From: Amycolatopsis solani
GTDB lineage: Bacteria > Actinomycetota > Actinomycetes > Mycobacteriales > Pseudonocardiaceae
Direction of reading: 5' to 3'
Length of the DNA: 64,000 bases
Assembly (NCBI RefSeq): GCF_033441515.1
Contig: NZ_JAWQJT010000003.1
Location: forward strand, 434,001 to 498,000
Shown: positions 1-64,000 of the stretch, piece by piece
Position numbering within the stretch: the first letter of the stretch is position 1
Layout of the letters: every line of letters starts with the position of its first letter
Made by a program: the position numbers and the translations under genes
Notes under the pieces: model-generated
Seen by the model: the letters and a program-made list of their open reading frames with translations, nothing else
What the model was told of the DNA's origin: nothing
Database searches by the model: none

Positions 1-704
1 GGCAGCCACGCGCAGGCGATGCCGGCGGCGCGGACGTCGGCGGTCGCGCACGCGGCGGCGAGGCAGTCCTCGATCCGGGCCAGGGACGGGCCGGGGCCGG
101 AGGGGAAGCGCGCGCCGGACAGCTGGGCGCCGTCGATGACGTCGACGTCGAGGTGGAGGTAGACGGGGACCGGGCCGAGCCGGCCGAGGGCGGCGGTGAT
201 CGCGGCGGGGTCGGCGGGCACGCGGTGGACGTCGCTGGCGGTCAGGGCGTCGCGTTCGGCGGGGTCGAGGTCGCGGGCGTCGGCGAGCACGACGCTGGTG
301 TCGGGGACGGGCCGCAGGCCGAGCGAGTCGTCGAACAGGCCGGGCGTGCGCCCGGTCAGCATCGCCAGTGCCATGCCCGCGAGGTAGCCGCTGGTCGAAA
401 TGGCGGGAGTGTTGAAATCGCCGTGGGCGTCCAGCCACAGCACGGCCACGTCCCGGTGGCGGCGCTGCAGCCCGGCCACCGTGGCCCGCGCGGTGGCGCA
501 GTCACCGGAGAGCACCAGGGGCCTGGCGGCCCGCGTCACCGCGTCGAGGGCGGCTTGGTGCAGCACGTTCATCCGGGCGGGGACCGGGCCGGCGGGCAGG
601 ACCGGGCGGACGACCTCGGTCGCGCCGAGGGGGATCGGGAAGGCCGGGATGGGCTCGTCGACGTGCCAGGGCGTGACGATCAGGTCCCACGTGCCGTCAG
701 CCAC
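1..704 (-). CDS. Arginase/agmatinase-family ureohydrolase, 3' end cut by window edge
   Basis: About 234 residues are present; the C-terminus lies beyond the left edge. The frame shows two ureohydrolase metal motifs, LDAHGDFNTP near residue 87 and LHLDVDVID near residue 180, so it probably hydrolyses a C-N bond in arginine, agmatine, formimidoylglutamate or a similar guanidino or amidino compound in the cytoplasm with two metal ions. The usual first metal ligand motif GGDH reads SGDC, a Cys in place of His, which argues against naming a substrate. The GTG start at 704 overlaps the stop of the upstream GntR regulator by 8 bp, so the two are co-transcribed and probably coupled. Family confident; substrate unknown. 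Confidence 0.8.
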   Translation of the reverse strand, partial: MADGTWDLIVTPWHVDEPIPAFPIPLGATEVVRPVLPAGPVPARMNVLHQAALDAVTRAARPLVLSGDCATARATVAGLQRRHRDVAVLWLDAHGDFNTPAISTSGYLAGMALAMLTGRTPGLFDDSLGLRPVPDTSVVLADARDLDPAERDALTASDVHRVPADPAAITAALGRLGPVPVYLHLDVDVIDGAQLSGARFPSGPGPSLARIEDCLAAACATADVRAAGIACAWL

Positions 705-1392
705 GATCTTCCTTCCGGTCGGCGAGCAAGCCGAGCAGCCGTTGCAGTTCGGCGGCACCGGCCCGCAGGTGTGCGGTGAGTTCCGCCCTGGCTTCTTCGG
801 GGCTGCCGTGCAGCGCGTCCAGGAGCCGGCGGTGGTCGTCTTCGGTGCGGCCGAGTTCACGGCGGGAGCGCTCGGCCAGCGCGAGGGCGAGGCGCTGTTC
901 CTGCTGGAGCTGCTCGTGGAAGCGGCGCAGCCGGGGACTGCCGGTGGCCTCGACCAGGGTGGCGTGGAAGAGCCGGTCGCCGTCGAGCGCGGCGGTGGTG
1001 TCGCCGTCCTCGAAGGCGCGTTCGATCCGGTCGGCCAAGCCGGCCAGGCGCTCGTAGATCACCGGGTCCCGGTGCCCGGTGAGGGCGTCGGCCGCGGCCA
1101 GTTCGACGGCGGCGCGTGCCGCGTAGATGTCGGCGACGTCCGGGCCGGTGATGTCCGCGACGACGATGCCGCGGTTCATCCGGTAGCGGACCAGGCTCTC
1201 GCTTTCGAGGGTCCGCGCGGCCTCGCGTAGGGTGCTGCGCGAGACGCCGAGCTCGGCGGCGAGGGCGGCCTCACGCAACGGCGTACCCGGCGGCAGCCGG
1301 CCGCTCAGGATGGCTTGCCGGAGGGCGTCGGCGGCCTGCTCGGTGGTGCTCTGACGCTGGATGCCCGCACCCAGGCCGGAAAGGGGGTTCAT
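697..1392 (-). CDS. GntR-family regulator, FCD (FadR/VanR) subfamily
   Basis: 231 residues. A GntR winged helix lies at about residues 15-75 (AADALRQAILSGRLPPGTPL, then ELGVSRSTLREAARTLE), followed by an all-helical FCD effector domain at about 90-220. The FCD metal-site residues are visible: Asp and His in DGDRLFHATL, His in TEDDHRRL and His in LTAHLRAG, the arrangement that binds a metal and usually a carboxylate effector. It is the first gene of a two-gene unit with the arginase-family enzyme, so it most likely senses that substrate or product and represses its own operon through the palindrome 18 bp upstream of its start. Confidence 0.9.
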   Translation of the reverse strand: MNPLSGLGAGIQRQSTTEQAADALRQAILSGRLPPGTPLREAALAAELGVSRSTLREAARTLESESLVRYRMNRGIVVADITGPDVADIYAARAAVELAAADALTGHRDPVIYERLAGLADRIERAFEDGDTTAALDGDRLFHATLVEATGSPRLRRFHEQLQQEQRLALALAERSRRELGRTEDDHRRLLDALHGSPEEARAELTAHLRAGAAELQRLLGLLADRKEDRG

Positions 1393-1409
1393 TGATTCCA
1401 GATTGCCAT

Positions 1410-1422
1410 ATTGTCCGACAAT
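1410..1422. promoter_or_regulatory. Candidate FCD/GntR operator
   Basis: Perfect 13-bp palindrome ATTGTCCGACAAT in the 54-bp gap upstream of the GntR start. It matches the TNGTNNNACNA pattern typical of FadR-type regulators. Autoregulation is inferred from position. Confidence 0.65.
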
Positions 1423-1446
1423 CCGGCAAGACCGTACCGCTGGTGG

Positions 1447-2175
1447 TCAGGGCTCGACGGACCGGCGCAGCACGCGGGACAACCCCAGGGCGGCCGTCCG
1501 GACCGCGGGGGCCAGGTGCGCCGGGCGGAACTGTTCGCGCGGGACCGCCACCGACAGCGCCGCGACCGCCTGCGCGCCGCTGAACACCGGGGCCGCGATG
1601 CAGCTCACCCCCGCCGCGGCCTCCTCCTCTTCGTACGCCATGCCGGACACCTGCGTTTGCTCCAGCGCCGTGCGCAGGCGGACCGGGTCGGTGATCGACG
1701 ACGGCGTCAGCCGCGGCAGCGGATCCGCCAAGATCGCGTCCGCCAGCGACGGTTCCGAGAACGCCAGCAGTGCCTTGCCGATCGCCGTGCAGGTGAGCGG
1801 GAGCCGGCCGCCGATGCGGGACGGGAGCGGGACCGCGTCGTGCCCGCGGATGCGGTCGAGGTACACGACGTCGCGGTCGTCGCGGATGCCGAAGTGGACG
1901 GTCTGGCGGGTGCTCTCGAACAGGTCCTGGAGGAACGGCAGCGCCGTCTCGCGCAGGTCCTGACGGCGGGGCACCAGCGACCCCAGCTCGAACAGCGTGC
2001 CGCCCAGGCGGTACCGCTCCCCCGCGCGCTCCAGCAGGCCGAGCCGGACGAGGTCGCCGACGAGGCGGAACGTCGTGGTCTTGGTCAGGCCCGCTCGCAC
2101 CGCCAGTTCCGTAAGACGGAACTCACCACCGTCCGGGCGGTACACGTCCAGGACAGCTGCCGCTTTGTCCAGCAT
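1447..2175 (-). CDS. IclR-family regulator beside the lower meta-cleavage operon
   Basis: 242 residues from the ATG at 2175, chosen because AAGGTGG lies 6 bp upstream; an in-frame GTG at 2202 has no ribosome binding site. An N-terminal helix-turn-helix (LTELAVRAGLTKTTTFRLVG, about residues 20-40) precedes the IclR effector domain, with the family pattern SRIGGRLPLTCTAIGKALLA near 120-140 and GVSCIAAPVF near 190. It is divergent from the hydratase-dehydrogenase-aldolase operon, the usual arrangement for IclR control of aromatic-acid degradation. The effector is not known. Confidence 0.88.
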   Translation of the reverse strand: MLDKAAAVLDVYRPDGGEFRLTELAVRAGLTKTTTFRLVGDLVRLGLLERAGERYRLGGTLFELGSLVPRRQDLRETALPFLQDLFESTRQTVHFGIRDDRDVVYLDRIRGHDAVPLPSRIGGRLPLTCTAIGKALLAFSEPSLADAILADPLPRLTPSSITDPVRLRTALEQTQVSGMAYEEEEAAAGVSCIAAPVFSGAQAVAALSVAVPREQFRPAHLAPAVRTAALGLSRVLRRSVEP

Positions 2176-2191
2176 GTTGCCACCTTGGCTG

Positions 2192-2206
2192 TTCCGTGTC
2201 ACGGGA
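2192..2206. promoter_or_regulatory. Candidate IclR operator
   Basis: TTCCGTG-T-CACGGGA is a 15-bp palindrome with one mismatch, lying between the divergent IclR gene and the catabolic operon and 6 bp before the putative -35 box. The role is inferred. Confidence 0.5.
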
Positions 2207-2212
2207 CAAACT

Positions 2213-2242
2213 TTGGCACACCGCCGGGCCGCGGCCTATACC
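2213..2242 (+). promoter_or_regulatory. Candidate promoter of the lower meta-cleavage operon
   Basis: TTGGCA at 2213-2218 and TATACC at 2237-2242 are separated by 18 bp, a good fit to a housekeeping actinomycete promoter. It would give a short leader before the GGAGG site at 2266-2270 and the ATG at 2277. Confidence 0.55.
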
Positions 2243-2276
2243 TGGCACGTCACGATCCCCGCTGCGGAGGTACCCG

Positions 2277-3068
2277 ATGAACGAAGCCGTCCCCAAGGCC
2301 GCCGAAGTGCTGGCAGTCGCGGCCGCCACCGCGACGCCGTGCCCGCCGATCCGCGACCTCTTCGCCGACGGCGACATCGACGCCGCGTACGAGGTGCAGC
2401 GCCTCACCACCGAGCGCGTCCTCGCGGCCGGGCACCGCCTGATCGGGCGCAAGATCGGCCTGACCTCACCGGCCGTGCAGCGGCAACTGGGCGTGGACCA
2501 GCCCGACTTCGGCGCGTTGTTCTCCGACATGGCCCTCGAGCACGGAGGCACCGTCCCCGCCGGCCGCCTGTTGCAGCCCAAGGTCGAAGCGGAAATCGCG
2601 CTGATCCTCGGCGCCGACCTGCCCGGCCCGGAGTGCTCGATCGCCGACGTCCGCGCGGCCACGGCGTTCCTCGCCCCCGCCTTGGAGATCGTCGACAGCC
2701 GGATCGCCGGCTGGGACATCACCATCGTCGACACGGTCGCCGACAACGCCTCCTCCGGCCTGTTCGTCCTCGGCGACACCCGCGAGACGCTCGACGGCGT
2801 CGAGCCCGTTGACGTCGAAATGCAGCTGCACCGCGGCACCGAACTCGTCTCCGAAGGCACCGGCCGCGCCTGCCTCGGCGACCCCCTCAACGCCGCCGCC
2901 TGGCTCGCCACCACCCTCGCCCGCCGCGGCGAGCCCCTGCGCGCCGGCGACGTCGTCCTCACCGGCGCGCTGGGCCCGATGGTCCCCGCCGCCCCCGGCG
3001 ACGTCTTCACCGCCCGGATCTCCGGCCTCGGCGACGTCACGATCAGCTTCGAAGGGAACGCCTCGTGA
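2277..3068 (+). CDS. mhpD: 2-oxopent-4-enoate (2-keto-4-pentenoate) hydratase
   Basis: 263 residues, normal for the MhpD/DmpE/XylJ family of the fumarylacetoacetate-hydrolase superfamily. It adds water to 2-hydroxypenta-2,4-dienoate, the product of meta-cleavage hydrolases, to give 4-hydroxy-2-oxovalerate, using a divalent metal. Family features include [12 protein letters not shown] near residue 60, [11 protein letters not shown] near 100 and the [12 protein letters not shown] segment near 160. The ATG at 2277 has GGAGG 6 bp upstream. Its stop overlaps the next gene's GTG start (GTGA), and it opens a three-gene operon that turns ring-cleavage fragments into pyruvate and acetyl-CoA. Confidence 0.93.
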
Positions 3069-3997
3069 GCGCGAAAGTCGCCATCATCGGCTCGGGCAAC
3101 ATCGGCACCGACCTCATGATCAAGGTCCTGCGCCTGTCCGAGCACCTCGACATCGCGGCCATGGCCGGCATCGACCCGGACTCCGACGGTCTCGCCCGGG
3201 CCCGCCGCCTCAAGGTCGCCACCACGCACGAGGGCGTCGACGGGCTCGTGAAGCTCGACGAGTTCGCCGACGTCCAGTACGTCTTCGACGCCACCTCCGC
3301 CGGCGCGCACCGGCACCACGACGAGGTCCTGCGCGGCCTCGGCCGCACCGTCATCGACCTCACGCCGGCCGCGCTCGGGCCCTACGTCGTCCCGCCGGTC
3401 AACCTCGACGAGCACCTCGGCGCCCCCAACGTCAACATGGTCACCTGCGGCGGCCAGGCCACCATCCCGATCGTGGCCGCGGTCGGCGCGGTGACGCCGG
3501 TGCACTACGGCGAGATCATCGCCTCGATCTCGTCCCGTTCGGCGGGGCCGGGCACGCGAGCCAACATCGACGAGTTCACCGAAACCACCGCGGCCGCGAT
3601 CGAGAAGGTCGGCGGCGCCACCCGGGGCAAGGCGATCATCGTCCTCAACCCGGCCGAACCGCCGCTCATCATGCGCGACACCGTGCACTGCCTGGTGTCC
3701 GATGTGGACGCTCTGGGCACCGAGGCCATCACCGCGTCGATCGAGGAGATGGTCGGGCGGGTGCAGGCCTACGTCCCCGGCTACCGGCTCAAGCAGAAGG
3801 TCCAGTTCGAGACCGTCACGGCCGACGACCCCCTGAACCGGCTGGTCCCGTCCGGCGACGCGGTGAAGGTGTCGGTCTTCCTCGAAGTCGAAGGCGCCGC
3901 CCACTACCTGCCCGCCTACGCAGGGAACCTCGACATCATGACCTCGGCCGCGCTGCGGACCGCCGAACGCATGGCCACTCAGGAGGCAGTCCGATGA
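3065..3997 (+). CDS. mhpF: Acetaldehyde dehydrogenase (CoA-acylating)
   Basis: 310 residues. The N-terminal Rossmann motif [11 protein letters not shown] (residues 6-16) binds NAD, and the catalytic Cys lies in [13 protein letters not shown] near residue 125, as in DmpF, BphJ and MhpF. It oxidises acetaldehyde from the downstream aldolase to acetyl-CoA. These enzymes normally form a complex with the aldolase and channel the aldehyde, which fits the 4-bp overlaps on both sides (GTGA upstream, ATGA downstream). Confidence 0.95.
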
Positions 3998-4995
3998 CCG
4001 ACCTGTACATCCAGGACGTGACCCTGCGGGACGGCATGCACGCCATCCGCCACCGCTACACCGTCGAGCAGGCGCGCGCGATCGCCGGCGCCCTCGACGC
4101 GGCCGGCGTCGCGGCGATCGAAATCGCCCACGGCGACGGGCTTTCCGGCTCCAGCATCAACTACGGCGTCGGCGCGCACACCGACTGGGAATGGATCGAA
4201 GCGGTCTGCGACGTCACCCGCACCGCCATCCCGACCACGTTGTTGCTGCCCGGGATCGGCACGCTGCACGACCTGCGCGAGGCCCACCGGCTCGGCGTCC
4301 GTTCGGTCCGGGTCGCGACGCACTGCACCGAGGCCGACATCTCCGCCCAGCACATCGGCGCCGCCCGCGAGCTGGGCATGGACGTCGCCGGGTTCCTGAT
4401 GATGTCGCACATGGCCGAGCCGGCCGAGCTCGCGAAGCAGGCCAAGCTGATGGAGTCCTACGGCGCCGCGTGCGTCTACGTGACCGACTCCGGCGGCCGC
4501 CTCACCATGGACGGCGTCCGGGACCGGGTCCGCGCGTACCGGGACGTCCTCGACGCGGAAACGCAGATCGGCATCCACGCCCACCACAACCTCGCGCTCG
4601 GCGTCGCCAACAGCGTGGTGGCGGTCGAGAACGGCGTGGTCCGGGTCGACGCTTCCCTCGCCGGGCAGGGCGCCGGGGCGGGCAACTGCCCCCTGGAGGC
4701 GTTCATCGCGGTGGCGGACCTGATGGGCTGGGACCACGGCTGCGAGCTGTTCCCGCTCATGGACGCGGCGGACGACCTGGTGCGCCCACTGCAGGACCGC
4801 GAGGTCCGGGTCGACCGCGAGACGCTGAGCCTCGGTTACGCGGGCGTCTACTCGAGCTTCCTGCGCCACGCGGAGGCGGCCGCAGTGCGGTACGGCTTGG
4901 ACACCCGGGCGATCCTCGTGGAGGTCGGCCGGCGCGGCATGGTCGGCGGCCAGGAGGACATGATCACCGACATCGCCCTCGACCTCGCCGGCTAG
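3994..4995 (+). CDS. mhpE: 4-hydroxy-2-oxovalerate aldolase
   Basis: 333 residues of the DRE-TIM metallolyase superfamily. The N-terminal metal motif [12 protein letters not shown] carries the conserved Asp, and [14 protein letters not shown] near residue 200 supplies the two His ligands; a C-terminal helical domain contacts the dehydrogenase. It splits 4-hydroxy-2-oxovalerate into pyruvate and acetaldehyde. The ATG overlaps the upstream stop. Its last 32 bp overlap the convergent LLM oxidoreductase gene, so no terminator fits between them. Confidence 0.95.
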
Positions 4996-5968
4996 GACCG
5001 CAAGACCAGGCCGGCGAGTCGGCGGCCAGCTGCCGCGGCAGGTCGTAGGAACCGACGTGCTGCAGCAGCACCGCCGACACGCCGGCCTGGTCCAGTTCGA
5101 TCAGCCGCGCGGCGATCTCGTCCGCCGTGCCGTACAAGCAGAACCGCCGGGCGAACAGCTCGGCGGCGTCGTCGTCCACAAAGGACTCACATGCCCGGAC
5201 CGCGGCATCCCACGACTCCGCGTGCAGCAGGTCCGGGCGCAGCTCCGGCAGGCGCTCGGGCACCCGGACCCGGACGCCCGCCGCCTCGAGGAACGCCGCG
5301 CCGCCGTTGGCCGCGATGCTCAGGCACACCGGCTTCAGTTCCCGCGCGTCCCGCCGCACGGAGTCCGTGACGCGGCAGAACGCCGACACGGTGACCGGCA
5401 CGGAGCCGCCGGCCGCCACCTGCCGCATCGCGGCTTCGAGGGGCTCGGGAGCGACGCCCGAAAGCAGGATCGCGCCGTCCGCGATCTCGCCGGCCAGCCG
5501 CAGGTTCCGCGGCCCGCTCGCCGCCAGGTACAGCGGCACGGCGACCGGGTCGCGCAGCCGCGACCGCACGCCGCCGAAGTCGACTTCGTTTCCCGCCAGC
5601 AGGGACCGGATCACCTGGAGCCCGGACCGGAGTTCCGCCCGGGTCGACGGGGCGAGCCCGGCCGGGACGACCGAGCTGTTGCCCACGCCGACCCCGAGCA
5701 CGAACCGGCCGGGCGCGAGCTCGGCCACGGTCCGCGCCGCCCCGGCCAGCACCGACGGGTGCCGGGTCACGACGTTCGTCACCGCCGTGCCCAGCCTGAT
5801 CCGCGACGTCCCGGCGGCGGCCGCGGCCGCGGTGGCGAAGACGTCCCGCCACAGCAGCTGCGAGTCCGGGAACCACACGTCGTCGAAGCCCAGCCGCTCG
5901 ACCTCCTGGACGAAAGCCACCAGCTCGGGCAGCGGAACGCACGGCGGAACCCGGACCCCCAGCCTCAT
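4964..5968 (-). CDS. LLM-class (luciferase-like, probably F420- or FMN-dependent) oxidoreductase
   Basis: 334 residues from ATG 5968, which overlaps the MFS stop (ATGA). The sequence begins [20 protein letters not shown] and shows luciferase-like TIM-barrel features: [10 protein letters not shown] near 35, [16 protein letters not shown] near 60, [12 protein letters not shown] near 95 and [20 protein letters not shown] near 145-165. Such enzymes reduce or mono-oxygenate small molecules with F420 or FMN. It closes the hydrolase-MFS-LLM operon, so it may modify the imported substrate. The open frame continues upstream of 5968, but only as the complement of the transporter gene. Confidence 0.85.
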
Positions 5969-7278
5969 GCCGCCGGCGCCCCGGACACCTCGCGCAGGAT
6001 GTCCGGCTGCTCGGACCGCGCTTCCCGCAGCAGCACCCCGCCGACCACGGTCACCGCCCACGCCGCCGCCATGTACGCGGCGACGGATACCCAGGTGCCG
6101 GTCGACTCGAGGAGGGACGCGCTGATGGCGGGAGCGAAGGCGTTGCCGAAGATCGTGCCGAGGGTGAAGCCGATCGCCATGCCGCTGAACCGCAGCGAAA
6201 CCGGGAACGCCTGCGAGAAGAAGACCGGGAACACCGCGTAGTTGCCGGCGTACGCCGCGAACAGCAGCGCGAAGCCGAGGAACATCAACCAGGGGTTTTT
6301 GGTGTTCAGCAAGGGGAACCAGGCGAACGGGAGCACGACCATCGCCGCGGCGGTGGCGACGAAGACCGTCTTCGGCCCGATCCGGTCGGCCAGCTTGCCG
6401 TACAGCGGTGCGCCGATCACGACCACGAACAGCCCGGGCAGGAGCACGTCGAGCATCGCCGACGTGCTCAGCCCCAGCTCGGTTTTGCCGTACGTCAGGA
6501 CGTACACCGAGCTCACGGTGATCGTGACGCCCGCGCCGAGCGTCGCCAGCGTCACCAGGAAGACCGTGCCGCCGCACTTGCGCAGGACGTCCACCAGCGG
6601 GAGCTTGTGCACCGCGCCGTCGCCCTTGACGTCCGCGAACTCCGGGCTCTCCCGCAGGCCGAGCCGGATCACCAGCCCGGCGACCACGAGCAGCACGCTC
6701 ACCAGGAACGGGATCCGCCAGCCCCAGGCCACCAGGTCGTCCTCGGGCAGCCGCGCCACCAGCAGGAACATCGCGTTGGCCAGGATGGTCCCGACCGCCG
6801 TGCCGGTGTTGAGGATCCCGCCGAAGAACCCGCGCCGGTGCTTTTCGGCGTGTTCGACGGTGAGCAGAGCGGCGCCGCTGGACTCACCACCGAGCGACAC
6901 GCCCTGCACGATCCGGAGCGCGACCAGCAGGATCGGCGCGGTGATGCCCAGCGTGCCGTACGACGGGAGCAACCCGATCGCGGTGGTCGCGATGCCCATC
7001 ATCAGCAGCGTGGTGACCAAAATGGACTTGCGGCCCATCCGGTCGCCGAGGTGCCCGAACAGCAGGGCGCCGAACGGGCGCGCGACGTAGCCGACCCCGA
7101 AGCTGGAGAGCGAGATGAGGGTGCCCACGACCGGATCGGCGGCGGGGAAGAAGATCTTGGGGAACAGCAGCGACGCCGCCAGGCCGTAGACGAAGAAGTC
7201 GTAGAATTCGACGGTGGTGCCGAACCACCCGGCCAACGCGGCCCTGGTCTGTTGCCGTTGTGGTGTACCAGTGGACAT
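5965..7278 (-). CDS. MFS transporter, metabolite:H+ symporter type
   Basis: 437 residues with about 12 membrane segments. The start WFGTTVEFYDFFVYGLAASLLFPK and the loop RPFGALLFGHLGDRMGRK are typical of the MHS branch (ShiA, KgtP, ProP), which imports carboxylates or zwitterions with protons. The ATG at 7278 has GGAGG 6 bp upstream. Lying between a hydrolase and an LLM oxidoreductase, and near ring-cleavage operons, it most likely brings in an aromatic or related acid; the substrate is inferred. Confidence 0.9.
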   Translation of the reverse strand: MSTGTPQRQQTRAALAGWFGTTVEFYDFFVYGLAASLLFPKIFFPAADPVVGTLISLSSFGVGYVARPFGALLFGHLGDRMGRKSILVTTLLMMGIATTAIGLLPSYGTLGITAPILLVALRIVQGVSLGGESSGAALLTVEHAEKHRRGFFGGILNTGTAVGTILANAMFLLVARLPEDDLVAWGWRIPFLVSVLLVVAGLVIRLGLRESPEFADVKGDGAVHKLPLVDVLRKCGGTVFLVTLATLGAGVTITVSSVYVLTYGKTELGLSTSAMLDVLLPGLFVVVIGAPLYGKLADRIGPKTVFVATAAAMVVLPFAWFPLLNTKNPWLMFLGFALLFAAYAGNYAVFPVFFSQAFPVSLRFSGMAIGFTLGTIFGNAFAPAISASLLESTGTWVSVAAYMAAAWAVTVVGGVLLREARSEQPDILREVSGAPAA

Positions 7279-7350
7279 AGCTGCCTCCGGAAGAGCCGGG
7301 TTGAGTTGCCGTACTTTTGTTCGGGGGGCCGACATCGGCAATGCGCGGGT

Positions 7351-8160
7351 TCAGTCAGCGGACCGGCAGAAGAAGGGCAGCACGACCGCCGCGACGTCGT
7401 TGGCCTTGTCCTCCATGAGCGCGACGGTGCCGCCGTCGATCACGGCCGAGTCCACGAGGGCAGCCGCGGTCAGGTGCTTTTCCAGCGGCTCCAGGGCCGG
7501 CAACGCGAACGGATCGTCGCCCGCGCCGAGGAGCAGAACGGGGGCACGCACCAGTCCGATCCGCCGTTCCATCTCGTACCGCGCGCACGCCAGGTGGCCT
7601 TCGCGCGGATCGACGCCGGGCGCCAGTGCGTCCCGGACGAACCGGTCGAGCAGGCCGGTCGCCGCCTCCGGGTAGTAGGGGCGCCGCTGCTCCCACCACG
7701 TCAGCAGGTGGCCGCCGCCGGGTTCGCGGGCGGCGTCGTCGACGCCGGGACCGTCCACATGCGACGCCCGGTAGTCCGCGTCGGCCCACGGCGTCGACGA
7801 CAGGACCACGGCCGTGATCCGGTCCGGTGCCGCCGCGGCCAGCTCGACCGCCACCACGCCGCCGGTGTGGTGGCCGACCACCGCCGTGCGGTCCACGCCG
7901 AGGGCGTCCAGTGCCGCGAGGACGCCACGGGCGTAGTCCTCGATGCGCTGGGGCGCGGGCAACGCCGTGCTGTTGCCGAACCCCGGCATGTCGAGGGCGA
8001 TCACCCGGTGCTCCCCGGCCAGCAACGGCTGGAGCTCGCGGAACTCGTCGAGTGATCGCGGGGTCTGGTGGAGCAGGAGCACGGCCGGGCCGCTCCCCTG
8101 CTCCGCGTAGTGCACCTGCCCGCCGGGCACCGTGGCGTAGCCGTACTCCACCGTCGTCAT
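7351..8160 (-). CDS. Alpha/beta-hydrolase-fold protein with His at the nucleophile elbow
   Basis: 269 residues. The fold is clear: oxyanion region VLLLHQTPRSLDEF near 28, strand LDMPGFGNS near 55, acid-loop region LLLGAGDDPFALP near 210. At the nucleophile elbow, where GxSxG is expected, it reads VVGHHTGGVVA, so His stands where the catalytic Ser should be. The usual late catalytic His is also not obvious (INDGGTV-like region, then LMEDKANDVAAVV). It may be a non-classical hydrolase, lyase or binding protein. It is the first gene of the hydrolase-MFS-LLM operon, divergent from an IclR gene. Confidence 0.8.
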   Translation of the reverse strand: MTTVEYGYATVPGGQVHYAEQGSGPAVLLLHQTPRSLDEFRELQPLLAGEHRVIALDMPGFGNSTALPAPQRIEDYARGVLAALDALGVDRTAVVGHHTGGVVAVELAAAAPDRITAVVLSSTPWADADYRASHVDGPGVDDAAREPGGGHLLTWWEQRRPYYPEAATGLLDRFVRDALAPGVDPREGHLACARYEMERRIGLVRAPVLLLGAGDDPFALPALEPLEKHLTAAALVDSAVIDGGTVALMEDKANDVAAVVLPFFCRSAD

Positions 8161-8212
8161 GCGGCTCCCTGAGGTCGGAAACGAGTTGCCCGGGAGTGTT
8201 CGCCTTCACGGG

Positions 8213-8243
8213 CGGTGAGCCCCTGCCCGCGGTCCGCCTACCG
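8213..8243. promoter_or_regulatory. Candidate operator of the shared IclR regulon (site 1)
   Basis: CGGTGAGC at 8213-8220 on the plus strand faces CGGTAGGCGGACC on the minus strand (8243 to 8231). Both resemble the half-site CGSTGAGCGGACC found upstream of three other transcription units here. The site lies between the hydrolase operon and the divergent IclR gene. A second palindrome, GTGATAATCAC at 8336-8346, overlaps a possible -10 box (GATAAT) of the IclR gene. Confidence 0.5.
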
Positions 8244-8373
8244 AACCGGGTCATCGAACCTTTTCACGGCGGTGGCCGCCGGAAACCCGGCTGTAACGGA
8301 CGGTGACGTCAGCTGGACTTGGATCTTTCCGCATGGTGATAATCACGGTTCGTTCCGAGCGCGAGGAGGTGCC

Positions 8374-9207
8374 GTGGAGACCGACGAAGACAGCCGGCCC
8401 AATTCGGTGCTCGGCAAGGCACAGCTGCTGCTCGGCGCCTTCGAATCCGGCGCCTACCAGCTGGGGCTCACCGATCTGAGCCGCCGGTCCGGGGTCCCGA
8501 AGGCGTCGGCCTACCGGCTGGCTCAGGAACTGGTCGAGTGGGGACTGCTGGAACGCCGCGGCGACTGCTACCAGCTGGGCCTGCGGGTGTTCGAACTCGG
8601 CCAGCGGGTGCCGGCGTCGGCGGTGCTGCGCGCGGTCGCCCGGCCCGCGCTGGCGGACCTGTTCGCGGCGACCCGCGCGACGATCCACCTGGCCGTGCTC
8701 GACGGCGTCCACGTGCTCTTCCTCGAGAAGGTCGCCGGCGAGGCCAACATCCACTCGCACTCCCGCATCGGCGGCCGGCTGCCCGCCCCGGCCACGGCGA
8801 CGGGCAAGGTGCTGCTGGCCACCTCCCCCGACGTCGACGAGCACCTCGCCCGGCTCGACGAAGCCGGGCTGACGCACCTGACGTCCCGGACGGTGTCCTC
8901 CGTGGACGATCTGCGCAAGCAGCTGACCGTGGTGCGGGCGAAGGGGTTCGCCCTGGAGATCGAGGAAACGATGCCCGGGGTCGGCAGCCTCGCGGTGCCG
9001 GTCACCGGCGCGGACGGCACGGTCCACGCGGCGGTGTCGACGACCGCGCCCGTCGCCCGCCTGGCGCCGAAGCGCCTGCTGCCGGAACTGCGCACGGCCG
9101 CGGCCGCCATCGCGCGAGCGCTCGACCGCGCCCTGCTCACGGCGTCCGAGGTACGCAACGAGCCGTTCACCGCCCTCCAGGCCCCACCGAAACGGGCCGC
9201 GGGCTGA
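8374..9207 (+). CDS. IclR-family regulator (paralogue of the one at 21755)
   Basis: 277 residues from GTG 8374, preceded by GAGGAGG four bases upstream; the longer open frame lacks a ribosome binding site. The winged helix (LTDLSRRSGVPKASAYRLAQ, near residues 30-50) is followed by the effector domain with SRIGGRLPAPATATGKVLLA near 135 and GVGSLAVPVTGADG near 210. It shares its opening NSVLGK and much of its sequence with the IclR protein at 21755, and both promoters carry the same half-sites, so they may act on one regulon. Confidence 0.9.
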   Translation: METDEDSRPNSVLGKAQLLLGAFESGAYQLGLTDLSRRSGVPKASAYRLAQELVEWGLLERRGDCYQLGLRVFELGQRVPASAVLRAVARPALADLFAATRATIHLAVLDGVHVLFLEKVAGEANIHSHSRIGGRLPAPATATGKVLLATSPDVDEHLARLDEAGLTHLTSRTVSSVDDLRKQLTVVRAKGFALEIEETMPGVGSLAVPVTGADGTVHAAVSTTAPVARLAPKRLLPELRTAAAAIARALDRALLTASEVRNEPFTALQAPPKRAAG

Positions 9208-9218
9208 CGGGTCTGCCG

Positions 9219-9276
9219 CGGCTGGTCGTGAGTGTTTAGGAGGGTTCTAACCGTCCTAAACACTCACGACCAGCCG
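9219..9276. repeat. 58-bp near-perfect palindrome, copy 1 of the GTGAGTGTT element
   Basis: Arms 9219-9246 and 9249-9276 pair at 27 of 28 positions around a 2-nt loop (CT). The core reads GTGAGTGTTTAGGAGGGTT and its complement. It is less GC-rich than its surroundings and lacks a T tract. Related copies lie at 13857 and 21622. It could act as a terminator after the IclR gene, or be a member of a dispersed repeat family. Confidence 0.85.
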
Positions 9277-9282
9277 ACCACC

Positions 9283-9309
9283 CGCTGAGCCGGACCGGTC
9301 TGCTCAGCG
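9283..9309. promoter_or_regulatory. Candidate operator of the shared IclR regulon (site 2)
   Basis: CGCTGAGC at each end, in inverted orientation, flanks an 11-bp centre (CGGACCGGTCT), giving a near-perfect 27-bp palindrome 47 bp upstream of the CoA-ligase start. Each half resembles CGSTGAGCGGACC. The role is inferred. Confidence 0.55.
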
Positions 9310-9355
9310 GACCAGCGGCTTGGGCCGGGTCCGGGCCGGTCCGACGATCACCCGG

Positions 9356-10888
9356 GTGAGCGAACTTTCGCCGGACACCCCGGTCGAGCTGCTGACCAGC
9401 CGAGCCCGGCAGGATCCGGACCGCGAGCTGGTCCGCTTCGACGACGGCACGCGCCTGCGGATCGGCGACGTCGACGCAGGCTCGCGTGCTGTCGCTTCGC
9501 GGCTCGGCGTCGTCCCCGGGGAGCGCGTGCTGACCTGCGTGCGGCCGGGGCGCGCCGCCGTGGAGCTGCTCTTCGGCCTCGCCCGGCGAGGCGCGGTGGA
9601 GGTGCCGCTGGCCCTCGACGTCACGCTCCCGGCGGCCGCGGCGATCCGGCACTCGACCAGGGCATCGCTGCTGATCGCCGGCACTTCGGCGCTCGCCGCC
9701 AACCCCGCCCTGCTGACCCTGGCCGAGCGGGTCGTCCTCGTCCGCGAGGACGATCCCGGACCGCCGGGGCACCCGTTCCTCGACGAGCTGCCGGTGACCG
9801 GAGCCCGGGAGCACCGTCCCGCGCCGGGTGACGTGCTCGTCGTGCTGTCCACTTCGGGCACCACCGGCCGCGCGAAAGCCGCCGAACTCCCGCACTTCGC
9901 CGCCGTGCGGCACGCCCGCCGGGTGGCGGCGACCATGGGCTACGGCCCCGGGGACGTCCTGCTCAACGTGTTCCCGTGGCACCACGTCAACGTCCGGCAC
10001 ACCGCGCTCCTGCCCGCGTTGCTGACCGGGGCACGGCTGGTCGCCCACCGCCGGTTCTCCGCGTCCCGGTTCTGGGAGATCTGCCGCGCCGAAAGGGTCA
10101 CGGCGTTCAACTTCATGGGCGCGATGCTGGCCATCCTGGACCGTCAGCCGGGCACCGACCGCGATCACGCCGTCCGCCTGGCCTACGGCGCCCCGGCCCC
10201 CGCCGAGCTGGCCGCGCGGTTCCTCGACCGCTTCGGCGTGAAAGCGCTCGAGGCCTACGCCAGCACCGAACTCGGGGACGTCGCCGCGAACACCCCGCAC
10301 GACTGGCGGCCGGGCACGGCGGGCCGGGTCGTCCCCGAGTACGAAGTCTCGATCCTCGACGACACCGGCCGGCCCCTTCCGCCCGGCGAGACCGGCCAGA
10401 TCGCCGTCCGGGCCCAGCGGCCGGACATGCGGTTCCGCGGCTACGCGGGCGACCCCGCCACCACCGCCGCCGTGCTCCAGGACGGCTGGTTCCGCACCGG
10501 CGACCGCGGCCGTCTCGACGCCGACGGCTTCCTCACCTTCGCCGGGCGGCGCGGTGACGTCGTCCGGCGGCGCGGGGAGAACATCGCGACCTGGGACGTC
10601 GAGCAGGTGCTGCGGGCGCTGCCCGGCGTGGTCGACGCCGCCGCGATCGGGGTCGAGTCGGACCTCACCGAGCAGGAGCTCCTCGTCGTGCTCGCCACCG
10701 ATCGCGCGCTCGACGGGCCCGCCGTGCGGGACTGGTGCCGCACGCGGCTGCCGCGGCACGCCCAGCCGCGGTACGTGCGGATCGCGCGGGAGCTGCCGCG
10801 CAACGGGAGCGGCAAGGTCGTCAAGGCGCTGCTGCCGTCCACTGTGGACGAGCACACGTGGGACGCCGAAGCCCGGTCCACCCAGTGA
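9356..10888 (+). CDS. AMP-dependent acyl/aryl-CoA ligase
   Basis: 510 residues of the ANL superfamily. The phosphate-binding loop LSTSGTTGRAK lies near residue 165, the A5-like motif EAYASTELGD near 305, the hinge region GWFRTGDRGRLDADGFL near 380 and the catalytic Lys in NGSGKVVK near 490. It activates a carboxylic acid with ATP and transfers it to CoA. The GTG at 9356 lacks a strong ribosome binding site, so the start is less certain. It leads a unit with a CoA transferase and an enoyl-CoA hydratase, suggesting activation and processing of an aromatic or unsaturated acid. Confidence 0.9.
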   Translation: MSELSPDTPVELLTSRARQDPDRELVRFDDGTRLRIGDVDAGSRAVASRLGVVPGERVLTCVRPGRAAVELLFGLARRGAVEVPLALDVTLPAAAAIRHSTRASLLIAGTSALAANPALLTLAERVVLVREDDPGPPGHPFLDELPVTGAREHRPAPGDVLVVLSTSGTTGRAKAAELPHFAAVRHARRVAATMGYGPGDVLLNVFPWHHVNVRHTALLPALLTGARLVAHRRFSASRFWEICRAERVTAFNFMGAMLAILDRQPGTDRDHAVRLAYGAPAPAELAARFLDRFGVKALEAYASTELGDVAANTPHDWRPGTAGRVVPEYEVSILDDTGRPLPPGETGQIAVRAQRPDMRFRGYAGDPATTAAVLQDGWFRTGDRGRLDADGFLTFAGRRGDVVRRRGENIATWDVEQVLRALPGVVDAAAIGVESDLTEQELLVVLATDRALDGPAVRDWCRTRLPRHAQPRYVRIARELPRNGSGKVVKALLPSTVDEHTWDAEARSTQ

Positions 10889-10960
10889 ACCGCGGGCGAC
10901 CGGGCGGGTACCTCCGCTGCCTACGGTCGGCCGACATCCCCGTTGCCGCAGGAGGACCCG

Positions 10961-13075
10961 TTGCGTGTACTCGACCTCACCGACGAACTGGCCCGGCAGG
11001 GCGCCCGGCTGCTGGTCGGGCTCGGCGCCGACGTCGTGCGCGTCGACGACGACCTGACCGGGCCCGAGCGCATCCACTGGCACGCCGGGAAGAAGCTGGC
11101 GGCGGATCTCGACGCGCTGGCCCGGGAAGCCGACGTCATCCTGGAAAGCGGGCCGGTGGCGAAGCTGCGTGGCCTGCACGCCGACGGGACCTCGCGGTGG
11201 CCGGACGCCGTCCACGTCGTCGTGACGCCGTTCGGCCTCACCGGCCCGCGCCGCGACTGGCTCGGCGGCGACCTCGTGCTCGCCTCCGCCGGGGGGATGA
11301 CCTGGCTCGGCGGCAAGCCCGGCGGCCCGCCCGAACCGCCGCCGCGCGAGCAGGCCTGCCAGCTGGCCGGCGCGCACGGCGCGATCGCCGCCCTGCTGGG
11401 CGTGCTCGCCGGGACCGGGCAGCTGATCGACGTCTCGGCCCAGGAAGCGGTCGCCGCGACGCTGGAAACGGGCGCGATCTCGTGGATCCACGCCGGCCGG
11501 TTCCCGGTCCGCAACGGCGGCGTCTACGAGCACGTCGCCCATCGGATCTTCGCGGCCGCCGACGGGTACGTCGCGGGCGGCTACTCCGGCAGCGAGCGCA
11601 TGTGGACCGGCCTTCGGGACTGGCTGGCTGAGGAAGGAGAGGCCGGTGACCTCCTGGACGAGCGGTTCGCCGATCAGGTGGTGCGGTGGGCCGAGCGTCC
11701 GCACGTCGACGACGTCGTCGCCCGGTTCGTCGCCAAGCGCACCGCGGCCGAGGTCGCCGAGGAGGGCCGCGCCCGTTCTCTGCCGTGGGCCGAGGTGACT
11801 CCGCCGGCGGAGCTGACCCGCAACCCGCAGCTGCGCGACCGGCAGTTCTTCGTCTCCGTCGACGGCATCGAGGACGCCGGCTTCCCCTGGAACGCCCCCG
11901 GCCTGCCCCGGCCGGTGACGCTGTCCCCGCTCACCGAAGGCGGGTGGACCAGCGCGCCGGTGCAACGGCGACCCGCGCGGAGCCGCGCGCTCGACGGCGT
12001 CCGGGTGCTGGACCTGACCTGGGTGCTGGCCGGGCCCTACGCGACCAAGATCCTCGCCGAGCACGGCGCCGACGTCGTCAAGGTCGAGTCGAAGCACCGA
12101 CACGACCCGACGCGGTTTTCGACGTCCATGCGGCTGCGGCCGGACGCCGGGCCCGACGACTCCGGCTACTTCCTGAACTTCAACCGTGGCAAGCGAAGCG
12201 TCGCGCTCAACCTGCGCACGCCCGAAGGGCAGGCGGTCCTGCGGGAACTGGCCGCCCACTGCGACGTCGTCGTGGAGAACTTCAGCCCGGGCGTGCTGGC
12301 GAAGTGGGGCTTGGACTACGAGTCGCTGCGCGCGATCAACCCGAAAGCGATCCTGGTGTCGATGTCCGGCGTCGGGCACACCGGGCCGTGGCGGAAGGCC
12401 GTCACCTTCGCCGACACGCTCGCCGCGATGTCCGGGCTGTCCGCCGAGACGGCCGAACCGGGCGAAAAGCCACAAGGGCTGGCTTTCGGGCTGGGGGACA
12501 TGGTGGCCGCCAACGCGGCGGTGCTCGGCGCCCTGGACCTGCTGATCCGCGGCGAAGGCGGGCACGTCGACCTCTCGCAGCTGGAGGCGATGGCGGCCAC
12601 GATGGGCCCGGCGGTCCTCGGCACCGCGCGTTCCGCGCCGCACGGCGTCTACCCGGCGGCCGGGGACGACCGGTGGGTGGCCATCGCCCCGCAAGACGAA
12701 ACGCAGTGGGCCGCGCTGCGGGCCTTGGCTTCGGACGAGATCGACACCCTCGCTGCCTGGACCCGGCCGCAGGACGCCGAGGACCTCACCGCCCGGCTGC
12801 AGGCCGCCGGGGTCCCCGCGGCCGTCGTGGCGACCGGTCGCGACCTCGTCCAGGACGAGCACTTGGCCGAACGCGGCTTCTACGAGCGCCTCGACCACCC
12901 GATCGCGGGCGCGGTGCTGCACGAGGGCATCGTCGCGCGCCTCGCGGCGACCCCGGGCGCGCTCACCTCGCCCGCTCCCCTGCTCGGCCAGCACACCGAC
13001 CCGGTCCTGCGCGAGCTCCTGGGCTTCGACGACGACCGCCTGGCCGCCCTGCGCGCCGCCGGGATCACCGAATGA
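10961..13075 (+). CDS. Two-domain CaiB/BaiF (family III) CoA transferase
   Basis: 704 residues, about twice the usual 380-430, made of two tandem CaiB/BaiF units (about 1-330 and 345-700). The second is more canonical, beginning GVRVLDLTWVLAGPYATKIL with NFNRGKRSVALNLRTPEG. Each half keeps the conserved Asp region (QLIDVSAQEA in the first, HVDLSQLEAM in the second). Family III enzymes move CoA between carboxylates through aspartyl-CoA intermediates. A TTG start at 10961 is chosen because GGAGG lies five bases upstream. It sits between the ligase and the hydratase in one operon. The fusion may mimic the homodimer of single-domain relatives. Confidence 0.88.
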   Translation: MRVLDLTDELARQGARLLVGLGADVVRVDDDLTGPERIHWHAGKKLAADLDALAREADVILESGPVAKLRGLHADGTSRWPDAVHVVVTPFGLTGPRRDWLGGDLVLASAGGMTWLGGKPGGPPEPPPREQACQLAGAHGAIAALLGVLAGTGQLIDVSAQEAVAATLETGAISWIHAGRFPVRNGGVYEHVAHRIFAAADGYVAGGYSGSERMWTGLRDWLAEEGEAGDLLDERFADQVVRWAERPHVDDVVARFVAKRTAAEVAEEGRARSLPWAEVTPPAELTRNPQLRDRQFFVSVDGIEDAGFPWNAPGLPRPVTLSPLTEGGWTSAPVQRRPARSRALDGVRVLDLTWVLAGPYATKILAEHGADVVKVESKHRHDPTRFSTSMRLRPDAGPDDSGYFLNFNRGKRSVALNLRTPEGQAVLRELAAHCDVVVENFSPGVLAKWGLDYESLRAINPKAILVSMSGVGHTGPWRKAVTFADTLAAMSGLSAETAEPGEKPQGLAFGLGDMVAANAAVLGALDLLIRGEGGHVDLSQLEAMAATMGPAVLGTARSAPHGVYPAAGDDRWVAIAPQDETQWAALRALASDEIDTLAAWTRPQDAEDLTARLQAAGVPAAVVATGRDLVQDEHLAERGFYERLDHPIAGAVLHEGIVARLAATPGALTSPAPLLGQHTDPVLRELLGFDDDRLAALRAAGITE

Positions 13076-13086
13076 AAGGAACCCGC

Positions 13087-13854
13087 ATGCCGGTCCTGAC
13101 CACCACCCGGGACGCCGGGGTAGCGACGATCCGGATCGACCGGCCGCCGGCCAACGCCGTCGATCCGGCCATGATCGCGGAGTTCCGCGAGGTGCTGCCG
13201 CCGCTGGCCGAAGACCCGGACGTGCGGTGCCTGGTCATCACCGGCACCGGCAAGTTCTTCATCGCCGGCGCCGACATCGCCGTCATGCGGGACCTGTCCG
13301 ACGTCAACCAGGCGAAGATGCGCGGCTGGATCGAGGTGCAGCGGATCCTGGAACGGGCCCCGAAACCGGTGATCGCCGCCATGAACGGCCACGCCCTCGG
13401 CGGTGGCGCCGAGCTGGCCTTGGCCTGCGACCTGCGGATCCTCTCGGCCACGGCGAGCTTCGGCTACCCGGAGATCACCCTCGGCCTGTTCCCCGGGGCG
13501 GGCGGCAGCCAGCGGCTCCCCCGGCTCGTCGGACCGCACCGGGCCAAGCGGCTGATGATCGAGGGCACGCGCCTGTCCGCCCAGCAGGCCCTGGAGTTCG
13601 GCTTGGTGGATCGGGTGGTCGAGCCCGGGCTGTTCGACGCCGCGGTCGCCGAGGAGGCCCAGCTGCTCGCGGCCAAGCCGACCGCGGCCATCGGCATCCT
13701 CAAACGGGTCGTCGACGAAGGTCACGGCCTGCCGATCGAGGAAGCCTTGCTACGCGAAGGGAAAGGCGTCGCGGAGCTGATCCGCACCGCGGACGCCGCC
13801 GAGGGCCTGCAAGCCTTCCTGGACAAGCGCCCGCCCCGGTTCATCGGCCACTGA
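13087..13854 (+). CDS. Enoyl-CoA hydratase/isomerase (crotonase family)
   Basis: 255 residues. Oxyanion-hole segments FIAGADIAVM (near 63) and GHALGGGAELALACD (near 105) are present, and both acid-base Glu positions of true hydratases are retained (GGGAEL and YPEITLGLFPGAGGSQ). It hydrates a trans-2-enoyl-CoA to a 3-hydroxyacyl-CoA. AAAGGA lies upstream of ATG 13087; an alternative ATG at 13072 overlaps the previous stop. It is the last gene of the ligase-transferase-hydratase operon, followed 3 bp after its stop by a palindromic element. Confidence 0.92.
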   Translation: MPVLTTTRDAGVATIRIDRPPANAVDPAMIAEFREVLPPLAEDPDVRCLVITGTGKFFIAGADIAVMRDLSDVNQAKMRGWIEVQRILERAPKPVIAAMNGHALGGGAELALACDLRILSATASFGYPEITLGLFPGAGGSQRLPRLVGPHRAKRLMIEGTRLSAQQALEFGLVDRVVEPGLFDAAVAEEAQLLAAKPTAAIGILKRVVDEGHGLPIEEALLREGKGVAELIRTADAAEGLQAFLDKRPPRFIGH

Positions 13855-13856
13855 GA

Positions 13857-13904
13857 GGTCGGGAGTGTTTAGGACGGTTAGAACCGTCCTAAACACTCAC
13901 GACC
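13857..13904. repeat. Palindromic GTGAGTGTT element, copy 2 (between convergent genes)
   Basis: Arms 13857-13879 and 13882-13904 pair at 22 of 23 positions (mismatch 13862/13899) around an AG loop. It lies exactly between the stops of the convergent hydratase and ferredoxin genes, the position expected of a bidirectional terminator. Confidence 0.85.
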
Positions 13905-13907
13905 GGG

Positions 13908-14243
13908 TCAGTACTGGGCGACCATCGGGGTGTCCACGCCGAGGTCGCCGATCGTGCCGGCGCCGCCGGGGTCGCCGAGGGGCGCGTCGCGGCCGGGCAG
14001 GGGCTGCTCGAAGAAGGCGATCGAGTCCGTCACGAACACCGTCTTGCTCTCGTCGCCACGCGCTTTGCGGTCGACGAAGATGGCGTCCACCGGGCACTCC
14101 GGCTCGCACGCGCCGCATTCGATGCACTCGTTGGTGTTGATGTAGCTCTTGCGCTCGCCGACGTAGATGCAGTCGACAGGGCAGACGTCCAGGCAGGCGC
14201 GGTCGGTGACGTCGATGCAGTTGGCGCCGATGACGTAGGCCAT
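13908..14243 (-). CDS. fdxA: 7Fe ferredoxin ([3Fe-4S][4Fe-4S], FdxA type)
   Basis: 111 residues. The cysteine pattern of seven-iron ferredoxins is clear: CIDVTDRACLDVCPVDC near residues 9-25 and CIECGACEPECP near 39-50. Actinobacterial proteins of this type pass electrons to oxygenases, including P450s. It lies just downstream of a ferredoxin reductase and next to a Rieske oxygenase, so it probably forms part of that electron chain, although Rieske systems more often use [2Fe-2S] ferredoxins. The start follows AGGAAAA. Confidence 0.93.
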   Translation of the reverse strand: MAYVIGANCIDVTDRACLDVCPVDCIYVGERKSYINTNECIECGACEPECPVDAIFVDRKARGDESKTVFVTDSIAFFEQPLPGRDAPLGDPGGAGTIGDLGVDTPMVAQY

Positions 14244-14260
14244 GGGTTTTCCTTCCGGGG

Positions 14261-15238
14261 TCAGGAGTTCTCGGTCGAGTGACCGGGGAAGAGGGACAGT
14301 TCGGGGTCGAGGGCGACCGCGGCGTTGTTCACCGCCGTGGCGACTTCGCCGAAGCCGACGGACATCAGGCGCACCTTGCCCTCGTACTCGGTCACGTCCC
14401 CGGCGGCGTAGACGCGGTCGAGGCTGGTGCGCATCCGCGAGTCGACCAGGATCGACCGGCCGCGCAGCTCCATCCCCCAGGACGCCAGGGGGCCGAGGTT
14501 GCTCACGAAGCCCAGCGCGGCGATTACACTGTCCACTTCGAACACCTGCGGCTGGTCTTCGCCCCGCACGCGGACGTGAGCCAGCCGCAGCGTCTCTTCT
14601 CCGGTAAGCGCTTCCACTTCGGCGTCGGTGACGATCCGCGTTCCCCCGGCGGTGACGGCCGTGACGCTCGCCGCGTGCGCGCGGAACGCCGACCGCCGGT
14701 GGACGAGGGTGACGGACTTCGCGATCGGCTCCAAGGCCAGGGCCCAATCGACCGCGCTGTCGCCGCCACCCACGACGAGCACGTTGTGGCCGATGTGCGC
14801 GTCGAGGTCGGTGACGAAGTAGCTCAGGCCCCGGCCGAGGTAGTCCTCCCCGGCGGGCAACTTGCGCGGGGTGAACGTGCCGATCCCGGCCGTGAGGATC
14901 ACCGCGCCGGCGCGCACGACCACGCCGTCGGACAGGGTGACCTCGGGCCGGCCGTCCTCGGCGCGGCCCAGCGCGACGGCTTGGCGGCCCAGCAAGTACT
15001 CAGGGCTGTGGCCATGAGCCTGGTCCAGCAGCGCGGCCACGAAGTCGCGGCCCCGCACGCGCGGCAACCCGGCGACGTCGAGGATTTCCTTTTCCGGGTA
15101 GAGCGCGGCGATCTGCCCGCCCGGCTGGGGCAGCCCGTCGACCACGACGGTGCGCAGGCCGCGGAAGCCCGCGCAGTAGGCGCCGTAGAGGCCGGTCGGT
15201 CCGGCGCCGACCAGCAGGATGTCGGTGTCGAGGGCCAT
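14261..15238 (-). CDS. Ferredoxin-NADP(+) reductase, thioredoxin-reductase-like type
   Basis: 325 residues. FAD-binding LLVGAGPTGLYGAYCAGFRG is at the N-terminus, NADPH-binding VLVVGGGDSAVDWALAL near 155, and the second FAD motif RVYAAGDVTEYEGKVRLMSVGFGE near 285. The CxxC redox pair of thioredoxin reductases is absent, which points to the TrxR-like ferredoxin reductases. It would pass electrons from NADPH to the 7Fe ferredoxin 17 bp downstream and on to the Rieske oxygenase, whose gene is divergent. GGAGG precedes ATG 15238. Confidence 0.92.
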   Translation of the reverse strand: MALDTDILLVGAGPTGLYGAYCAGFRGLRTVVVDGLPQPGGQIAALYPEKEILDVAGLPRVRGRDFVAALLDQAHGHSPEYLLGRQAVALGRAEDGRPEVTLSDGVVVRAGAVILTAGIGTFTPRKLPAGEDYLGRGLSYFVTDLDAHIGHNVLVVGGGDSAVDWALALEPIAKSVTLVHRRSAFRAHAASVTAVTAGGTRIVTDAEVEALTGEETLRLAHVRVRGEDQPQVFEVDSVIAALGFVSNLGPLASWGMELRGRSILVDSRMRTSLDRVYAAGDVTEYEGKVRLMSVGFGEVATAVNNAAVALDPELSLFPGHSTENS

Positions 15239-15315
15239 GAGTCCTCCGTGGGATGTCGAAAGTGGACAGCGTCGGACAGTAAGCGGGTCGCGCGGCGCGG
15301 ACCCGGATCGCGGAC

Positions 15316-15365
15316 CGGTGAGCGGACCACGGCCCGGTTTTCGGATCGGGTTCGGTGAGCGGACC
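15316..15365. promoter_or_regulatory. Candidate operators of the shared IclR regulon (site 3)
   Basis: Two direct copies of CGGTGAGCGGACC lie at 15316-15328 and 15353-15365, 37 bp apart, in the 199-bp region between the ferredoxin reductase and the Rieske operon. The second is part of a 19-bp string (GGTTCGGTGAGCGGACCGG, 15349-15367) that recurs exactly at 21696-21714 upstream of an IclR gene. Confidence 0.65.
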
Positions 15366-15437
15366 GGAGGCGTTGGCCGACCGGGCCGGCGGTGGTGGAC
15401 TCACCGTCAGCTTCGGCACAACGAACTTGGAGCGGTC

Positions 15438-16661
15438 ATGAGCGTGCAGAACGGCGAGACGGCCACCACCCCGGCCCGGCGCGGCCGGCGCCCGGCGAGG
15501 CTCCCGGGCCGGCAGGACTGGTCGAGCTGGCCGCACTACCAGGCCGCGGCGGCCGGGTTCCGCGGCTACTGGTACCCGGTGGGCTACTCGTCGCGGTTCA
15601 CCGGCAAGCCCCGGCAGATCACCCTGCTCGGGCAGAAGATCGTGCTGATCCGCGACGGCGGAAAGGTGTACGCGCTGAAGGACCGCTGCCCGCACCGCGG
15701 CGTCCCGCTGTCGGAGGGCAACCAGCAGTTCCCGGGCACGATCTCGTGCCCGTACCACGGCTGGACGTTCGACCTGAAGTCCGGTGACCTCAAGGCCGCC
15801 ATCACCGACGGCCCGGCCTCGCCGATCTGCGGCAAGGTCAAGCAGCCCACCTACGCGGTCGAGGAGCGCCTCGGCATGGTGTGGGTCTTCGTCGGCGACG
15901 GCGAAGAAGCCCCGCCGATCGACGAGCAACTGCCCGAGGAACTGGTCAGCAACGAGGCCATCGTCGGCTCGCGCATCCAGCCCCGCGAAGGCAACTGGCG
16001 CTTCGCGTGCGAGAACGGCTACGACGAAGGCCACGCGAAATACCTGCACCGCACGGCGTTGTGGCGGCTGTTCAAGGCGATGCCGGTGTGGAACGAGACC
16101 CGGATCATCGAGCGCGGGCGGTGGATCTACCGCGTCCAGGACAAGCAGTACTGGACCGCCGACTTCCCCGGCCTGGGCAAGTGGGACAACCAGGCGTGGT
16201 TCAAGCTGAAGCCGCCGAAGAAGGTCGGCAACGTCGGCAACACCAGCACCCACCGCCAGACCAACCCGGTGATCGCCGCGCAGGAGTTCCCCGGCTTCGC
16301 GTCGGTGAGCATGCCCGGCGTGCTGCGGATCGTCTACCCGACGTTCATCCACTACGAGTTCTACGTCCCGGTCGACGCGGACAACCACCTCTACGTCGGT
16401 GTGCTGGCGAGCTTCCAGCGCGGGCTGAAGGCGCTGCCGTTCTACGCCAAGTACCTCGGCTTCGTCCGGTGGCTGTTCCACGGCCAGTTCTCCGGGCAGG
16501 ACAAGTGGATGGTCGAAGTCACCGACGCCCCGCCGGAGAAGCTGTACCGGCCCGACGACTCGCTGCTCAAGTGGCGCAAGCTCGCCGAAGACACCTGCGA
16601 GGAACGCGTCGACCGGCTGGGCGCGCAGGGCGTCTCCGTTCCCGTCCCGGCCGCCGACTGA
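15438..16661 (+). CDS. Rieske non-heme iron oxygenase, alpha subunit (CarAa-like)
   Basis: 407 residues. The Rieske [2Fe-2S] motif is intact (CPHRG near 86, CPYHG near 107), and the mononuclear iron site is in ENGYDEGHAKYLHR near 192. The overall layout, including PGVLRI...HYEFYVPVDADNHLY, recalls carbazole 1,9a-dioxygenase and 2-oxoquinoline 8-monooxygenase alpha subunits, which are homo-oligomeric and need no beta subunit; none is encoded here. It probably hydroxylates an aromatic or heteroaromatic ring, fed by the adjacent ferredoxin and reductase. The stop overlaps the next ATG (TGATG). The substrate assignment is inference. Confidence 0.88.
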   Translation: MSVQNGETATTPARRGRRPARLPGRQDWSSWPHYQAAAAGFRGYWYPVGYSSRFTGKPRQITLLGQKIVLIRDGGKVYALKDRCPHRGVPLSEGNQQFPGTISCPYHGWTFDLKSGDLKAAITDGPASPICGKVKQPTYAVEERLGMVWVFVGDGEEAPPIDEQLPEELVSNEAIVGSRIQPREGNWRFACENGYDEGHAKYLHRTALWRLFKAMPVWNETRIIERGRWIYRVQDKQYWTADFPGLGKWDNQAWFKLKPPKKVGNVGNTSTHRQTNPVIAAQEFPGFASVSMPGVLRIVYPTFIHYEFYVPVDADNHLYVGVLASFQRGLKALPFYAKYLGFVRWLFHGQFSGQDKWMVEVTDAPPEKLYRPDDSLLKWRKLAEDTCEERVDRLGAQGVSVPVPAAD

Positions 16662-17593
16662 TGGCGCGCGTGGTGCTCGGCGTCGGGGCGTCCCACTCGA
16701 CGTTGATGAACACCCACTGGGACAAGGTCGTGCACACCGACCGCGCGGAACGCTTCCGCGACGCACTGCGCGAAGCCCGGAACGAGATCGCCGCGGCGGA
16801 ACCCGATATCGCGATCATCGTCGGCTCCAACCACTTCCGCGGGTTCTGGCTGGACATGATCCCGCCGTTCACCCTCGGCGTCGGCGAGGTGATCGGCTCG
16901 GGCGAGGCGAAGACGCCGTCGGGGCCGCAGAAAACCGCACCGGAGTTCGCCCAGCGGCTCGCCGAAGACCTCGTCGAACGCGGCACTGAAGTGGCCATCT
17001 CGGCACGCCTGCAGATCGACCACGGTCAAACGCACGCGATCCAGTACCTCCTCGACGACCTCGCCGTGCCGGTGGTTCCGTTGGTGGTCAACGTCTTCGC
17101 GGCCCCGCTGCCGCGCACCGACCGCTGCGCCAAGCTGGGCCGCAACATCGCTGCAGCCATCGCGGCCCTGCCCGAGGACCTGCGGGTGGTCGTCATCGCG
17201 TCCGGCGGCCTGTCGCACCAGCTGCCCTGGCCCGACGACTGGCGCGCGCCCGAAGGCGAGGACGAGGAGTTCCTCGTCGAGGCGTGGCTCAACGGCCGCG
17301 GCGACTGGGAAAGCTACGACGGCCGCCGTCGCGAGATCATCACCGCGGCCCGTCCGGTGCTGTTCCCCGAATTCGACGAGGCCTTCTTGGCCGACCTCGA
17401 ACGCGGCGAACTCGAGAAGTACACGTCCCTGACGACCGAGGAGATCGGGAAGGCGGCCGGCAACGGCGGCCAAGAACTGCGCACCTGGCTCGTCATGGCC
17501 GCCGCGCTGGGCTTCGAGCCGGGCCGCGCGCTGGCCTACTCCCCCATGCCCGAATGGCTGACCGGGATGGGCGTCGCGGTGATCCGGCCGTGA
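16661..17593 (+). CDS. Class III extradiol ring-cleavage dioxygenase (MhpB/LigB type)
   Basis: 310 residues, aligning throughout with MhpB, 2,3-dihydroxyphenylpropionate 1,2-dioxygenase. Metal and acid-base His regions are visible in GVGASHSTLMN near residue 11, IIVGSNHFRGFW near 50, QIDHGQTHAIQYLL near 110 and IASGGLSHQLPWP near 175. It cleaves a catechol-type ring next to the hydroxyls with Fe(II) and O2. Its start is fused to the stop of the Rieske gene, matching a hydroxylation then cleavage sequence, and its stop overlaps the next gene (GTGA). Confidence 0.92.
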   Translation: MARVVLGVGASHSTLMNTHWDKVVHTDRAERFRDALREARNEIAAAEPDIAIIVGSNHFRGFWLDMIPPFTLGVGEVIGSGEAKTPSGPQKTAPEFAQRLAEDLVERGTEVAISARLQIDHGQTHAIQYLLDDLAVPVVPLVVNVFAAPLPRTDRCAKLGRNIAAAIAALPEDLRVVVIASGGLSHQLPWPDDWRAPEGEDEEFLVEAWLNGRGDWESYDGRRREIITAARPVLFPEFDEAFLADLERGELEKYTSLTTEEIGKAAGNGGQELRTWLVMAAALGFEPGRALAYSPMPEWLTGMGVAVIRP

Positions 17594-18843
17594 CAGCCCT
17601 CGACGCGGTCCTCGCGTGGATCACCGAAGACCGGCTCCGCCAAGCAGCGCACGCGGTGACAGCGATCCCGAGCCCGACCGGCCGCGAAGCACCCCTCGCC
17701 CGGATGCTGGCTTCGCGGTTGTCGGCGGCCGGGTTCGGCGCACAGGCCCAGCACCTCGACGAGTTCCAGGCCAACGCCGTCGGCCGCCTGCGTGGTTCCG
17801 GCGGCGGCCAAGATCTGATGCTCTACGCGCCGATCGACACCCTCACCACCGGACAGTCCGAATTGGACACTCCGTGGATCGGCCCGGAGCTGCGTCCGGA
17901 CATGCGACCCGAACCCCGCGACGAAGGTCCGTTCGTCACCGGCCTCGGAGCGAGCAACCCGAAGGGACACGCGGCTTGCATCCTCGTGCTCGCCGAGGCC
18001 TTGGGTGCGGTCCGGCCGGAGCTGGCCGGTGACGTCGTCGTGGCGTTCGGCGCGGGCGGGATGCCGACCAACGCCATCGAAGCGCCCGGCTACCCCGCGC
18101 GGGCCAACACCGGGCAAGGCGCCGGCTGCTCGTTCCTGCTCGAACGCGGCTGGCACACGGACTACGCGGTGATCGCGAAGCCCGGGGACTTCGTCGCCCA
18201 CGACGAAGTCGGGCTGTGCTGGTTCGAGATCACCGTGCCCGGCATCCACACCTACGTCGGCAGCCGCCACCGGCTGCCCTACCGCAACCCGATCGTCACC
18301 GCCGCCGAAGTCGTGACGCGCCTGGAACGCTGGCTCGCCGACTACCCCGCCCGCCACCGCACGGCCACCGCGGCTCCGCAGGGCATCATCGGATCGATCG
18401 CCGGGGGCTGGGAACGGATGCTCGCGGTCACCCCGGCGGCCTGCCGGATCCGCGTGGACGTGCGGATCGCCCCGGGCGCGACACCGTTGTCCGTCAAGCG
18501 GGAACTGGCCGCGTTCCTGGAGCAGTTCGACGTGGAACTGGAGATGGTCCTGGCCATCCCGGGCACGTCCACCCCGCTCGACTCGCCGATCGTGCACACC
18601 GCGATCGACGCCTGGGAAAGCACTTCCGGCCGACTCCACGAACCCGTGCCGGACAACAGCGGGGCCACGGACGCGAACATCCTGCGCGCCCGCGGCATCC
18701 CGACCGTCCGGACCGGCATGCCGAAAGCGACCTCCGCAGACTTCAGCCGCGGCATGAACACCGTCGACGTCCGCGCGATGCGCCGCCTGTGCGAGGTGCT
18801 CGCGCGGACCACCCTCGCCACCACCGGGAAGGAAGCAGCATGA
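17590..18843 (+). CDS. M20-family (dipeptidase/deacylase) fold protein with degenerate metal site
   Basis: 417 residues following the M20 outline: catalytic domain, an inserted dimerisation domain near 210-330, then the catalytic domain again. The expected ligands are largely gone: HxD reads PID in LYAPIDTLTTG; the bridging Asp is Asn in GASNPKGHAA; the EE pair is replaced in FGAGGMPTN; the next Glu is Lys in VIAKPGD; and the late His is missing in SADFSRGMN. The dimer-domain His survives (GIHTYVGSRH). It is probably not a classical zinc amidohydrolase. Overlaps of 4 bp on both sides place it firmly in the ring-cleavage operon. Confidence 0.82.
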   Translation: MTALDAVLAWITEDRLRQAAHAVTAIPSPTGREAPLARMLASRLSAAGFGAQAQHLDEFQANAVGRLRGSGGGQDLMLYAPIDTLTTGQSELDTPWIGPELRPDMRPEPRDEGPFVTGLGASNPKGHAACILVLAEALGAVRPELAGDVVVAFGAGGMPTNAIEAPGYPARANTGQGAGCSFLLERGWHTDYAVIAKPGDFVAHDEVGLCWFEITVPGIHTYVGSRHRLPYRNPIVTAAEVVTRLERWLADYPARHRTATAAPQGIIGSIAGGWERMLAVTPAACRIRVDVRIAPGATPLSVKRELAAFLEQFDVELEMVLAIPGTSTPLDSPIVHTAIDAWESTSGRLHEPVPDNSGATDANILRARGIPTVRTGMPKATSADFSRGMNTVDVRAMRRLCEVLARTTLATTGKEAA

Positions 18844-19706
18844 CCCCACCCCCCGAGAGCCACTACGCCGACGGCGGCGGCGTCACCTACCACTACCACG
18901 ACCTCGGTTCGGGCCCGGACACCGTGTTCCTGCACGGTGGTGGCCCCGGCTGCACCGCGTGGAGCGACTTCGGGCCGGTGGCGCCGCTGTTCGCCGAAGA
19001 CCGGCGGTGCCTGCTCGTCGACATCCAGCAGTACGGCCGCTCGGCGAAGACGACCATCACCGGGCCGATGTGGGACCACCACGCGGCCAAGACCGTCGCC
19101 CTCCTGGACACGTTGGGCGTCGAGCGCGCCGACTTCGTCTGCAACTCCTGGGGCGGCACCATCGCCCTCAACCTCGCCGCGAAGTACCCGGACCGGGTGC
19201 GCTCCCTGGTCGTCACCGGCAGCATGCCGGTCTTCTACGGGCCACTGGCCCCGCTGCCCGAGGGTGGCCGCCGCGGTCGCAACGCCCGCGACGTCTATTA
19301 CGGAGGCGAAGGCCCGACGCGCGAGAAGCTGCGCCACCTGATCACCAGCCTCGAGTGGTACGACGGCGACCAGCTCCCCGAAGAGACACTCGACCTGCGG
19401 TACGAGCAAAGTCTCGACCCAGGCGAGCGCGAGCTGGCCGCCATGTCGGACTCCCCGCGCGGCGAGTGGCAGGACCTGACGGACGAGCTGGGCCGCATCC
19501 AGGCGCCCACGCTGTTCGTCTGGGGCATGCAGGACGCGTTCCTCACGCCCGACTACCCGCTGATGCTGGCGCGCATGATCCCGAACGGCAACCTGCACGT
19601 CATGGACCACGTTTCCCACCACCCGCAGGAAGAACGCCCGCACGCCTACCACGCGGTGGTCGACGGGTTCTTCCGTTCCCTGGTCCCGCAAGGAGTTCCG
19701 GCATGA
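18840..19706 (+). CDS. Alpha/beta hydrolase, meta-cleavage-product hydrolase type (MhpC-like)
   Basis: 288 residues. The oxyanion motif HGGGPGCTAWSDF near 30, Ser nucleophile in VCNSWGGTIALN near 100, acid in FVWGMQDAFLTPD near 225 and His in DHVSHHPQEERP near 257 match C-C bond hydrolases such as MhpC and BphD, which split the ring-opened product into an acid and 2-hydroxypentadienoate. The latter would feed the hydratase operon at 2277. ATGA overlaps join it to the M20-like gene before and the microprotein after. Confidence 0.92.
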   Translation: MTPPPESHYADGGGVTYHYHDLGSGPDTVFLHGGGPGCTAWSDFGPVAPLFAEDRRCLLVDIQQYGRSAKTTITGPMWDHHAAKTVALLDTLGVERADFVCNSWGGTIALNLAAKYPDRVRSLVVTGSMPVFYGPLAPLPEGGRRGRNARDVYYGGEGPTREKLRHLITSLEWYDGDQLPEETLDLRYEQSLDPGERELAAMSDSPRGEWQDLTDELGRIQAPTLFVWGMQDAFLTPDYPLMLARMIPNGNLHVMDHVSHHPQEERPHAYHAVVDGFFRSLVPQGVPA

Positions 19707-19816
19707 AGGTCCTGCTCGCCCTGACCGCCGCGGCCGCGACGCTGGCCGCCCTGCGCAAGCTCGCCGCCTACAGCAACACCCAAGTCCACCGCATCAACAC
19801 CAAGGAGCTCGCGTGA
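19703..19816 (+). CDS. 37-residue microprotein stitched between two hydrolase genes
   Basis: This ORF runs from ATG 19703 (overlapping the previous stop, ATGA) to TGA 19814-19816 (overlapping the next start, GTGA). It lies in a different reading frame from both neighbours. Of its 37 sense codons 36 end in G or C, as in the real genes nearby. The peptide has a hydrophobic Ala/Leu-rich N-terminal half (MKVLLALTAAAATLAAL), long enough for one short membrane helix, then a basic polar tail (YSNTQVHRINTKELA). It resembles no family I recognise. It could anchor a pathway enzyme at the membrane, act as a subunit, or serve mainly for translational coupling. Confidence 0.7.
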   Translation: MKVLLALTAAAATLAALRKLAAYSNTQVHRINTKELA

Positions 19817-20667
19817 GCATCTGGACCGAACTCTCTCCCCTCGCGCACCGCGTGGAGTACGTCGACGCCGGCGGCGTCCCCACCCGGACGCTGCGGGCCG
19901 GGAACCCGGACGCCGAGGCCGTCGTGTTCCTGCACGGCACCAGCGGGCACCTCGAGGCGTTCGCGCGCAACATCGTGGCGCACAGCGAGTTCGACCTGCA
20001 CGCCATCGACATGCTCGGCCACGGCTACACCGGCAAGCCCGCCCGGCCGTACGAGATCGCCGACTACGTCCAGCACCTCCTGGACTACTTCGACGCCGCC
20101 GGGATCCGCGCCGCGCACATCGTCGGCGAGTCCCTCGGTGGCTGGGTCGGGGCCCGCGCCGCGATCGAGCACCCGGAGCGGGTGCTGAGCCTGCAGCTGC
20201 TGTGCGCCGGCGGCACCGTGGCCAACCCCGAGGTCATGAACCGCATCCGCACCAGCACGAAGGACGCCGTCGCCACCGACGACGTCGAGCTCACCCGCAA
20301 ACGCTTGCGGCTGCTCATGGCGAGCGAGGAAGACGCCACCGAAGAACTGGTCGAGGTCCGGCACGCGATCTACCACACGCCGGAGTTCGTGGCCAATGTG
20401 GACAACCTGCTCTCCCTGCAGTCCATGGAACGGCGGCAGCGCAACCTGTTGCGCCCCGAGCAGCTCGCCCGCATCACGCAGCCGACGCTGATCGTGTGGG
20501 GCCGCAAGAACCCGTTCGGCGAAGTGCCGGAGGCCACGAAGATGCACGAGGACATCCCTGGTTCGCAGCTGGAGCTGTTCGAGGACTGCGGGCACTGGCC
20601 GCAGCACGAGCAGGCCGCCCGCTACAACCCCTTGAGCGTCGAGTTCATCCGCAAGGCCGCCGCGTGA
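19813..20667 (+). CDS. Second alpha/beta hydrolase of the ring-cleavage operon
   Basis: 284 residues. VVFLHGTSGHLEAF near 37, the nucleophile elbow IVGESLGGWVGARAA near 103, acid region LIVWGRKNPFGEVPE near 233 and His in EDCGHWPQHEQ near 262 give a complete triad. It resembles meta-cleavage-product hydrolases and ester hydrolases. Two hydrolases in one operon suggest either two substrates or an additional ester or lactone step. The GTG start overlaps the microprotein stop, and its own stop overlaps the dehydrogenase start. Confidence 0.88.
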   Translation: MSIWTELSPLAHRVEYVDAGGVPTRTLRAGNPDAEAVVFLHGTSGHLEAFARNIVAHSEFDLHAIDMLGHGYTGKPARPYEIADYVQHLLDYFDAAGIRAAHIVGESLGGWVGARAAIEHPERVLSLQLLCAGGTVANPEVMNRIRTSTKDAVATDDVELTRKRLRLLMASEEDATEELVEVRHAIYHTPEFVANVDNLLSLQSMERRQRNLLRPEQLARITQPTLIVWGRKNPFGEVPEATKMHEDIPGSQLELFEDCGHWPQHEQAARYNPLSVEFIRKAAA

Positions 20668-21617
20668 GGGCCGCGCGGTTCCACACGTGGGGCTCGGCCC
20701 CGGTCGTCGACGAGGTCCCCGAGCCGGCGCGGGCCGAAGGTGAGGTGCTGGTCGACGTCCAGGCGGCGGCGGTGGCCCACCTGGACGCCACCGTCGCCAG
20801 CGGCACGTTCAACCTCAAGCCGCCCTTGCCGTACGCCGGTGGCGTGGAAGGCGCGGGAGTCGTCGTCGAGTCCGATGTGGACTCCGGTCTCGCACCGGGT
20901 GATCAGGTGATGTTGCGCGGGGCCGGGCTGGGCCTGCTGCGTGACGGGACCTGGACCGAGCGGCTGAGCGTGCCGGCCAAGGCCGCGAACAAACTGGACG
21001 CCCCGCTGCCGCCCGAGGTCGCGGCGACGTTCTACGTGCCGGCGACGACCGCGTTCGTGGTCCTGCACGACGTGGCCCGGCTCGCCGAGGACGAGCAGGT
21101 GATCGTCGTCGGCGCGGCCGGTGCAGTCGGTTCCATGGTCGCCCAGCAGGCCGTGCTCGCCGGGGCGAAGGTCACCGGGATCGTCGGCCGCGCGGACCAG
21201 CTCGGCCACGTGCCCGACGGCGTCACCGGCATCTGCCTCGACTCCACTGAGGACATCGAGCGGCTCGCCGCGGACCGGCCCGCCTCCCTGCTGGTCGACA
21301 CGCTCGGCGGCGACGGGCTGGTGGCCCGGACCCGCTGGGTGCGGCCGGGCGGGCGCGCGGCGGTGATCGGGTACGTGACCGGCACCGAAGTGCGCGTCGA
21401 CCTGCCGTCGTGGCTCCTCGACGACGTCGCGCTGCTGCCGGTCAACATGATCCGGCAGGAGCGCCGGGCCCGCGAGATCTCCGGTGACCTCGTCAAGAAG
21501 CTGTCCGCGGGCGAGCTTTCCCTGGCCGTGCAGAAGTACGCCTTCGCCGACGCGGCGCTCGCGCTGGAGGACCTGCGGGCCGGGCGGGTCCGCGGCCGCG
21601 CAGTGCTGGTCCCGTAA
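20664..21617 (+). CDS. MDR-superfamily oxidoreductase (quinone-oxidoreductase/zinc-less type)
   Basis: 317 residues. The GroES-like N-terminal half contains PLPYAGGVEGAGVVVE near 57, and the Rossmann NADP site is VIVVGAAGAVGSMVAQQA near 145-165. Structural and catalytic zinc cysteines are absent, as in NAD(P)H:quinone or enone reductases. It may reduce an unsaturated intermediate. It is the last gene of the operon starting at 15438, linked by a GTGA overlap, and is followed 4 bp later by the third GTGAGTGTT palindrome. Confidence 0.88.
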   Translation: MRAARFHTWGSAPVVDEVPEPARAEGEVLVDVQAAAVAHLDATVASGTFNLKPPLPYAGGVEGAGVVVESDVDSGLAPGDQVMLRGAGLGLLRDGTWTERLSVPAKAANKLDAPLPPEVAATFYVPATTAFVVLHDVARLAEDEQVIVVGAAGAVGSMVAQQAVLAGAKVTGIVGRADQLGHVPDGVTGICLDSTEDIERLAADRPASLLVDTLGGDGLVARTRWVRPGGRAAVIGYVTGTEVRVDLPSWLLDDVALLPVNMIRQERRAREISGDLVKKLSAGELSLAVQKYAFADAALALEDLRAGRVRGRAVLVP

Positions 21618-21621
21618 GGAC

Positions 21622-21667
21622 GTCGTGAGTGTTAAGGAGGGTTAGAACCCTCCTTAACACTCACGAC
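21622..21667. repeat. Palindromic GTGAGTGTT element, copy 3 (operon end)
   Basis: Arms 21622-21643 and 21646-21667 form a perfect 22-bp stem with an AG loop. Compared with copies 1 and 2, both arms have changed together (TTAAGGAGGG pairs with CCCTCCTTAA), so pairing is preserved. It begins 5 bp after the stop of the MDR gene. Confidence 0.88.
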
Positions 21668-21699
21668 CAGCCGCGGTAGACCGCCTGCCGGAGCCGGTT

Positions 21700-21743
21700 C
21701 GGTGAGCGGACCGGTCCGTTGGCCGGACCGGTTCCGCTCAGCG
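21700..21743. promoter_or_regulatory. Candidate operator of the shared IclR regulon (site 4)
   Basis: CGGTGAGCGGACC (21700-21712) faces CGCTGAGCGGAACC on the opposite strand (21743 to 21730), an inverted pair ending 11 bp before the IclR start. The left half is embedded in the 19-bp string shared with the Rieske promoter region. Its position suggests autorepression. Confidence 0.65.
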
Positions 21744-21754
21744 AACCTGGACCC

Positions 21755-22525
21755 ATGGAAGCGAACAGCGTCCTCGGCAAGGTCCAGCTCATCCTGGAGG
21801 CCTTCGGGCCCGACGACGAGCACCTCAGCCTCACCGAGCTGGCCCGCCGCTCCGGCGTCGCCAAGGCGTCGGTGCACCGCCTGGCGCAGGAGCTGCTGAC
21901 CTGGGGTGTGCTGGAGCGGCGCGGCAGCGACTACTGGCTCGGCATCCGCCTGTTCGAAATCGGCCAGCGGGTGCCGCGCCAGCGCATCCTGCGCGACGCC
22001 GCCCGGCCGTACATGGAGGACCTCTACCAGGCCACGAACGAGACGATCCACCTCGCCGTCCCCGACGGCCGCGAAGTCCTCTACCTCGAGAAGGTGTCCG
22101 GCCACAGCCAGGTGACCAAGCCGTCCCGGGTGGCCGGCCGGATGCCGATGTACTGCACCGCCACCGGCAAGGTGCTGCTGGCCTTCGGGCCTCGCGCGCT
22201 GGTCGACGAGGTGATCGCGTCGCCGCTCGACCGGCTCACCCCGCACACGGTCCACGCTCCCGGCCTCCTACTCAACGAACTCGCGCGGGCCCGCGCGAAC
22301 GGCTACGCGGTCGAATACGAACAGACGCGCGTCGGTTTCGTCAGCGTCGCGATTCCGCTGACCGGCGCGACCGGCCTGACGACCGGGGCGCTGTCCATCA
22401 CCGCGCCGCTGTACCGGGCCGACGTCGGCAAGTACGCCGGGCTGCTGACGATGGTGGGCCACCGGATCACGAAGACGGTCAGTGCCCTGCGGTCCGGTGA
22501 TCGGACCACGCCGGTTACCCGGTGA
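21755..22525 (+). CDS. IclR-family regulator downstream of the Rieske/extradiol operon
   Basis: 256 residues. The winged helix (LTELARRSGVAKASVHRLAQ, near 25-45) precedes the effector domain (SRVAGRMPMYCTATGKVLLA near 125 and GFVSVAIPLTGATG near 195). It is close to the IclR protein at 8374 in its opening NSVLGK and helix-turn-helix. The inverted half-sites immediately before its start and the same 19-bp string before the Rieske operon make it the best candidate regulator of that operon. The ribosome binding site is weak. Confidence 0.9.
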   Translation: MEANSVLGKVQLILEAFGPDDEHLSLTELARRSGVAKASVHRLAQELLTWGVLERRGSDYWLGIRLFEIGQRVPRQRILRDAARPYMEDLYQATNETIHLAVPDGREVLYLEKVSGHSQVTKPSRVAGRMPMYCTATGKVLLAFGPRALVDEVIASPLDRLTPHTVHAPGLLLNELARARANGYAVEYEQTRVGFVSVAIPLTGATGLTTGALSITAPLYRADVGKYAGLLTMVGHRITKTVSALRSGDRTTPVTR

Positions 22526-22575
22526 GGCCCGGCACCGCATCCTGCACCGACACCCACTCGGCTTCAGGAGGATCG

Positions 22576-24183
22576 GTGCGGAAAAGACTCAAGTGGCTCG
22601 GCGTCGCGGTCGCGGTGGCGGTGACCGCGACCGCGGTCGCCGCGGTCGCTCCGGCGGCGGCGAACGCCGTGCACTCGCTCATCGTCCAGACCGACACAGG
22701 CAAGCTCGCGGGGAAGAGCACCGGGGCGGTGGATGCGTTCCTGGGCATCCCGTTCGCCGCCCCACCGGTCGGCGCGCTCCGCTGGCAGCCACCGCAGCCG
22801 GCTCCGGCGTGGACCGGCGTCCGGCCCGCGACCAGCTACGGGTCGGCGTGCCCGCAGGGTGCCGGTTCGACCGAGGACTGCCTCTACCTCAACGTCTTCC
22901 GTCCGGCGCGGGCGACGAACGAGCGGCTGCCGGTGCTGCTGTGGATCCACGGCGGCGGCTTCTCGTCCGGCTCCGGCAACGACTTCGACGGTTCCCTGCT
23001 GGCCGAGACGAACAACATCGTCGTCGTCACGATCAACTACCGGCTCGGCGCGTTCGGCTTCCTGAACCTCCCCGGCCTCAGCAAGACCGGCGGCGGCAAC
23101 TACGGCCTGCTCGACCAGGTCGCCGCCCTGAACTGGGCCAACCACAACATCGACCGGTTCGGCGGCGACCACCGGGCGGTAACCATCGCGGGGCTCTCCG
23201 CGGGCGGCCACTCGGTGTGCGCGCTGCTGGCGTCTCCGCTGACGCACGGCCTGGTCGACGGCGCGATCATCCAGAGCGGTGGTTGCCCGAGCCACACCGT
23301 CGCCGAGTCCCAGGCCGTCGGCACGCGGTTCGCCACCGACGCGGGTTGCGCCACCCATCAGGTGAGCTGCCTGCGCGCCAAGTCGGCAGCCGAAATCCAG
23401 GCCGCGAGCGCCGTCGTCCGCGGCGGTATCCTGAGCGGCCCGCTGCCGACCGCCGGCGTCCCCGAGCTGCCGATCGCGCCCCTCACCGCGGTGCGGACCG
23501 GCCGCTTCGAGCGGGTGCCGCTCCTGATCGGCAGCACCCGCGACGAGGTGCGGGCCTGGGCCCGGCCCTTCGCCACCGCGACGCCGGCCCAGTATTCGAA
23601 GAGCCTCGAGTACCTCTTCGGCACCCGCGCGGCGGACGTCGAAAAGGTGTACCCGCTGAGCAACTACCCGGCGCAGGACACGGCGGCGTACGCGCTGGGT
23701 GCCGTGTGGACGGACGCCAGCGCCTTCTACGGCCTCGGCGGGTGTCAGTACGCCCAGCTGGCCCAGCAGGTCTCGAAGTACCAGCCGAAGACGTTCCTGT
23801 ACCGCTTCGACGCACGAAGCCCATCGGGCCAGGGCACCCCGGCCGGCTTCGACGTCGGCGCGACCCACGCGGCGGACCAGGCCTACCTCTGGCCCACCCC
23901 GACCAGCCTCTTCGACCGCGACAAGCTCCGGCTGTCGGCCGAAATGGTCCGCTACTGGGGCGCGTTCGTCCGTGAAGGCACCCCGGACGCGGCCGGGCAG
24001 GCGGAATGGCCGGGCGTCAAGGACCAGCGCGCGATGGTCCTCCAGCTCGGCGGCAGCTCGGCGGTGACCTCGGCCGCGTTCGCCGCCACGCAGCACTGCG
24101 ACCTGTGGAACAGCTTCAGTTACCCGTGGCTCGACATCAACCCCGACCAGCTCGCCCAGCAGGTCGGTGTGGTGCGCCAGTAG
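22576..24183 (+). CDS. Secreted type-B carboxylesterase
   Basis: 535 residues. A signal peptide is evident (basic MRKRLK, then a hydrophobic stretch to APAAANA near residue 31). The carboxylesterase/cholinesterase domain follows: SEDCLYLNVF-like EDCLYLNVFRP near 98, oxyanion WIHGGGFSSGS near 118 and nucleophile elbow AGLSAGGHS near 213. It would hydrolyse esters outside the cell. AGGAGG lies four bases before GTG 22576; a longer frame from 22522 would break the signal peptide. It is 50 bp after the IclR gene on the same strand, and its end is marked by a strong hairpin. Confidence 0.9.
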   Translation: MRKRLKWLGVAVAVAVTATAVAAVAPAAANAVHSLIVQTDTGKLAGKSTGAVDAFLGIPFAAPPVGALRWQPPQPAPAWTGVRPATSYGSACPQGAGSTEDCLYLNVFRPARATNERLPVLLWIHGGGFSSGSGNDFDGSLLAETNNIVVVTINYRLGAFGFLNLPGLSKTGGGNYGLLDQVAALNWANHNIDRFGGDHRAVTIAGLSAGGHSVCALLASPLTHGLVDGAIIQSGGCPSHTVAESQAVGTRFATDAGCATHQVSCLRAKSAAEIQAASAVVRGGILSGPLPTAGVPELPIAPLTAVRTGRFERVPLLIGSTRDEVRAWARPFATATPAQYSKSLEYLFGTRAADVEKVYPLSNYPAQDTAAYALGAVWTDASAFYGLGGCQYAQLAQQVSKYQPKTFLYRFDARSPSGQGTPAGFDVGATHAADQAYLWPTPTSLFDRDKLRLSAEMVRYWGAFVREGTPDAAGQAEWPGVKDQRAMVLQLGGSSAVTSAAFAATQHCDLWNSFSYPWLDINPDQLAQQVGVVRQ

Positions 24184-24192
24184 CCCCGGCAG

Positions 24193-24227
24193 CGCCGGCC
24201 GGCGTGATCACCTCACGCCGGCCGGCG
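24193..24227. terminator. Bidirectional terminator-like hairpin
   Basis: A perfect 15-bp GC-rich stem (24193-24207 with 24213-24227) and a 5-nt loop (TCACC) fill the gap between the convergent carboxylesterase and aldolase genes. Confidence 0.8.
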
Positions 24228-24229
24228 TA

Positions 24230-24994
24230 CTAACCCTTCGCCTGCTCCAAATGCGCGGCCGAGGCCTGTTCCAGATGCGTGAGGTCACTGGCCACCGTCG
24301 CGAGGGTGTAGCCCTCCCCCAGCCTCCGGGCCGCCGTCGCTCCGTCGCTCGTGTGGATCCCCGCCGCCACCCCGGCGTCGGCCGCGGCGCGGGCGACGCG
24401 GGCGAGGGCGGCCTCGAACTCGTCGGCGACCGCCGGGTCGCCCGGATAGGCGCCGCCGACGGCGAGGCACAAGTCCGACGGTCCCACGTAAACCCCGTCG
24501 AGGCCGGGGGTCGCGCAGATCTCCTCGACGTTGCGCAGTCCCTCCGGCGTCTCGATCATCGCGAGGACGACCGTGCCCGCGTCCGCCTCCGCGGGGCGCG
24601 GGCCGATCCGGAGCGCCGAGCGCATCGGGCCGTACGAGCGGACGCCGCCCGAGGTCGGGTAGCGGGCCGCGCGGACCGCGGACGCGGCCTGCTCCGCGGA
24701 GTCGACGAGCGGGACGATGATGCCGCGGGCGCCGGCGTCGAGGGCGCGGCCGATCGGGGTCGGGTCGTTCGCCTCGACGCGCACCATCCCCGCGCTGCCG
24801 CCGGCGTCGACGGCCATCAGGTTCTGCAGCAGGTCGCTGTAGCCCAGCAGGCCGTGCTGGCCGTCGAGGCAGACGTAGTCCCAGCCGAGGCGGGCCAGGC
24901 GCTCGGTGGAAACCGGCGAGGCGAGCACCACCCAGTAGCCGAGGATGCGCTCCCGCGCGCGGACGCGGCGGGCGAAGTCGGTCGGGTCTGCCAT
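24230..24994 (-). CDS. HpcH/HpaI-family aldolase
   Basis: 254 residues of the class II pyruvate-aldolase family. Expected residues appear in LGWDYVCLDGQHGLLGYSD near 45, VRVEANDP near 75, AMIETPEGLRNVEEI near 145 and the metal/substrate segment GVYVGPSDLCLAVG near 170. It would cleave or form a 4-hydroxy-2-oxo acid, releasing pyruvate. AGGAG lies 7 bp before ATG 24994; an ATG at 25012 overlaps the upstream stop but has no ribosome binding site. With the aldo/keto reductase upstream it forms one arm of the acid-sugar regulon. Confidence 0.88.
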   Translation of the reverse strand: MADPTDFARRVRARERILGYWVVLASPVSTERLARLGWDYVCLDGQHGLLGYSDLLQNLMAVDAGGSAGMVRVEANDPTPIGRALDAGARGIIVPLVDSAEQAASAVRAARYPTSGGVRSYGPMRSALRIGPRPAEADAGTVVLAMIETPEGLRNVEEICATPGLDGVYVGPSDLCLAVGGAYPGDPAVADEFEAALARVARAAADAGVAAGIHTSDGATAARRLGEGYTLATVASDLTHLEQASAAHLEQAKG

Positions 24995-25008
24995 CGGATC
25001 TCCTGGGC

Positions 25009-25998
25009 TCATCGGTTGTAGGCGGGCATCGGGCCGCGCAGCGCGTCGCCGACCTCGTCGCACGCCGCGACGACGTCGTCGGGCAGCGGGCCGCGGGCGA
25101 CCGCGTCGATGTTGGCTTGCAGCTGCTCTACGCGCGAACCGCCCAAGAGCAGCGCGTCGGAGCCGGGGCGCCCGCACAGCCACCGCAGGCTCAGCTCGAC
25201 GAGGCCGATCCCGGCGTCGCCGGCGATCGCGGACAGCCGCTCGACGGCATCGAAAAGCGCGCGGTTCCAGTAGCGGTCGGTGTACATGGCGGCCACGCGC
25301 GAGGTGTCGAAACGCCCGCCCTGCGCGGGCTCGTCGAACGAGTACTTGCCGGTGAGCAGCCCGCCACCGAGAGGGTTGTAGACGATGGTCGGCAGTCCGG
25401 CGGTGCGGGCGAACTCGACGTATTCCTCCTCGATCCGCCGCGAGAGCAGGTTGTAGAGCTGCTGGCCGACGGCCGGCCCGGGAACCCCGGCGACCGCGGC
25501 GGCGTGGTTGAGCTCGGCCACCTGCCACGCGGCGTAGTTGGAGATGCCCCAGGCGCCGATGCGGCCCTCGCGCAGCAGCTCGCCGAGGGTCTCGACGGTC
25601 TCGCCGATGGGTGCCGCGCGGTCGGGCTTGTGCAGGTAGAGGAGGTCGACGCGCTCGGTGCCGAGCCGGCGCAGGCTGCCCTCGACGGCGGCGCGCAGCC
25701 CCGCCGCCGACAGCGGGGAGTGCTCGCCGATGTCGGGGTGCGGCATCCCGGCCTTGGTCGCGAGCACGATGCGCTCCCGGCGCTCACGCAGGAGGTCGCG
25801 CAGGATCTCCTCGGTGGTGCCGCCCGCGTAGGCGTTGGCGGTGTCGATGCTGGTGACGCCCGCGTCGAGCGCGGTGTCGAGCATGCGGGCGGCCGCGGCG
25901 ACGTCGGCAGTGTCGCCGAACGTCATCGTGCCGAGCACCAGCCGCGTCGGCCCGACCAGCCTGTCGAGCGTCGTCGCGGCGGGATCGGACGCGGTCAT
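25009..25998 (-). CDS. Aldo/keto reductase
   Basis: 329 residues. The catalytic tetrad is visible: Asp and Tyr in SIDTANAYAGGTTEE near 53, Lys in VLATKAGMP near 83 and His in LLYLHKPDRAAP near 122; NADPH-binding features are near the C-terminus (LLLGGSRVEQLQANI). It interconverts a carbonyl and an alcohol, probably on a sugar or sugar acid. CAGGAGG precedes ATG 25998. It is divergent from the acid-sugar kinase, with paired palindromes between them. Confidence 0.9.
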   Translation of the reverse strand: MTASDPAATTLDRLVGPTRLVLGTMTFGDTADVAAAARMLDTALDAGVTSIDTANAYAGGTTEEILRDLLRERRERIVLATKAGMPHPDIGEHSPLSAAGLRAAVEGSLRRLGTERVDLLYLHKPDRAAPIGETVETLGELLREGRIGAWGISNYAAWQVAELNHAAAVAGVPGPAVGQQLYNLLSRRIEEEYVEFARTAGLPTIVYNPLGGGLLTGKYSFDEPAQGGRFDTSRVAAMYTDRYWNRALFDAVERLSAIAGDAGIGLVELSLRWLCGRPGSDALLLGGSRVEQLQANIDAVARGPLPDDVVAACDEVGDALRGPMPAYNR

Positions 25999-26047
25999 CG
26001 GTTCCTCCTGCGAGATGGGATCACTGTGTCCGGTAACTCTGGCATTT

Positions 26048-26096
26048 TTGCGCGATCTGCGCAAGAATCACGGCGTACTGCACATTACGCGCGACT
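26048..26096. promoter_or_regulatory. Tandem operators of the acid-sugar regulon (copy A)
   Basis: TTGCGC-N5-GCGCAA (26048-26064) is followed after 11 bp by a second, imperfect site at 26076-26096 (core ACTGCAC...TACGCGCG). The same two sites with the same 11-bp gap occur at 35563-35611. The likely binder is the DeoR protein encoded at 28380, from context. Confidence 0.65.
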
Positions 26097-26111
26097 TGAG
26101 GAGGGTGCCTG

Positions 26112-27332
26112 GTGGCTACGACCGCGCCGCGGGTCCTGCTGCTCGCGGACGACGTGTCCGGCGCCGCCGAGGCCGCCGCGGCGCACGGCGGCCCCACGCT
26201 CCTCCGGCTGTCCCTCGGCTCCGACGCCGCCGCGCGGGCCGCCACGGTCCTCGCCCTCGACCTCGACTCGCGGGCGGACGACGCGGAAGCCGCGACAGCG
26301 GGCCTGCGAGCCGCGCTGGCCGCGCACGCTGCCGACCGCGAGGTCCTGGTCAAGATCGACTCGCTGTTGCGCGGGCACCTCGGCGCCGTCGTCGGCGAGC
26401 TGCGCTCGCTGGGGCGGCCCGTGGTCGTCGCGCCCGCCTTGCCGGTCGCCGGGCGGACCGTCCGAAGTGGAGTCGTGCACGTCGGCGGCATCCCGCTGCA
26501 CCACACTGCGGCGTGGGCCGCGGAACCCCGCGCGGCCCCGGACTCGGTCGCCGCGGCCGTCGGCCTTCCGGCGCGGGTACTCGACCTGCCCGTGGTCCGC
26601 GGTCCCCGCCTGGCCGACGAAATGCTGACCGCGCACCGTTCCGGCCGCGTCATAGTCGGCGACGCCGAGCGCGACGACGACCTGGATGCTCTCGTCGCCG
26701 CGGCAAGGGTGGCCGGGGCGACCCTCGTCGGCGCGGCCGGTCTGGCCGCCGCAGCCGGACGCGCCGCAGCGTGGCCCGGCCGAGCCGAAAGTGCGAGCGA
26801 GAACTCCGGTGCGCCGTTGCTCGTGGTGGTCGGCACGGCGGCACCGTCGGCGCGCGAACAGGTCCGCAGGCTGCGCGACGCGGGTGCCGCGGTGGTGACC
26901 GTGGACGCCGGCGCGTCATCAGTACAGGCTCGCGACGAGCTGGCCGCGGCGCTGCGCACCGGAACGGCCGTACTCGCGGTGTCCCCCCGTTTCGTGGGCG
27001 AGGCCCGGGTGTCCGAGCTGCTGGCCGCGCTGGTGCGCGAAGTGCTGCAGGGCATCGCCGCACCGGTCGACCTCGCGCTCACCGGCGGGGAAACCGCCCG
27101 CCGGACCCTCGACGCCCTCGGCATCTCCGAACTCCGCCCGCTGCACCAGGTGCACCACGGCGCGGTGGTCAGCCGGGCTCCCGACGGACGCACCGTCGTG
27201 ACGCGCCCGGGCAGCTTCGGCGATCCGGACTCGCTCGTCGCCATCGCCCGCAGCGTGCGCGCGGGCGACCTGCAGAACACGAACCAGGACGGCCCGTCCG
27301 AAGCGGGCCGCGCCGGACAAGGAGGACGATGA
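26112..27332 (+). CDS. Four-carbon acid sugar kinase family (DUF1537)
   Basis: 406 residues. The N-terminal acid-sugar-binding domain begins LLLADDVSGAAEAA and has the KIDSLLRGHLGA segment near 87; the C-terminal nucleotide-binding domain carries VVVGTAAPSAREQV near 240 and LALTGGETARRTLDALGI near 320. Family members phosphorylate threonate, erythronate or related acids at C4. It is followed with a 4-bp overlap by a PdxA2-like dehydrogenase, the classic pair that converts the 4-phosphate to dihydroxyacetone phosphate and CO2. GTG 26112 follows GGAGGG. Confidence 0.9.
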   Translation: MATTAPRVLLLADDVSGAAEAAAAHGGPTLLRLSLGSDAAARAATVLALDLDSRADDAEAATAGLRAALAAHAADREVLVKIDSLLRGHLGAVVGELRSLGRPVVVAPALPVAGRTVRSGVVHVGGIPLHHTAAWAAEPRAAPDSVAAAVGLPARVLDLPVVRGPRLADEMLTAHRSGRVIVGDAERDDDLDALVAAARVAGATLVGAAGLAAAAGRAAAWPGRAESASENSGAPLLVVVGTAAPSAREQVRRLRDAGAAVVTVDAGASSVQARDELAAALRTGTAVLAVSPRFVGEARVSELLAALVREVLQGIAAPVDLALTGGETARRTLDALGISELRPLHQVHHGAVVSRAPDGRTVVTRPGSFGDPDSLVAIARSVRAGDLQNTNQDGPSEAGRAGQGGR

Positions 27333-28354
27333 GTACCGCTGGACTAGGCCCTGTGGTCGCGGTGACGATGGGAGACGGGGCAGGTATCGGCGCCGAAGTG
27401 GTCGTGGGCGCGCTCCTGGCCCCCGAAACCTCCGCGATGTGCCGGCCCGTCGTGATCGGTGACGCGGCCAGGCTGCGGCAAGCGGCCGCGGTGCTGGCGC
27501 GTGACGCCGACGTCGTGGCGGTCGGCGACGTGGCGGACGCGGTGTTCACGCCGGGCCGGATCAACGTGATCGACCTGGGGCTGCTGCCCGAAGACCTGCC
27601 CTGGGGCCAGGTCTCGCCGGTGGCGGGGGACGCGGCCTACCAGTACGTCGCCGCCGCCGCCCGGCTGGCCGTCGCCGGGGAGGTGCAAGCGATCTGCACC
27701 GCCCCGCTGAACAAGGAGGCGCTGCACGCCGGCGGGCACGTCTACGCCGGGCACACCGAGATGCTCGCCGACCTCACCGGCACCGACGAAGTGTCGATGA
27801 TGCTGACCACGCCGACGCTGCGCGTCATCCACGTGACCACCCACCTCGGGCTGGTCGACGCGATCCGGGTGATCGAGCCGGGACTGGTGGAACGCACCGT
27901 GCGGCGCGGCTACGACGCGTTGCGCCGCGCCGGCGTCGACGCGCCGAGGATCGGGGTGTGCGCGATCAACCCGCACGCGGGTGAGAACGGGCTGTTCGGC
28001 TACGGCGAGGAAGAGGAAAAGATCGTCCCCGCGCTCGAGGTGCTGCGCGCCGACGGGATCGACGCCGAGGGGCCGCTGCCCGCCGACACGGCCTTCTTCC
28101 TGGCGGGGCGCGGTGACTACGATCTCATCGTGGCGATGTACCACGATCAGGGGCACGGGCCGGTCAAGGTGCTGGGCATCGAGGCGGGGGTCAACATCAC
28201 CGTGGGGCTGCCGGTGATCCGGACGTCGGTGGACCACGGCACGGCGTTCGACATCGCCGGCACCGGGCGCGCGGACTCGCGCAGTATGGTCGAGGCGCTG
28301 CGCCAGGCCGCCGCGCTGGCCACCCGCCGGTCCGCCGAGGACCCGGTGGCCTGA
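27329..28354 (+). CDS. pdxA2: PdxA2-like 4-phospho-acid-sugar dehydrogenase
   Basis: 341 residues of the PdxA family. VTMGDGAGIGAEVV is the N-terminal nucleotide motif, and metal His residues lie in YAGHTEMLADLTGT near 145, INPHAGENGLFG near 215 and AMYHDQGHGPVKVLG near 270. When paired with DUF1537 kinases such proteins oxidise and decarboxylate D-threonate or D-erythronate 4-phosphate rather than make vitamin B6. The ATG overlaps the kinase stop and a GGAGG lies within the end of the kinase gene. Confidence 0.9.
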   Translation: MSTAGLGPVVAVTMGDGAGIGAEVVVGALLAPETSAMCRPVVIGDAARLRQAAAVLARDADVVAVGDVADAVFTPGRINVIDLGLLPEDLPWGQVSPVAGDAAYQYVAAAARLAVAGEVQAICTAPLNKEALHAGGHVYAGHTEMLADLTGTDEVSMMLTTPTLRVIHVTTHLGLVDAIRVIEPGLVERTVRRGYDALRRAGVDAPRIGVCAINPHAGENGLFGYGEEEEKIVPALEVLRADGIDAEGPLPADTAFFLAGRGDYDLIVAMYHDQGHGPVKVLGIEAGVNITVGLPVIRTSVDHGTAFDIAGTGRADSRSMVEALRQAAALATRRSAEDPVA

Positions 28355-28379
28355 CCGGGTTGGGATGGGGAGGTAATCC

Positions 28380-29186
28380 ATGGCTGTGAGTACGCGCCGT
28401 CGTCGTGAGCAGATCGTCCGCATGGCGCGCACCACCGGCCTCGCGAGCGTCGAGGAGCTCTCCGCGGCCTTCGACGTGACGCCCTCCACGATCCGCCGCG
28501 ACCTCGCCCTGCTCACCGAGCAGGGCGAGGTCGCCCGGACCTACGGCGGGGCGATGGCGGTCGCCGCGCCCCCCGAAGAGCCGCTGCGCCAGCGCACCGG
28601 GGAGGCGTTCGAGGCCAAGCTCGGCATGGCCCGGTGGGCCGCGGCGCAGGTCCGCGCGGGCGAGACGGTGCTGCTGGACGCGGGATCGAGCGTCGCCGCG
28701 CTGGCGCACGAGCTGCGTGAGCGCTCGCCGCTCACGGTCGCGACCACCGGCATGACCGTGGTGGAGGCCTTGGGCGGCGCCGAAGGCGTGCGCGTGGAAT
28801 GCCTCGGCGGCACGTTCCGGCCGATGTCCGGCGGCTTCGTCGGGCCCCTCGCCGAAGCCGCGCTGGAGCGGATGAGCTTCGACCGGGTGTTCCTGGGGGC
28901 CGACGGGGTGAGCGCCGAGGACGGGATCTGCGAGGCCGAGCTGGCGCAGACCCGGCTCAAGGAGCTGATGATGGCGCGCGCGGAGCGGGTTTACGTGCTG
29001 GCTCACGCCGCGAAGCTGGGCCACCGGCCGTTCCACGCCTGGGCGCGGCTGCCCGCCGGCTGGACACTGGTGACCGACGAGAAGGCCGACCCTGCCGCGG
29101 TCGCGCCGTTCGTGGCGCGCGGCGTCGAAGTGATCACCGCGCGCCCGAACGGAACCGCCGCCGGCCCGGTCAGCCCAGGAGCGTGA
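28380..29186 (+). CDS. DeoR-family regulator of the acid-sugar genes
   Basis: 268 residues. The N-terminal DeoR helix-turn-helix is RRRREQIVRMARTTGLASVE with FDVTPSTIRRDLALL near 30-45, and the sensor domain shows LLDAGSSVAALAHEL near 100 and FLGADGVSAEDGI near 175, the sugar-phosphate-binding pattern. It is 25 bp after pdxA2 and GGAGG precedes its ATG. It probably controls the two promoter regions that share paired TTGCGC-N5-GCGCAA sites. Its last 17 bp overlap the convergent sialidase-like gene. Confidence 0.9.
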   Translation: MAVSTRRRREQIVRMARTTGLASVEELSAAFDVTPSTIRRDLALLTEQGEVARTYGGAMAVAAPPEEPLRQRTGEAFEAKLGMARWAAAQVRAGETVLLDAGSSVAALAHELRERSPLTVATTGMTVVEALGGAEGVRVECLGGTFRPMSGGFVGPLAEAALERMSFDRVFLGADGVSAEDGICEAELAQTRLKELMMARAERVYVLAHAAKLGHRPFHAWARLPAGWTLVTDEKADPAAVAPFVARGVEVITARPNGTAAGPVSPGA

Positions 29187-30333
29187 CCGGCAAGGTCACC
29201 GCACGGATGGCGCGCCGGGCCCAGGTGTAGGCGATCTCCAGCTCGTCGCCGCGGCGCACGACCGTGGGGTAGGACATCTCCCGGTCCCCCGGCGTGCCGT
29301 CGTAGAGCACCGCCGCCGCGCCGCCGGTGTCCTCCCGGGACGCTTCCAGCACACAGGCCCGCCGCCATGTGTGGCCGGCGTCCTCGGACACCGACACGGT
29401 GAGCGGCACCCGCCGCACGCCCCACACCGCGTCGCGTTCCAGCTCGACGGGCGCGCCCTCGGCCACCCGCTTGATCATGTCGTCCGTGACCGCGCCCGGC
29501 GGCGCCGTCGCGGCATCGACGTCGTTGTGCACCAACGCGATCGCCCCGGACGCCAGCGTCACGGCCTGGATCGAGGAGTTGTTGTTGGGCAGCTCGGTCG
29601 GCGCCGGCGCGGACCAGGTCCGGCCGTCGTCGCGGGACTCGCTGCGGTACACGCGATCCGCCCACCGGCTGCGGAACAGCCCGACCAGCAGGCCCTCGCC
29701 CAGGTCGAGGATGTCCATGTGGACGCAGCCGGTGCTGCCGGGCACCGGGTGCTCGGTCCACGTCCGCCCGTCGTCGGTGGAGCGCAGGACGAGGCTCACG
29801 TCGGCGTCGCCCTTCCAGACCCGGCCGGGCACGACCCGGCAGTCGAACGCGGGAAGCAGCCGCGTGCCCGCCGCGGTCGTCACCACCGGCTGGCGGATGA
29901 ACAGACCTTCCCGCGGGCTGAGCCGGGACACCGGCCCCCAGGTGCGCCCGCCGTCGGCGGAGGTCCGCGAGCGGACGACGGAGGTGTCCTGGCTGCCGTA
30001 CTCCTGCGCGGTGTAGAGCAGGCGCAGGACCTCGCCGTCGTGGTGCAGCACCGGGTTCTGCTCCGAGCGCGACGGGTCGTCGGACACCTGCTGCGGAGCC
30101 GACCACCGGTCACTGCCGGCGGGGCGGCGAGCCAGGTGGATCGAGACGTCGGGATTGCCTTCGCTGCTACCGCCGAACCAGGCGCACAGCAGGTCGCCGT
30201 CGGGCAGCGCGCACAGGAAGGAGGCGTGGCTCTGCGGGCCGGGCGGCGGCAGGAACGCCGAGCGGACCCCCGGCAGGTGCGGGTGCGGCCGCACGAGGCC
30301 GTCCAGCGGCTCGTCGGGCAGGTCGTCGATCAT
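29170..30333 (-). CDS. Sialidase-like BNR/Asp-box protein, apparently cytoplasmic
   Basis: 387 residues from ATG 30333, which follows GGAGG; the frame stays open further upstream only opposite the ABC gene. Four Asp-box repeats (SxDxGxTW) are visible: SADGGRTW near 123, STDDGRTW near 185, SRDDGRTW near 230 and SEDAGHTW near 315, as in six-bladed sialidase propellers. No signal peptide or membrane anchor is present, unlike most secreted sialidases. It is the last gene of the ABC importer operon, so it may hydrolyse an imported glycoside or act on an acid-sugar conjugate. The substrate is unknown. Confidence 0.85.
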   Translation of the reverse strand: MIDDLPDEPLDGLVRPHPHLPGVRSAFLPPPGPQSHASFLCALPDGDLLCAWFGGSSEGNPDVSIHLARRPAGSDRWSAPQQVSDDPSRSEQNPVLHHDGEVLRLLYTAQEYGSQDTSVVRSRTSADGGRTWGPVSRLSPREGLFIRQPVVTTAAGTRLLPAFDCRVVPGRVWKGDADVSLVLRSTDDGRTWTEHPVPGSTGCVHMDILDLGEGLLVGLFRSRWADRVYRSESRDDGRTWSAPAPTELPNNNSSIQAVTLASGAIALVHNDVDAATAPPGAVTDDMIKRVAEGAPVELERDAVWGVRRVPLTVSVSEDAGHTWRRACVLEASREDTGGAAAVLYDGTPGDREMSYPTVVRRGDELEIAYTWARRAIRAVTLPVTLLG

Positions 30334-30347
30334 CGAGGTCCTCCGGA

Positions 30348-32050
<1,703 letters not shown>

Positions 32051-32054
<4 letters not shown>

Positions 32055-33652
32055 GACTGCCCCTTGTAGGCCCGGGTGATGTCCTGTCCACCCCAGATCT
32101 CGCGGATGCCGCCGACGGCACCGCGCTGCAGCACGTACGGCGACTGGCGCAGCACGACGCCGTACACCGCGTCCTGCATCACGGCCGAGAGCGCCTTCCC
32201 GTAGCGGTCCGCCTGCCCGGTCTCGCCACCGGCGCCGGACGCCTGGGCGAACAGGTCGTTGACCGCCGGGTTGTCGTAGTGGACCCAGTTCTGCCGCCCA
32301 CCGGCCTGCAGGTACTCGGCGGCGAGGTCGGGCGTGAGCGGCGTGCCCCAGTTCCACGTCGCGACGTCGAAGTCGCCGGCGGCCAGCCGGGACTCGAAGA
32401 CCGTCTCCTCCAGCGGCGTCGTGATCAGGTCGATGCCGATCTCGGCCCACATCTGCTTCCAGACCTGCGCGATGGTGGCGTCCGGCTCGCGGGACTGGTA
32501 GATGAGCGTGGCGCGGGTGCCCGGAGCCAGCCGGGCCTCGCCGGCGAGCCGCTTGGCCTTGGCGAGGTCGAAGTCGTAGACGTGGTCGAGCCCCTCGGAC
32601 CAGCCGGGCATCGAGTCGTTCCACAGCGGCAGCTGGGCGGGCTCGGAGCTGTTCGGGTAGACGACCTTGACCAGGGTCCGGCGGTCGATCGCCAGCTGCG
32701 CGGCCTGCCGGACCCGCACGTCGTCGAACGGCGCACGGGTGGCGTTGAACCCGAACGTGCCCGGGTAGCTGTTGGAGGTGGTGAGCTCGACCGCGCGCAC
32801 CGTCTTCGACCGGGCGGCCTGGTCGAGCATCGCCTTGGTCGGGCCGGCGACGACGTCGACCGAGCCCGCCTGCAGTCCCAGCATCGCGGCGCTGGTGTCG
32901 CGCAGCAGCTCGTAGGCGATGCCGTCCACGTAGGGCAGCTTCGCGCCGTCCGCGCCGGTGTCCCAGTACCCGGGGAAGGCCACGACGTCGGTGCGGGTGT
33001 CGGGCACGAACTTCTTCAGCGTGAACGGGCCGGTGCCGGATTCGTTGCGGGCCAGCCACTCCCGGCCGTGGGCCCGCACAGCGGCAGGCGACACCATCGC
33101 CCGGCCCGGCCCGGCCGACGACGAGAGGCGGACGAAGATCGAGGGACTGGGCGCGCTGAGCGTCAGCCTGATCGTGTCGGCGTTCACGACCTCGACGCCG
33201 GTGACGTCGCCGAGCGTCCGGGCCGCCGTGGAGCCCGGCACGTGCCGCATCTGCTCGATGTTCCAGGCCGCGGCCTGCGCGTCGAAGGGGGTGCCGTCGT
33301 GGAAGGTGACGCCGGTCCGCAGGTGGATCACCGGCCGCAGCGGGTCGTCGAGGTTCCCGGAGACGGCGAGCTTCGGGGCGACCGCGGACTTGCCCGCGCC
33401 GTCGGGCCGGTACTCGAACAGCGGCTCGTACATCGACCAGTACGGGCCGATCGAGGTGTTGGTCGTGAGCGGGTCGAGCGTCGTCCAGTTGTTGCCGACG
33501 CTGCCGACGATCAGCGTCCCGCCACGCACGGGCTGCGCGGGGGCCTGCGCGGGCTCGCCGGCCGGGGTGATCGCCGAGCAGCCCGCGAGCGCGACGGCGA
33601 GGCCGGCGGCGACGGCGGCGCGCAGCCGCCGGTGGAGCCAGGGACGGGACAA
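32051..33652 (-). CDS. ABC importer solute-binding lipoprotein (SBP_bac_5)
   Basis: 533 residues from a TTG at 33652, chosen because AAAGGAG lies 8 bp upstream; an in-frame ATG at 33673 lacks a site and would add seven residues. A lipoprotein signal is clear (basic RPWLHRRLR, hydrophobic AVAAGLAVALAGC, lipid-bearing Cys near 25). The mature part has the family-5 pattern GGTLIVGSVGNNWTTLDPL near 43 and VTFHDGTPFDAQAAAWNIEQM near 115. Family-5 proteins bind peptides, nickel or oligosaccharides; with a glycosidase and sugar-acid enzymes in the regulon, a glycoside or oligosaccharide is likelier. Confidence 0.9.
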
Positions 33653-33689
33653 GACAGGTTCTCCTTTGAACATGCGGTGGCGCGGCGGG

Positions 33690-34568
33690 TCAGGCGTCGA
33701 CGAGGCTTTCTCGCAGCCCTTCGCCGACGAAGTTGATCGCGAGCACGCTGACGAACACGGCCAGGCCGGACGCGGTCGAGATCCACGGCGCCGAGGCGAG
33801 CGAGTCGTAGCCGTCGCGCAGCAGACCGCCCCAGCTCGGCGCGGGCGGCTGCACGCCGAGGCCGAGGAAGCTCAGCGCCGCCTCGGTGAGGATCGCCGAG
33901 GACAGCAGGACGATGCCCTGCACGATGGCGGGGCCGACCGCGTTGGGCAGCACGTGGCGCGCGAGGATGCGCGTTTTGCGCAGTCCCAGCACGCGCGCGG
34001 CGGAGACGTAGTCGAGCTCGCGCACGACCAGCACCTGCCCGCGCACGACCCGCGCGACGGCGGGGATCGCGACGACCCCGACGCTGAAGGCCACCGTGGT
34101 GGCGCTGGGGCCCAGCGCCGCGGTCAGCGCGAACGCGAGGATCAGGCCGGGGAAGGCCTGTCCGGCGTCCATCACGCGCATCAGCGCCTCGTCGACCCAG
34201 CGGCCGGTGTAGCCGGCGAGCAGGCCGATGACCAGCCCGCCCGCGAACGCCACGAGCACGGCGCCCAGTCCGACGACCAGCGAGACGCGGGCCCCGAACA
34301 CCGCGCGGGAGAGCACGTCGCGCCCGAGTGCGTCGGTGCCGAACAGGTGCTGCGCCGACGGGGCCTCGAGGATCCGGTCGAACTGCCCCGCGTTGGGGTC
34401 GTAGGGCGCGATCAGCGGCGCGGCCACCGCCACGAGCAGGAACAGTGCGAGCACCACCGCCGACGGCACGGCGAGCCGGGAGTGCCGGAAACTCAGCCAG
34501 GCGCGGCGCACCGCTCCCGATCCGGCGGCACCGGGGTCCACGGGCACGAACTGGGTCGGGTCAGTCAT
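33690..34568 (-). CDS. ABC importer permease (DppC type)
   Basis: 292 residues with about six membrane segments, an N-terminal DppC leader (AWLSFRHSRLAVPSAVVLALF), the extracytoplasmic loop HLFGTDALGRDVLSR near 75 and the cytoplasmic EAA loop DYVSAARVLGLRKTRILARHVLPN near 185. ATG 34568 overlaps the DppB stop by 8 bp. It forms the channel with DppB. Confidence 0.93.
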   Translation of the reverse strand: MTDPTQFVPVDPGAAGSGAVRRAWLSFRHSRLAVPSAVVLALFLLVAVAAPLIAPYDPNAGQFDRILEAPSAQHLFGTDALGRDVLSRAVFGARVSLVVGLGAVLVAFAGGLVIGLLAGYTGRWVDEALMRVMDAGQAFPGLILAFALTAALGPSATTVAFSVGVVAIPAVARVVRGQVLVVRELDYVSAARVLGLRKTRILARHVLPNAVGPAIVQGIVLLSSAILTEAALSFLGLGVQPPAPSWGGLLRDGYDSLASAPWISTASGLAVFVSVLAINFVGEGLRESLVDA

Positions 34569-35514
34569 AGCGGATCCTCGGGTCGACGAGCGCGTACACC
34601 ACATCGGTCAGCAGGTTCACCAGCAGCACCAGCACGCTGAGCACGACGAGCAGCCCGAGGATCACGGGGTAGTCGCGGGCGCTGATCGAGTCGACCAGCA
34701 GCAGCCCGACGCCCGGCACCGAGAAGATCGTCTCGGCCAGGATCGCGCCGCCGAGCACCCCGCCCACCTGCAGACCCGCCGCGCTGATGACGGGCACCGC
34801 GGCGTTCTTCAGCACGTGCCGGCGCAGCACCTGGCGGCGGCCGCCACCCCGGGCACGGGCCGCGAGCACGTACTCCTGGCCGAGGGCGTCGAGCACCGCG
34901 GCCCTGGTCTGCCGGGCGAGGATGGCGGCGGGCGCGACGGCGACGGTGATGACCGGCAGGACCAGCAGCGCGAAGTGCTGCGCCGGATCCTCGGAGAACG
35001 GCACGAACCCCGCGGGTGGCAGCAGGCCCCACATCAGCGAGACGGCCATCACCAGCAGCGCGCCGAGCCAGAACGGGGGGATCGCGATGCCCCCGAAGCT
35101 GACGACGGTCAGCAGGACGTCGGACGCGCGCCCGGCGCGCAGCGCCATCAGCACCCCGGCGAGGCCGCCCAGCAGCACCGCGAGCGCGATGGCGAACAGG
35201 CCGACCTCCAGGGTGACCGGCAACCGCGCGAACACGGCGTCGGACACCGGCGAGTCGGTGCGGAAGGACCGGCCGAGATCGCCGGTGAACACGTGGCCCA
35301 GCCAGGAGAGGTAACGGGTCAAGGGCGGCTGGTCGAGCCCCATTTCCGCGCGCAGCGCCGCGAGCTGTTCCGCGCTGACGCCGTTCTGCTGGATGCCGGC
35401 GCCGGCCAGTGCCGCGTCGCCCGGCATGACCGCGACGAGCGTGAACGACAACGCCGTGACGATCAGGACGACGGGCACCAGCGACAGCACGCGACGCAAC
35501 AGGAAGGGCCCCAC
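34561..35514 (-). CDS. ABC importer permease (DppB type)
   Basis: 317 residues, six membrane segments, starting FLLRRVLSLVPVVLIVTALSF with EYVLAARARGGGRRQVLRRHVLKN as the EAA loop near 205. The GTG at 35514 has GGAGGAGG upstream; an ATG at 35521 is out of frame. It is the first gene of the importer operon, and the paired palindromes at 35563-35611 lie directly before it. Confidence 0.92.
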   Translation of the reverse strand: MGPFLLRRVLSLVPVVLIVTALSFTLVAVMPGDAALAGAGIQQNGVSAEQLAALRAEMGLDQPPLTRYLSWLGHVFTGDLGRSFRTDSPVSDAVFARLPVTLEVGLFAIALAVLLGGLAGVLMALRAGRASDVLLTVVSFGGIAIPPFWLGALLVMAVSLMWGLLPPAGFVPFSEDPAQHFALLVLPVITVAVAPAAILARQTRAAVLDALGQEYVLAARARGGGRRQVLRRHVLKNAAVPVISAAGLQVGGVLGGAILAETIFSVPGVGLLLVDSISARDYPVILGLLVVLSVLVLLVNLLTDVVYALVDPRIRYD

Positions 35515-35562
35515 GGTCCATCCCTCCTCCGGTTCGGGTCTGTGCGGTGACACTGCCACAGG

Positions 35563-35611
35563 TTGCGCACTTCGCGCAATACCAGAAGTAAACTGCGCGA
35601 TACGTGCGGTT
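35563..35611. promoter_or_regulatory. Tandem operators of the acid-sugar regulon (copy B)
   Basis: TTGCGC-N5-GCGCAA (35563-35579) is followed after 11 bp by an imperfect palindrome at 35591-35611 (core ACTGCGCG...TACGTGCG). Arms, spacing and order match copy A at 26048-26096. The site lies 50 bp upstream of the importer operon. Confidence 0.65.
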
Positions 35612-35694
35612 CACGGGGCTGTGCACGCCGACGACGAACTCAGCGCGGTGCGGGAATGAGGCCGATGAGGCGAGGTCTGGGGCGCCGGAGTAAG

Positions 35695-35737
35695 AGCGGG
35701 GTGCCGGGCCGCCCCGACGGCGGCCCGGCACCCCGCT
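35695..35737. terminator. Terminator-like hairpin after the ferritin-like gene
   Basis: A perfect 19-bp stem (35695-35713 with 35719-35737) and 5-nt loop (CCGAC) lie 6 bp beyond the stop of the ferritin-like gene on the minus strand. Confidence 0.85.
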
Positions 35738-35742
35738 GCGGG

Positions 35743-36729
35743 TCAGTTGGCGGCGCTGGTGTTCACCTCGCCGTTGACACCCTGGGGGAAGAAGCCGCCG
35801 GACGTGGCGGCCTTGTTCGTCAGGTACACGATGTTCAGCACCTGACCGGGTGAGCGGCTGTAGGCGATGCCGTTCGCGTCGGTGGGCACGATGTTGGCGT
35901 TGCCGCGGCTGTCGATGACGCCCTGGTCGTCGTCGGCCGGGCCGTCGAGACTGTCACGGGCGTTGGACAGCTTGACGCTGGCTTCGCGCAGGTCGCGGCC
36001 CAGGAGGCCGAGCCCGAGGATGCCGTCGGTGTGCTGGTAGAGCGCGCTGCGGATGTTGCCCGCGTGGTAAGCCTCCACGGCCAGGATGCCCGCGGCGGCC
36101 TCGAGGTAGGTCTTGTTGGTGATCAGCGGCGCGGCGCCCTTGTAGGCGGTGACGCCGACGTCTTCGAACAGGAACGCCGCGAGCAGGAAGTTTTCTTCGC
36201 ACGCGAACGCGTCGAAGCTGCGGCCGGGCTTGACCAGGCCGGCGGCCTGGGCCGCGGCCGTGAAGCTGGACTGCAGGTCGATCGCCGGGCGGCTGACCGC
36301 GGCCGAGCCGAGCGCGGTGCGCAGGAACTGGACGTGGGCCTTCTCGTCCCCGGCGATTTCCTGGGCGTACTGGCGGGCGGCTTTGGTCTTGAACTTCACC
36401 GCGCGGCCGCCGGTGACGCCGCCGCGGGTGCCGGTGCCGGTGGTCATCGCGTCGGCGAGGCCCTTGCCGGTGACGGCGTGCAGGTAGAACTCGGCTTCGA
36501 GGTACTCGAGGTTGAGGGCGAAGTTGAGGACGGCACCGTCAGTCACCCCACCGGCCGCGGCGGCCTCAGGGGCAGCTGCGGCGGCGGACGCGGTCCCGAG
36601 GCCGCCGAGGGCTCCGGCGCCGACGACGCCGAGGCCGGTCATCCCGGCTGCTTTGAGGAAACGGCGGCGATCCTGGTCGTTCTCCGCACTCCGATTGATC
36701 ATCGAAGCGACATAACGCTTTCCAAACAC
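35743..36729 (-). CDS. Tat-exported ferritin-like domain protein
   Basis: 328 residues from GTG 36729, which has GGAGGAG upstream; ATG 36702 is an alternative. A twin-arginine signal ([20 protein letters not shown]) near residue 20 is followed by an Ala-rich stretch ending ASAAAAAP. The mature protein is a ferritin-like four-helix bundle ([14 protein letters not shown] near 75, [18 protein letters not shown] near 125, [15 protein letters not shown] near 180, [17 protein letters not shown] near 215), with Glu and His at positions suited to a di-metal site. It probably acts outside the membrane in metal or redox handling. A SigK-type promoter lies upstream, tying it to the sigma factor encoded nearby. 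Confidence 0.85.
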
Positions 36730-36820
36730 GGACGAATCTCCTCCCCGCCCGCGCGGGCGCGGCGGGCGTAACCCGCCGCCGGATCCCGGCGCCGGGATGG
36801 ATTCTTCGTGGACCTTTCCC

Positions 36821-36848
36821 TTTCGAGGCCGGCCGCGCCGCGGATGGG
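36821..36848 (-). promoter_or_regulatory. SigK-type promoter of the ferritin-like gene
   Basis: On the minus strand CCCATCC (36848 to 36842), 15 bp, then TCGAAA (36826 to 36821). It matches four other promoters in this module and would give a leader of about 85 nt. Confidence 0.6.
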
Positions 36849-36920
36849 TCGATTCCCCGATCGTGGCAGCAAAGCTCGGCGAGTGGACTGTCTGTCGCAA
36901 GAGGACTGACGGGTGACGAC

Positions 36921-36958
36921 CACGATGGCCCGGCCACCATGGTGACCGGGCCATCGTG
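36921..36958. terminator. Terminator-like hairpin after rskA
   Basis: A 38-bp inverted repeat: 13-bp arms 36921-36933 and 36946-36958, one mismatch, then a further 5-bp palindrome (CACCATGGTG) at the centre. It lies 7 bp beyond the rskA stop. Confidence 0.8.
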
Positions 36959-36965
36959 CCGGGGT

Positions 36966-37685
36966 TCAGCTGAGCGCGAGGTTCGCGACCGACGGCGTGG
37001 TCGGCTGCAGCGACCCGGTGGCGGGCTCGACGGTCACCGCGACACCGTCGACGCCGGCGGAGAGGGCGGCCTCGACAGTGCCCTCGGGGGCGACCAGCCC
37101 CGCCGACCTCGGGACACCCGGGCCGGTCAGCCACACCTCGTAGGCGTGGCCGGCGTCCAGCCGCGGCAAGGCCCGCGCGGCGACGAGGACCTGGCCCAGC
37201 TGCCGGGAGGCCGTAGCCGAGATCGAGCCGCCGCCGGGCACGGCGGCGCGCACGGTGGTCGCGTCGGGTGCGGAGATCACCGCGCCGCCGCCGGCCACCG
37301 GCACCGGGCGGCCGGAGACCGACTGGTCCAGCCCGATGCTGATCCCGCCGGCGAGCACCGCCGCGGCCGCGGCGACGGACACCACCCCGATCAGGGCGCG
37401 CCGGCGCCACGGGGACCGTCGCGGCGGGGCGGCCGGCCCGGCGGTGACGCGGGGCGGCAGCTGCCGGGTTTGGGAGATCTCGGTGAGCACTCGCCGACGG
37501 AAGCTCTCGTCCGGTCCGGTGGCGGCCGCTCTGCCCAGCAGGGCAGCGGTTTCGCGGAACTCGGCCACCTCGTCCGCGCACGCGGCGCATTCGCCGAGGT
37601 GCCGGGTGAACGCGGCGCGTTCGAGGTCGTCGACCGCGTCGAGGGCGTACGCGCCGGCGAGGATGTGGGCGTCGGCGGTGGTCAT
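36966..37685 (-). CDS. rskA: Anti-sigma-K factor (RskA-like)
   Basis: 239 residues. An N-terminal zinc-associated anti-sigma motif ([11 protein letters not shown], His-x3-Cys-x2-Cys, near residue 29) binds the sigma factor; one membrane segment ([20 protein letters not shown]) lies near 98; the extracytoplasmic RskA domain follows ([20 protein letters not shown] near 170 and [10 protein letters not shown]). It keeps SigK inactive until cleaved by membrane proteases. The ATG overlaps the sigK stop by 4 bp. Confidence 0.93.
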
Positions 37686-38275
37686 CGGTGCACTCCCAGA
37701 GCGTCGCGCAGGCGGATCAGCCCGTCCCGCATGCGGGTCTTGACGGTGCCGACCGCGACACCGAGTTTCTCGGAAACCTCCCGGCAGGTGTAACCCTGGA
37801 AGTAGGCGAGCAGGATCGACTCCCGCTGGAGTTCGGTCAGGGCCGACAGCGCGGCCCGGACCTGCGCCCGGTCGAGCTGCTCCAGCGTCGTCTCGGTGAC
37901 GTCGTCGTAGGGGCGACGCAGGTCCAGCCGGTCGGCTCGCTCTTCCCGGTCGACCGCGGACTGCTCGGACCGGACCCGGTCGATCGCGCGCCGGTGCGCG
38001 ATGGTCAGCGCCCAGGACTGCACGCGTCCGCGCACGGGGTCGAATGTCGCTGCCTTGCGCCAGATCTCGAGCAGGACTTCCTGGGTGACCTCTTCCGCGT
38101 GCGCCCGGGAGCGCAGCACGTGGAGCACGGTGCCGAAGATCGGCCCGGCCAGGTGGTCGTAGAGCGCGGCGAAAGCCCGCTCGTCTCCGAGCGCGGTGCG
38201 GGCGAGCAGCTGTTCCGGTGTGTGCTCCGGCACCGTGCCGGGGCCGGGGCGGAGCGCGACTGCGTGGGCGGTCAT
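37682..38275 (-). CDS. sigK: ECF sigma factor SigK
   Basis: 197 residues. Region 2 ([20 protein letters not shown] to [20 protein letters not shown], near 35-85) and region 4 ([19 protein letters not shown] with [20 protein letters not shown] near 145-185) are complete and resemble mycobacterial SigK. The co-encoded RskA-like anti-sigma factor and the adjacent MPT83-like fasciclin lipoprotein are also hallmarks of the SigK system. It is preceded by a promoter of the same class, implying autoregulation, and is divergent from the molybdopterin oxidoreductase. Confidence 0.92.
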
Positions 38276-38336
38276 GGCACCTGTCCTTCCCGGCGGGCGC
38301 CGAGTCGCGTGCCGCGGTCGGCGGCGGTCACCAGGA

Positions 38337-38365
38337 GTTCGTCCCGGCCTGCTCGTGCGGATTGG
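38337..38365 (-). promoter_or_regulatory. SigK-type promoter of sigK-rskA
   Basis: On the minus strand CCAATCC (38365 to 38359), 16 bp, then ACGAAC (38342 to 38337), about 60 bp before the sigK ATG. The -10 is the weakest match of the set. Confidence 0.5.
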
Positions 38366-38477
38366 TGCTGTGACGAGAACCGCAGCCGCTCACCCACACG
38401 GAGGAGCGAGCCCTAGCTGTCCACAATGGATCAGCCCCGTTCTTCTCACCCGATCCGGGGGGACGGAGACGGCACGA

Positions 38478-38505
38478 CCAATACCGCGACCGCGCTGCGT
38501 CGAAT
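38478..38505 (+). promoter_or_regulatory. SigK-type promoter of the molybdopterin oxidoreductase gene
   Basis: CCAATAC (38478-38484), 15 bp, TCGAAT (38500-38505). The ATG at 38513 is only 7 bp beyond, so transcription should start at or beside the start codon, giving a leaderless mRNA. Confidence 0.6.
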
Positions 38506-38512
38506 TCCCGGT

Positions 38513-40084
38513 ATGACCGCCACCGAACTCGACGCACCGGAAGCGCCGCCGCGTACCCGGCTGCGGTTTTTCGCCGCCGCCTTCACCGGCATCCTGGCGC
38601 TGGCCGCCGCGCTGGCGGCCGGGCACCTCGTGGCCGGGTTCATCAGCGTCAACGCCTCGCCCTACCTCGCCGTGGGCAACGACGCCATCGACCTCACCCC
38701 GGTCGAGCTCAAGGACTTCGCCGTCCGCACCTTCGGGACCTACGACAAACTGGTGCTGCTGGGCAGCATGGCCGTGGTCATGGTGGGCGTCGCCGCGCTC
38801 GCGGGAGTCCTTTCGCGACGGTCCCCGGTCCCGGGGACCGTGGTCATCGCACTGTTCGGCCTGGTGGGTACCTTCGCCGTGCTCGAACGGCCCGACCTGA
38901 GTGCGGTGGCGCTGCTCGCGCCGCTCGCCAGCTTGGTCGTCGGCATCGCCGTGTTCCTCCTGCTGCACCGAATCGCGCCCCGCGTGTGGCGGGAAGCGGA
39001 CGGCGAGAAGACCGGCACCTCCCGGCGGGCGTTCCTGCTCGGCGGCGCCGGAGTCGTCGTCGGCGCCGGAGCGGCGGGGCTGGGCGGCCAGCTGATCAGC
39101 TCGTCCCGGGACGCCACGGCGTCACGCGAAGCGGTCGGCAAGCTCGTCCCCGCGCGCACCGCGCCGACGATCCCCGCCGACGCGGACTTCTCGAAGCTGG
39201 GCACACCGCCGTTCCTCACCCCGAACGACAAGTTCTACCGCGTCGACACCGCGTTGTCGGTGCCGCAAGTCCGCACCGAAGACTGGAGCCTGCGCCTGCA
39301 CGGCATGGTCGACCGCGAAATCCGCTACAGCTACAACGACATCCGCAATCGGCCGCTGGTGGAACGGACCGTCACCATGACGTGCGTGTCGAACGAGGTC
39401 GGCGGTGACTACGTCTCGACGGCCAACTTCATCGGTGTCGACCTGGCTGATCTGCTGGCTGAAGCCGGGGTGCGCTCCGGGGCTGAGCAGCTGTTCTGCA
39501 CCAGTGTCGACGGCTGGACCTCGGGCACACCGGTCGCGGCAGCGACCGACCGGGGTCGGGGGGCGATGCTGGCGATCGGGATGAACGGCGAGCCGTTGCC
39601 GCTGGAACACGGGTTCCCCGCCCGGCTGGTCACCCCCGGGTTGTATGGGTATGTGTCGGCGACGAAATGGGTCGTGGACATCGAGGTCACCACCTGGGCC
39701 GCGCGCCAAGCGTACTGGCTCAAACGCAGCTGGGCCCGCGAGGCACCGATCAAAACCGAATCACGCATCGATTCCCACCGCGGCTTCGCCAACGTCCAAA
39801 AGGGAAAGGTGCGCGTCGCCGGGGTCGCGTGGGCCCAGCACACCGGGATCGAGAAGGTCGAAGTCCGCATCGACCAGGGCCCGTGGCAGGCCACCACACT
39901 CTCCCAAGAGGTCAACCTGAACACGTGGCGGATGTGGTGGACCGAAGTGGACCTCCCCGCGGGGGTGCATCAGGTGTTCTGCCGGGCCACCGACAAGTCC
40001 GGCTACACCCAGACCAACCAGCGGGCGGGCACCGTCCCCGACGGGGCGACCGGCTGGCACAACGTCACCTTCACCGCCGCCTAG
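38513..40084 (+). CDS. Membrane-anchored molybdopterin oxidoreductase (sulfite-oxidase family)
   Basis: 523 residues. The N-terminal half has about four membrane segments (FFAAAFTGILALAAALAAGH near 20, then near 80, 105 and 130), then SRRAFLLGGAGVVVGAGAAG near 165, a Tat-like motif with a fifth segment. The Moco domain follows with the ligand Cys in TVTMTCVSNEVGGDYV near 310 and an Ig-like dimerisation domain at the C-terminus (KVEVRIDQGPWQATTL). The catalytic domain should face outside and may repair oxidised protein or handle sulfite. ATG 38513 is chosen over 38426 because the SigK-type promoter lies between them. Confidence 0.88.
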   Translation: MTATELDAPEAPPRTRLRFFAAAFTGILALAAALAAGHLVAGFISVNASPYLAVGNDAIDLTPVELKDFAVRTFGTYDKLVLLGSMAVVMVGVAALAGVLSRRSPVPGTVVIALFGLVGTFAVLERPDLSAVALLAPLASLVVGIAVFLLLHRIAPRVWREADGEKTGTSRRAFLLGGAGVVVGAGAAGLGGQLISSSRDATASREAVGKLVPARTAPTIPADADFSKLGTPPFLTPNDKFYRVDTALSVPQVRTEDWSLRLHGMVDREIRYSYNDIRNRPLVERTVTMTCVSNEVGGDYVSTANFIGVDLADLLAEAGVRSGAEQLFCTSVDGWTSGTPVAAATDRGRGAMLAIGMNGEPLPLEHGFPARLVTPGLYGYVSATKWVVDIEVTTWAARQAYWLKRSWAREAPIKTESRIDSHRGFANVQKGKVRVAGVAWAQHTGIEKVEVRIDQGPWQATTLSQEVNLNTWRMWWTEVDLPAGVHQVFCRATDKSGYTQTNQRAGTVPDGATGWHNVTFTAA

Positions 40085-40105
40085 AAAATCTTTTTCCGCG
40101 ATCGA

Positions 40106-40133
40106 CCAATCCGGTCCGTCCGGGGGCCCGAAT
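40106..40133 (+). promoter_or_regulatory. SigK-type promoter of the MPT83-like lipoprotein gene
   Basis: CCAATCC (40106-40112), 15 bp, CCGAAT (40128-40133), the best match in the set. It lies about 70 bp before the GTG start. Confidence 0.65.
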
Positions 40134-40201
40134 GACGGGTAACAGAGGCGGTCATCGGAACAGTTCGCCTTCAGCCGCGTCATCAATGGGAGTGAATTCT
40201 C

Positions 40202-40870
40202 GTGCGTAACCTTCGTATTGCCGGTATCGGCCTGGCCGCGGCCGCCGCGCTGACCCTGACCGCGTGCAGCGGCAGCGACACCGCGTCCTCGGGCAGCTCC
40301 AGCGCCCCCGCCCCGTCCTCGTCGATGGCCGCCCCGTCCTCCAGCGCCGCCGCCGGCGGTGACGGGATGACCACCAACGCCGACGTGTTCGGCCCGGCCT
40401 GTTCGCAGCTGCCGCAGGGCTCCGCGCCCGGTTCGCTGGACTCGATGGGACCGCAGCCGGTCGCCTCGGCCGCGTCGACGAACCCGCTGCTGACCAAGCT
40501 GGTGGCGGCGGTCAAGGCCACCAACCTGGTGGACACGCTCAACAGCGCACCGTCGATCACGGTGTTCGCCCCGGCCGACCCGGCCTTCGCCGCCCTGGGT
40601 GACGCGAAGTTCGCCGAGCTGGCGGGCAAGCCGGCGGAGCTGTCGCCGATCCTGCAGTACCACGTCGTGGGCAAGCGCTACGACGCCAAGGGCCTCGCGG
40701 CCGCGGGCTCGCTCGACACCCTCAACGCCGCCGGCGGGCAGCTGAAGATCGAAGGTTCCGGGGAGAACATGACGGTCAACGGCGCGAAGATCCTGTGCGG
40801 CAACATCCCCACGAAGAACGCCACCGTCTTCGTGATCGACAAGGTCCTCACGCCGGGCACCAACAAGTAA
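40202..40870 (+). CDS. MPT83/MPT70-like fasciclin-domain lipoprotein
   Basis: 222 residues. The lipoprotein signal ends LTLTACSG with the Cys near 22, followed by a Ser/Ala/Pro-rich linker and one FAS1 domain (VFGPACSQLPQG near 65, ASTNPLLTKLVAAVKATNLVDTLN near 95, ITVFAPADPAFAAL near 125, ILQYHVVGKRYDA near 155, NATVFVIDKVLTP at the end). The sequence closely follows mycobacterial MPT83 and MPT70, whose genes are the main SigK targets. It is a surface protein, possibly adhesive or matrix-binding. GTG 40202 follows GGGAG. Confidence 0.92.
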   Translation: MRNLRIAGIGLAAAAALTLTACSGSDTASSGSSSAPAPSSSMAAPSSSAAAGGDGMTTNADVFGPACSQLPQGSAPGSLDSMGPQPVASAASTNPLLTKLVAAVKATNLVDTLNSAPSITVFAPADPAFAALGDAKFAELAGKPAELSPILQYHVVGKRYDAKGLAAAGSLDTLNAAGGQLKIEGSGENMTVNGAKILCGNIPTKNATVFVIDKVLTPGTNK

Positions 40871-40905
40871 CACCGGCTTGGCCACCGACGGGTGGCCGGC
40901 ACCGG

Positions 40906-40952
40906 ACGGCCGCCTCGGGCTTCCCAGACCTCCTGGAGTCCGAGGCGGCCGT
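40906..40952. terminator. Terminator-like hairpin after the fasciclin gene
   Basis: Arms 40906-40918 (ACGGCCGCCTCGG) and 40940-40952 pair perfectly, followed by TCTTCGCTTGT on the plus strand, 35 bp after the stop. Confidence 0.75.
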
Positions 40953-41090
40953 TCTTCGCTTGTCCCGACCCGGACAGCGATCGCAGTCTGGCGGCGGGTA
41001 GCAGGAGATCCGCCGCCGGGGACGCCGAAGCGGCGGCGTCCGCCGGTCGTCGCCACCGCCGGATCACTCCAAGGCCGTGGCGGCGACCGG

Positions 41091-41128
41091 CCCCCTCGGC
41101 CCTCGGCCGCGCTCAAGGGCCGAGGGGG
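41091..41128 (-). terminator. Terminator-like hairpin overlapping the end of the ATPase gene
   Basis: Perfect 13-bp arms, 41091-41103 and 41116-41128, with a 12-nt loop that holds the stop codon (41113-41115) of the minus-strand ATPase gene. Confidence 0.65.
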
Positions 41129-41580
41129 AAGACCCTGATCGGCACCAGCGCCCAGACCACTTTCCCGCCGCTGTCGGCGCGCACGCCCCAATCGAGGGAC
41201 AGCTGCTCCACCAGCCGGAGCCCGTACCGCCCCGACCCCGGGTGGCAGGCCCGCACCGTCGTGGCGTCCGGATCGCGGTCGCTGACTTCGACCAGCAGGT
41301 GCTCGGCCCGGCGGGTGACGTGCAGTTCGCGGGCCGCCGTGGTGTGCCGGTAGGCGTTGCTCACGAGCTCGTCGATGACAAGCAGGACACCCCCGAACCG
41401 ATCGCCGGGATCCGCACCGAAGGTCAGCGACCCGGCGACGTGCGAGCGCACGTGGCGGAGATCCGGAAGACCGTCCAGCACGACTCTGGCTTCGGCCGCT
41501 CCGGCGACCTGCCGGGTGAGCTCGGCCAGCTCCTCGTCGAAATCCACCACGGAAACGGCCTTCCCTCGACGCCAGTCCAC
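41113..41580 (-). CDS. Anti-sigma-type histidine-kinase-like ATPase (RsbW/HATPase_c_2)
   Basis: 155 residues of the GHKL fold without a phosphoacceptor domain: N box VIDELVSNAYRHTTAA near 88, G1 VEVSDRDPDATTV near 117, G2 GRYGLRLVEQLSLDWG near 137. Such proteins bind and phosphorylate STAS antagonists or hold sigma factors in partner-switching systems. A STAS protein is encoded at 46138. A SigK-type promoter ends 6 bp before the GTG start at 41580, which suggests leaderless expression; GTG codons near 41550 are alternatives. Confidence 0.85.
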   Translation of the reverse strand: MDWRRGKAVSVVDFDEELAELTRQVAGAAEARVVLDGLPDLRHVRSHVAGSLTFGADPGDRFGGVLLVIDELVSNAYRHTTAARELHVTRRAEHLLVEVSDRDPDATTVRACHPGSGRYGLRLVEQLSLDWGVRADSGGKVVWALVPIRVFPLGP

Positions 41581-41586
41581 CTCGTC

Positions 41587-41614
41587 GTTCGGGCCGGCTC
41601 TTCGAGCGGATTGG
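41587..41614 (-). promoter_or_regulatory. SigK-type promoter of the ATPase gene
   Basis: On the minus strand CCAATCC (41614 to 41608), 15 bp, CCGAAC (41592 to 41587), then 6 bp to the GTG at 41580. Confidence 0.55.
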
Positions 41615-41714
41615 TTCCCGGATCGCCCGATCGGGTGGTCGGCACGTGGGCGCCCGTCCCGCTCGGCGGGGGCCGCGAATCCACAGTGGACTTCTCCCCG
41701 TTCCAGGAGTGCTT

Positions 41715-42133
41715 GTGACGAACGTTCGTCTTGCCGCGGCCGCAGGCGGAACCCCCGACGGGGTGACCACCGACGCCGATGTGTTCGGCCCAGCCTGTCC
41801 GCGGTTGCCGCCAGGGGCGACGGATGCGCAGCCGGTCGCCTCGACGAACCCGCTGCTCACCAGGTTGGCGGCCGCGCTGAAGGCCGTCGGCTTGGTCGAC
41901 GCGCTCGACCACCGACCGGCCATCACGGTGTTCGCTCCCGCCGACCCGCGTTCGCGGCGCTGGGCCGTGCCGAACCGGCCGAGCTGGTACCGACCCTCGA
42001 GCACCACATCGCCGGCAAGCGCTACGACGCCGAGCGGCTCGCGACGGCCAGCTCAGGCGCGAAGATCCTCTGCGGCAACATCCCCACGAAGAACGCCACC
42101 GTCTTCGTGATCGACAAGGTCCTGGCCCCGTAA
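41715..42133 (+). pseudogene. Broken MPT83-like fasciclin paralogue
   Basis: The GTG at 41715 opens a frame matching the intact fasciclin protein (GVTTDADVFGPACPRLPPG, ASTNPLLTRLAAALKAVGL-like, AITVFAPADP), but near 41945-41950 one base is missing relative to the intact gene and the match moves to another frame (FAALGRAEPAEL, HIAGKRYDAERLA, NATVFVIDKVLAP, stop 42131-42133). About 25 codons of the middle of the domain (the SLDTLNAAGGQLK segment) and most of the lipoprotein signal are also missing. A degraded SigK-like promoter (CCGTCC, 15 bp, GCGAAT, 41654-41680) remains. It is a dead duplicate of the gene at 40202. Confidence 0.82.
42056..42123 (+). repeat. 68-bp tail shared with the intact fasciclin gene
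   Basis: This segment differs at only one position from 40781-40848 of the intact gene, although the rest of the two copies is clearly diverged. It could reflect recent gene conversion. Confidence 0.8.
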
Positions 42134-42199
42134 CCGCCGGGCAACGCAGACGTCCGGGCCGCGAGCGCCCTCCCTTGCGGGTGGCCCGGAACGCGGAAC

Positions 42200-42239
42200 G
42201 GCCGCCGCGGTCTCCCGATCACCGGGAACCGCGGCGGCC
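42200..42239. terminator. Bidirectional terminator-like hairpin
   Basis: 12-bp arms 42200-42211 (GGCCGCCGCGGT) and 42228-42239 pair perfectly between the fasciclin pseudogene and the convergent IniB-like gene. Confidence 0.75.
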
Positions 42240-42277
42240 TGCCTGCCGGGGTGGCGCACCACCCCGGCCGCGAGGAC

Positions 42278-43144
42278 CTAGTGGGGCAGGTGGAAGTCGT
42301 TGCCCGAGCCGATGGACAGGTGGCTGAGGTCGGCGCCGATGGTTCCGCTCAGCGCGCCTTCGCCGATGTTGCCGACGAGGTCGTGGACGTCGGAGACGTT
42401 GCCGCTGTGCGAGGCGATGTCGCCGACGTGGCTGGTGACGTCGCCGAGGGTGCCGTTGTGGCTGATGTCGCCGACGTGGCTGACGACGTCGCCGACGCCG
42501 TGGGCGGTGATGTCGCCGACGGTGTGCTCGATGCCGGTGTTCGCGCCGAGGGTGCCGGTCAGGTCGCCGATCGTGGAGCCGACGCCCTGCGCGCCGTCGA
42601 CGGCGGAGGTGAGGCCCGAGACGTTCTGCAGCCCGGCGGTGAGGTCGCCGCCGTCGAGGGCGCCGGTGACGTCCCCGCCCGCGACGTGCCCGGTGACGTC
42701 GCCGACGGCGCCGGTGACCGTGGTGACCGGGTCGGCCTGGCCGCCGCCGAGGTGGTCGATGCTGCCGGTCAGGTCGCCCGCGGCGGAGAACGGGTCGGTG
42801 ATGTTCTGGGTGAGGGCGGTCATGCCGCTCACCGCGCCGAGGACGTTGTTCTCGGAAGAGGTGTCGCCGAGCGCGAAGTTCTGGGTGAGGGCCTTGAGCT
42901 GCTCGATGGCACCGGCCTGGCCGGTGGTGATCGAGTCGAGGTTCAGGCCGTTCGCGCCGCCGAGGGTGCCGACCGGCGCGAAGTCCAGGACGAGCGGGAG
43001 GATGTCGTGCAGGTCGGCGCCGGAGACGTCGCCGAGGCCGGCGTCGTTCAGCGCCTGCTGCGGGTCCTCGCCGAAGGCGCCGCGGGCGGACGAGTCGTTG
43101 AGCAGGTTGAGCGTGAATTCGTACAGCGACTGCGCGGGGTTCAT
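42278..43144 (-). CDS. IniB N-terminal domain protein with low-complexity repeats
   Basis: 288 residues. The first 45 or so (QSLYEFTLNLLNDSSARGAF, then DPQQALNDAGLGDVSGADLH) match the N-terminal domain of mycobacterial IniB. The remainder is Gly/Asp/Val-rich with loose repeats of VGDI-x-(S/A)H type (VSHVGDISHNGTLGDV, SHVGDIASHSGNVSDV), ending DFHLPH. No signal peptide is evident. In mycobacteria iniB heads the iniBAC operon induced by cell-wall inhibitors; the dynamin-like iniA and iniC are not next to it here. It is divergent from an IniR-like regulator. Confidence 0.82.
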   Translation of the reverse strand: MNPAQSLYEFTLNLLNDSSARGAFGEDPQQALNDAGLGDVSGADLHDILPLVLDFAPVGTLGGANGLNLDSITTGQAGAIEQLKALTQNFALGDTSSENNVLGAVSGMTALTQNITDPFSAAGDLTGSIDHLGGGQADPVTTVTGAVGDVTGHVAGGDVTGALDGGDLTAGLQNVSGLTSAVDGAQGVGSTIGDLTGTLGANTGIEHTVGDITAHGVGDVVSHVGDISHNGTLGDVTSHVGDIASHSGNVSDVHDLVGNIGEGALSGTIGADLSHLSIGSGNDFHLPH

Positions 43145-43256
43145 CGACCGGGCTCTCTCTGGGGAACGGATGGGGTCGCGATCACGGCGACCGCTCCGAC
43201 GCTAGGGCCGGCCTGGTGGCGGGCACATCAGGTCTGACACCTAGTCACGATCTTTC

Positions 43257-43296
43257 TCACCCCCCAGGGGGCCGCGTCACCCGTTAGGGGATCGCG
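43257..43296. promoter_or_regulatory. Tandem 20-bp direct repeats between iniB-like and iniR-like genes
   Basis: Two adjacent copies of TCACCC-N3-AGGGG-N2-CGCG (43257-43276 and 43277-43296) have a period of about two helical turns. This is a plausible binding site for the divergent LuxR-type regulator. Confidence 0.55.
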
Positions 43297-43417
43297 CTCG
43301 TTTGTGGCCTGGGTCTCGTCCGCGAACCGGGGGCCGAACCGCCCATCTGCGGCCCCGCGCTGGCTCGAACCTCTCGGTGGGGACCAGTGCAGGTCGCCGT
43401 GTCCGGAGGTGCCGACC

Positions 43418-45817
43418 GTGGTGAAGGAGCTGCTGCCCGCGCAGTTGCGTGACGTGCTGACCGGGATCGCCACCCGTCCGGACGACCCGCTCCGGGTGGT
43501 CCTGTCCGGGCCCCCCGGGCACGGGAAGTCGACGGTGCTGGCCGCGATCGGCCGGCACTACAGCGACGCCGGTGTCCCGGTGATCGGCCGCGACGCCCTC
43601 GCCGACCTCACGTCCGCGGCGGATGCGGCCGATGCGGCGATCCTGCTCGACGACGCCGACACCCTCACCGGTCCCGCCCGCGCCAGGCTCGTCGGGCTGG
43701 CCGGGGAAACCACCCGGCTGGTGCTCACGCACACCCCCGGCGCCGCCGGGGCCGTGGCCGCCGAGCTGGTCCGCCCCGAAACCCGGCACATCCGGCTCGC
43801 CGCGTGGACCGCCGCCGACATCGTCCGGTTCGCCGAGGGCGTGCTCGGCCGATCTCTCACCCCGGAGCAGGCGACCGCCACCCAGCGCGTCACGGCCGGG
43901 GTGCCGCGGCTGGTGACCCACTGGCTGCGGGCGACCGCCGCGGGGGAACTGATCGAAGAGCTGCGAGCGGAGCTGGACCTGCTCGGCGAACCGGGCCGGA
44001 CGTACCTCGTCGCGGCCGGCGCCGGTCGCGGCCGGGACATCGAGCTGCTCGCGACGGCTTTGCGCCTGGACCGCGACGACGTCTCCGCGGTCGTCGACCG
44101 GGTCCGCGCGGCCGGGCTCCTGACCGCCGGCGACAGCGTGCCGCCGGTCGTCGTCCGGGCGGTCCGCGCCCACGTCGGCGTGGACCGCCAGCTCACGGTG
44201 CTGACCCGGATGCTCGAAGTCCTGCTGGCCACCGGGCAGCCGGTGCTCCCGGTCGCCCGTGAGCTGCTGCGCCTGAGTGCGGCCGGCGACGTCGTGCGGG
44301 CCGGGCTCGAGGCAGCAGCCGCCGAGGTGCTCTCCGACGACCCCTTTCTCGCTGCCGACCTCTACGCGGCCGCCGCTCGAGGCGGCAGTTCGCGCACCCG
44401 GCTGGCCCCGGGCTGGGCGAGCGCCTCCGTCCGCTCGGGACGGCTCGACACGGCGCTGGCCCTCGGCGACGAACTCCTGAGCTCCGAAGTGCCCGAGGAC
44501 CGGGCGCACGGGGCGCTGGTCGCGGGGACCGTCATCGCTCGCCGGGGCGATCTGGCTCGCGGCGCGGAACTCCTGCGCTGGTCGGGCGAGCCGGGTGCGG
44601 GACGGCTGGCCGACCTCGCCGGGTTGGCCCTCGGCGAAGCGAGACCCGGCGGGCCGGAGCACGCCGCGCCGCTTTCGGCCCACGGTCACCTCGCCGGCGA
44701 ACTGCTGGACGGGATCCGGGAGTCGGTGAGCGGCCATCCCGAAGCCGCGTTGACGACGCTGCTGGCCGCGGCCGACTCCGCCGCGGTGGCCGGCACCGGC
44801 CACCTCCTGCCCGATTCACCCGCCGCGCTCGCCGCACTGGTCGCGGTGCACGCCGCCGAATTCGACCTCGCGCACGGCGTCCTGACCCGCGCCGCCGGCA
44901 GCGAACGGCGCACCCTCCTGCTCGGCTGGACGGCGATGCTCCGCGGCGACCTGGCGGCCGCGGCGGTCCACAGCACGGCCGTGCGCACCGGGAACGTCCC
45001 CCTGACCCCCCGCGATGAACTCTTCCTGCGCGCCCTCGAACTCGGATTGGCCCGGCGCAGCGACACCCCGGACGCGGTCCGCGCGCACTGGGCCACGGCC
45101 TACGAAGCGATGATGCGCCAGCCGGTCGACCTCTTCACGCTGCTGCCCATCGGAGAACTGCTCGTCGCCGCGGCCCGCGTCGAGGAGGATTCCCGCGTCG
45201 CCTCACACCGTGCCCGCGCCGTCGCTCTGCTTCAGCGGCTCGAGTCGCCGGCGCTGTGGTCCACGTGGCTGCACTGGTCGATGTTCCACGCCGCGATCCT
45301 GGCCGGTGACCACGGCACGGCGCGCCGCACCCTCCAGCCGCTCGAAGCGGCACCGGGGCGCCTCGCGTCCGCGCTGACCGACGCCGGCGAGGTGTGGCTC
45401 GCCGTTCTCGGGGGAAGCGTGGACAGCGAGACCGTGCTCGCCGGTGCGGAACGCCTGCGCCGAGCCGGTCTCCGCTGGGACGCGGCCCGGCTGGCCGGGC
45501 AGGCCGCGATCCGGGCCACCGACCGCATCGCGATGGTGACGTTGCTGCGCGCCGCCAAGCGGTTCTCGTCCGGCGCGACGGGCGAACCGGCGGCCGGTCC
45601 GGCCACGGCGGCCGTGCCTGCGCTGACGCCGCGGGAACGCGACATCGGGCGCCTGGTCGTGGCGGGCCACACCTACCGCGAGATCGGGGAACTGCTCCAC
45701 ATCTCGGGCAAGACCGTGGAACACCACATGGCGCGCCTCCGCGGAAAACTGGGCGTCACCGACCGCCGGACGATCGCGACCTTGCTGCGCGGCATGCTGA
45801 GCGAAGGAGAAGCTTGA
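43418..45817 (+). CDS. LuxR-type regulator with N-terminal ATPase (IniR-like)
   Basis: 799 residues. A STAND/AAA-like ATPase occupies the N-terminus (Walker A LSGPPGHGKST near residue 30, Walker B AAILLDDADTL near 75), a long helical repeat sensor region fills the middle, and a LuxR helix-turn-helix ends the protein (LTPRERDIGRLVVAGHTYRE with GKTVEHHMARLRGKLG near 735-790). GTG 43418 has GGAGG 8 bp upstream; earlier in-frame starts have none. In Mycobacterium tuberculosis a protein of this layout (Rv0339c, IniR) lies just upstream of iniB, and the IniB-like gene here is divergent, so this is probably its activator. Confidence 0.87.
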   Translation: MVKELLPAQLRDVLTGIATRPDDPLRVVLSGPPGHGKSTVLAAIGRHYSDAGVPVIGRDALADLTSAADAADAAILLDDADTLTGPARARLVGLAGETTRLVLTHTPGAAGAVAAELVRPETRHIRLAAWTAADIVRFAEGVLGRSLTPEQATATQRVTAGVPRLVTHWLRATAAGELIEELRAELDLLGEPGRTYLVAAGAGRGRDIELLATALRLDRDDVSAVVDRVRAAGLLTAGDSVPPVVVRAVRAHVGVDRQLTVLTRMLEVLLATGQPVLPVARELLRLSAAGDVVRAGLEAAAAEVLSDDPFLAADLYAAAARGGSSRTRLAPGWASASVRSGRLDTALALGDELLSSEVPEDRAHGALVAGTVIARRGDLARGAELLRWSGEPGAGRLADLAGLALGEARPGGPEHAAPLSAHGHLAGELLDGIRESVSGHPEAALTTLLAAADSAAVAGTGHLLPDSPAALAALVAVHAAEFDLAHGVLTRAAGSERRTLLLGWTAMLRGDLAAAAVHSTAVRTGNVPLTPRDELFLRALELGLARRSDTPDAVRAHWATAYEAMMRQPVDLFTLLPIGELLVAAARVEEDSRVASHRARAVALLQRLESPALWSTWLHWSMFHAAILAGDHGTARRTLQPLEAAPGRLASALTDAGEVWLAVLGGSVDSETVLAGAERLRRAGLRWDAARLAGQAAIRATDRIAMVTLLRAAKRFSSGATGEPAAGPATAAVPALTPRERDIGRLVVAGHTYREIGELLHISGKTVEHHMARLRGKLGVTDRRTIATLLRGMLSEGEA

Positions 45818-45884
45818 AGCACGTTTCGTCAGAGATCAACCGGGGTAGGTACCTGCCGGTGAGAATTCGGCGAAGGAGGTGCAA

Positions 45885-46085
45885 GTGACGTCACTGGACG
45901 ACGAGGCGATCGCACATGACACGCGTGTTCACGCGTTCGAGGGCGACGACGCCGAGGTCACGCTGGCCGAGCTCGCCGAACTCGGCGAGGCCGCCGGCGA
46001 TCTGCACCGCCGGATCACCGAACACCTCGCCCGGCTGGCCGCTACCAGCCCGCCCGGCACCGTCGAAGACGACGTTTCCGCCTGA
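45885..46085 (+). CDS. Small acidic hypothetical protein
   Basis: 66 residues from GTG 45885, which follows AAGGAGG at five bases. It is Glu/Asp/Ala-rich and probably two helices (DAEVTLAELAELGEAAGDLH, then HRRITEHLARLAATS). No family is recognised. It lies 67 bp after the LuxR gene and 52 bp before a STAS gene on the same strand. The strong ribosome binding site and codon use support it. Confidence 0.72.
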   Translation: MTSLDDEAIAHDTRVHAFEGDDAEVTLAELAELGEAAGDLHRRITEHLARLAATSPPGTVEDDVSA

Positions 46086-46137
46086 TCGCCCGCCGGCGTC
46101 CTCGGGGCGTCCGGCACCGCCCGCCCAGGAGACCGCC

Positions 46138-46539
46138 GTGCCGCCCACCCGCCAGGACCGAACCCGCCCCGCGCTCCGACCGGTTCCCGGTGAGGCGCTG
46201 ACCGTGACCCGCCGCCGCGTCGACGGCGTCACCGTGCTGACGATGGCCGGTGAGATCGACCTGCTGACCGTGCCCGAGTTCGCCGCCACCCTCGCCACCT
46301 GCACCGAGGGCCCGGTCGTGCTGGACCTGACCGCGGTCACCTTCCTCGACTCCAGCGGCATCAACGCCGTCCTGCGCGCCTCGGGCGAGGTGGAGAGCGC
46401 CGGCCATCGTCTCCTCGTCGTCGCCGACCTCGCGGACGAGGGCAACGCGGTGATCAGGCCACTGCGCTTGTGCGGCGCCGACGAGCTGCTCACGGTGGTC
46501 GCCTCCGTGGCCACGGCTCTCGCCCGCTTGCGACGCTGA
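46138..46539 (+). CDS. STAS-domain anti-sigma-factor antagonist
   Basis: 133 residues from GTG 46138 after AGGAG. The STAS domain occupies about 22-130: VDGVTVLTMAGEIDLLTVPE near 30 and LDLTAVTFLDSSGINAVLRA near 65, which contains the DSSG phosphorylation site. It would bind an RsbW-type kinase when unphosphorylated and free a sigma factor. The ATPase at 41113 is the nearest possible partner, though not adjacent. Confidence 0.9.
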   Translation: MPPTRQDRTRPALRPVPGEALTVTRRRVDGVTVLTMAGEIDLLTVPEFAATLATCTEGPVVLDLTAVTFLDSSGINAVLRASGEVESAGHRLLVVADLADEGNAVIRPLRLCGADELLTVVASVATALARLRR

Positions 46540-46579
46540 CCCCGCGGCGTCGGCGTGGTCGCGGATGTCCGGCCCCCGG

Positions 46580-47446
46580 CTACTTGCGCGAGGCCGAAAG
46601 CCGCCGTTCGCGGGAAGCGCGCAGGTAGCCGATGACGAGGGATTCCAGGTCGGGTTCGGTGCCCGCCCAGCCTTCCGGCGTCGGGTCGGCCTCCCGCAGC
46701 AGCAGGGTGGACTGGCGCTCGGTGCGGGTGGCGCTGATCAGCGTTCCCTCCACAACGGACTCATCGGCCGCGGGGCCGACCAGGATCCGGTGCTGCGCGA
46801 GGACTTCCTCGATGTCGCCGCTGAGCTGAACGCGGCCCTCGTCGATCAGCAGGAGGTGGTCGCACACCTCGCGCAGGTCGCTGAGCAGGTGCGAGGACAT
46901 CACCACCGTGGTCCCGCGGTCGGCGACCTCGGTCATGATGATCCGCAGCGTCTCGTCGCGGGCCAGCGGATCCAGGTCGGACAGCGGTTCGTCCAGGAGC
47001 AGCAGCCGGGGCAGCCGCCCCAGTGCCACCGCGATGGCCACCTGGGTCAGGACGCCCGCGGACAGGGTGCCGACCTTCGCGTCGTAGTCCACGCCGCCCA
47101 GCAGCCCGAGCACCTCGCGCACCCGGTCGGTGGACCAGCGGTCGTTCATGGCCGCGCAGGCGCGCACCAGTTCGCGCACCGTGAGGTCGCGGTAGAGCGG
47201 CCGGCTCTGCGCCAGGAACGAGACGTCCGGGTGGGTCCGGCCCCGTACCGGCGTGCCGAAGGCCGTCAGCTCGCCGGTGGTCGGGCGGGTGAGGCCCGCG
47301 GCCATCCGCAGCAGGGTGCTCTTGCCCGCGCCGTTCGGGCCGATCAGGGCGACGACCTTGCCCTCGGGCACGGCGAAATCGCAGTCGCGGACGGCCCAGC
47401 GGGCGCGGTAACGCTTGCCGAGAGCGGTGGAGGTCAAGGGGTTCAT
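46580..47446 (-). CDS. ABC transporter ATP-binding protein (second ATPase of the exporter operon)
   Basis: 288 residues. Walker A LIGPNGAGKST near 36 and Walker B LLLLDEPLSDLDPLA near 150 are intact, but the signature reads LSAGVLTQ rather than LSGGQ, so ATP turnover may be altered. It starts inside the end of the GntR gene (ATGA overlap). It most resembles the YtrB/BcrA group that pumps peptides or antibiotics or senses envelope stress. Confidence 0.9.
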   Translation of the reverse strand: MNPLTSTALGKRYRARWAVRDCDFAVPEGKVVALIGPNGAGKSTLLRMAAGLTRPTTGELTAFGTPVRGRTHPDVSFLAQSRPLYRDLTVRELVRACAAMNDRWSTDRVREVLGLLGGVDYDAKVGTLSAGVLTQVAIAVALGRLPRLLLLDEPLSDLDPLARDETLRIIMTEVADRGTTVVMSSHLLSDLREVCDHLLLIDEGRVQLSGDIEEVLAQHRILVGPAADESVVEGTLISATRTERQSTLLLREADPTPEGWAGTEPDLESLVIGYLRASRERRLSASRK

Positions 47447-47853
47447 GATCGTTCCTCGGCGGAGTAGTGCTCGTCGCGGACCGCGGTGTAGAGGGCGTCG
47501 ACGTCCTCGACGACGAGGCCGTCCTGCTGGGCGTGGCGCATCCAGGCCGTGAGTTCCTGCCGCAGCGGCGCGTCGTCGCCCGCCGTGGCCTCGGAAGACA
47601 GTGACCTGGTCACGAAGGTGCCCGAGCCGCGGCGGCCCTCCGCCAGGCCTTCCCGTTCCAGTTCGCGGTAGGCCTTCAGCACGGTGTTGGGGTTGACGGC
47701 GGTCGCCTCCACCACCTCCCGCGCTGAGGGCAGCCGGTCGCCGGGGTTCAGCAGTCCCAGCCGCATGGCTTGCTTGGCCTGCTGGACGATCTGCATGTAG
47801 GTGGAGACCCCGGAGCGCCGGTCGATCCGGAACTCGATCACGCCGGTCAGCAT
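47443..47853 (-). CDS. GntR-family regulator, YtrA subfamily
   Basis: 136 residues: a winged helix at about 12-75 (YMQIVQQAKQAMRLGLLNPG, then VVEATAVNPNTVLKAYRELE) with only a short C-terminal dimerisation tail, as in YtrA. These regulators repress adjacent ABC exporter genes. It sits inside the exporter operon between the permease and the second ATPase. The start has no clear ribosome binding site. Confidence 0.88.
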   Translation of the reverse strand: MLTGVIEFRIDRRSGVSTYMQIVQQAKQAMRLGLLNPGDRLPSAREVVEATAVNPNTVLKAYRELEREGLAEGRRGSGTFVTRSLSSEATAGDDAPLRQELTAWMRHAQQDGLVVEDVDALYTAVRDEHYSAEERS

Positions 47854-47887
47854 AAGTGCTCGCGCGGCCCGCGGGTCTCCACCCCGC

Positions 47888-48877
47888 TCAGCTCTGCCGC
47901 CGCAGCACCCACGCGGTACCCGCCAGCAGCAGGACCGCGAGCCCGCCGTAGATCGCCAGGTCGGCGAGGTGCACCTGCCAGGCCTGGCTTTCCGGGACGA
48001 AGTCCGCGTACCTCTTGGCGAGGCCGGACTTCGGCAGGCACGCGAGGTACCCCTCCTGCGTGTTCGACGCGCCGCCCGTGGTCGTCTTGCAGGCTTGGAT
48101 CAAGGCCTGGGCCCGGTCGTCGGAGACCGGTTGCCCGGCGGCGTCGAGCCAGCCTTCGCCGAGCACGAGGCTGCCGTCCTGGTGCACGGTGACCGGGTGG
48201 TCGGGCGTGACCTCCAGCCGCTGAGCCGGGACCAGGCGGTCCACCAGGCCGGCCAGGGCGAGGCGCACGACGACGAACGCGGCGAGTCCGCCGGTCATGG
48301 CCACCAGGGTGCGGCGGGTCGCCACCCCGAGGAAGGTGCCGAGCGCGAACGCGAACAGCGCGTAGCCGACGGGTGAGACATTCCCGATGCCGAAGTTGAA
48401 GGCCGTGAACGGGCCGTTCACGAACGGTCCCAGGATGCCGGCCGCGGACAGCCACCACGAGACCAGCGCCTGGAGCACGATCAGCACGGCCAACGCCGGC
48501 ACCAGCGCGACGAGCAGCTTGCCGGCCATCCACCGGGTACGGCTGACCGACTGCGTGAACGCGAGGACGTGCGTGCCCTGTTCCAGTTCGCGGGCGAACA
48601 GCGGCGCCCCCACGAACGCGCCGATCAGGGCCGGCGTGCAGAGGATCACGGCCCGCGCGATGTCGAACGGGGTCGACCACTTCTCCCCGAAGCTCTTCGC
48701 CGCACCGGACGGCGAACACTTGTCGAGGGTCTGGGACACGCAGGAAGCGAGCCCCGTCGACGCGAGGTCGTCGAGCACGGCCGACCGCAGCACGACGATG
48801 GCGCCTGCCCCGGCGACCAGGACGCCGAGCATGGTCAGCAGGTGCGCGCGGTGCAGCCGCCAGGAAACCCAGATCAC
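47888..48877 (-). CDS. ABC-2-type exporter permease
   Basis: 329 residues with about six membrane segments (LLTMLGVLVAGAGAIVVLRS near 13, AVILCTPALIGAFVGAPLFA near 75, LLVALVPALAVLIVLQALVS near 120, others near 170, 195 and 305). The stretch LFARELEQGTHVLAFTQSVSRTRW is typical of ABC-2 permeases. An extracytoplasmic domain lies near 210-290. Its GTG overlaps the ATPase stop upstream (GTGA). Confidence 0.88.
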   Translation of the reverse strand: MIWVSWRLHRAHLLTMLGVLVAGAGAIVVLRSAVLDDLASTGLASCVSQTLDKCSPSGAAKSFGEKWSTPFDIARAVILCTPALIGAFVGAPLFARELEQGTHVLAFTQSVSRTRWMAGKLLVALVPALAVLIVLQALVSWWLSAAGILGPFVNGPFTAFNFGIGNVSPVGYALFAFALGTFLGVATRRTLVAMTGGLAAFVVVRLALAGLVDRLVPAQRLEVTPDHPVTVHQDGSLVLGEGWLDAAGQPVSDDRAQALIQACKTTTGGASNTQEGYLACLPKSGLAKRYADFVPESQAWQVHLADLAIYGGLAVLLLAGTAWVLRRQS

Positions 48878-49620
48878 GCCGCGTCCTCCCGTGCTGCTTC
48901 CCGCATGCGGTTCATCGCCAGTACGCCGAGCGGAACGCCGCCGTCACCGAGCCGGCTGACGTCGCCGGCCAGGAGGACGCGTCCTTTGTGGAGCAGGACC
49001 AGGTGATCGCACACGCCTTCCAACTCTGCCAGCACGTGCGAAGACAGCAACACGGTGATGCCCTGCGTCCTGGCCTCGGTCACCAGCGTGCGCAGCACGG
49101 TCTCGCGGGCCAGCGGGTCCAGATCGGCCAGCGGCTCGTCGAGGAGCAGCAGGCCCGGGCGCTTGCCCAGCGCCAGCGCCAGCGCGACGCGGGTGCGCTG
49201 CCCGCCGGACAGGGTGCCCACCTTCGCACTCATCGGCACCGCCGCCTGCCCGACCAGGTACTCGGCGTAGCCCTGATCCCAGGCCGGGTTGGTCCGCGCC
49301 CCGAGCTTCAGCGTCTCGGCCACGGTGAGCTGCTGGTACAGCGGCTTCTGCTGCGCCAGGTAGGACACCGCGGGGTGCAGCCCCTTGCCCGTCGGCCGGT
49401 CCCCGAACACCGTGATCCGCCCGGCCGTCGGGCTGAGCAACCCGGTGATCAGCCCCATCAGCGTGCTCTTGCCCGCCCCGTTCGGGCCGACCAGGGCCAC
49501 GATCCGGTTCTTCGGGACCACCACGGACGTCTCCCGCAGCGCCCAGCCCCTGCGGTACCGCTTGCCCAGGCCCGTGGCAATGGCCGGAAGCGCCTGGTCG
49601 AGCTGCTTCGGCATGGTCAT
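48874..49620 (-). CDS. ABC transporter ATP-binding protein (first gene of the exporter operon)
   Basis: 248 residues from ATG 49620, which follows GGAG at 7 bp; a longer frame to 49668 has no site. Walker A LVGPNGAGKST near 45, signature LSGGQRTRV near 135 and Walker B LLLLDEPLADLDPLA near 157 are complete. It pairs with the permease encoded next and with the second, atypical ATPase at the operon end. Confidence 0.92.
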   Translation of the reverse strand: MTMPKQLDQALPAIATGLGKRYRRGWALRETSVVVPKNRIVALVGPNGAGKSTLMGLITGLLSPTAGRITVFGDRPTGKGLHPAVSYLAQQKPLYQQLTVAETLKLGARTNPAWDQGYAEYLVGQAAVPMSAKVGTLSGGQRTRVALALALGKRPGLLLLDEPLADLDPLARETVLRTLVTEARTQGITVLLSSHVLAELEGVCDHLVLLHKGRVLLAGDVSRLGDGGVPLGVLAMNRMREAAREDAA

Positions 49621-49663
49621 GGCCGTCTCCTCTCCGTCATCGACGATGGCGAAGGTACCACAT

Positions 49664-49683
49664 TTCACTAGTTAAGTAGTGAA
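49664..49683. promoter_or_regulatory. Candidate GntR/YtrA operator of the exporter operon
   Basis: TTCACTA-N6-TAGTGAA is a perfect inverted repeat with 7-bp arms, 44 bp upstream of the first ATPase. It overlaps the stop codon region (49672) of the upstream DUF885 gene. Confidence 0.6.
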
Positions 49684-51336
49684 CTTCAGCGCGGCCTTGA
49701 CGTTGTGCTCGACGGCGGTGAGCGGAAGGGCGCCGTGGCCGAGCACGGTCTCGTGGAACTCGCGCACGTCGAACCGGCTGCCCAGCTCCCGCTCCGCCAG
49801 GCCGCGCAGCTGCCAGAACTTCTCGAAACCCAGCCGGTAGGACAGCGACTGGGCGGGCAGGTCGGTGCCGTAGCGCAGGATCTCCGAGGCCACCTGGGCG
49901 GGCGACTCCATGGTCATCGAGGCCATGTACGCGCGAGCCTTGTCCTCGGACCAGCTCAGCAGGTTGAGCCCGGTGTCCACGACGAGCCGCTGGGCCACGA
50001 ACCGCTGGTGCAGAAGGGCGCCGTAGCGGTCCCACGGATCGGCGAAGAGACCCATTTCGAACCCGAGCGAGGCCGCGTACTCGGCCCAGCCCTCGCTATA
50101 CGCGCCTAAAGCCTCCGCCGCGCCCTGCGCCTGCAGCGGGTGCAGCGCGGGATCCTCGGCCTGGCGCGCCAGGTGGAAGTGGTGACCGGGCACGAGCTCG
50201 TGGAAGATCAGCGCGGCGGCCGAAATCTGCGCGCGGTCGGCCAGGCCGGACCCGTTGAACCGGTAGCGGCCGACCGGGTTGGCCGCAATGGGCGGCTCGT
50301 AGTAGCCGAACGTCATGCCCGGTTCCAGTTCCGGGTCGAGCCGGGCGACGCCGTACTCCGCCCGCGGCCGGACCTGGAACCACTGGCCGACCAAGGGTTC
50401 GATGGCGGCGATGTGCTTGCGGTAGGTCTCGGCGACGTGCTCGGGATCGGGAGCGTGGAAGCGCGGGTCGGCTTCGAGCCGGGCCCGGTAAGCGGTCTCG
50501 TCGCCGTCGAAGCCGATCTCCCGGCGGACCTCGGCCAGCTGCTCGGTCAGCTGCTCGACCCGGGCCAGGCCGAGTTCGTGCACGTCGGCGGGCTCGATGG
50601 GATAGGTGGCGTACTGGCGTACCAGCCTGCGGTACGCCGCGTCACCGCCGGGGTACTGGCCGAGCCCGATGCCCTCGACCGCGCCCCGCGCACCCGGTCC
50701 GTCCAAATAGGACAATACGGCGTCGAAGGCGGGCAGCAGTTCGCCGGCGATGAGCCGGTCCACGCCGTCGACCAGCGCCCCGCGCGCCGCGGTGCCGAGG
50801 CCGGCCAGCCGGGACTCCGCCGGCCGCAGGAACTCCGAGGCCGCGGAGCGGTGCGCACGCACGGCGGTCCGGAAGCCGGGCAGGGCCGCGCGCGGCAGCC
50901 GGATGCCCCGTTCGGCCTGACCGGCGAGCTTGGTCCGCGCGGCGTTGACGGCGTGCGTGAAGTCGGCGGCCAGTGACAGGTAGCGTCGCGCGTCGTCGCC
51001 GGTGGTGAAGGTGAACGGGCGGAACACCTGCCGGCCGAACAAGGTCCACCCGAAGCTCTGGTACGGCGCGACCGGGAAGCTCCACCAGTAGTCCTCGTCG
51101 CCACCGGCCAGGGTGCCGGCCAGCTCGCGCACCACGGCGGCGGTCGAGCTGTCCGCGCCGGCGTCCGAACCGAGTCCGGCCAGCAGCCGGCGGCCCAGTG
51201 CGGCGGCCTCACTCGCCTCTTCGTGGGTGCCGCGCGGCAGCTGGGTGACCGGCTCACCCGCGTGCAGCGCGAACTGCGGCTGGGTGCGCCGCAGGTGCGC
51301 CCACAGTTCGTCGGCCGGCTCACTCGGTGAAATCAT
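49672..51336 (-). CDS. DUF885-family metallopeptidase-like protein
   Basis: 554 residues, typical of DUF885. The zinc-binding site appears as IFHELVPGHHFHLARQ near residue 375 (HExxxGHH form), with a downstream Glu in AYSEGWAEYAASLGFE near 410. Proteins of this family are M32/thimet-like carboxypeptidases or dipeptidases. No signal peptide is seen. ATG 51336 has little ribosome binding site. A GTCGCGTTTT motif with an adjacent CGAC/GTCG palindrome lies about 35-55 bp upstream. Confidence 0.85.
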   Translation of the reverse strand: MISPSEPADELWAHLRRTQPQFALHAGEPVTQLPRGTHEEASEAAALGRRLLAGLGSDAGADSSTAAVVRELAGTLAGGDEDYWWSFPVAPYQSFGWTLFGRQVFRPFTFTTGDDARRYLSLAADFTHAVNAARTKLAGQAERGIRLPRAALPGFRTAVRAHRSAASEFLRPAESRLAGLGTAARGALVDGVDRLIAGELLPAFDAVLSYLDGPGARGAVEGIGLGQYPGGDAAYRRLVRQYATYPIEPADVHELGLARVEQLTEQLAEVRREIGFDGDETAYRARLEADPRFHAPDPEHVAETYRKHIAAIEPLVGQWFQVRPRAEYGVARLDPELEPGMTFGYYEPPIAANPVGRYRFNGSGLADRAQISAAALIFHELVPGHHFHLARQAEDPALHPLQAQGAAEALGAYSEGWAEYAASLGFEMGLFADPWDRYGALLHQRFVAQRLVVDTGLNLLSWSEDKARAYMASMTMESPAQVASEILRYGTDLPAQSLSYRLGFEKFWQLRGLAERELGSRFDVREFHETVLGHGALPLTAVEHNVKAALKFTT

Positions 51337-51369
51337 GCCGGCCAACCTAACCCCGTGGCACGCCACCGG

Positions 51370-51392
51370 GAATCGACAACAGTCGCGTTTTT
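51370..51392. promoter_or_regulatory. Motif shared by promoters of the 51-63 kb hydrolase region (site a)
   Basis: CGAC-AACA-GTCG followed by CGTTTTTCCC, just upstream of the DUF885 gene. Similar sequence precedes the MFS, serine hydrolase and FAD oxidase genes. Confidence 0.4.
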
Positions 51393-51420
51393 CCCGCGTG
51401 ACGCCGCACGATTGTCGCGC

Positions 51421-52280
51421 TCAGTGTGCGTGGCACGTCTTCAGGTAGCTCAGGAACGACGCCTGCAGCCCGGTGAGGTGCGTCTCGCGCAACACCGTGC
51501 GCGACACGTCCCGCGATCGTCCCCGGCCGTGCACCTGTTCCAGCACCGCGAGAACGTGGCGGGACATTTCACGGTACAGCGGGATTTCCCCCAGCAGTTC
51601 GGCTTCGTTCAGCGTGACGTGCAGCCGGGGACCGGCCGAGTCTTCCGGCTGGGCTCCGGCCAGGGCGAAGATCCGGCTGTCCGGGCCCACGACACCGGGA
51701 CTGCCGGCGCCGAAGGTCGCGAACGGAACCGCCTCGCGCAGCCAGGCGTAGAGGGCGAAAAGACCGCCGTAGGAATAGCCGAACAGGCCGTGCCCGCCCT
51801 CGCTGACCCGCAGCCGCGAGCTCAAAACCGGGTGCAGCTCGTCGGTCAGGAAGCCGAGGAAGACGTCCGCGCGGGTGTCCGCCAGCTCGGCGAGGTAGGC
51901 GTCCAGGTACTCCTGGGTCATCGCGCCCGAGTCACGCGCCGCCGCGAGGGTCGCCACCATCCCGTCGCTGACGGGTTCTCCCGGCGGCACGAGGTCGCGG
52001 TTGCGCAGCCGGGCCCAGTCGGCGGCCTCCTCACCGGCGTAGCCGACGCTCACCTGGATGTACGGGGCGATCTTCAGGTACGGGTCCGCCTGGACGACGA
52101 TGAGCGGCGCGGTGAGGCCGACCGCCCAGTTGCCGTCCACCACGTAGATCAGCGGCAGCGGTTCGGTGGAGTCCGCGTAGCCGGGCGGCGTGGTCACCCA
52201 GACGCCGTAGCGCGCCCCGACCGCGCCGTGATTTCGAAGTACTCAGTGTCGGCGAAGCAGCCGTGCAGCATTCCGCTCAT
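51421..52280 (-). pseudogene. Esterase (enterochelin-esterase-like alpha/beta hydrolase) with a frameshift near its start
   Basis: The gene should start at ATG 52280, which overlaps the amidohydrolase stop (ATGA); this frame reads MSGMLHGCFADTEYFEITAR and then stops near 52193. A single missing base in the CCCC run at 52214-52217 would join it to the long frame reading YGVWVTTPPGYADS onward. The rest is intact: LPLIYVVDGNWAVGL near residue 45, nucleophile elbow FGYSYGGLFALYA, final His in ETHLTGLQASFL. It may be a real frameshift, a homopolymer sequencing error, or a shorter protein from GTG 52197. It would hydrolyse esters or amides in the cytoplasm. Confidence 0.75.
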
Positions 52281-53503
52281 CGAGCCTTTCCTTTCACGAC
52301 GCGGCCGTCCTTCACGACGAGAACGGCCATCTCCGGATCCGCGAACACGCTCGCGTCTCGGAGCGGATCTCGTTGCCAGGCCACCAGATCGGCCCGCATC
52401 CCGGCGCGGATCATCCCGGCGGTCTCACCCAGGCCGAGGATGCCGGCGTTGACGCTGGTGGCCGACACCAGCGCTCGCATGGGTGACTCCAGCTCGGCGC
52501 GCAGGCGCAGCTCCTCGCCCCGGCGCCGCTGACCCGGTCCGATGAGGTCGGAGCCCAGGCCGATCCGCAGGCCCGCGGCCCGGGCGATCTCCAGTGCCGA
52601 GGCCATCCGCTGCCGGACGCCGGTGACGCGGTCCCGCGCCGCCGGATCCAGGTCCATGCTCTCGGTGTCCATGAGCTGCTCGACCACGGCGAAGGTGGGC
52701 ACCAGCGCCACGTCGTGCTCCCGCATCAACCGGGCCGTCGGCTCGTCGATCCCGGTCCCGTGTTCGACGCAGCGGACGCCGGCCACGACGGCGTTGCGGA
52801 TGCCCGCGTTGTTGTGCGCGTGGACCGTGACGTAGGTGCCGCGCGCGGCCGCTTCTTCCACCGCCACGGCGATCTCTTCGGACGTGAACTGGGTGTCGGC
52901 GAGGCGGTCGTGTCCCCCGACGACACCTCCGGTGACGCACAGCTTCAGGAACGTCGCCCCACGGCGGAAGGACTCGCGGACGTTGCGCCGCAGCTCGTCG
53001 GCGTTACCCGACATCAGCGACAAGGCGCAGAGCCCCGGGATGTGGTGCGTGGCCCACAGCTCGGTCGGTTCCCACGCCGCCCCGTAGTAACCGTGCCCGC
53101 CGGTCTGGCACTGCACGGGACCGCACGACAGCACCCGCGGACCCCGCACCTTGCCCTTCGCGATGACGTCGACGACGCCGCCGTCGATACCGCCGGTGTC
53201 GCGCACCGTGGTGAAGCCCGCGTCGAGCGCGTGCCCCGCGGTGGCGAAGATGTCGGCGGCGAGTTCGGCGGCCGAGAGCTGGAACCCGAACTGGGCCCGG
53301 ACCGGGCTGGCGAGTCCGAAGTGGACATGGGCGTCGATCAGCCCGGGCGTCAGCAGCATGCCGCCGAGGTCCACGGTCGTCGCGCCCGCCGGCGCCCGGC
53401 CGACCGCGGTGATGATGCCGTCGGCCACGCACACGTCGGCCGGGGCCGGGTCGGTGCCCGACCCGTCCGCGACCACGCCGCCGGCGAACCACACGTCGGT
53501 CAA
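52277..53503 (-). CDS. Amidohydrolase-family metal-dependent hydrolase
   Basis: 408 residues. The metal site is complete: HxH in LIDAHVHFG near 60, a probable carbamylated Lys in FLKLCVTGG near 185, His in VTVHAHNNAG near 225, His in CVEHGTGID near 245 and Asp in GLGSDLIGPG near 320. Close relatives are prolidase and imidazolonepropionase-like enzymes that cleave amide bonds. TTG 53503 follows GGAGG at five bases. It is co-transcribed with the esterase and divergent from a TetR regulator. Confidence 0.9.
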   Translation of the reverse strand: MTDVWFAGGVVADGSGTDPAPADVCVADGIITAVGRAPAGATTVDLGGMLLTPGLIDAHVHFGLASPVRAQFGFQLSAAELAADIFATAGHALDAGFTTVRDTGGIDGGVVDVIAKGKVRGPRVLSCGPVQCQTGGHGYYGAAWEPTELWATHHIPGLCALSLMSGNADELRRNVRESFRRGATFLKLCVTGGVVGGHDRLADTQFTSEEIAVAVEEAAARGTYVTVHAHNNAGIRNAVVAGVRCVEHGTGIDEPTARLMREHDVALVPTFAVVEQLMDTESMDLDPAARDRVTGVRQRMASALEIARAAGLRIGLGSDLIGPGQRRRGEELRLRAELESPMRALVSATSVNAGILGLGETAGMIRAGMRADLVAWQRDPLRDASVFADPEMAVLVVKDGRVVKGKAR

Positions 53504-53516
53504 GAAACCTCCCCCA

Positions 53517-53569
53517 CGTACTAAACAGTGGTGAATTGGATGTGCGGTAACGTACTAAACAGTGGTGAA
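53517..53569. repeat. Direct repeat operator between amidohydrolase and TetR genes
   Basis: The 19-mer CGTACTAAACAGTGGTGAA occurs at 53517-53535 and 53551-53569, a period of 34 bp. Each contains ACT-N4-AGT. The repeats fill the divergent promoter region and are the likely TetR operators. Confidence 0.75.
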
Positions 53570-53587
53570 CTCGTCAAGGGAGGCAGC

Positions 53588-54151
53588 GTGCGATCGCCGG
53601 TCGGTGAAGGACGGGAACGCCTGTTGCAGGCGCTGTTCGACGAATTCGGCGGGGGTGGTCCCGGGCCGAACCTGTCGATGCGTCAGGTGGCGGAGCGCCT
53701 CGGCGTGCACCACACGCTGCTGACCTACCACTTCGGATCGCGGCCGGGCCTGCTGGCCGCCGTGCTTTCGGAAGCCCGCCGCCGCGACAACCGGGTGATC
53801 GCCGCGGCCGGCGGCGAACCGGGGTTCGCGACGTTGTGCCGGGCCATCTGGGACTTCTACGCGAACGCCGCGCACGAGGACCGGATCCGGGCCTTCTTCC
53901 GCTTGGCCGGGCTGGCGGTCTACGAACCGGACGCGTTCCAGGAGTTCGTCGCCGGCCTCGACGATCTGGCGCGCCTCCTCGAAGCGGCGGCTCTCCGTGA
54001 AGGGGCCACGGCGACGGACGCGAAGCAGCGGAGCGTCATCGCCACCGCGGGGTTGCGAGGACTGCTGCTGCAGCGGTTGCTGACCCCGGCCGCCGAGGTC
54101 GACGCCGCGGCCGAGCGCTTCATCGTCTCGTTGGCGGCGCCTCCCGCATGA
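53588..54151 (+). CDS. TetR-family repressor
   Basis: 187 residues from GTG 53588 after GGGAGG. The helix-turn-helix lies near 22-50 (LSMRQVAERLGVHHTLLTYH with FGSRPGLL), followed by an all-helical ligand domain. It is divergent from the amidohydrolase-esterase operon, with two 19-bp repeats between, so it probably represses both directions. Confidence 0.9.
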   Translation: MRSPVGEGRERLLQALFDEFGGGGPGPNLSMRQVAERLGVHHTLLTYHFGSRPGLLAAVLSEARRRDNRVIAAAGGEPGFATLCRAIWDFYANAAHEDRIRAFFRLAGLAVYEPDAFQEFVAGLDDLARLLEAAALREGATATDAKQRSVIATAGLRGLLLQRLLTPAAEVDAAAERFIVSLAAPPA

Positions 54152-54216
54152 GGACGGGCGACTCCGGCCCCGCGCGGGTTACGGTGGACGGCAGCCGCCG
54201 AAACGAGAGGGGCGCC

Positions 54217-55437
54217 GTGTCCGACCGCGACCTCCAGTCCATCGTGGACGAACTCGCCGAGCGCCTGCAGCGCTCGGTCGCGATCGACGACCCGGCCATC
54301 CGCCTGCTCGCCGCCAGCCGCCACTTCGGGGACGAAGACGCCATGCGCGTCAGCTCGGTGCTGAACCGGGCGGTCGAACCGCGGATCGTCGACCACCTCC
54401 TCGCCCAGGGCGTCGACCACTGGGTCGCGCCCGCCGTCGTCGACGTCGAGGGCGGCGCGCCGCGGCTGTGCGCGCCGGTCCGCTGCGACGGCATGCTGCT
54501 GGGCTACCTGTGGCTGATCGACAAGAACGGCACCTTCACCGAACAGGAGACGACGGCCGCGGGTGCGGCCGCCGACACCGCGGGAGCGGTACTGCTGCGC
54601 CGGCTGCTGCTGCACGAGCGGTCGAAGGCACGGCAGGAAGGCATCCTCCGCGAGCTCGTCTCCGGCGACCCGGCCGCGCGCGTCCAGGCGATCGAAGACC
54701 TGCGCGCCGAACAGCTCTTCGGCGACGAGAGCACCCACTTCACCGTGCTCGCCGTGCAGTGCCCGGCTTCGCGGACGACCGCCGCGCCGCGGGAGGTCGC
54801 GTTCGAGGCGGCGGTCGAGGAAGGCGTCCGCGCGGTCCCCGACGACGTCGCGCTGATGGCGGCGCACCGGTCCCGCGCGTGGATCCTGTTCGTGCAGCGG
54901 GTTCCGCCGTCCCGCACGCTGGTCGACGCGGTGGCCGAACGGATCACCACCCGCTTCCGGCGGCTCGGCGACGAGAAAGCGCGGCCGGTGTTCGGGCTCG
55001 GCGGCACGGTGACGACCCTCGGCGACGTCGTCACGTCCTACCGTGAAGCGCTCCTGGCCGCCCGCGCCGCCTCGCTGCTGCCCGGTATCGGGGCACTGGC
55101 CCGCTGGGGCGAGCTCGGGCCCTACGAACTCCTCCTGAAACTGCCGCCGGAAGACCTGCTCGACTCGTCCGGGGTGCCGGCGCTCGCGGCGATCGAGCGG
55201 GAGGACACCCACGACGTCCTGCTCCCCACGCTGACCGCCTTCTTCGACCACGGCGGCAACATCCAGCGCACCGCCGACTCCCTGCGCGTCCACCGCGCCA
55301 CGCTGTACCAGCGGCTCAAGCGGATCGAGCAGATCACCGGCTGCAGCCTGGACTCCGGCGACGACCGGCTGATGCTGCACCTCGGGCTCAAGCTGCGGGT
55401 CCTCGCCGCGGCCTACCGCGACCACCTCGGCCGCTGA
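54217..55437 (+). CDS. PucR/CdaR-family transcriptional activator
   Basis: 406 residues from GTG 54217 (GAGAGG upstream); ATG 54148 is an alternative. The N-terminal half is a GAF-like sensor (YLWLIDKNGTFTEQE near 110), the centre a degenerate GGDEF-like CdaR region (FGLGGTVTTLGDVVTSYREA near 265), and the C-terminus the PucR helix-turn-helix (HGGNIQRTADSLRVHRATLY near 350, then LKRIEQITG). Relatives activate purine, amino-acid or polyhydroxy-acid catabolism. It may control the nearby hydrolase and transporter genes. Confidence 0.9.
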   Translation: MSDRDLQSIVDELAERLQRSVAIDDPAIRLLAASRHFGDEDAMRVSSVLNRAVEPRIVDHLLAQGVDHWVAPAVVDVEGGAPRLCAPVRCDGMLLGYLWLIDKNGTFTEQETTAAGAAADTAGAVLLRRLLLHERSKARQEGILRELVSGDPAARVQAIEDLRAEQLFGDESTHFTVLAVQCPASRTTAAPREVAFEAAVEEGVRAVPDDVALMAAHRSRAWILFVQRVPPSRTLVDAVAERITTRFRRLGDEKARPVFGLGGTVTTLGDVVTSYREALLAARAASLLPGIGALARWGELGPYELLLKLPPEDLLDSSGVPALAAIEREDTHDVLLPTLTAFFDHGGNIQRTADSLRVHRATLYQRLKRIEQITGCSLDSGDDRLMLHLGLKLRVLAAAYRDHLGR

Positions 55438-55440
55438 CCG

Positions 55441-55478
55441 GCGCCGCCCGCCCCGGCAAGACGCGGGCCGGGCGGCGC
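55441..55478. terminator. Bidirectional terminator-like hairpin
   Basis: GCGCCGCCCG (55441-55450) pairs with 55469-55478 in the 47-bp gap between the convergent PucR and MFS genes. Confidence 0.7.
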
Positions 55479-55484
55479 GGGATG

Positions 55485-56888
55485 TCACAGGCTCGCCACG
55501 CGCCGGGGAAGAGCCACGCTCGCCGCGATCGCGCCGAAGCCGACCACGATCGAGATGACGAAGATCGTGCCGAAAGAGGACCAGGTGGGCAGAGGCGTCC
55601 CGGGGACGAGGTCGCTCGCCAGGACACTGCCCGACACCTGCGCGCCCAGCGTCCCGCCGACCGAACGCACGACCAGGAGGAAGCCGCTGGCACTGGCCAC
55701 CCGCTCCGCGGGCACCGACGACGACACGATGTTCATCGCCTGCGTCAGCCCGACGCCGACGCCGAGCCCGGCCAGTCCCGAGGCGAGCGCGAGCATGCCG
55801 CCGTCGTTCCGGGCCAGGAACAGGATCGCCGACGACGCCACGAGCGGCACGCACGACAGCACCATCACCACCTTGCTGCCCAGCAACCGCTCCAGCCGCC
55901 CGGTCAGCGCCGCCGAAACGGCACCGGCCAGCCCGAGGGGCAGCAACAGCAATCCCGTCGTCGTCGGCGTGGCCCCGAGCCCGTACCCGGCGGCCGGCGG
56001 CGCGGCCACGATCGTCGGCAGCGCGAGGAAGACCGCGTACGTCGCCCAGCCGGCCGTGAACGCGACCACGCACGTGACGAGCACCGCTTTCCCGCCGACC
56101 CGCAGGTCGACCAACGGCCGCTCGATCCGCCGCTCGACCACCGCGAACACCGCCACCAGCACCACTCCCGCGCCGGCGAGCGTGAGGAACTTCGCCGACG
56201 ACCAGCCCCACGTGGGAGCCTCGGTGAGGGCGATGAGCACCCCGAACAACCCGGCGCTGAGCAGCACCGCGCCCGCCCAGTCGATCTTTCCCTCGCCGGT
56301 GGCCGGAGTGGAGGGAAGGACCACCGCGGCCACGATGCCGAGGAGCACCAGCGCGGCCAGCGGAAGCCAGTAGAGCCAGTGGTAGGACAGCACGGTCAGC
56401 AGCGGGCCGGCGAGCAGCAAGCCGGCGACGGAGCCCAGCGCGGACATGCCGACGAGCACCCCGTTGCCGCCCTTGGCTTTCTCGGCGGGCCGGGTGTCCC
56501 GCAGGATGCCGATCGCCAGCGGGACCAACCCGAGCCCGGCGCCTTGCAGGACCTGGCCGATCGCGAGCACCCCGATCGAGGTGGCCACGGCGGCGATGAG
56601 CACGCCGGCCACAGCCACTCCCCATACTCCGAAGAAGACCATTTTCTTGTTGTGGAGGTCGGCCAGCCGCCCGATCAGCGGGGTGCAGATCGCGCCGGAC
56701 AGCAGCAGCCCGGTGAAGACCCAGGTGATCGACGCGGTCGAGGCGCCGACACCTTGCTGGATCAGGGGCAGTGCCGGGACGAGCATCGATTCCAGTACAC
56801 TGTAGACAAGCACCATGGCACTCAGGACGGCCGCGGCGAGCGATCCGGTTCTCTGTCCTCGTGCGGTGGTGATCGTGGATGTGGACAT
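55485..56888 (-). CDS. MFS drug-exporter-type transporter
   Basis: 467 residues with about 14 membrane segments, resembling the DHA2 drug:H+ antiporter branch (VLESMLVPALPLIQQ near 32, LIGRLADLHNKKMVFFGVWG near 75, GLGLVPLAIGILRDTRP near 120). It probably exports small molecules. AGGAGG precedes ATG 56888. The GTCGCGTTCT motif at 57058 lies upstream. Confidence 0.9.
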   Translation of the reverse strand: MSTSTITTARGQRTGSLAAAVLSAMVLVYSVLESMLVPALPLIQQGVGASTASITWVFTGLLLSGAICTPLIGRLADLHNKKMVFFGVWGVAVAGVLIAAVATSIGVLAIGQVLQGAGLGLVPLAIGILRDTRPAEKAKGGNGVLVGMSALGSVAGLLLAGPLLTVLSYHWLYWLPLAALVLLGIVAAVVLPSTPATGEGKIDWAGAVLLSAGLFGVLIALTEAPTWGWSSAKFLTLAGAGVVLVAVFAVVERRIERPLVDLRVGGKAVLVTCVVAFTAGWATYAVFLALPTIVAAPPAAGYGLGATPTTTGLLLLPLGLAGAVSAALTGRLERLLGSKVVMVLSCVPLVASSAILFLARNDGGMLALASGLAGLGVGVGLTQAMNIVSSSVPAERVASASGFLLVVRSVGGTLGAQVSGSVLASDLVPGTPLPTWSSFGTIFVISIVVGFGAIAASVALPRRVASL

Positions 56889-57104
56889 GCGCGGCCTCCT
56901 GGGAGAGCGGGAACAGGGTGTGCCGGGTCCGCTTCGGTCACCGGGTTCCGGCGGAGTTCAGTGACCGGCAGCTGCGGATCGAGGCGTGCTCCTCGCGCAG
57001 TCGCCGAAGCGGATGCATGAGTGTCGCCGCTCACTTCCGGGTTGCTCTACAAGCAGATGTCGCGTTCTGGCCGGGCCGCCACGACACCTGTCGCGCACCG
57101 GCTC

Positions 57105-57663
57105 TCAGATCTTCGGGGTCGCGCGGCCGCCCAGGTGGACGTACGGCTCCCCGGTGGGGAGCCGGTAAAACGTCACCGGCAGCCAGGAAGCGCCGAGTTT
57201 CTGGCGCGCCAGAAAGAGGCCGTCCGGGCCGGATCTCGGCGGTGGCCTGCTCGCTGAGCACCCGGGTGCCGTCCGGAGCCAGACCGCCGCTCAGGTGCAG
57301 GCGGGCGAAGGCCGGCAGGTCCGCCGCCGTCGAGTGGATCAGGCAGGCCGGGCCGATCGCCCGGGGCAGCTCCACTGCGGAGCGACCGAGGGTCCGGGAA
57401 CATGTCCCGAGGCGGCGCGGTGGAGCAGCGCTTCCTCGGGCAGGGTGCCGGTGTGGGCCAGGCCGAGCGGGGTGGCGATGCGGTCGCGGACGGCCGCGTC
57501 CCCGGTGCCGCCGGTCAGCTTCTCGATCACCCGGCCGGCCAGTACTAAGCCGGTGTTGGAGTAGGAAAACGTGGCCCCGGTAGCCAGGTTGAGCACGCCG
57601 GACCCGGCCGCGGTGACCTCGTCGCCGCGCAGGACGGTGGGCAGGCCCGCTGCCGGCCTTCGG
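57105..57663 (-). pseudogene. Decayed class C beta-lactamase-like serine hydrolase
   Basis: Fragments of the family found intact at 59673 and 62597 occur in several frames: LNLATGATFSYSNTGLVLAG with the YSN motif, then RIATPLGLAHTGTLPEEALL (57410-57600); in another frame IHSTAADLPAFARLHLSGGL (about 57280-57330); and finally LGASWLPVTFYRLPTGEP ending at the stop 57105-57107. The N-terminal part with the SxxK nucleophile and the middle are missing. The 5' end abuts the S9 peptidase stop. It is a remnant of a third paralogue. Confidence 0.78.
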
Positions 57664-59628
57664 TCACGACGCGGGCATGTGGCGCTCGAACCACCACAGC
57701 GCCCGCGCCAGGAAGTCGAGCTGGGCGGGGAACGCGCGGACGCCGTGGCCTTCCTCGGGGTAGATCGCCAGGACCGACGGCACGCCGTGGGCCACCAGGG
57801 CCTGGTGGAACTCCTGGGCCTGACCCGGCGGCGTGCAGTTGTCCAGCGCGCCGGCGACGTTCAGGCACGGCGTGCGGACCTTGCTGGCCTGCAGCACCGG
57901 GCTGCGCGTGTGGGCGCGGGTGCCCGGCTGCTCGGGGTCCGCGGCGAGGAAGCGTTTGCCCCACGCCGAAATGTTGCTCGTGAAGCTCATGCTGTACCAG
58001 TTCGTCACCGGTGAGACCGGGACCGCGGCGGCGAAGCGGGTGTCCTGGGTGACCAGCCAGGCCGACATGAACCCGCCGTAGCTGCCGCCGATCAGCCCGA
58101 CCCGCTCGCCGTCGGCGAGCCCGCGCTCGACCAGCGCGTCGATGCCCGAGAGGTAGTCGTGGGTGTCGGCGCCGCCCATGTCGGCGACGACGCGGCCGGC
58201 GAACTCCTGCCCGCGGCCGCTGCTGCCGCGCGGGTTCGGGCTGAGCACCGCGTACCCCTGCTGCACCAGCAGCGGCACCCAGGCGTACCGCATCGACCAG
58301 GTGTTCTGGTACGACCAGATCGGGCCGCCGTGGATGCTCACGACCAGCGGGAACGGGCCCTCACCGGCCGGGCGGCAGAGGATCCCGTCGATCTCGAGCC
58401 CGTCCGGCGCGGTCCACGTGACGGCCTCGGCGGTCCCCGCCACCGAGCGGAGGAACTCCGTTCCCGGGTGGGCGATCGACGCGAGTACCGGCGATCCGCT
58501 CAGCACCAGGTGCGGCTCCACCTCGTAGGAGTCCTGCACGGTGAGGACGCGGCCGTCCGCGGTGAAGGAGCCCTGCGGGTGGAAGGAGCCGGCGTGGCAG
58601 GCCAGGTCCGTCGACAGCACTTCCTCGACGTCGCCGCCGGGGACGGTGATGACCGCGGCGACCGAGTCGAGCCGGCGCAGCCCGACGTAACCGAGGCGCT
58701 CGGCGTCGACCCACTCCAGGTACGTGACGTCTGTGCCGCGCGTGTCGAGCCGCCGCACGGCGCCGGTCGCCGTCTCGACGAGCAGCAGGTCCCCCGCGAC
58801 CAGCCAGCGGTCGCTGCAGACGGCCTCGGCGACCGCCACCCACTTGCCGTCCGGCGAACCGGCGGGCAGCCCCAGCTGGACGTCGCTGCCGAGCAGCTTG
58901 CGCGTGTCCCCGCTCAGGTCGATCAGGGTCAGGTGGGCGGTGTACCACTCGTCCTCGCCCGGCGCGTCCGACGCGATCGCCACGACCTGGCCGCTGCCGC
59001 ACCAGGCGGCCTCCCAGCAGTTCAGGCCGTCCGGCGAAACCCGGGTCACTTCGCCGGTCGCGACGGTGCAGACCCACAGGCTGCGCCACCCGGCTTCGTG
59101 CGTGCCGTCGTCGAGCTTCGGGAACCACGACGGCTTTTCCTCGACCTGCCGCGAGTTCGTGCCCGAGCCCTGGCCGCCGGCCAGGTCGGCGCCGAGGCCG
59201 GCCACACCGAGCAGCACCTTTTCGCCGTCGGGCGACCAGTGCGCGTACTCGACCGTCCCGGGCACCGCGGGGGCCGCGTGCGCCTCCCCGAACCGGTCGT
59301 CGGCGAGCAGGTACAGCTGGAACTGCCCCGCTTCGCGCCGGTCGGACAGGAACGCGAGCGTGCTGCCGTCCGGGGAGAACCGCGGCTGCCGCGACGAGCC
59401 CGTGCCGCTCGTCACCGGCCGCAGTTCGCCGTCCTGCGCGGTGTAGACGGCGGTCCGCGGCACGCCCTTCAGCTCGTCGAGCACCGCGCCGGTGACCACC
59501 ACGCGCGTGCCGTCGCGGGACACGTGCGGTTCGCGAAGGGCGTGCGGGCGGCCGAAAGCGGGCTCGTGCACCGCACGCAGGTGCTCGGTGACCGTCCGAT
59601 GGGCTTCGGTCGTCTCCAGGTTTTCCAC
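57664..59628 (-). CDS. S9-family prolyl-oligopeptidase-like serine peptidase
   Basis: 654 residues from GTG 59628 (AAGGAAG upstream). A beta-propeller occupies about 1-390 (RQPRFSPDGSTLAFLSDRRE near 80) and the alpha/beta-hydrolase domain about 400-654: oxyanion region SIHGGPIWSYQNTWS near 435, nucleophile IGGSYGGFMSAWL near 510, Asp in AGALDNCTPPGQ near 590, His in PEEGHGVRAFPA near 625. It probably removes dipeptides or cleaves short peptides in the cytoplasm, as no signal peptide is present. The class C-like gene lies 44 bp upstream on the same strand. Confidence 0.92.
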   Translation of the reverse strand: MENLETTEAHRTVTEHLRAVHEPAFGRPHALREPHVSRDGTRVVVTGAVLDELKGVPRTAVYTAQDGELRPVTSGTGSSRQPRFSPDGSTLAFLSDRREAGQFQLYLLADDRFGEAHAAPAVPGTVEYAHWSPDGEKVLLGVAGLGADLAGGQGSGTNSRQVEEKPSWFPKLDDGTHEAGWRSLWVCTVATGEVTRVSPDGLNCWEAAWCGSGQVVAIASDAPGEDEWYTAHLTLIDLSGDTRKLLGSDVQLGLPAGSPDGKWVAVAEAVCSDRWLVAGDLLLVETATGAVRRLDTRGTDVTYLEWVDAERLGYVGLRRLDSVAAVITVPGGDVEEVLSTDLACHAGSFHPQGSFTADGRVLTVQDSYEVEPHLVLSGSPVLASIAHPGTEFLRSVAGTAEAVTWTAPDGLEIDGILCRPAGEGPFPLVVSIHGGPIWSYQNTWSMRYAWVPLLVQQGYAVLSPNPRGSSGRGQEFAGRVVADMGGADTHDYLSGIDALVERGLADGERVGLIGGSYGGFMSAWLVTQDTRFAAAVPVSPVTNWYSMSFTSNISAWGKRFLAADPEQPGTRAHTRSPVLQASKVRTPCLNVAGALDNCTPPGQAQEFHQALVAHGVPSVLAIYPEEGHGVRAFPAQLDFLARALWWFERHMPAS

Positions 59629-59672
59629 TGGCGATCTTCCTTCCTGCTCCAGGACTTCTTTGCCGCGCGGCA

Positions 59673-61085
59673 CTAACCGACCCGCTCGGCGAGGTAAGAC
59701 AGACGGGCCAGCCTGGGCCGGCCCACAGAGTCCGCCTCGTAAAACTCCATGGGCACCGATGCCATCGGTGCCCCCGCCGGTCCCATGCCCACCAAGAACC
59801 GGGACCGCTTGGCGTCGACACAGGTCATCGGGAGGGGCGTCGGCTCTCGCGGTCCACCGACCAGCCCCATCAGCCGGCTTGCCTCCGCCAGCGCGGGCGC
59901 CCACTCCTCCTCCACCACGTACAGGCCGCCGTCCGCACCACACGTGACCGCGAAGGTGCCCTCCACCGATCCGTACCGGCCGACGTACAACGAGGGATCC
60001 ACGGATTCGGGGACCTCGGGCGCCGACGGCGGAGCCGGCAGCTCCACACCGAACTCCCGCTCGAGGATCTCGGCGGAAAGCGCCATGTGCAGGCCGGTTC
60101 CGGTGTTGCCGTTGGTCAGGACCGCGACCGCGGCGTGGTGGTCCGGGAGCACCCACAACGCGGAGTGCATGCCGATGTTGCCACCGCCGTGCGCCACCAG
60201 CCGGTGGTCGCCGGCGTCGACGATCCCCCATCCCAGCCCCCACCGGGGGTAGGGGAAGCCGCCCCAGATGTCGGCCTGCGGTGTCCGCATCGCCGCCACC
60301 GACTCCGCCGACAGCACGCGGCGCCCGTCAGGTCCGAGACCGCCGTCGAGGTGCAGCCGCGCGAGCCCGATCAGGGCGGCCACGTCGAGCCACAGGGTCG
60401 AGCCCGCGGGCGCGTTGCCGTAGTACTTGCGGAACAGCGGCGCCGGCACCACGGTGCCCGTGGCCGGGTCGGCCAGGTGGCCGACGGCGGTCGAGCCCAT
60501 GATCATCCGGTCCGAGTACGTCGTGGCGTTGAGCCCGAGCGGGCGCAGGATGCGCTGCTCGAGTGCGTCGTCGTAGGCCTGCTTCGTGACGACCTCGGCA
60601 ATGCGTCCCAGCGTCACCATGCCCGGGTTGCTGTAGCTCCACTGCCGGCCCGGCGTGCCGGGAAAGGGCACGGCCTCGAGCCGCCGCATGAACTTCTCGA
60701 TGGCGTCCGGGCCCGCCGGGTCGTCGGGGAAGTAGGTGCCGGGTAGCCCGGAGGTGTGACTGAGCAGCATCCGCACGGTGACGCCCGCCGACTTGACCGG
60801 GTCGGCGAGGGTGAAATCCGGCAGGTAGCGCTGGACCGGCGCGTCGAGCTCGACGGCTCCGTCGTCCACCAACGTCATGATCAGTGACGAGGTGAAGACC
60901 TTGCAGATCGAGCCGGAGGCGAACAGGGTGTCCGCAACGACGGGCGCACCGGTCTTCATGTTCGCCGTACCCGTCACGGCGCTGACGGTTTCCTCGCCGT
61001 AGAGGATCGCCGCCGCGGCGCCCGGCACGAAGGTGGTGGCGGCAAGCTCCGCCAGTCTCACCTGGAGTTCGTCTGACGTAATCAT
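59673..61085 (-). CDS. Class C beta-lactamase-fold serine hydrolase (1)
   Basis: 470 residues. The nucleophile motif SxxK is ASGSICKVF near 60, YxN is WSYSNPGMVTLG near 152, and the third motif is probably VAHGGGNIG near 295. A C-terminal beta-barrel-like extension (YVGRYGSVEGTFAV near 365) is typical of esterases and D-aminopeptidases of this fold. There is no signal peptide, so it is probably a cytoplasmic esterase, amidase or peptidase, not a resistance enzyme. It is paralogous to the gene at 62597 and to the remnant at 57105. Confidence 0.9.
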   Translation of the reverse strand: MITSDELQVRLAELAATTFVPGAAAAILYGEETVSAVTGTANMKTGAPVVADTLFASGSICKVFTSSLIMTLVDDGAVELDAPVQRYLPDFTLADPVKSAGVTVRMLLSHTSGLPGTYFPDDPAGPDAIEKFMRRLEAVPFPGTPGRQWSYSNPGMVTLGRIAEVVTKQAYDDALEQRILRPLGLNATTYSDRMIMGSTAVGHLADPATGTVVPAPLFRKYYGNAPAGSTLWLDVAALIGLARLHLDGGLGPDGRRVLSAESVAAMRTPQADIWGGFPYPRWGLGWGIVDAGDHRLVAHGGGNIGMHSALWVLPDHHAAVAVLTNGNTGTGLHMALSAEILEREFGVELPAPPSAPEVPESVDPSLYVGRYGSVEGTFAVTCGADGGLYVVEEEWAPALAEASRLMGLVGGPREPTPLPMTCVDAKRSRFLVGMGPAGAPMASVPMEFYEADSVGRPRLARLSYLAERVG

Positions 61086-61132
61086 TCTTCGGACCCTGCC
61101 ACTGAACACGGGTCGGCACACGCTCGAACCGT

Positions 61133-61166
61133 CGCATTCTTCCCGGTCCGGAATCGACAGATGTCG
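61133..61166. promoter_or_regulatory. Shared hydrolase-region motif (site b)
   Basis: GTCGCATTCTTCCC (61133-61146) is followed by TCGAC-AGAT-GTCGA, about 50-80 bp upstream of the serine hydrolase at 61085. Confidence 0.4.
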
Positions 61167-61190
61167 AGTGCCTCGGGCCCGGGCCGGGGT

Positions 61191-62471
61191 TCAGCCCATC
61201 ACGGTACCCGAGTTCGCGGAATTCCTCTTGCGCCGCCGGGAAAACGCGCCCAGGTCGAGTTCCAGACCCGTGCGCGGCGCCCGGAACCGCACCGGCGAAG
61301 CGTCGTGATCGGCACCGTTCTCGACCCGGTCGATCAGCTCCGCCAGCACCTGCCCGACCACCGGGGCGTTCTTGAACTGGTTGCCGCTGGTCCCGATCGC
61401 GACGTAGAAACCGCCGAGGTCCGTGCGATCGTAGATCGGGGTCCAGTCGTCCGCCACGTCGTAGACGCCCACCACCCCGCGCGCCCGGTTCGGCACCGCC
61501 AGCTCCGGCAGCCGCCGCGCCGCCCGCGTCACCTGGGCCTCGAACACCGCCGCCGTCGGGTGGACGTCGACCGCGTCGGGATCCTCGACCCACCGCAGGG
61601 GGTCGCACTCCGGCTCCGTGCCGCCGACGAGCAGGTCGCCGCCGACCTCGCCGCGGAAGTAGGTGCCGAGGTCCGTGTCCGCCACCGCTGGCCCGCGGTA
61701 CCCCGCCGGGACCGGGACGTGCGCGACCTCCTGCCGCAGCGGGCGCACGCCGACGGTGAAGTCGGCCCCCACCCCGGCCAGCCGGTTCACCGCCCCGGAC
61801 CACGGCCCGGCCGCGTTGACGACCACCCCGCACGCGATCCGGGTGCCGTCCGCCAGCCGGACCGCCGTCACCCGGCCACCGGACTTCTCGACGTCGGCGA
61901 GCGTGGCGCGGAAGCGGAACCGCGCGCCTTCGGCGGCCGCCGCGGCGGCCAGGTTGACCGCCGCCAGCGAAGGATCCGAGACGTACCCCGCGTCCGGGGT
62001 GTACACGCCGCCGAGCGTGCCCCGCGTATCCGCCCAGAACTCCTCGTCCTCGAGGCGTTTCGGCGGCCAGTAGCGGCCGGTGTCGATGCCGGGAACCCGG
62101 TCGGCCAATGTTGCGCTGTCCCATTCTTCGTACGGGACACCGAGCTCGTCGAACAGCGGCAACCACGACCCGCGCGGGGCAGCGTCGACGTCCAGCATCA
62201 CCAACCCGGACCGGCGGAACGTCGCCAGGTCACCGACGTCGTGCCCGAGGTGCCCGGCCCAGTCCCGCCAGCCGAAGTGCGCCTCCCACGCCATCGCCAC
62301 CCCGGCGGCGGTCGAGAAGTTGAACCGCACGACCGCGCTCGACGCCGACGTCGACCCCTGCCCCGCCCCGGGAGCACGGTCCAGCACGACCACCTTCCGC
62401 CCCGCCCGGGCCAGCTCGAGCGCGATCGACGACCCGATCACCCCGGCGCCGACCACCACCACGTCCACCAT
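61191..62471 (-). CDS. FAD-dependent oxidoreductase of the DAO/sarcosine-oxidase family
   Basis: 426 residues. The N-terminal FAD motif VVVVGAGVIGSSIALELARA is intact, with GQGSTSASSAVVRFN near 40, VVNAAGPWSGAV near 222 and the C-terminal FAD segment GGFYVAIGTSGNQFKNAPVV near 360. It oxidises an amine or amino acid with O2, giving an imine and H2O2. It lies between two serine hydrolase genes on the same strand, so it may oxidise an amine or amino acid they release; this is inference. Confidence 0.9.
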   Translation of the reverse strand: MVDVVVVGAGVIGSSIALELARAGRKVVVLDRAPGAGQGSTSASSAVVRFNFSTAAGVAMAWEAHFGWRDWAGHLGHDVGDLATFRRSGLVMLDVDAAPRGSWLPLFDELGVPYEEWDSATLADRVPGIDTGRYWPPKRLEDEEFWADTRGTLGGVYTPDAGYVSDPSLAAVNLAAAAAAEGARFRFRATLADVEKSGGRVTAVRLADGTRIACGVVVNAAGPWSGAVNRLAGVGADFTVGVRPLRQEVAHVPVPAGYRGPAVADTDLGTYFRGEVGGDLLVGGTEPECDPLRWVEDPDAVDVHPTAAVFEAQVTRAARRLPELAVPNRARGVVGVYDVADDWTPIYDRTDLGGFYVAIGTSGNQFKNAPVVGQVLAELIDRVENGADHDASPVRFRAPRTGLELDLGAFSRRRKRNSANSGTVMG

Positions 62472-62567
62472 GCGCGTCCCCTTCGCCGAACGGAATCCGT
62501 GGCGTCAGTCTCGGGCACGGCGGGCGGGAGCACAGTCGACCGTCGTCGTCGATCCGGCATTTCCGGC

Positions 62568-62585
62568 GCGACATCTGTAGTCGCC
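62568..62585. promoter_or_regulatory. Shared hydrolase-region motif (site c)
   Basis: GCGACATCTGTAGTCGC, an imperfect palindrome containing ACAGATGTCG on the minus strand, about 100 bp upstream of the FAD oxidase. Confidence 0.35.
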
Positions 62586-62596
62586 CGGCGGCGGAC

Positions 62597-63967
62597 TCAG
62601 GGTGTCCGCTCGTAAAGCGTCCCCAACCGCACCAGGGTGAAGCGGCCGTCCGGGTCCGGTTCGAAGAACTGCACCGCCACGTGACTCCCGGGGCTGCCGG
62701 TGTCCAGGACGAACCGGCTCCGCTCGCCGTCGACACAGGTGATCGGCACGGCCTGGCCACCGCCGGTTCGGCTGCCCATCAGGCGATCCCATTCGGTCAG
62801 GCCGGCGTCCGGGAGCAACCGCGCGTGAAGCTGCCCGTCGTGCACCTCGACCGCTACCTGCCCGTCGGAGGCCCGGTAGCGGCCGGCGAACCGTGCACCG
62901 TCGACCTCGAAGGGAGATTCAGGTGGAGCGATGGGGGCCGGGCCCTGGACGTCGAAGAACTCGTCGAGGAGCTCCGTGCACAGCGTGGAATGCAGCATCC
63001 CTCCGGTGGAGCTGTTGGTGAGCACCGCCAGCACGACCTTCTGCCCGGGAACGACGTAGAGCGTCGAGTGCATGCCGAGGTTGGCGCCGGAGTGCGTCAG
63101 GACCGGGTCGTCGCCTTCCCGGAAGATCCCCCAGCCGAGCCCGAAGTTCGCGCACCCGGGCAGGCAGCCCCAGAAGTCGTCGTACTGGGGTGTGCGCATC
63201 TGCTCGACGGCCGCCGCCGACAGGAGGGGGTGGCCGTCGAGGTGCATCCGCCCGAAGCGGATCAGGGCTTCGACGTCGAGCCACAAGCGCGAACCGGCCG
63301 GGCCGTACTCGGGCCAGACCCGCAGGCGGGGCACCCGCCTGACCGTCCCGTCCACGACGTGCCCGACGGCGGTCGAGTGGAGCAGCATCTCCTCGGCGTC
63401 CGCCGTCGCGGTCATGCCGAGCGGCTGGAGGATCCGGGAGCGCAAGGCGACGTCGAAGCGTTCGCCCGTGATCACCTCCACCAGGCGTCCGAGGGTGCTC
63501 ATTCCCATGTTGCTGTAGGAAAACCGGCGGCCGGGCTCGCCGGTGACGTTCAGCGTCGCGAGCTCGTCCATCAGCCGTTCGAGCACGTCGTCGCCCGGCG
63601 GGAGGTCCGGCAGGTAGTTGCCGGGCAGGCCGGACGAGTGGGTGAGCAGCATGCGCACGGTGATCGCCGCCGAGCGGTCCGGGTCGGCCGTGGTGAAGCC
63701 GGGGAGGTACGCCGTCACGGGGGCGTCGAGGTCGAGCCGTCCCTCGTCCACCAGGGTCATCGCCAGGGACGCGGTGAGCGTCTTCGTGACGGACCCGGCC
63801 GCGAACAGCGTGCCCGGCAGCACGGGAGCGCCGGTGTCCACGTTGACCGTCCCGGTCTCCGCCCGGACGAGCGTGCCGTCGTGCCACAGCGCGGCCGACG
63901 CACCCGTCACGGTGAACTTCTCCGCCAGCCGGGCCAGCCGCTCGGCGAGTTCGTTCGAGGTGAGCAT
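62597..63967 (-). CDS. Class C beta-lactamase-fold serine hydrolase (2)
   Basis: 456 residues. SxxK is AAGSVTKTL near 58, YxN is FSYSNMGMSTLG near 150 and the third motif region is LTHSGANLG near 290, with the same C-terminal extension (FAGRYRASDGQVAVEV near 370) as its paralogue at 59673. No signal peptide is present. AGGA lies before ATG 63967. The two intact copies on either side of the FAD oxidase look like a duplication around or with that gene. Confidence 0.9.
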   Translation of the reverse strand: MLTSNELAERLARLAEKFTVTGASAALWHDGTLVRAETGTVNVDTGAPVLPGTLFAAGSVTKTLTASLAMTLVDEGRLDLDAPVTAYLPGFTTADPDRSAAITVRMLLTHSSGLPGNYLPDLPPGDDVLERLMDELATLNVTGEPGRRFSYSNMGMSTLGRLVEVITGERFDVALRSRILQPLGMTATADAEEMLLHSTAVGHVVDGTVRRVPRLRVWPEYGPAGSRLWLDVEALIRFGRMHLDGHPLLSAAAVEQMRTPQYDDFWGCLPGCANFGLGWGIFREGDDPVLTHSGANLGMHSTLYVVPGQKVVLAVLTNSSTGGMLHSTLCTELLDEFFDVQGPAPIAPPESPFEVDGARFAGRYRASDGQVAVEVHDGQLHARLLPDAGLTEWDRLMGSRTGGGQAVPITCVDGERSRFVLDTGSPGSHVAVQFFEPDPDGRFTLVRLGTLYERTP

Positions 63968-64000
63968 CAGTCGATCCTGCCAGGTGAAAGGCCACAAGGG

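Follow-up and report, generated by a model that had tools for sequence, protein, structure and literature searches.

The 37-codon open reading frame (ORF) wedged between two alpha/beta hydrolase genes of Amycolatopsis solani raises two questions: whether it is a gene and, if so, what its product does in the surrounding ring-cleavage operon. The ORF, hereafter MP (37 codons plus TGA; positions 19703–19816 of the 64,000-nucleotide stretch analyzed here, which we call the window), was delimited from the sequence and from its homologues and is translated as MKVLLALTAAAATLAALRKLAAYSNTQVHRINTKELA followed by the stop. Its ATG at 19703 shares ATGA with the stop TGA (19704–19706) of the first hydrolase gene, ABH1 (18840–19706), and the GTG start at 19813 of the second, ABH2 (19813–20667), shares GTGA with the stop TGA of MP (19814–19816); the three genes lie on the plus strand in three different reading frames. 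Two AAGGAG stretches read from the sequence are the likely ribosome sites of MP (19690–19695, within the 3' end of ABH1 and 7 bases from the ATG) and of ABH2 (19802–19807, coded by residues T-K-E of MP and 5 bases from the GTG). The GC content of MP by codon position (24/37, 17/37, and 36/37, i.e., 0.65/0.46/0.97) resembles those of ABH1 (0.71/0.47/0.92) and ABH2 (0.70/0.43/0.96), and such a profile is absent from the other two frames of the same stretch. The start, the stop, both overlaps, the third frame, and the 36 codons ending in G or C had been given in an earlier note on this DNA, exactly in every case.

Upstream on the plus strand lie the genes of a Rieske oxygenase (15438–16661), whose nearest solved relatives are the terminal oxygenases of carbazole 1,9a-dioxygenase, of a LigB-type class III extradiol dioxygenase (16661–17593; assigned by family and structure matches), and of an M20 metallohydrolase (17590–18843), nearest among solved structures to 5-nitroanthranilic acid aminohydrolase. 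LigB comes closest to 3-carboxyethylcatechol 2,3-dioxygenases among family models and to a 2,3-dihydroxyphenylpropionate-type dioxygenase in the PDB. For both hydrolases the best NCBIfam match is HsaD, under its cut-off of 400 bits (155.6 bits for ABH1 and 119.1 bits for ABH2). Downstream on the same strand, family matches identify a zinc-binding-dehydrogenase-type oxidoreductase (ADH; 20664–21617) and an IclR-type regulator (21755–22525). Judging from the resemblances of Rieske, LigB, and M20, the pathway looks like one of meta-cleavage, acting on an aromatic compound that contains nitrogen or is polycyclic; kynurenic acid as a pathway substrate found no mention in the open-licence literature searched. 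A ferredoxin (4Fe-4S type) and a pyridine nucleotide-disulphide oxidoreductase, possibly the electron donors, are encoded on the minus strand (13911–15238) divergently from the Rieske gene. Further upstream, positions 10943–13072 encode a protein of 710 residues in which two stretches belong to CoA-transferase family III (tandem CaiB-like). An enoyl-CoA hydratase is encoded next, and one or both of the two lie near the operon in several relatives. Rfam had nothing at gathering score within 19400–20200.

Could MP be a chance ORF in a GC-rich gap? On both strands of the window, 90 ORFs of 30–50 codons start with ATGA or GTGA, 31 of which carry one of these at the end as well, compared with means of 100.5 and 46.2, respectively, in 20 Markov-3 simulations. 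The double overlap patterns are thus ordinary by themselves, and the openness of the frame is no evidence for a gene either, since it is open for 285 codons (18959–19816). Both facts would suit a chance origin. The earlier note had argued that a chance ORF would rarely unite the two overlaps with such third codon positions; once a third-position GC of at least 0.95 is added, MP is the sole double-overlap ORF in the window (0.1 per simulated window). What decides the matter is homology. Among the 8000 candidates of a protein database that shared most words with MP, 405 proteins matched at E ≤ 0.01 (the best 120 of these 405 being unnamed, "hypothetical" or "uncharacterized"), and MP is conserved across genera and co-occurs with the operon in whole genomes, as detailed below. 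With tail residues kept amid synonymous change as well, the comparison of sequences makes it nearly certain that 19703–19816 is a real, conserved protein-coding gene tied to the Rieske/extradiol operon, and leaves next to no room for a chance ORF. The microprotein gene of a ring-cleavage operon proposed in the earlier note is therefore borne out by conservation, more firmly than the sequence of one genome could have done.

In the searches of the family and of the class, the number of candidates scored in each genome was limited, with weak misses being possible; within that scope, a Rieske protein at least 69% identical to that of the window (E ≤ 1e-185) was found in 25 of the 390 genomes of the family, and MP was present in all of the 25. 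MP lies between ABH1 and ABH2 in 19 of them (type A) and between Rieske and M20 in six (type B). At looser thresholds, 27 of the 390 genomes matched MP (E ≤ 0.01) and 35 matched Rieske (≤ 1e-120). The MP matches in G114 and G287 (E of 0.004–0.005) have no operon gene nearby and look like chance; the remaining 10 of the 35 Rieske genomes (56–60% identity), together with a second copy in G137, constitute type C, to which we return below. In the class sample of 394 genomes, four Rieske matches at ≤ 1e-185 coincided exactly with four MP matches at ≤ 1.2e-5, and a fifth Rieske match (G489) was of type C. Eight other MP matches in this sample (E of 0.002–0.01) were without operon genes in the surrounding 1.5 kb and were set aside. 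No Rieske match at 1e-60 was found in the plasmid collection.

Within the genus, the ABH1 protein matched 8 of 80 genomes at 1e-60. MP follows ABH1 in five of the eight (G000, G062, G080, G089, and G028); in G012 and G064, ABH1 is elsewhere and MP follows Rieske. The operon of G008 has decayed to a remnant, and no MP was seen there. The MP of G028 has lost both overlaps and kept SNTQVHRIN. A genus search with the query A1 matched 11 of 80 genomes, through seven operon copies and four weak matches (0.027–0.050). In the G008 remnant (L014), an ABH1 fragment is directly joined to the end of ABH2, near what we read as a putative recombinase gene and a tRNA-like stretch. In G089 (L013, L015, and L017), M20 and ABH1 match the window in pieces and in different frames, owing to decay or to assembly indels, with MP and ABH2 intact.

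Among 445 pattern matches in a scan of named genomes, 14 loci were confirmed, belonging to Amycolatopsis, Paractinoplanes, Pseudonocardia, Actinomycetospora, a Rhodococcus MAG, Nonomuraea, and Rhizohabitans; some of them share their MP with loci from the genome searches and are probably the same strains. Rieske, LigB, M20, ABH1, and ABH2 were all present in 14 of the 14, a figure conditional on MP as the loci were found through it, and ADH was unmatched in four (L055, L056, L057, and L059). MP also serves as a marker for a catabolic operon that has received little description and that occurs here in several genera of actinobacteria. Weak MP matches at L022–L025, L044, L045, and L094–L101, with no window operon protein matched within about 1.5 kb, were rejected; the weak matches L003–L006 were inspected in translation only.

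The position of MP varies with the operon. Type B has the order Rieske-MP-M20-LigB, and in the three loci fetched far enough downstream (L056, L113, and L115) ABH2 comes next and ABH1 is on the other strand. In G678, the two hydrolase genes ABH1 and ABH2 are neighbors without MP in between, and MP is placed between Rieske and M20. In G733, no such ORF was found ahead of M20, which is separate from the rest, and MP is still between ABH1 and ABH2. Rhizohabitans L059 has two MPs, one between ABH1 and ABH2 and a second before a displaced M20. Overlaps were measured against the reading frames of the neighbors in 24 loci of type A, 8 of type B, and 12 of type C (the ABH2 start being ambiguous in L030). 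The MP start overlaps the preceding gene by 4 bases in 29 of 43 cases (19/24, 4/7, and 6/12 for types A, B, and C), and the MP stop overlaps the gene that follows, likewise by 4 bases, in 30 of 44 (11/24, 7/8, and 12/12). MP is kept where one or both overlaps are missing, e.g., in L010, L058, and L059. Coupling is a frequent, not a universal, habit with whichever enzyme gene flanks MP, and the peptide outlasts it. Hence, of the earlier picture of a gene locked in by its overlaps, the commonness of the overlaps remains but the lock does not, because MP persists without them and its neighbors differ between operon types. The same position between two hydrolase genes, which the earlier note suggested looking for, recurs in type A but not in type B. 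G678 is literally what the note had named as evidence against a gene, namely flanking genes still coupled with the ORF gone, but MP is found elsewhere in the same cluster.

The frequent overlaps, and the ABH2 ribosome site inside MP in the window, would also suit a translational coupler or spacer with an inert peptide. We regard this as very improbable: it is largely contradicted by the tail residues conserved amid synonymous change, and MP occurs without overlaps and at other positions, with ABH1 and ABH2 lying side by side in G678 without it. The ribosome site may nevertheless account for one detail, as many relatives end in RIN or RINQ plus one residue instead of the TKE that follows RIN in the window; the need for T-K-E as the ABH2 ribosome site may explain the extra residues in the window and close relatives.

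Selection acts very differently on the two halves of MP. The tail motif S-N-T-Q-V-H-R-I-N (residues 24–32; 19772–19798) was delimited from the alignment of the relatives and the codon comparison, and its T, Q, and V are invariant in all of the 36 type A and B sequences, in which they are written with 3, 2, and 3 codons, respectively. The pN/pS ratios, which are uncorrected pairwise values computed without a tree, were 0.11 for TQVHRI (19 distinct sequences) and 0.25 for SNTQVHRI (22 distinct). An 11-residue segment of the helix gave 0.94 (34 distinct), implying that only hydrophobicity is kept in the helix. Within the six Amycolatopsis MPs, the pooled ratio was 0.56 and randomisation gave P of 0.008 to 1.0 in five pairs, a comparison of little power. 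The low dN/dS anticipated in the earlier note thus holds for the tail across genera and fails for the helix; in Amycolatopsis alone the signal of purifying selection is weak, which speaks against low dN/dS as a simple account of MP within the genus.

The hydrophobic stretch of the window peptide (residues 3–17; 19709–19753) is a predicted helix, according to the translation and AlphaFold2. Over the 36 sequences, the uncharged core averages 15.1 residues (11–22) with a mean Kyte-Doolittle value of 2.4 (lowest core mean, 1.9), and the net charge after the core is higher than that before it in 34 and equal in two, in line with the hydrophobic N-terminal stretch and more basic end described earlier. 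This charge distribution hints at a cytoplasmic C-terminus. AlphaFold2 draws a helix over residues 2–36, with block pLDDT values of 95 and 94 over residues 1–20 and of 71 and 60 in the tail; the latter fit a tail that settles only upon a partner.

A helix followed by a short conserved tail is also the layout of an exported or signaling peptide precursor, in which the helix would be the signal sequence and the tail the active peptide, and one relative (L032) weakly matches a signaling-peptide model (18.5 bits versus a cut-off of 44). Nevertheless, the tail is nearly identical across distant genera, the more basic end after the helix argues against its export, and M20 is nearest, among solved structures, to an aminohydrolase acting on small aromatics instead of to a processing protease; a precursor is accordingly quite improbable. 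An uptake helper, by which a substrate or product would cross or partition into the membrane, would match a hydrophobic helix with a basic tail in an operon for aromatic substrates. However, MP offers a single short helix, and the part conserved is the polar tail rather than the helix, making this role improbable as well, if slightly less so than a precursor.

We propose instead that MP is a membrane-bound single-helix adaptor, the tail of which docks on soluble enzymes of the pathway, and give this reading, based on sequence and predicted structure, a probability of about one half. The N-terminal hydrophobic helix would insert into the cytoplasmic membrane with the C-terminus probably in the cytoplasm, and the basic tail [R]SNTQVHRIN would bind one or more soluble pathway enzymes and hold them at the membrane, for instance where a hydrophobic aromatic substrate enters. 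Through the start and stop overlaps with the flanking enzyme genes, MP would be made alongside the enzymes. A role as a membrane anchor or as a regulator, for both of which the earlier note had offered parallels, is plausible. That the tail is polar and conserved, next to a hydrophobic helix free to vary in sequence, suggests a docking peptide carried on a membrane helix, and the adaptor is further supported by the co-occurrence with the operon (25 of 25 in the family and 4 of 4 in the class sample), the persistence of MP at different positions, and the common coupling. An uncharged stretch of 11 to 22 residues is on the short side for crossing the whole membrane, and the helix may instead be monotopic or amphipathic. 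Against the adaptor stand the AlphaFold2 model, which continues one helix through the tail at low confidence, the inconstancy of every single neighboring gene, the weak purifying selection among the Amycolatopsis sequences, the separate M20 in G733 and L059, and the two MPs in L059. If the adaptor is real, Rieske/extradiol pathways would be organized at the membrane, their reconstitution in other hosts without MP may underperform, and the nine-residue tail would be a testable docking motif. We know of no catabolic pathway of the soluble Rieske/extradiol kind that has a single-helix microprotein as a constant component.

Small single-helix proteins are known parts of membrane enzymes, and MP may be an activating, stabilising or assembly subunit of one enzyme in the manner of CydX, its helix packed on that enzyme. 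Co-occurrence and the conserved tail fit such a subunit equally well, and the helix is short, as would suit it. On the other hand, a helix that keeps hydrophobicity and not sequence fits contact with lipid better than a specific protein interface, and the enzymes of this operon belong to families of soluble proteins, unlike the enzyme served by CydX. A subunit of this kind is therefore rather unlikely, though the likeliest of the alternatives. CydX, the small subunit of the Escherichia coli cytochrome bd oxidase, has 37 amino acids, one hydrophobic helix, and few highly conserved residues, and is encoded in the operon of its enzyme, other classes of cydAB operons carrying CydY and CydZ (PMC4325964, PMC6005532); its partner is an integral membrane oxidase (PMC4899803). 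The resemblance to MP, with 37 residues, one hydrophobic helix, few conserved residues, and a place in an enzyme operon, is plain, and the Pfam and NCBIfam scans of MP returned no CydX family. Another parallel is Prli42, a small, hydrophobic miniprotein of the Listeria stressosome that is reported to have a role in placing the soluble RsbR1 at the membrane, with a wild-type-like stress resistance in its absence (PMC9840623). MP is small and hydrophobic like Prli42, which acts in a signaling complex while MP belongs to a catabolic operon. By analogy, MP would work most like CydX or the tether Prli42, a likeness of kind rather than evidence of membership.

The earlier statement that no named protein of such pathways is known to resemble MP stands, in that MP and its relatives matched no Pfam or NCBIfam family above the curated cut-off. 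The window peptide had no Pfam match, and 29 members gave three single weak Pfam matches, none to a small-subunit family. Neither a description of MP nor the string SNTQVHRIN was found in the open-licence literature searched. Five of the 29 members weakly match, with their N-terminal part, the DLW-39 family protein (NCBIfam NF038356), which by its model name is likewise a small actinobacterial protein and found no mention in the same literature; the best match, of one relative over residues 3–27 of 38, scored 23.8 bits against a cut-off of 24. We rejected membership since none reaches the cut-off, the window peptide is unmatched, and the matches extend no farther than the beginning of the conserved tail. 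The LigA/CarBa-type small subunit of class III extradiol dioxygenases is a small, operon-encoded partner of LigB-type enzymes, but neither the window peptide nor the 29 members matched such a family, and MP is smaller and hydrophobic. In the PDB, designed Pizza propeller chains matched with E down to 8.3e-6, over nine residues and with no stretch passing alone; we judged this to be chance.

Twelve operons (L106–L110, L112, L116, L117, and L124–L127) constitute type C, with a Rieske protein of about 55–59% and an ABH1-like hydrolase of 37.5–46.5% identity, plus M20, LigB, and ABH2. A hydrophobic micro-ORF of 33–46 residues lies directly before M20 in all of the 12, its stop overlapping the in-frame M20 start. 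As a control, 39 of 4000 random 300-base windows, drawn from the 12 fetched loci L106–L117 of both operon types, held a hydrophobic ORF of 34–50 codons ending with ATGA or GTGA, the minimum of 34 codons being one that would exclude the L124 ORF (33). The type C tails read GR[RG]TTVRTV in 9 of 12, RSATRVRTV in L124, NGTVVRDV in L109, and RATTVLVV in L110, and the pattern T-x-V-[HR]-x-[IV] is common to types A, B, and C except for L110. A profile-profile comparison (hhalign) of the micro-ORF and MP gave no significant match (12.5% probability over 5 columns). Common descent of the two is a conjecture from the shared cluster position and tail pattern only.

Between-class comparisons point, weakly, to a partner for the proposed adaptor. 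From best HSPs only, at 15 A, 4 B, and 11 C loci (L114, of class B, having an A-like ABH1-ABH2 pair), the mean identities (%) for A-B, A-C, and B-C were 77, 41, and 41 for ABH1, 67, 58, and 61.5 for Rieske, 62, 55, and 55 for LigB, 71, 61, and 60 for ABH2, and 55, 55, and 58.5 for M20. The steepest drop in identity, that of ABH1, coincides with the change of tail, and M20 shows no such parallel; this pattern, being a single evolutionary split, favors ABH1 slightly. On our reading, the likeliest partner would be ABH1, the C-C hydrolase, or else the Rieske oxygenase, with M20 less likely. A bolder version, which we hold tentatively and would not bet on, is that an unnamed adaptor family assembles ring-cleavage enzymes into a membrane metabolon with the nine-residue tail as a docking code, the adaptor of type C and its client ABH1 having changed together.

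Three minor observations concern individual loci. In L020 (G064), the Rieske frame extends 250 bases beyond the MP start (16 in the relative G012, L021), either a larger overlap or a disturbed frame. In L059, a 660-codon ORF on the minus strand (L059:9849–11831), upstream of the second MP and M20, matched no operon protein of the window. Near the type C operon of L108, positions 12222–13993 hold a second, more distant pair of LigB (38%) and ABH2 (42%).
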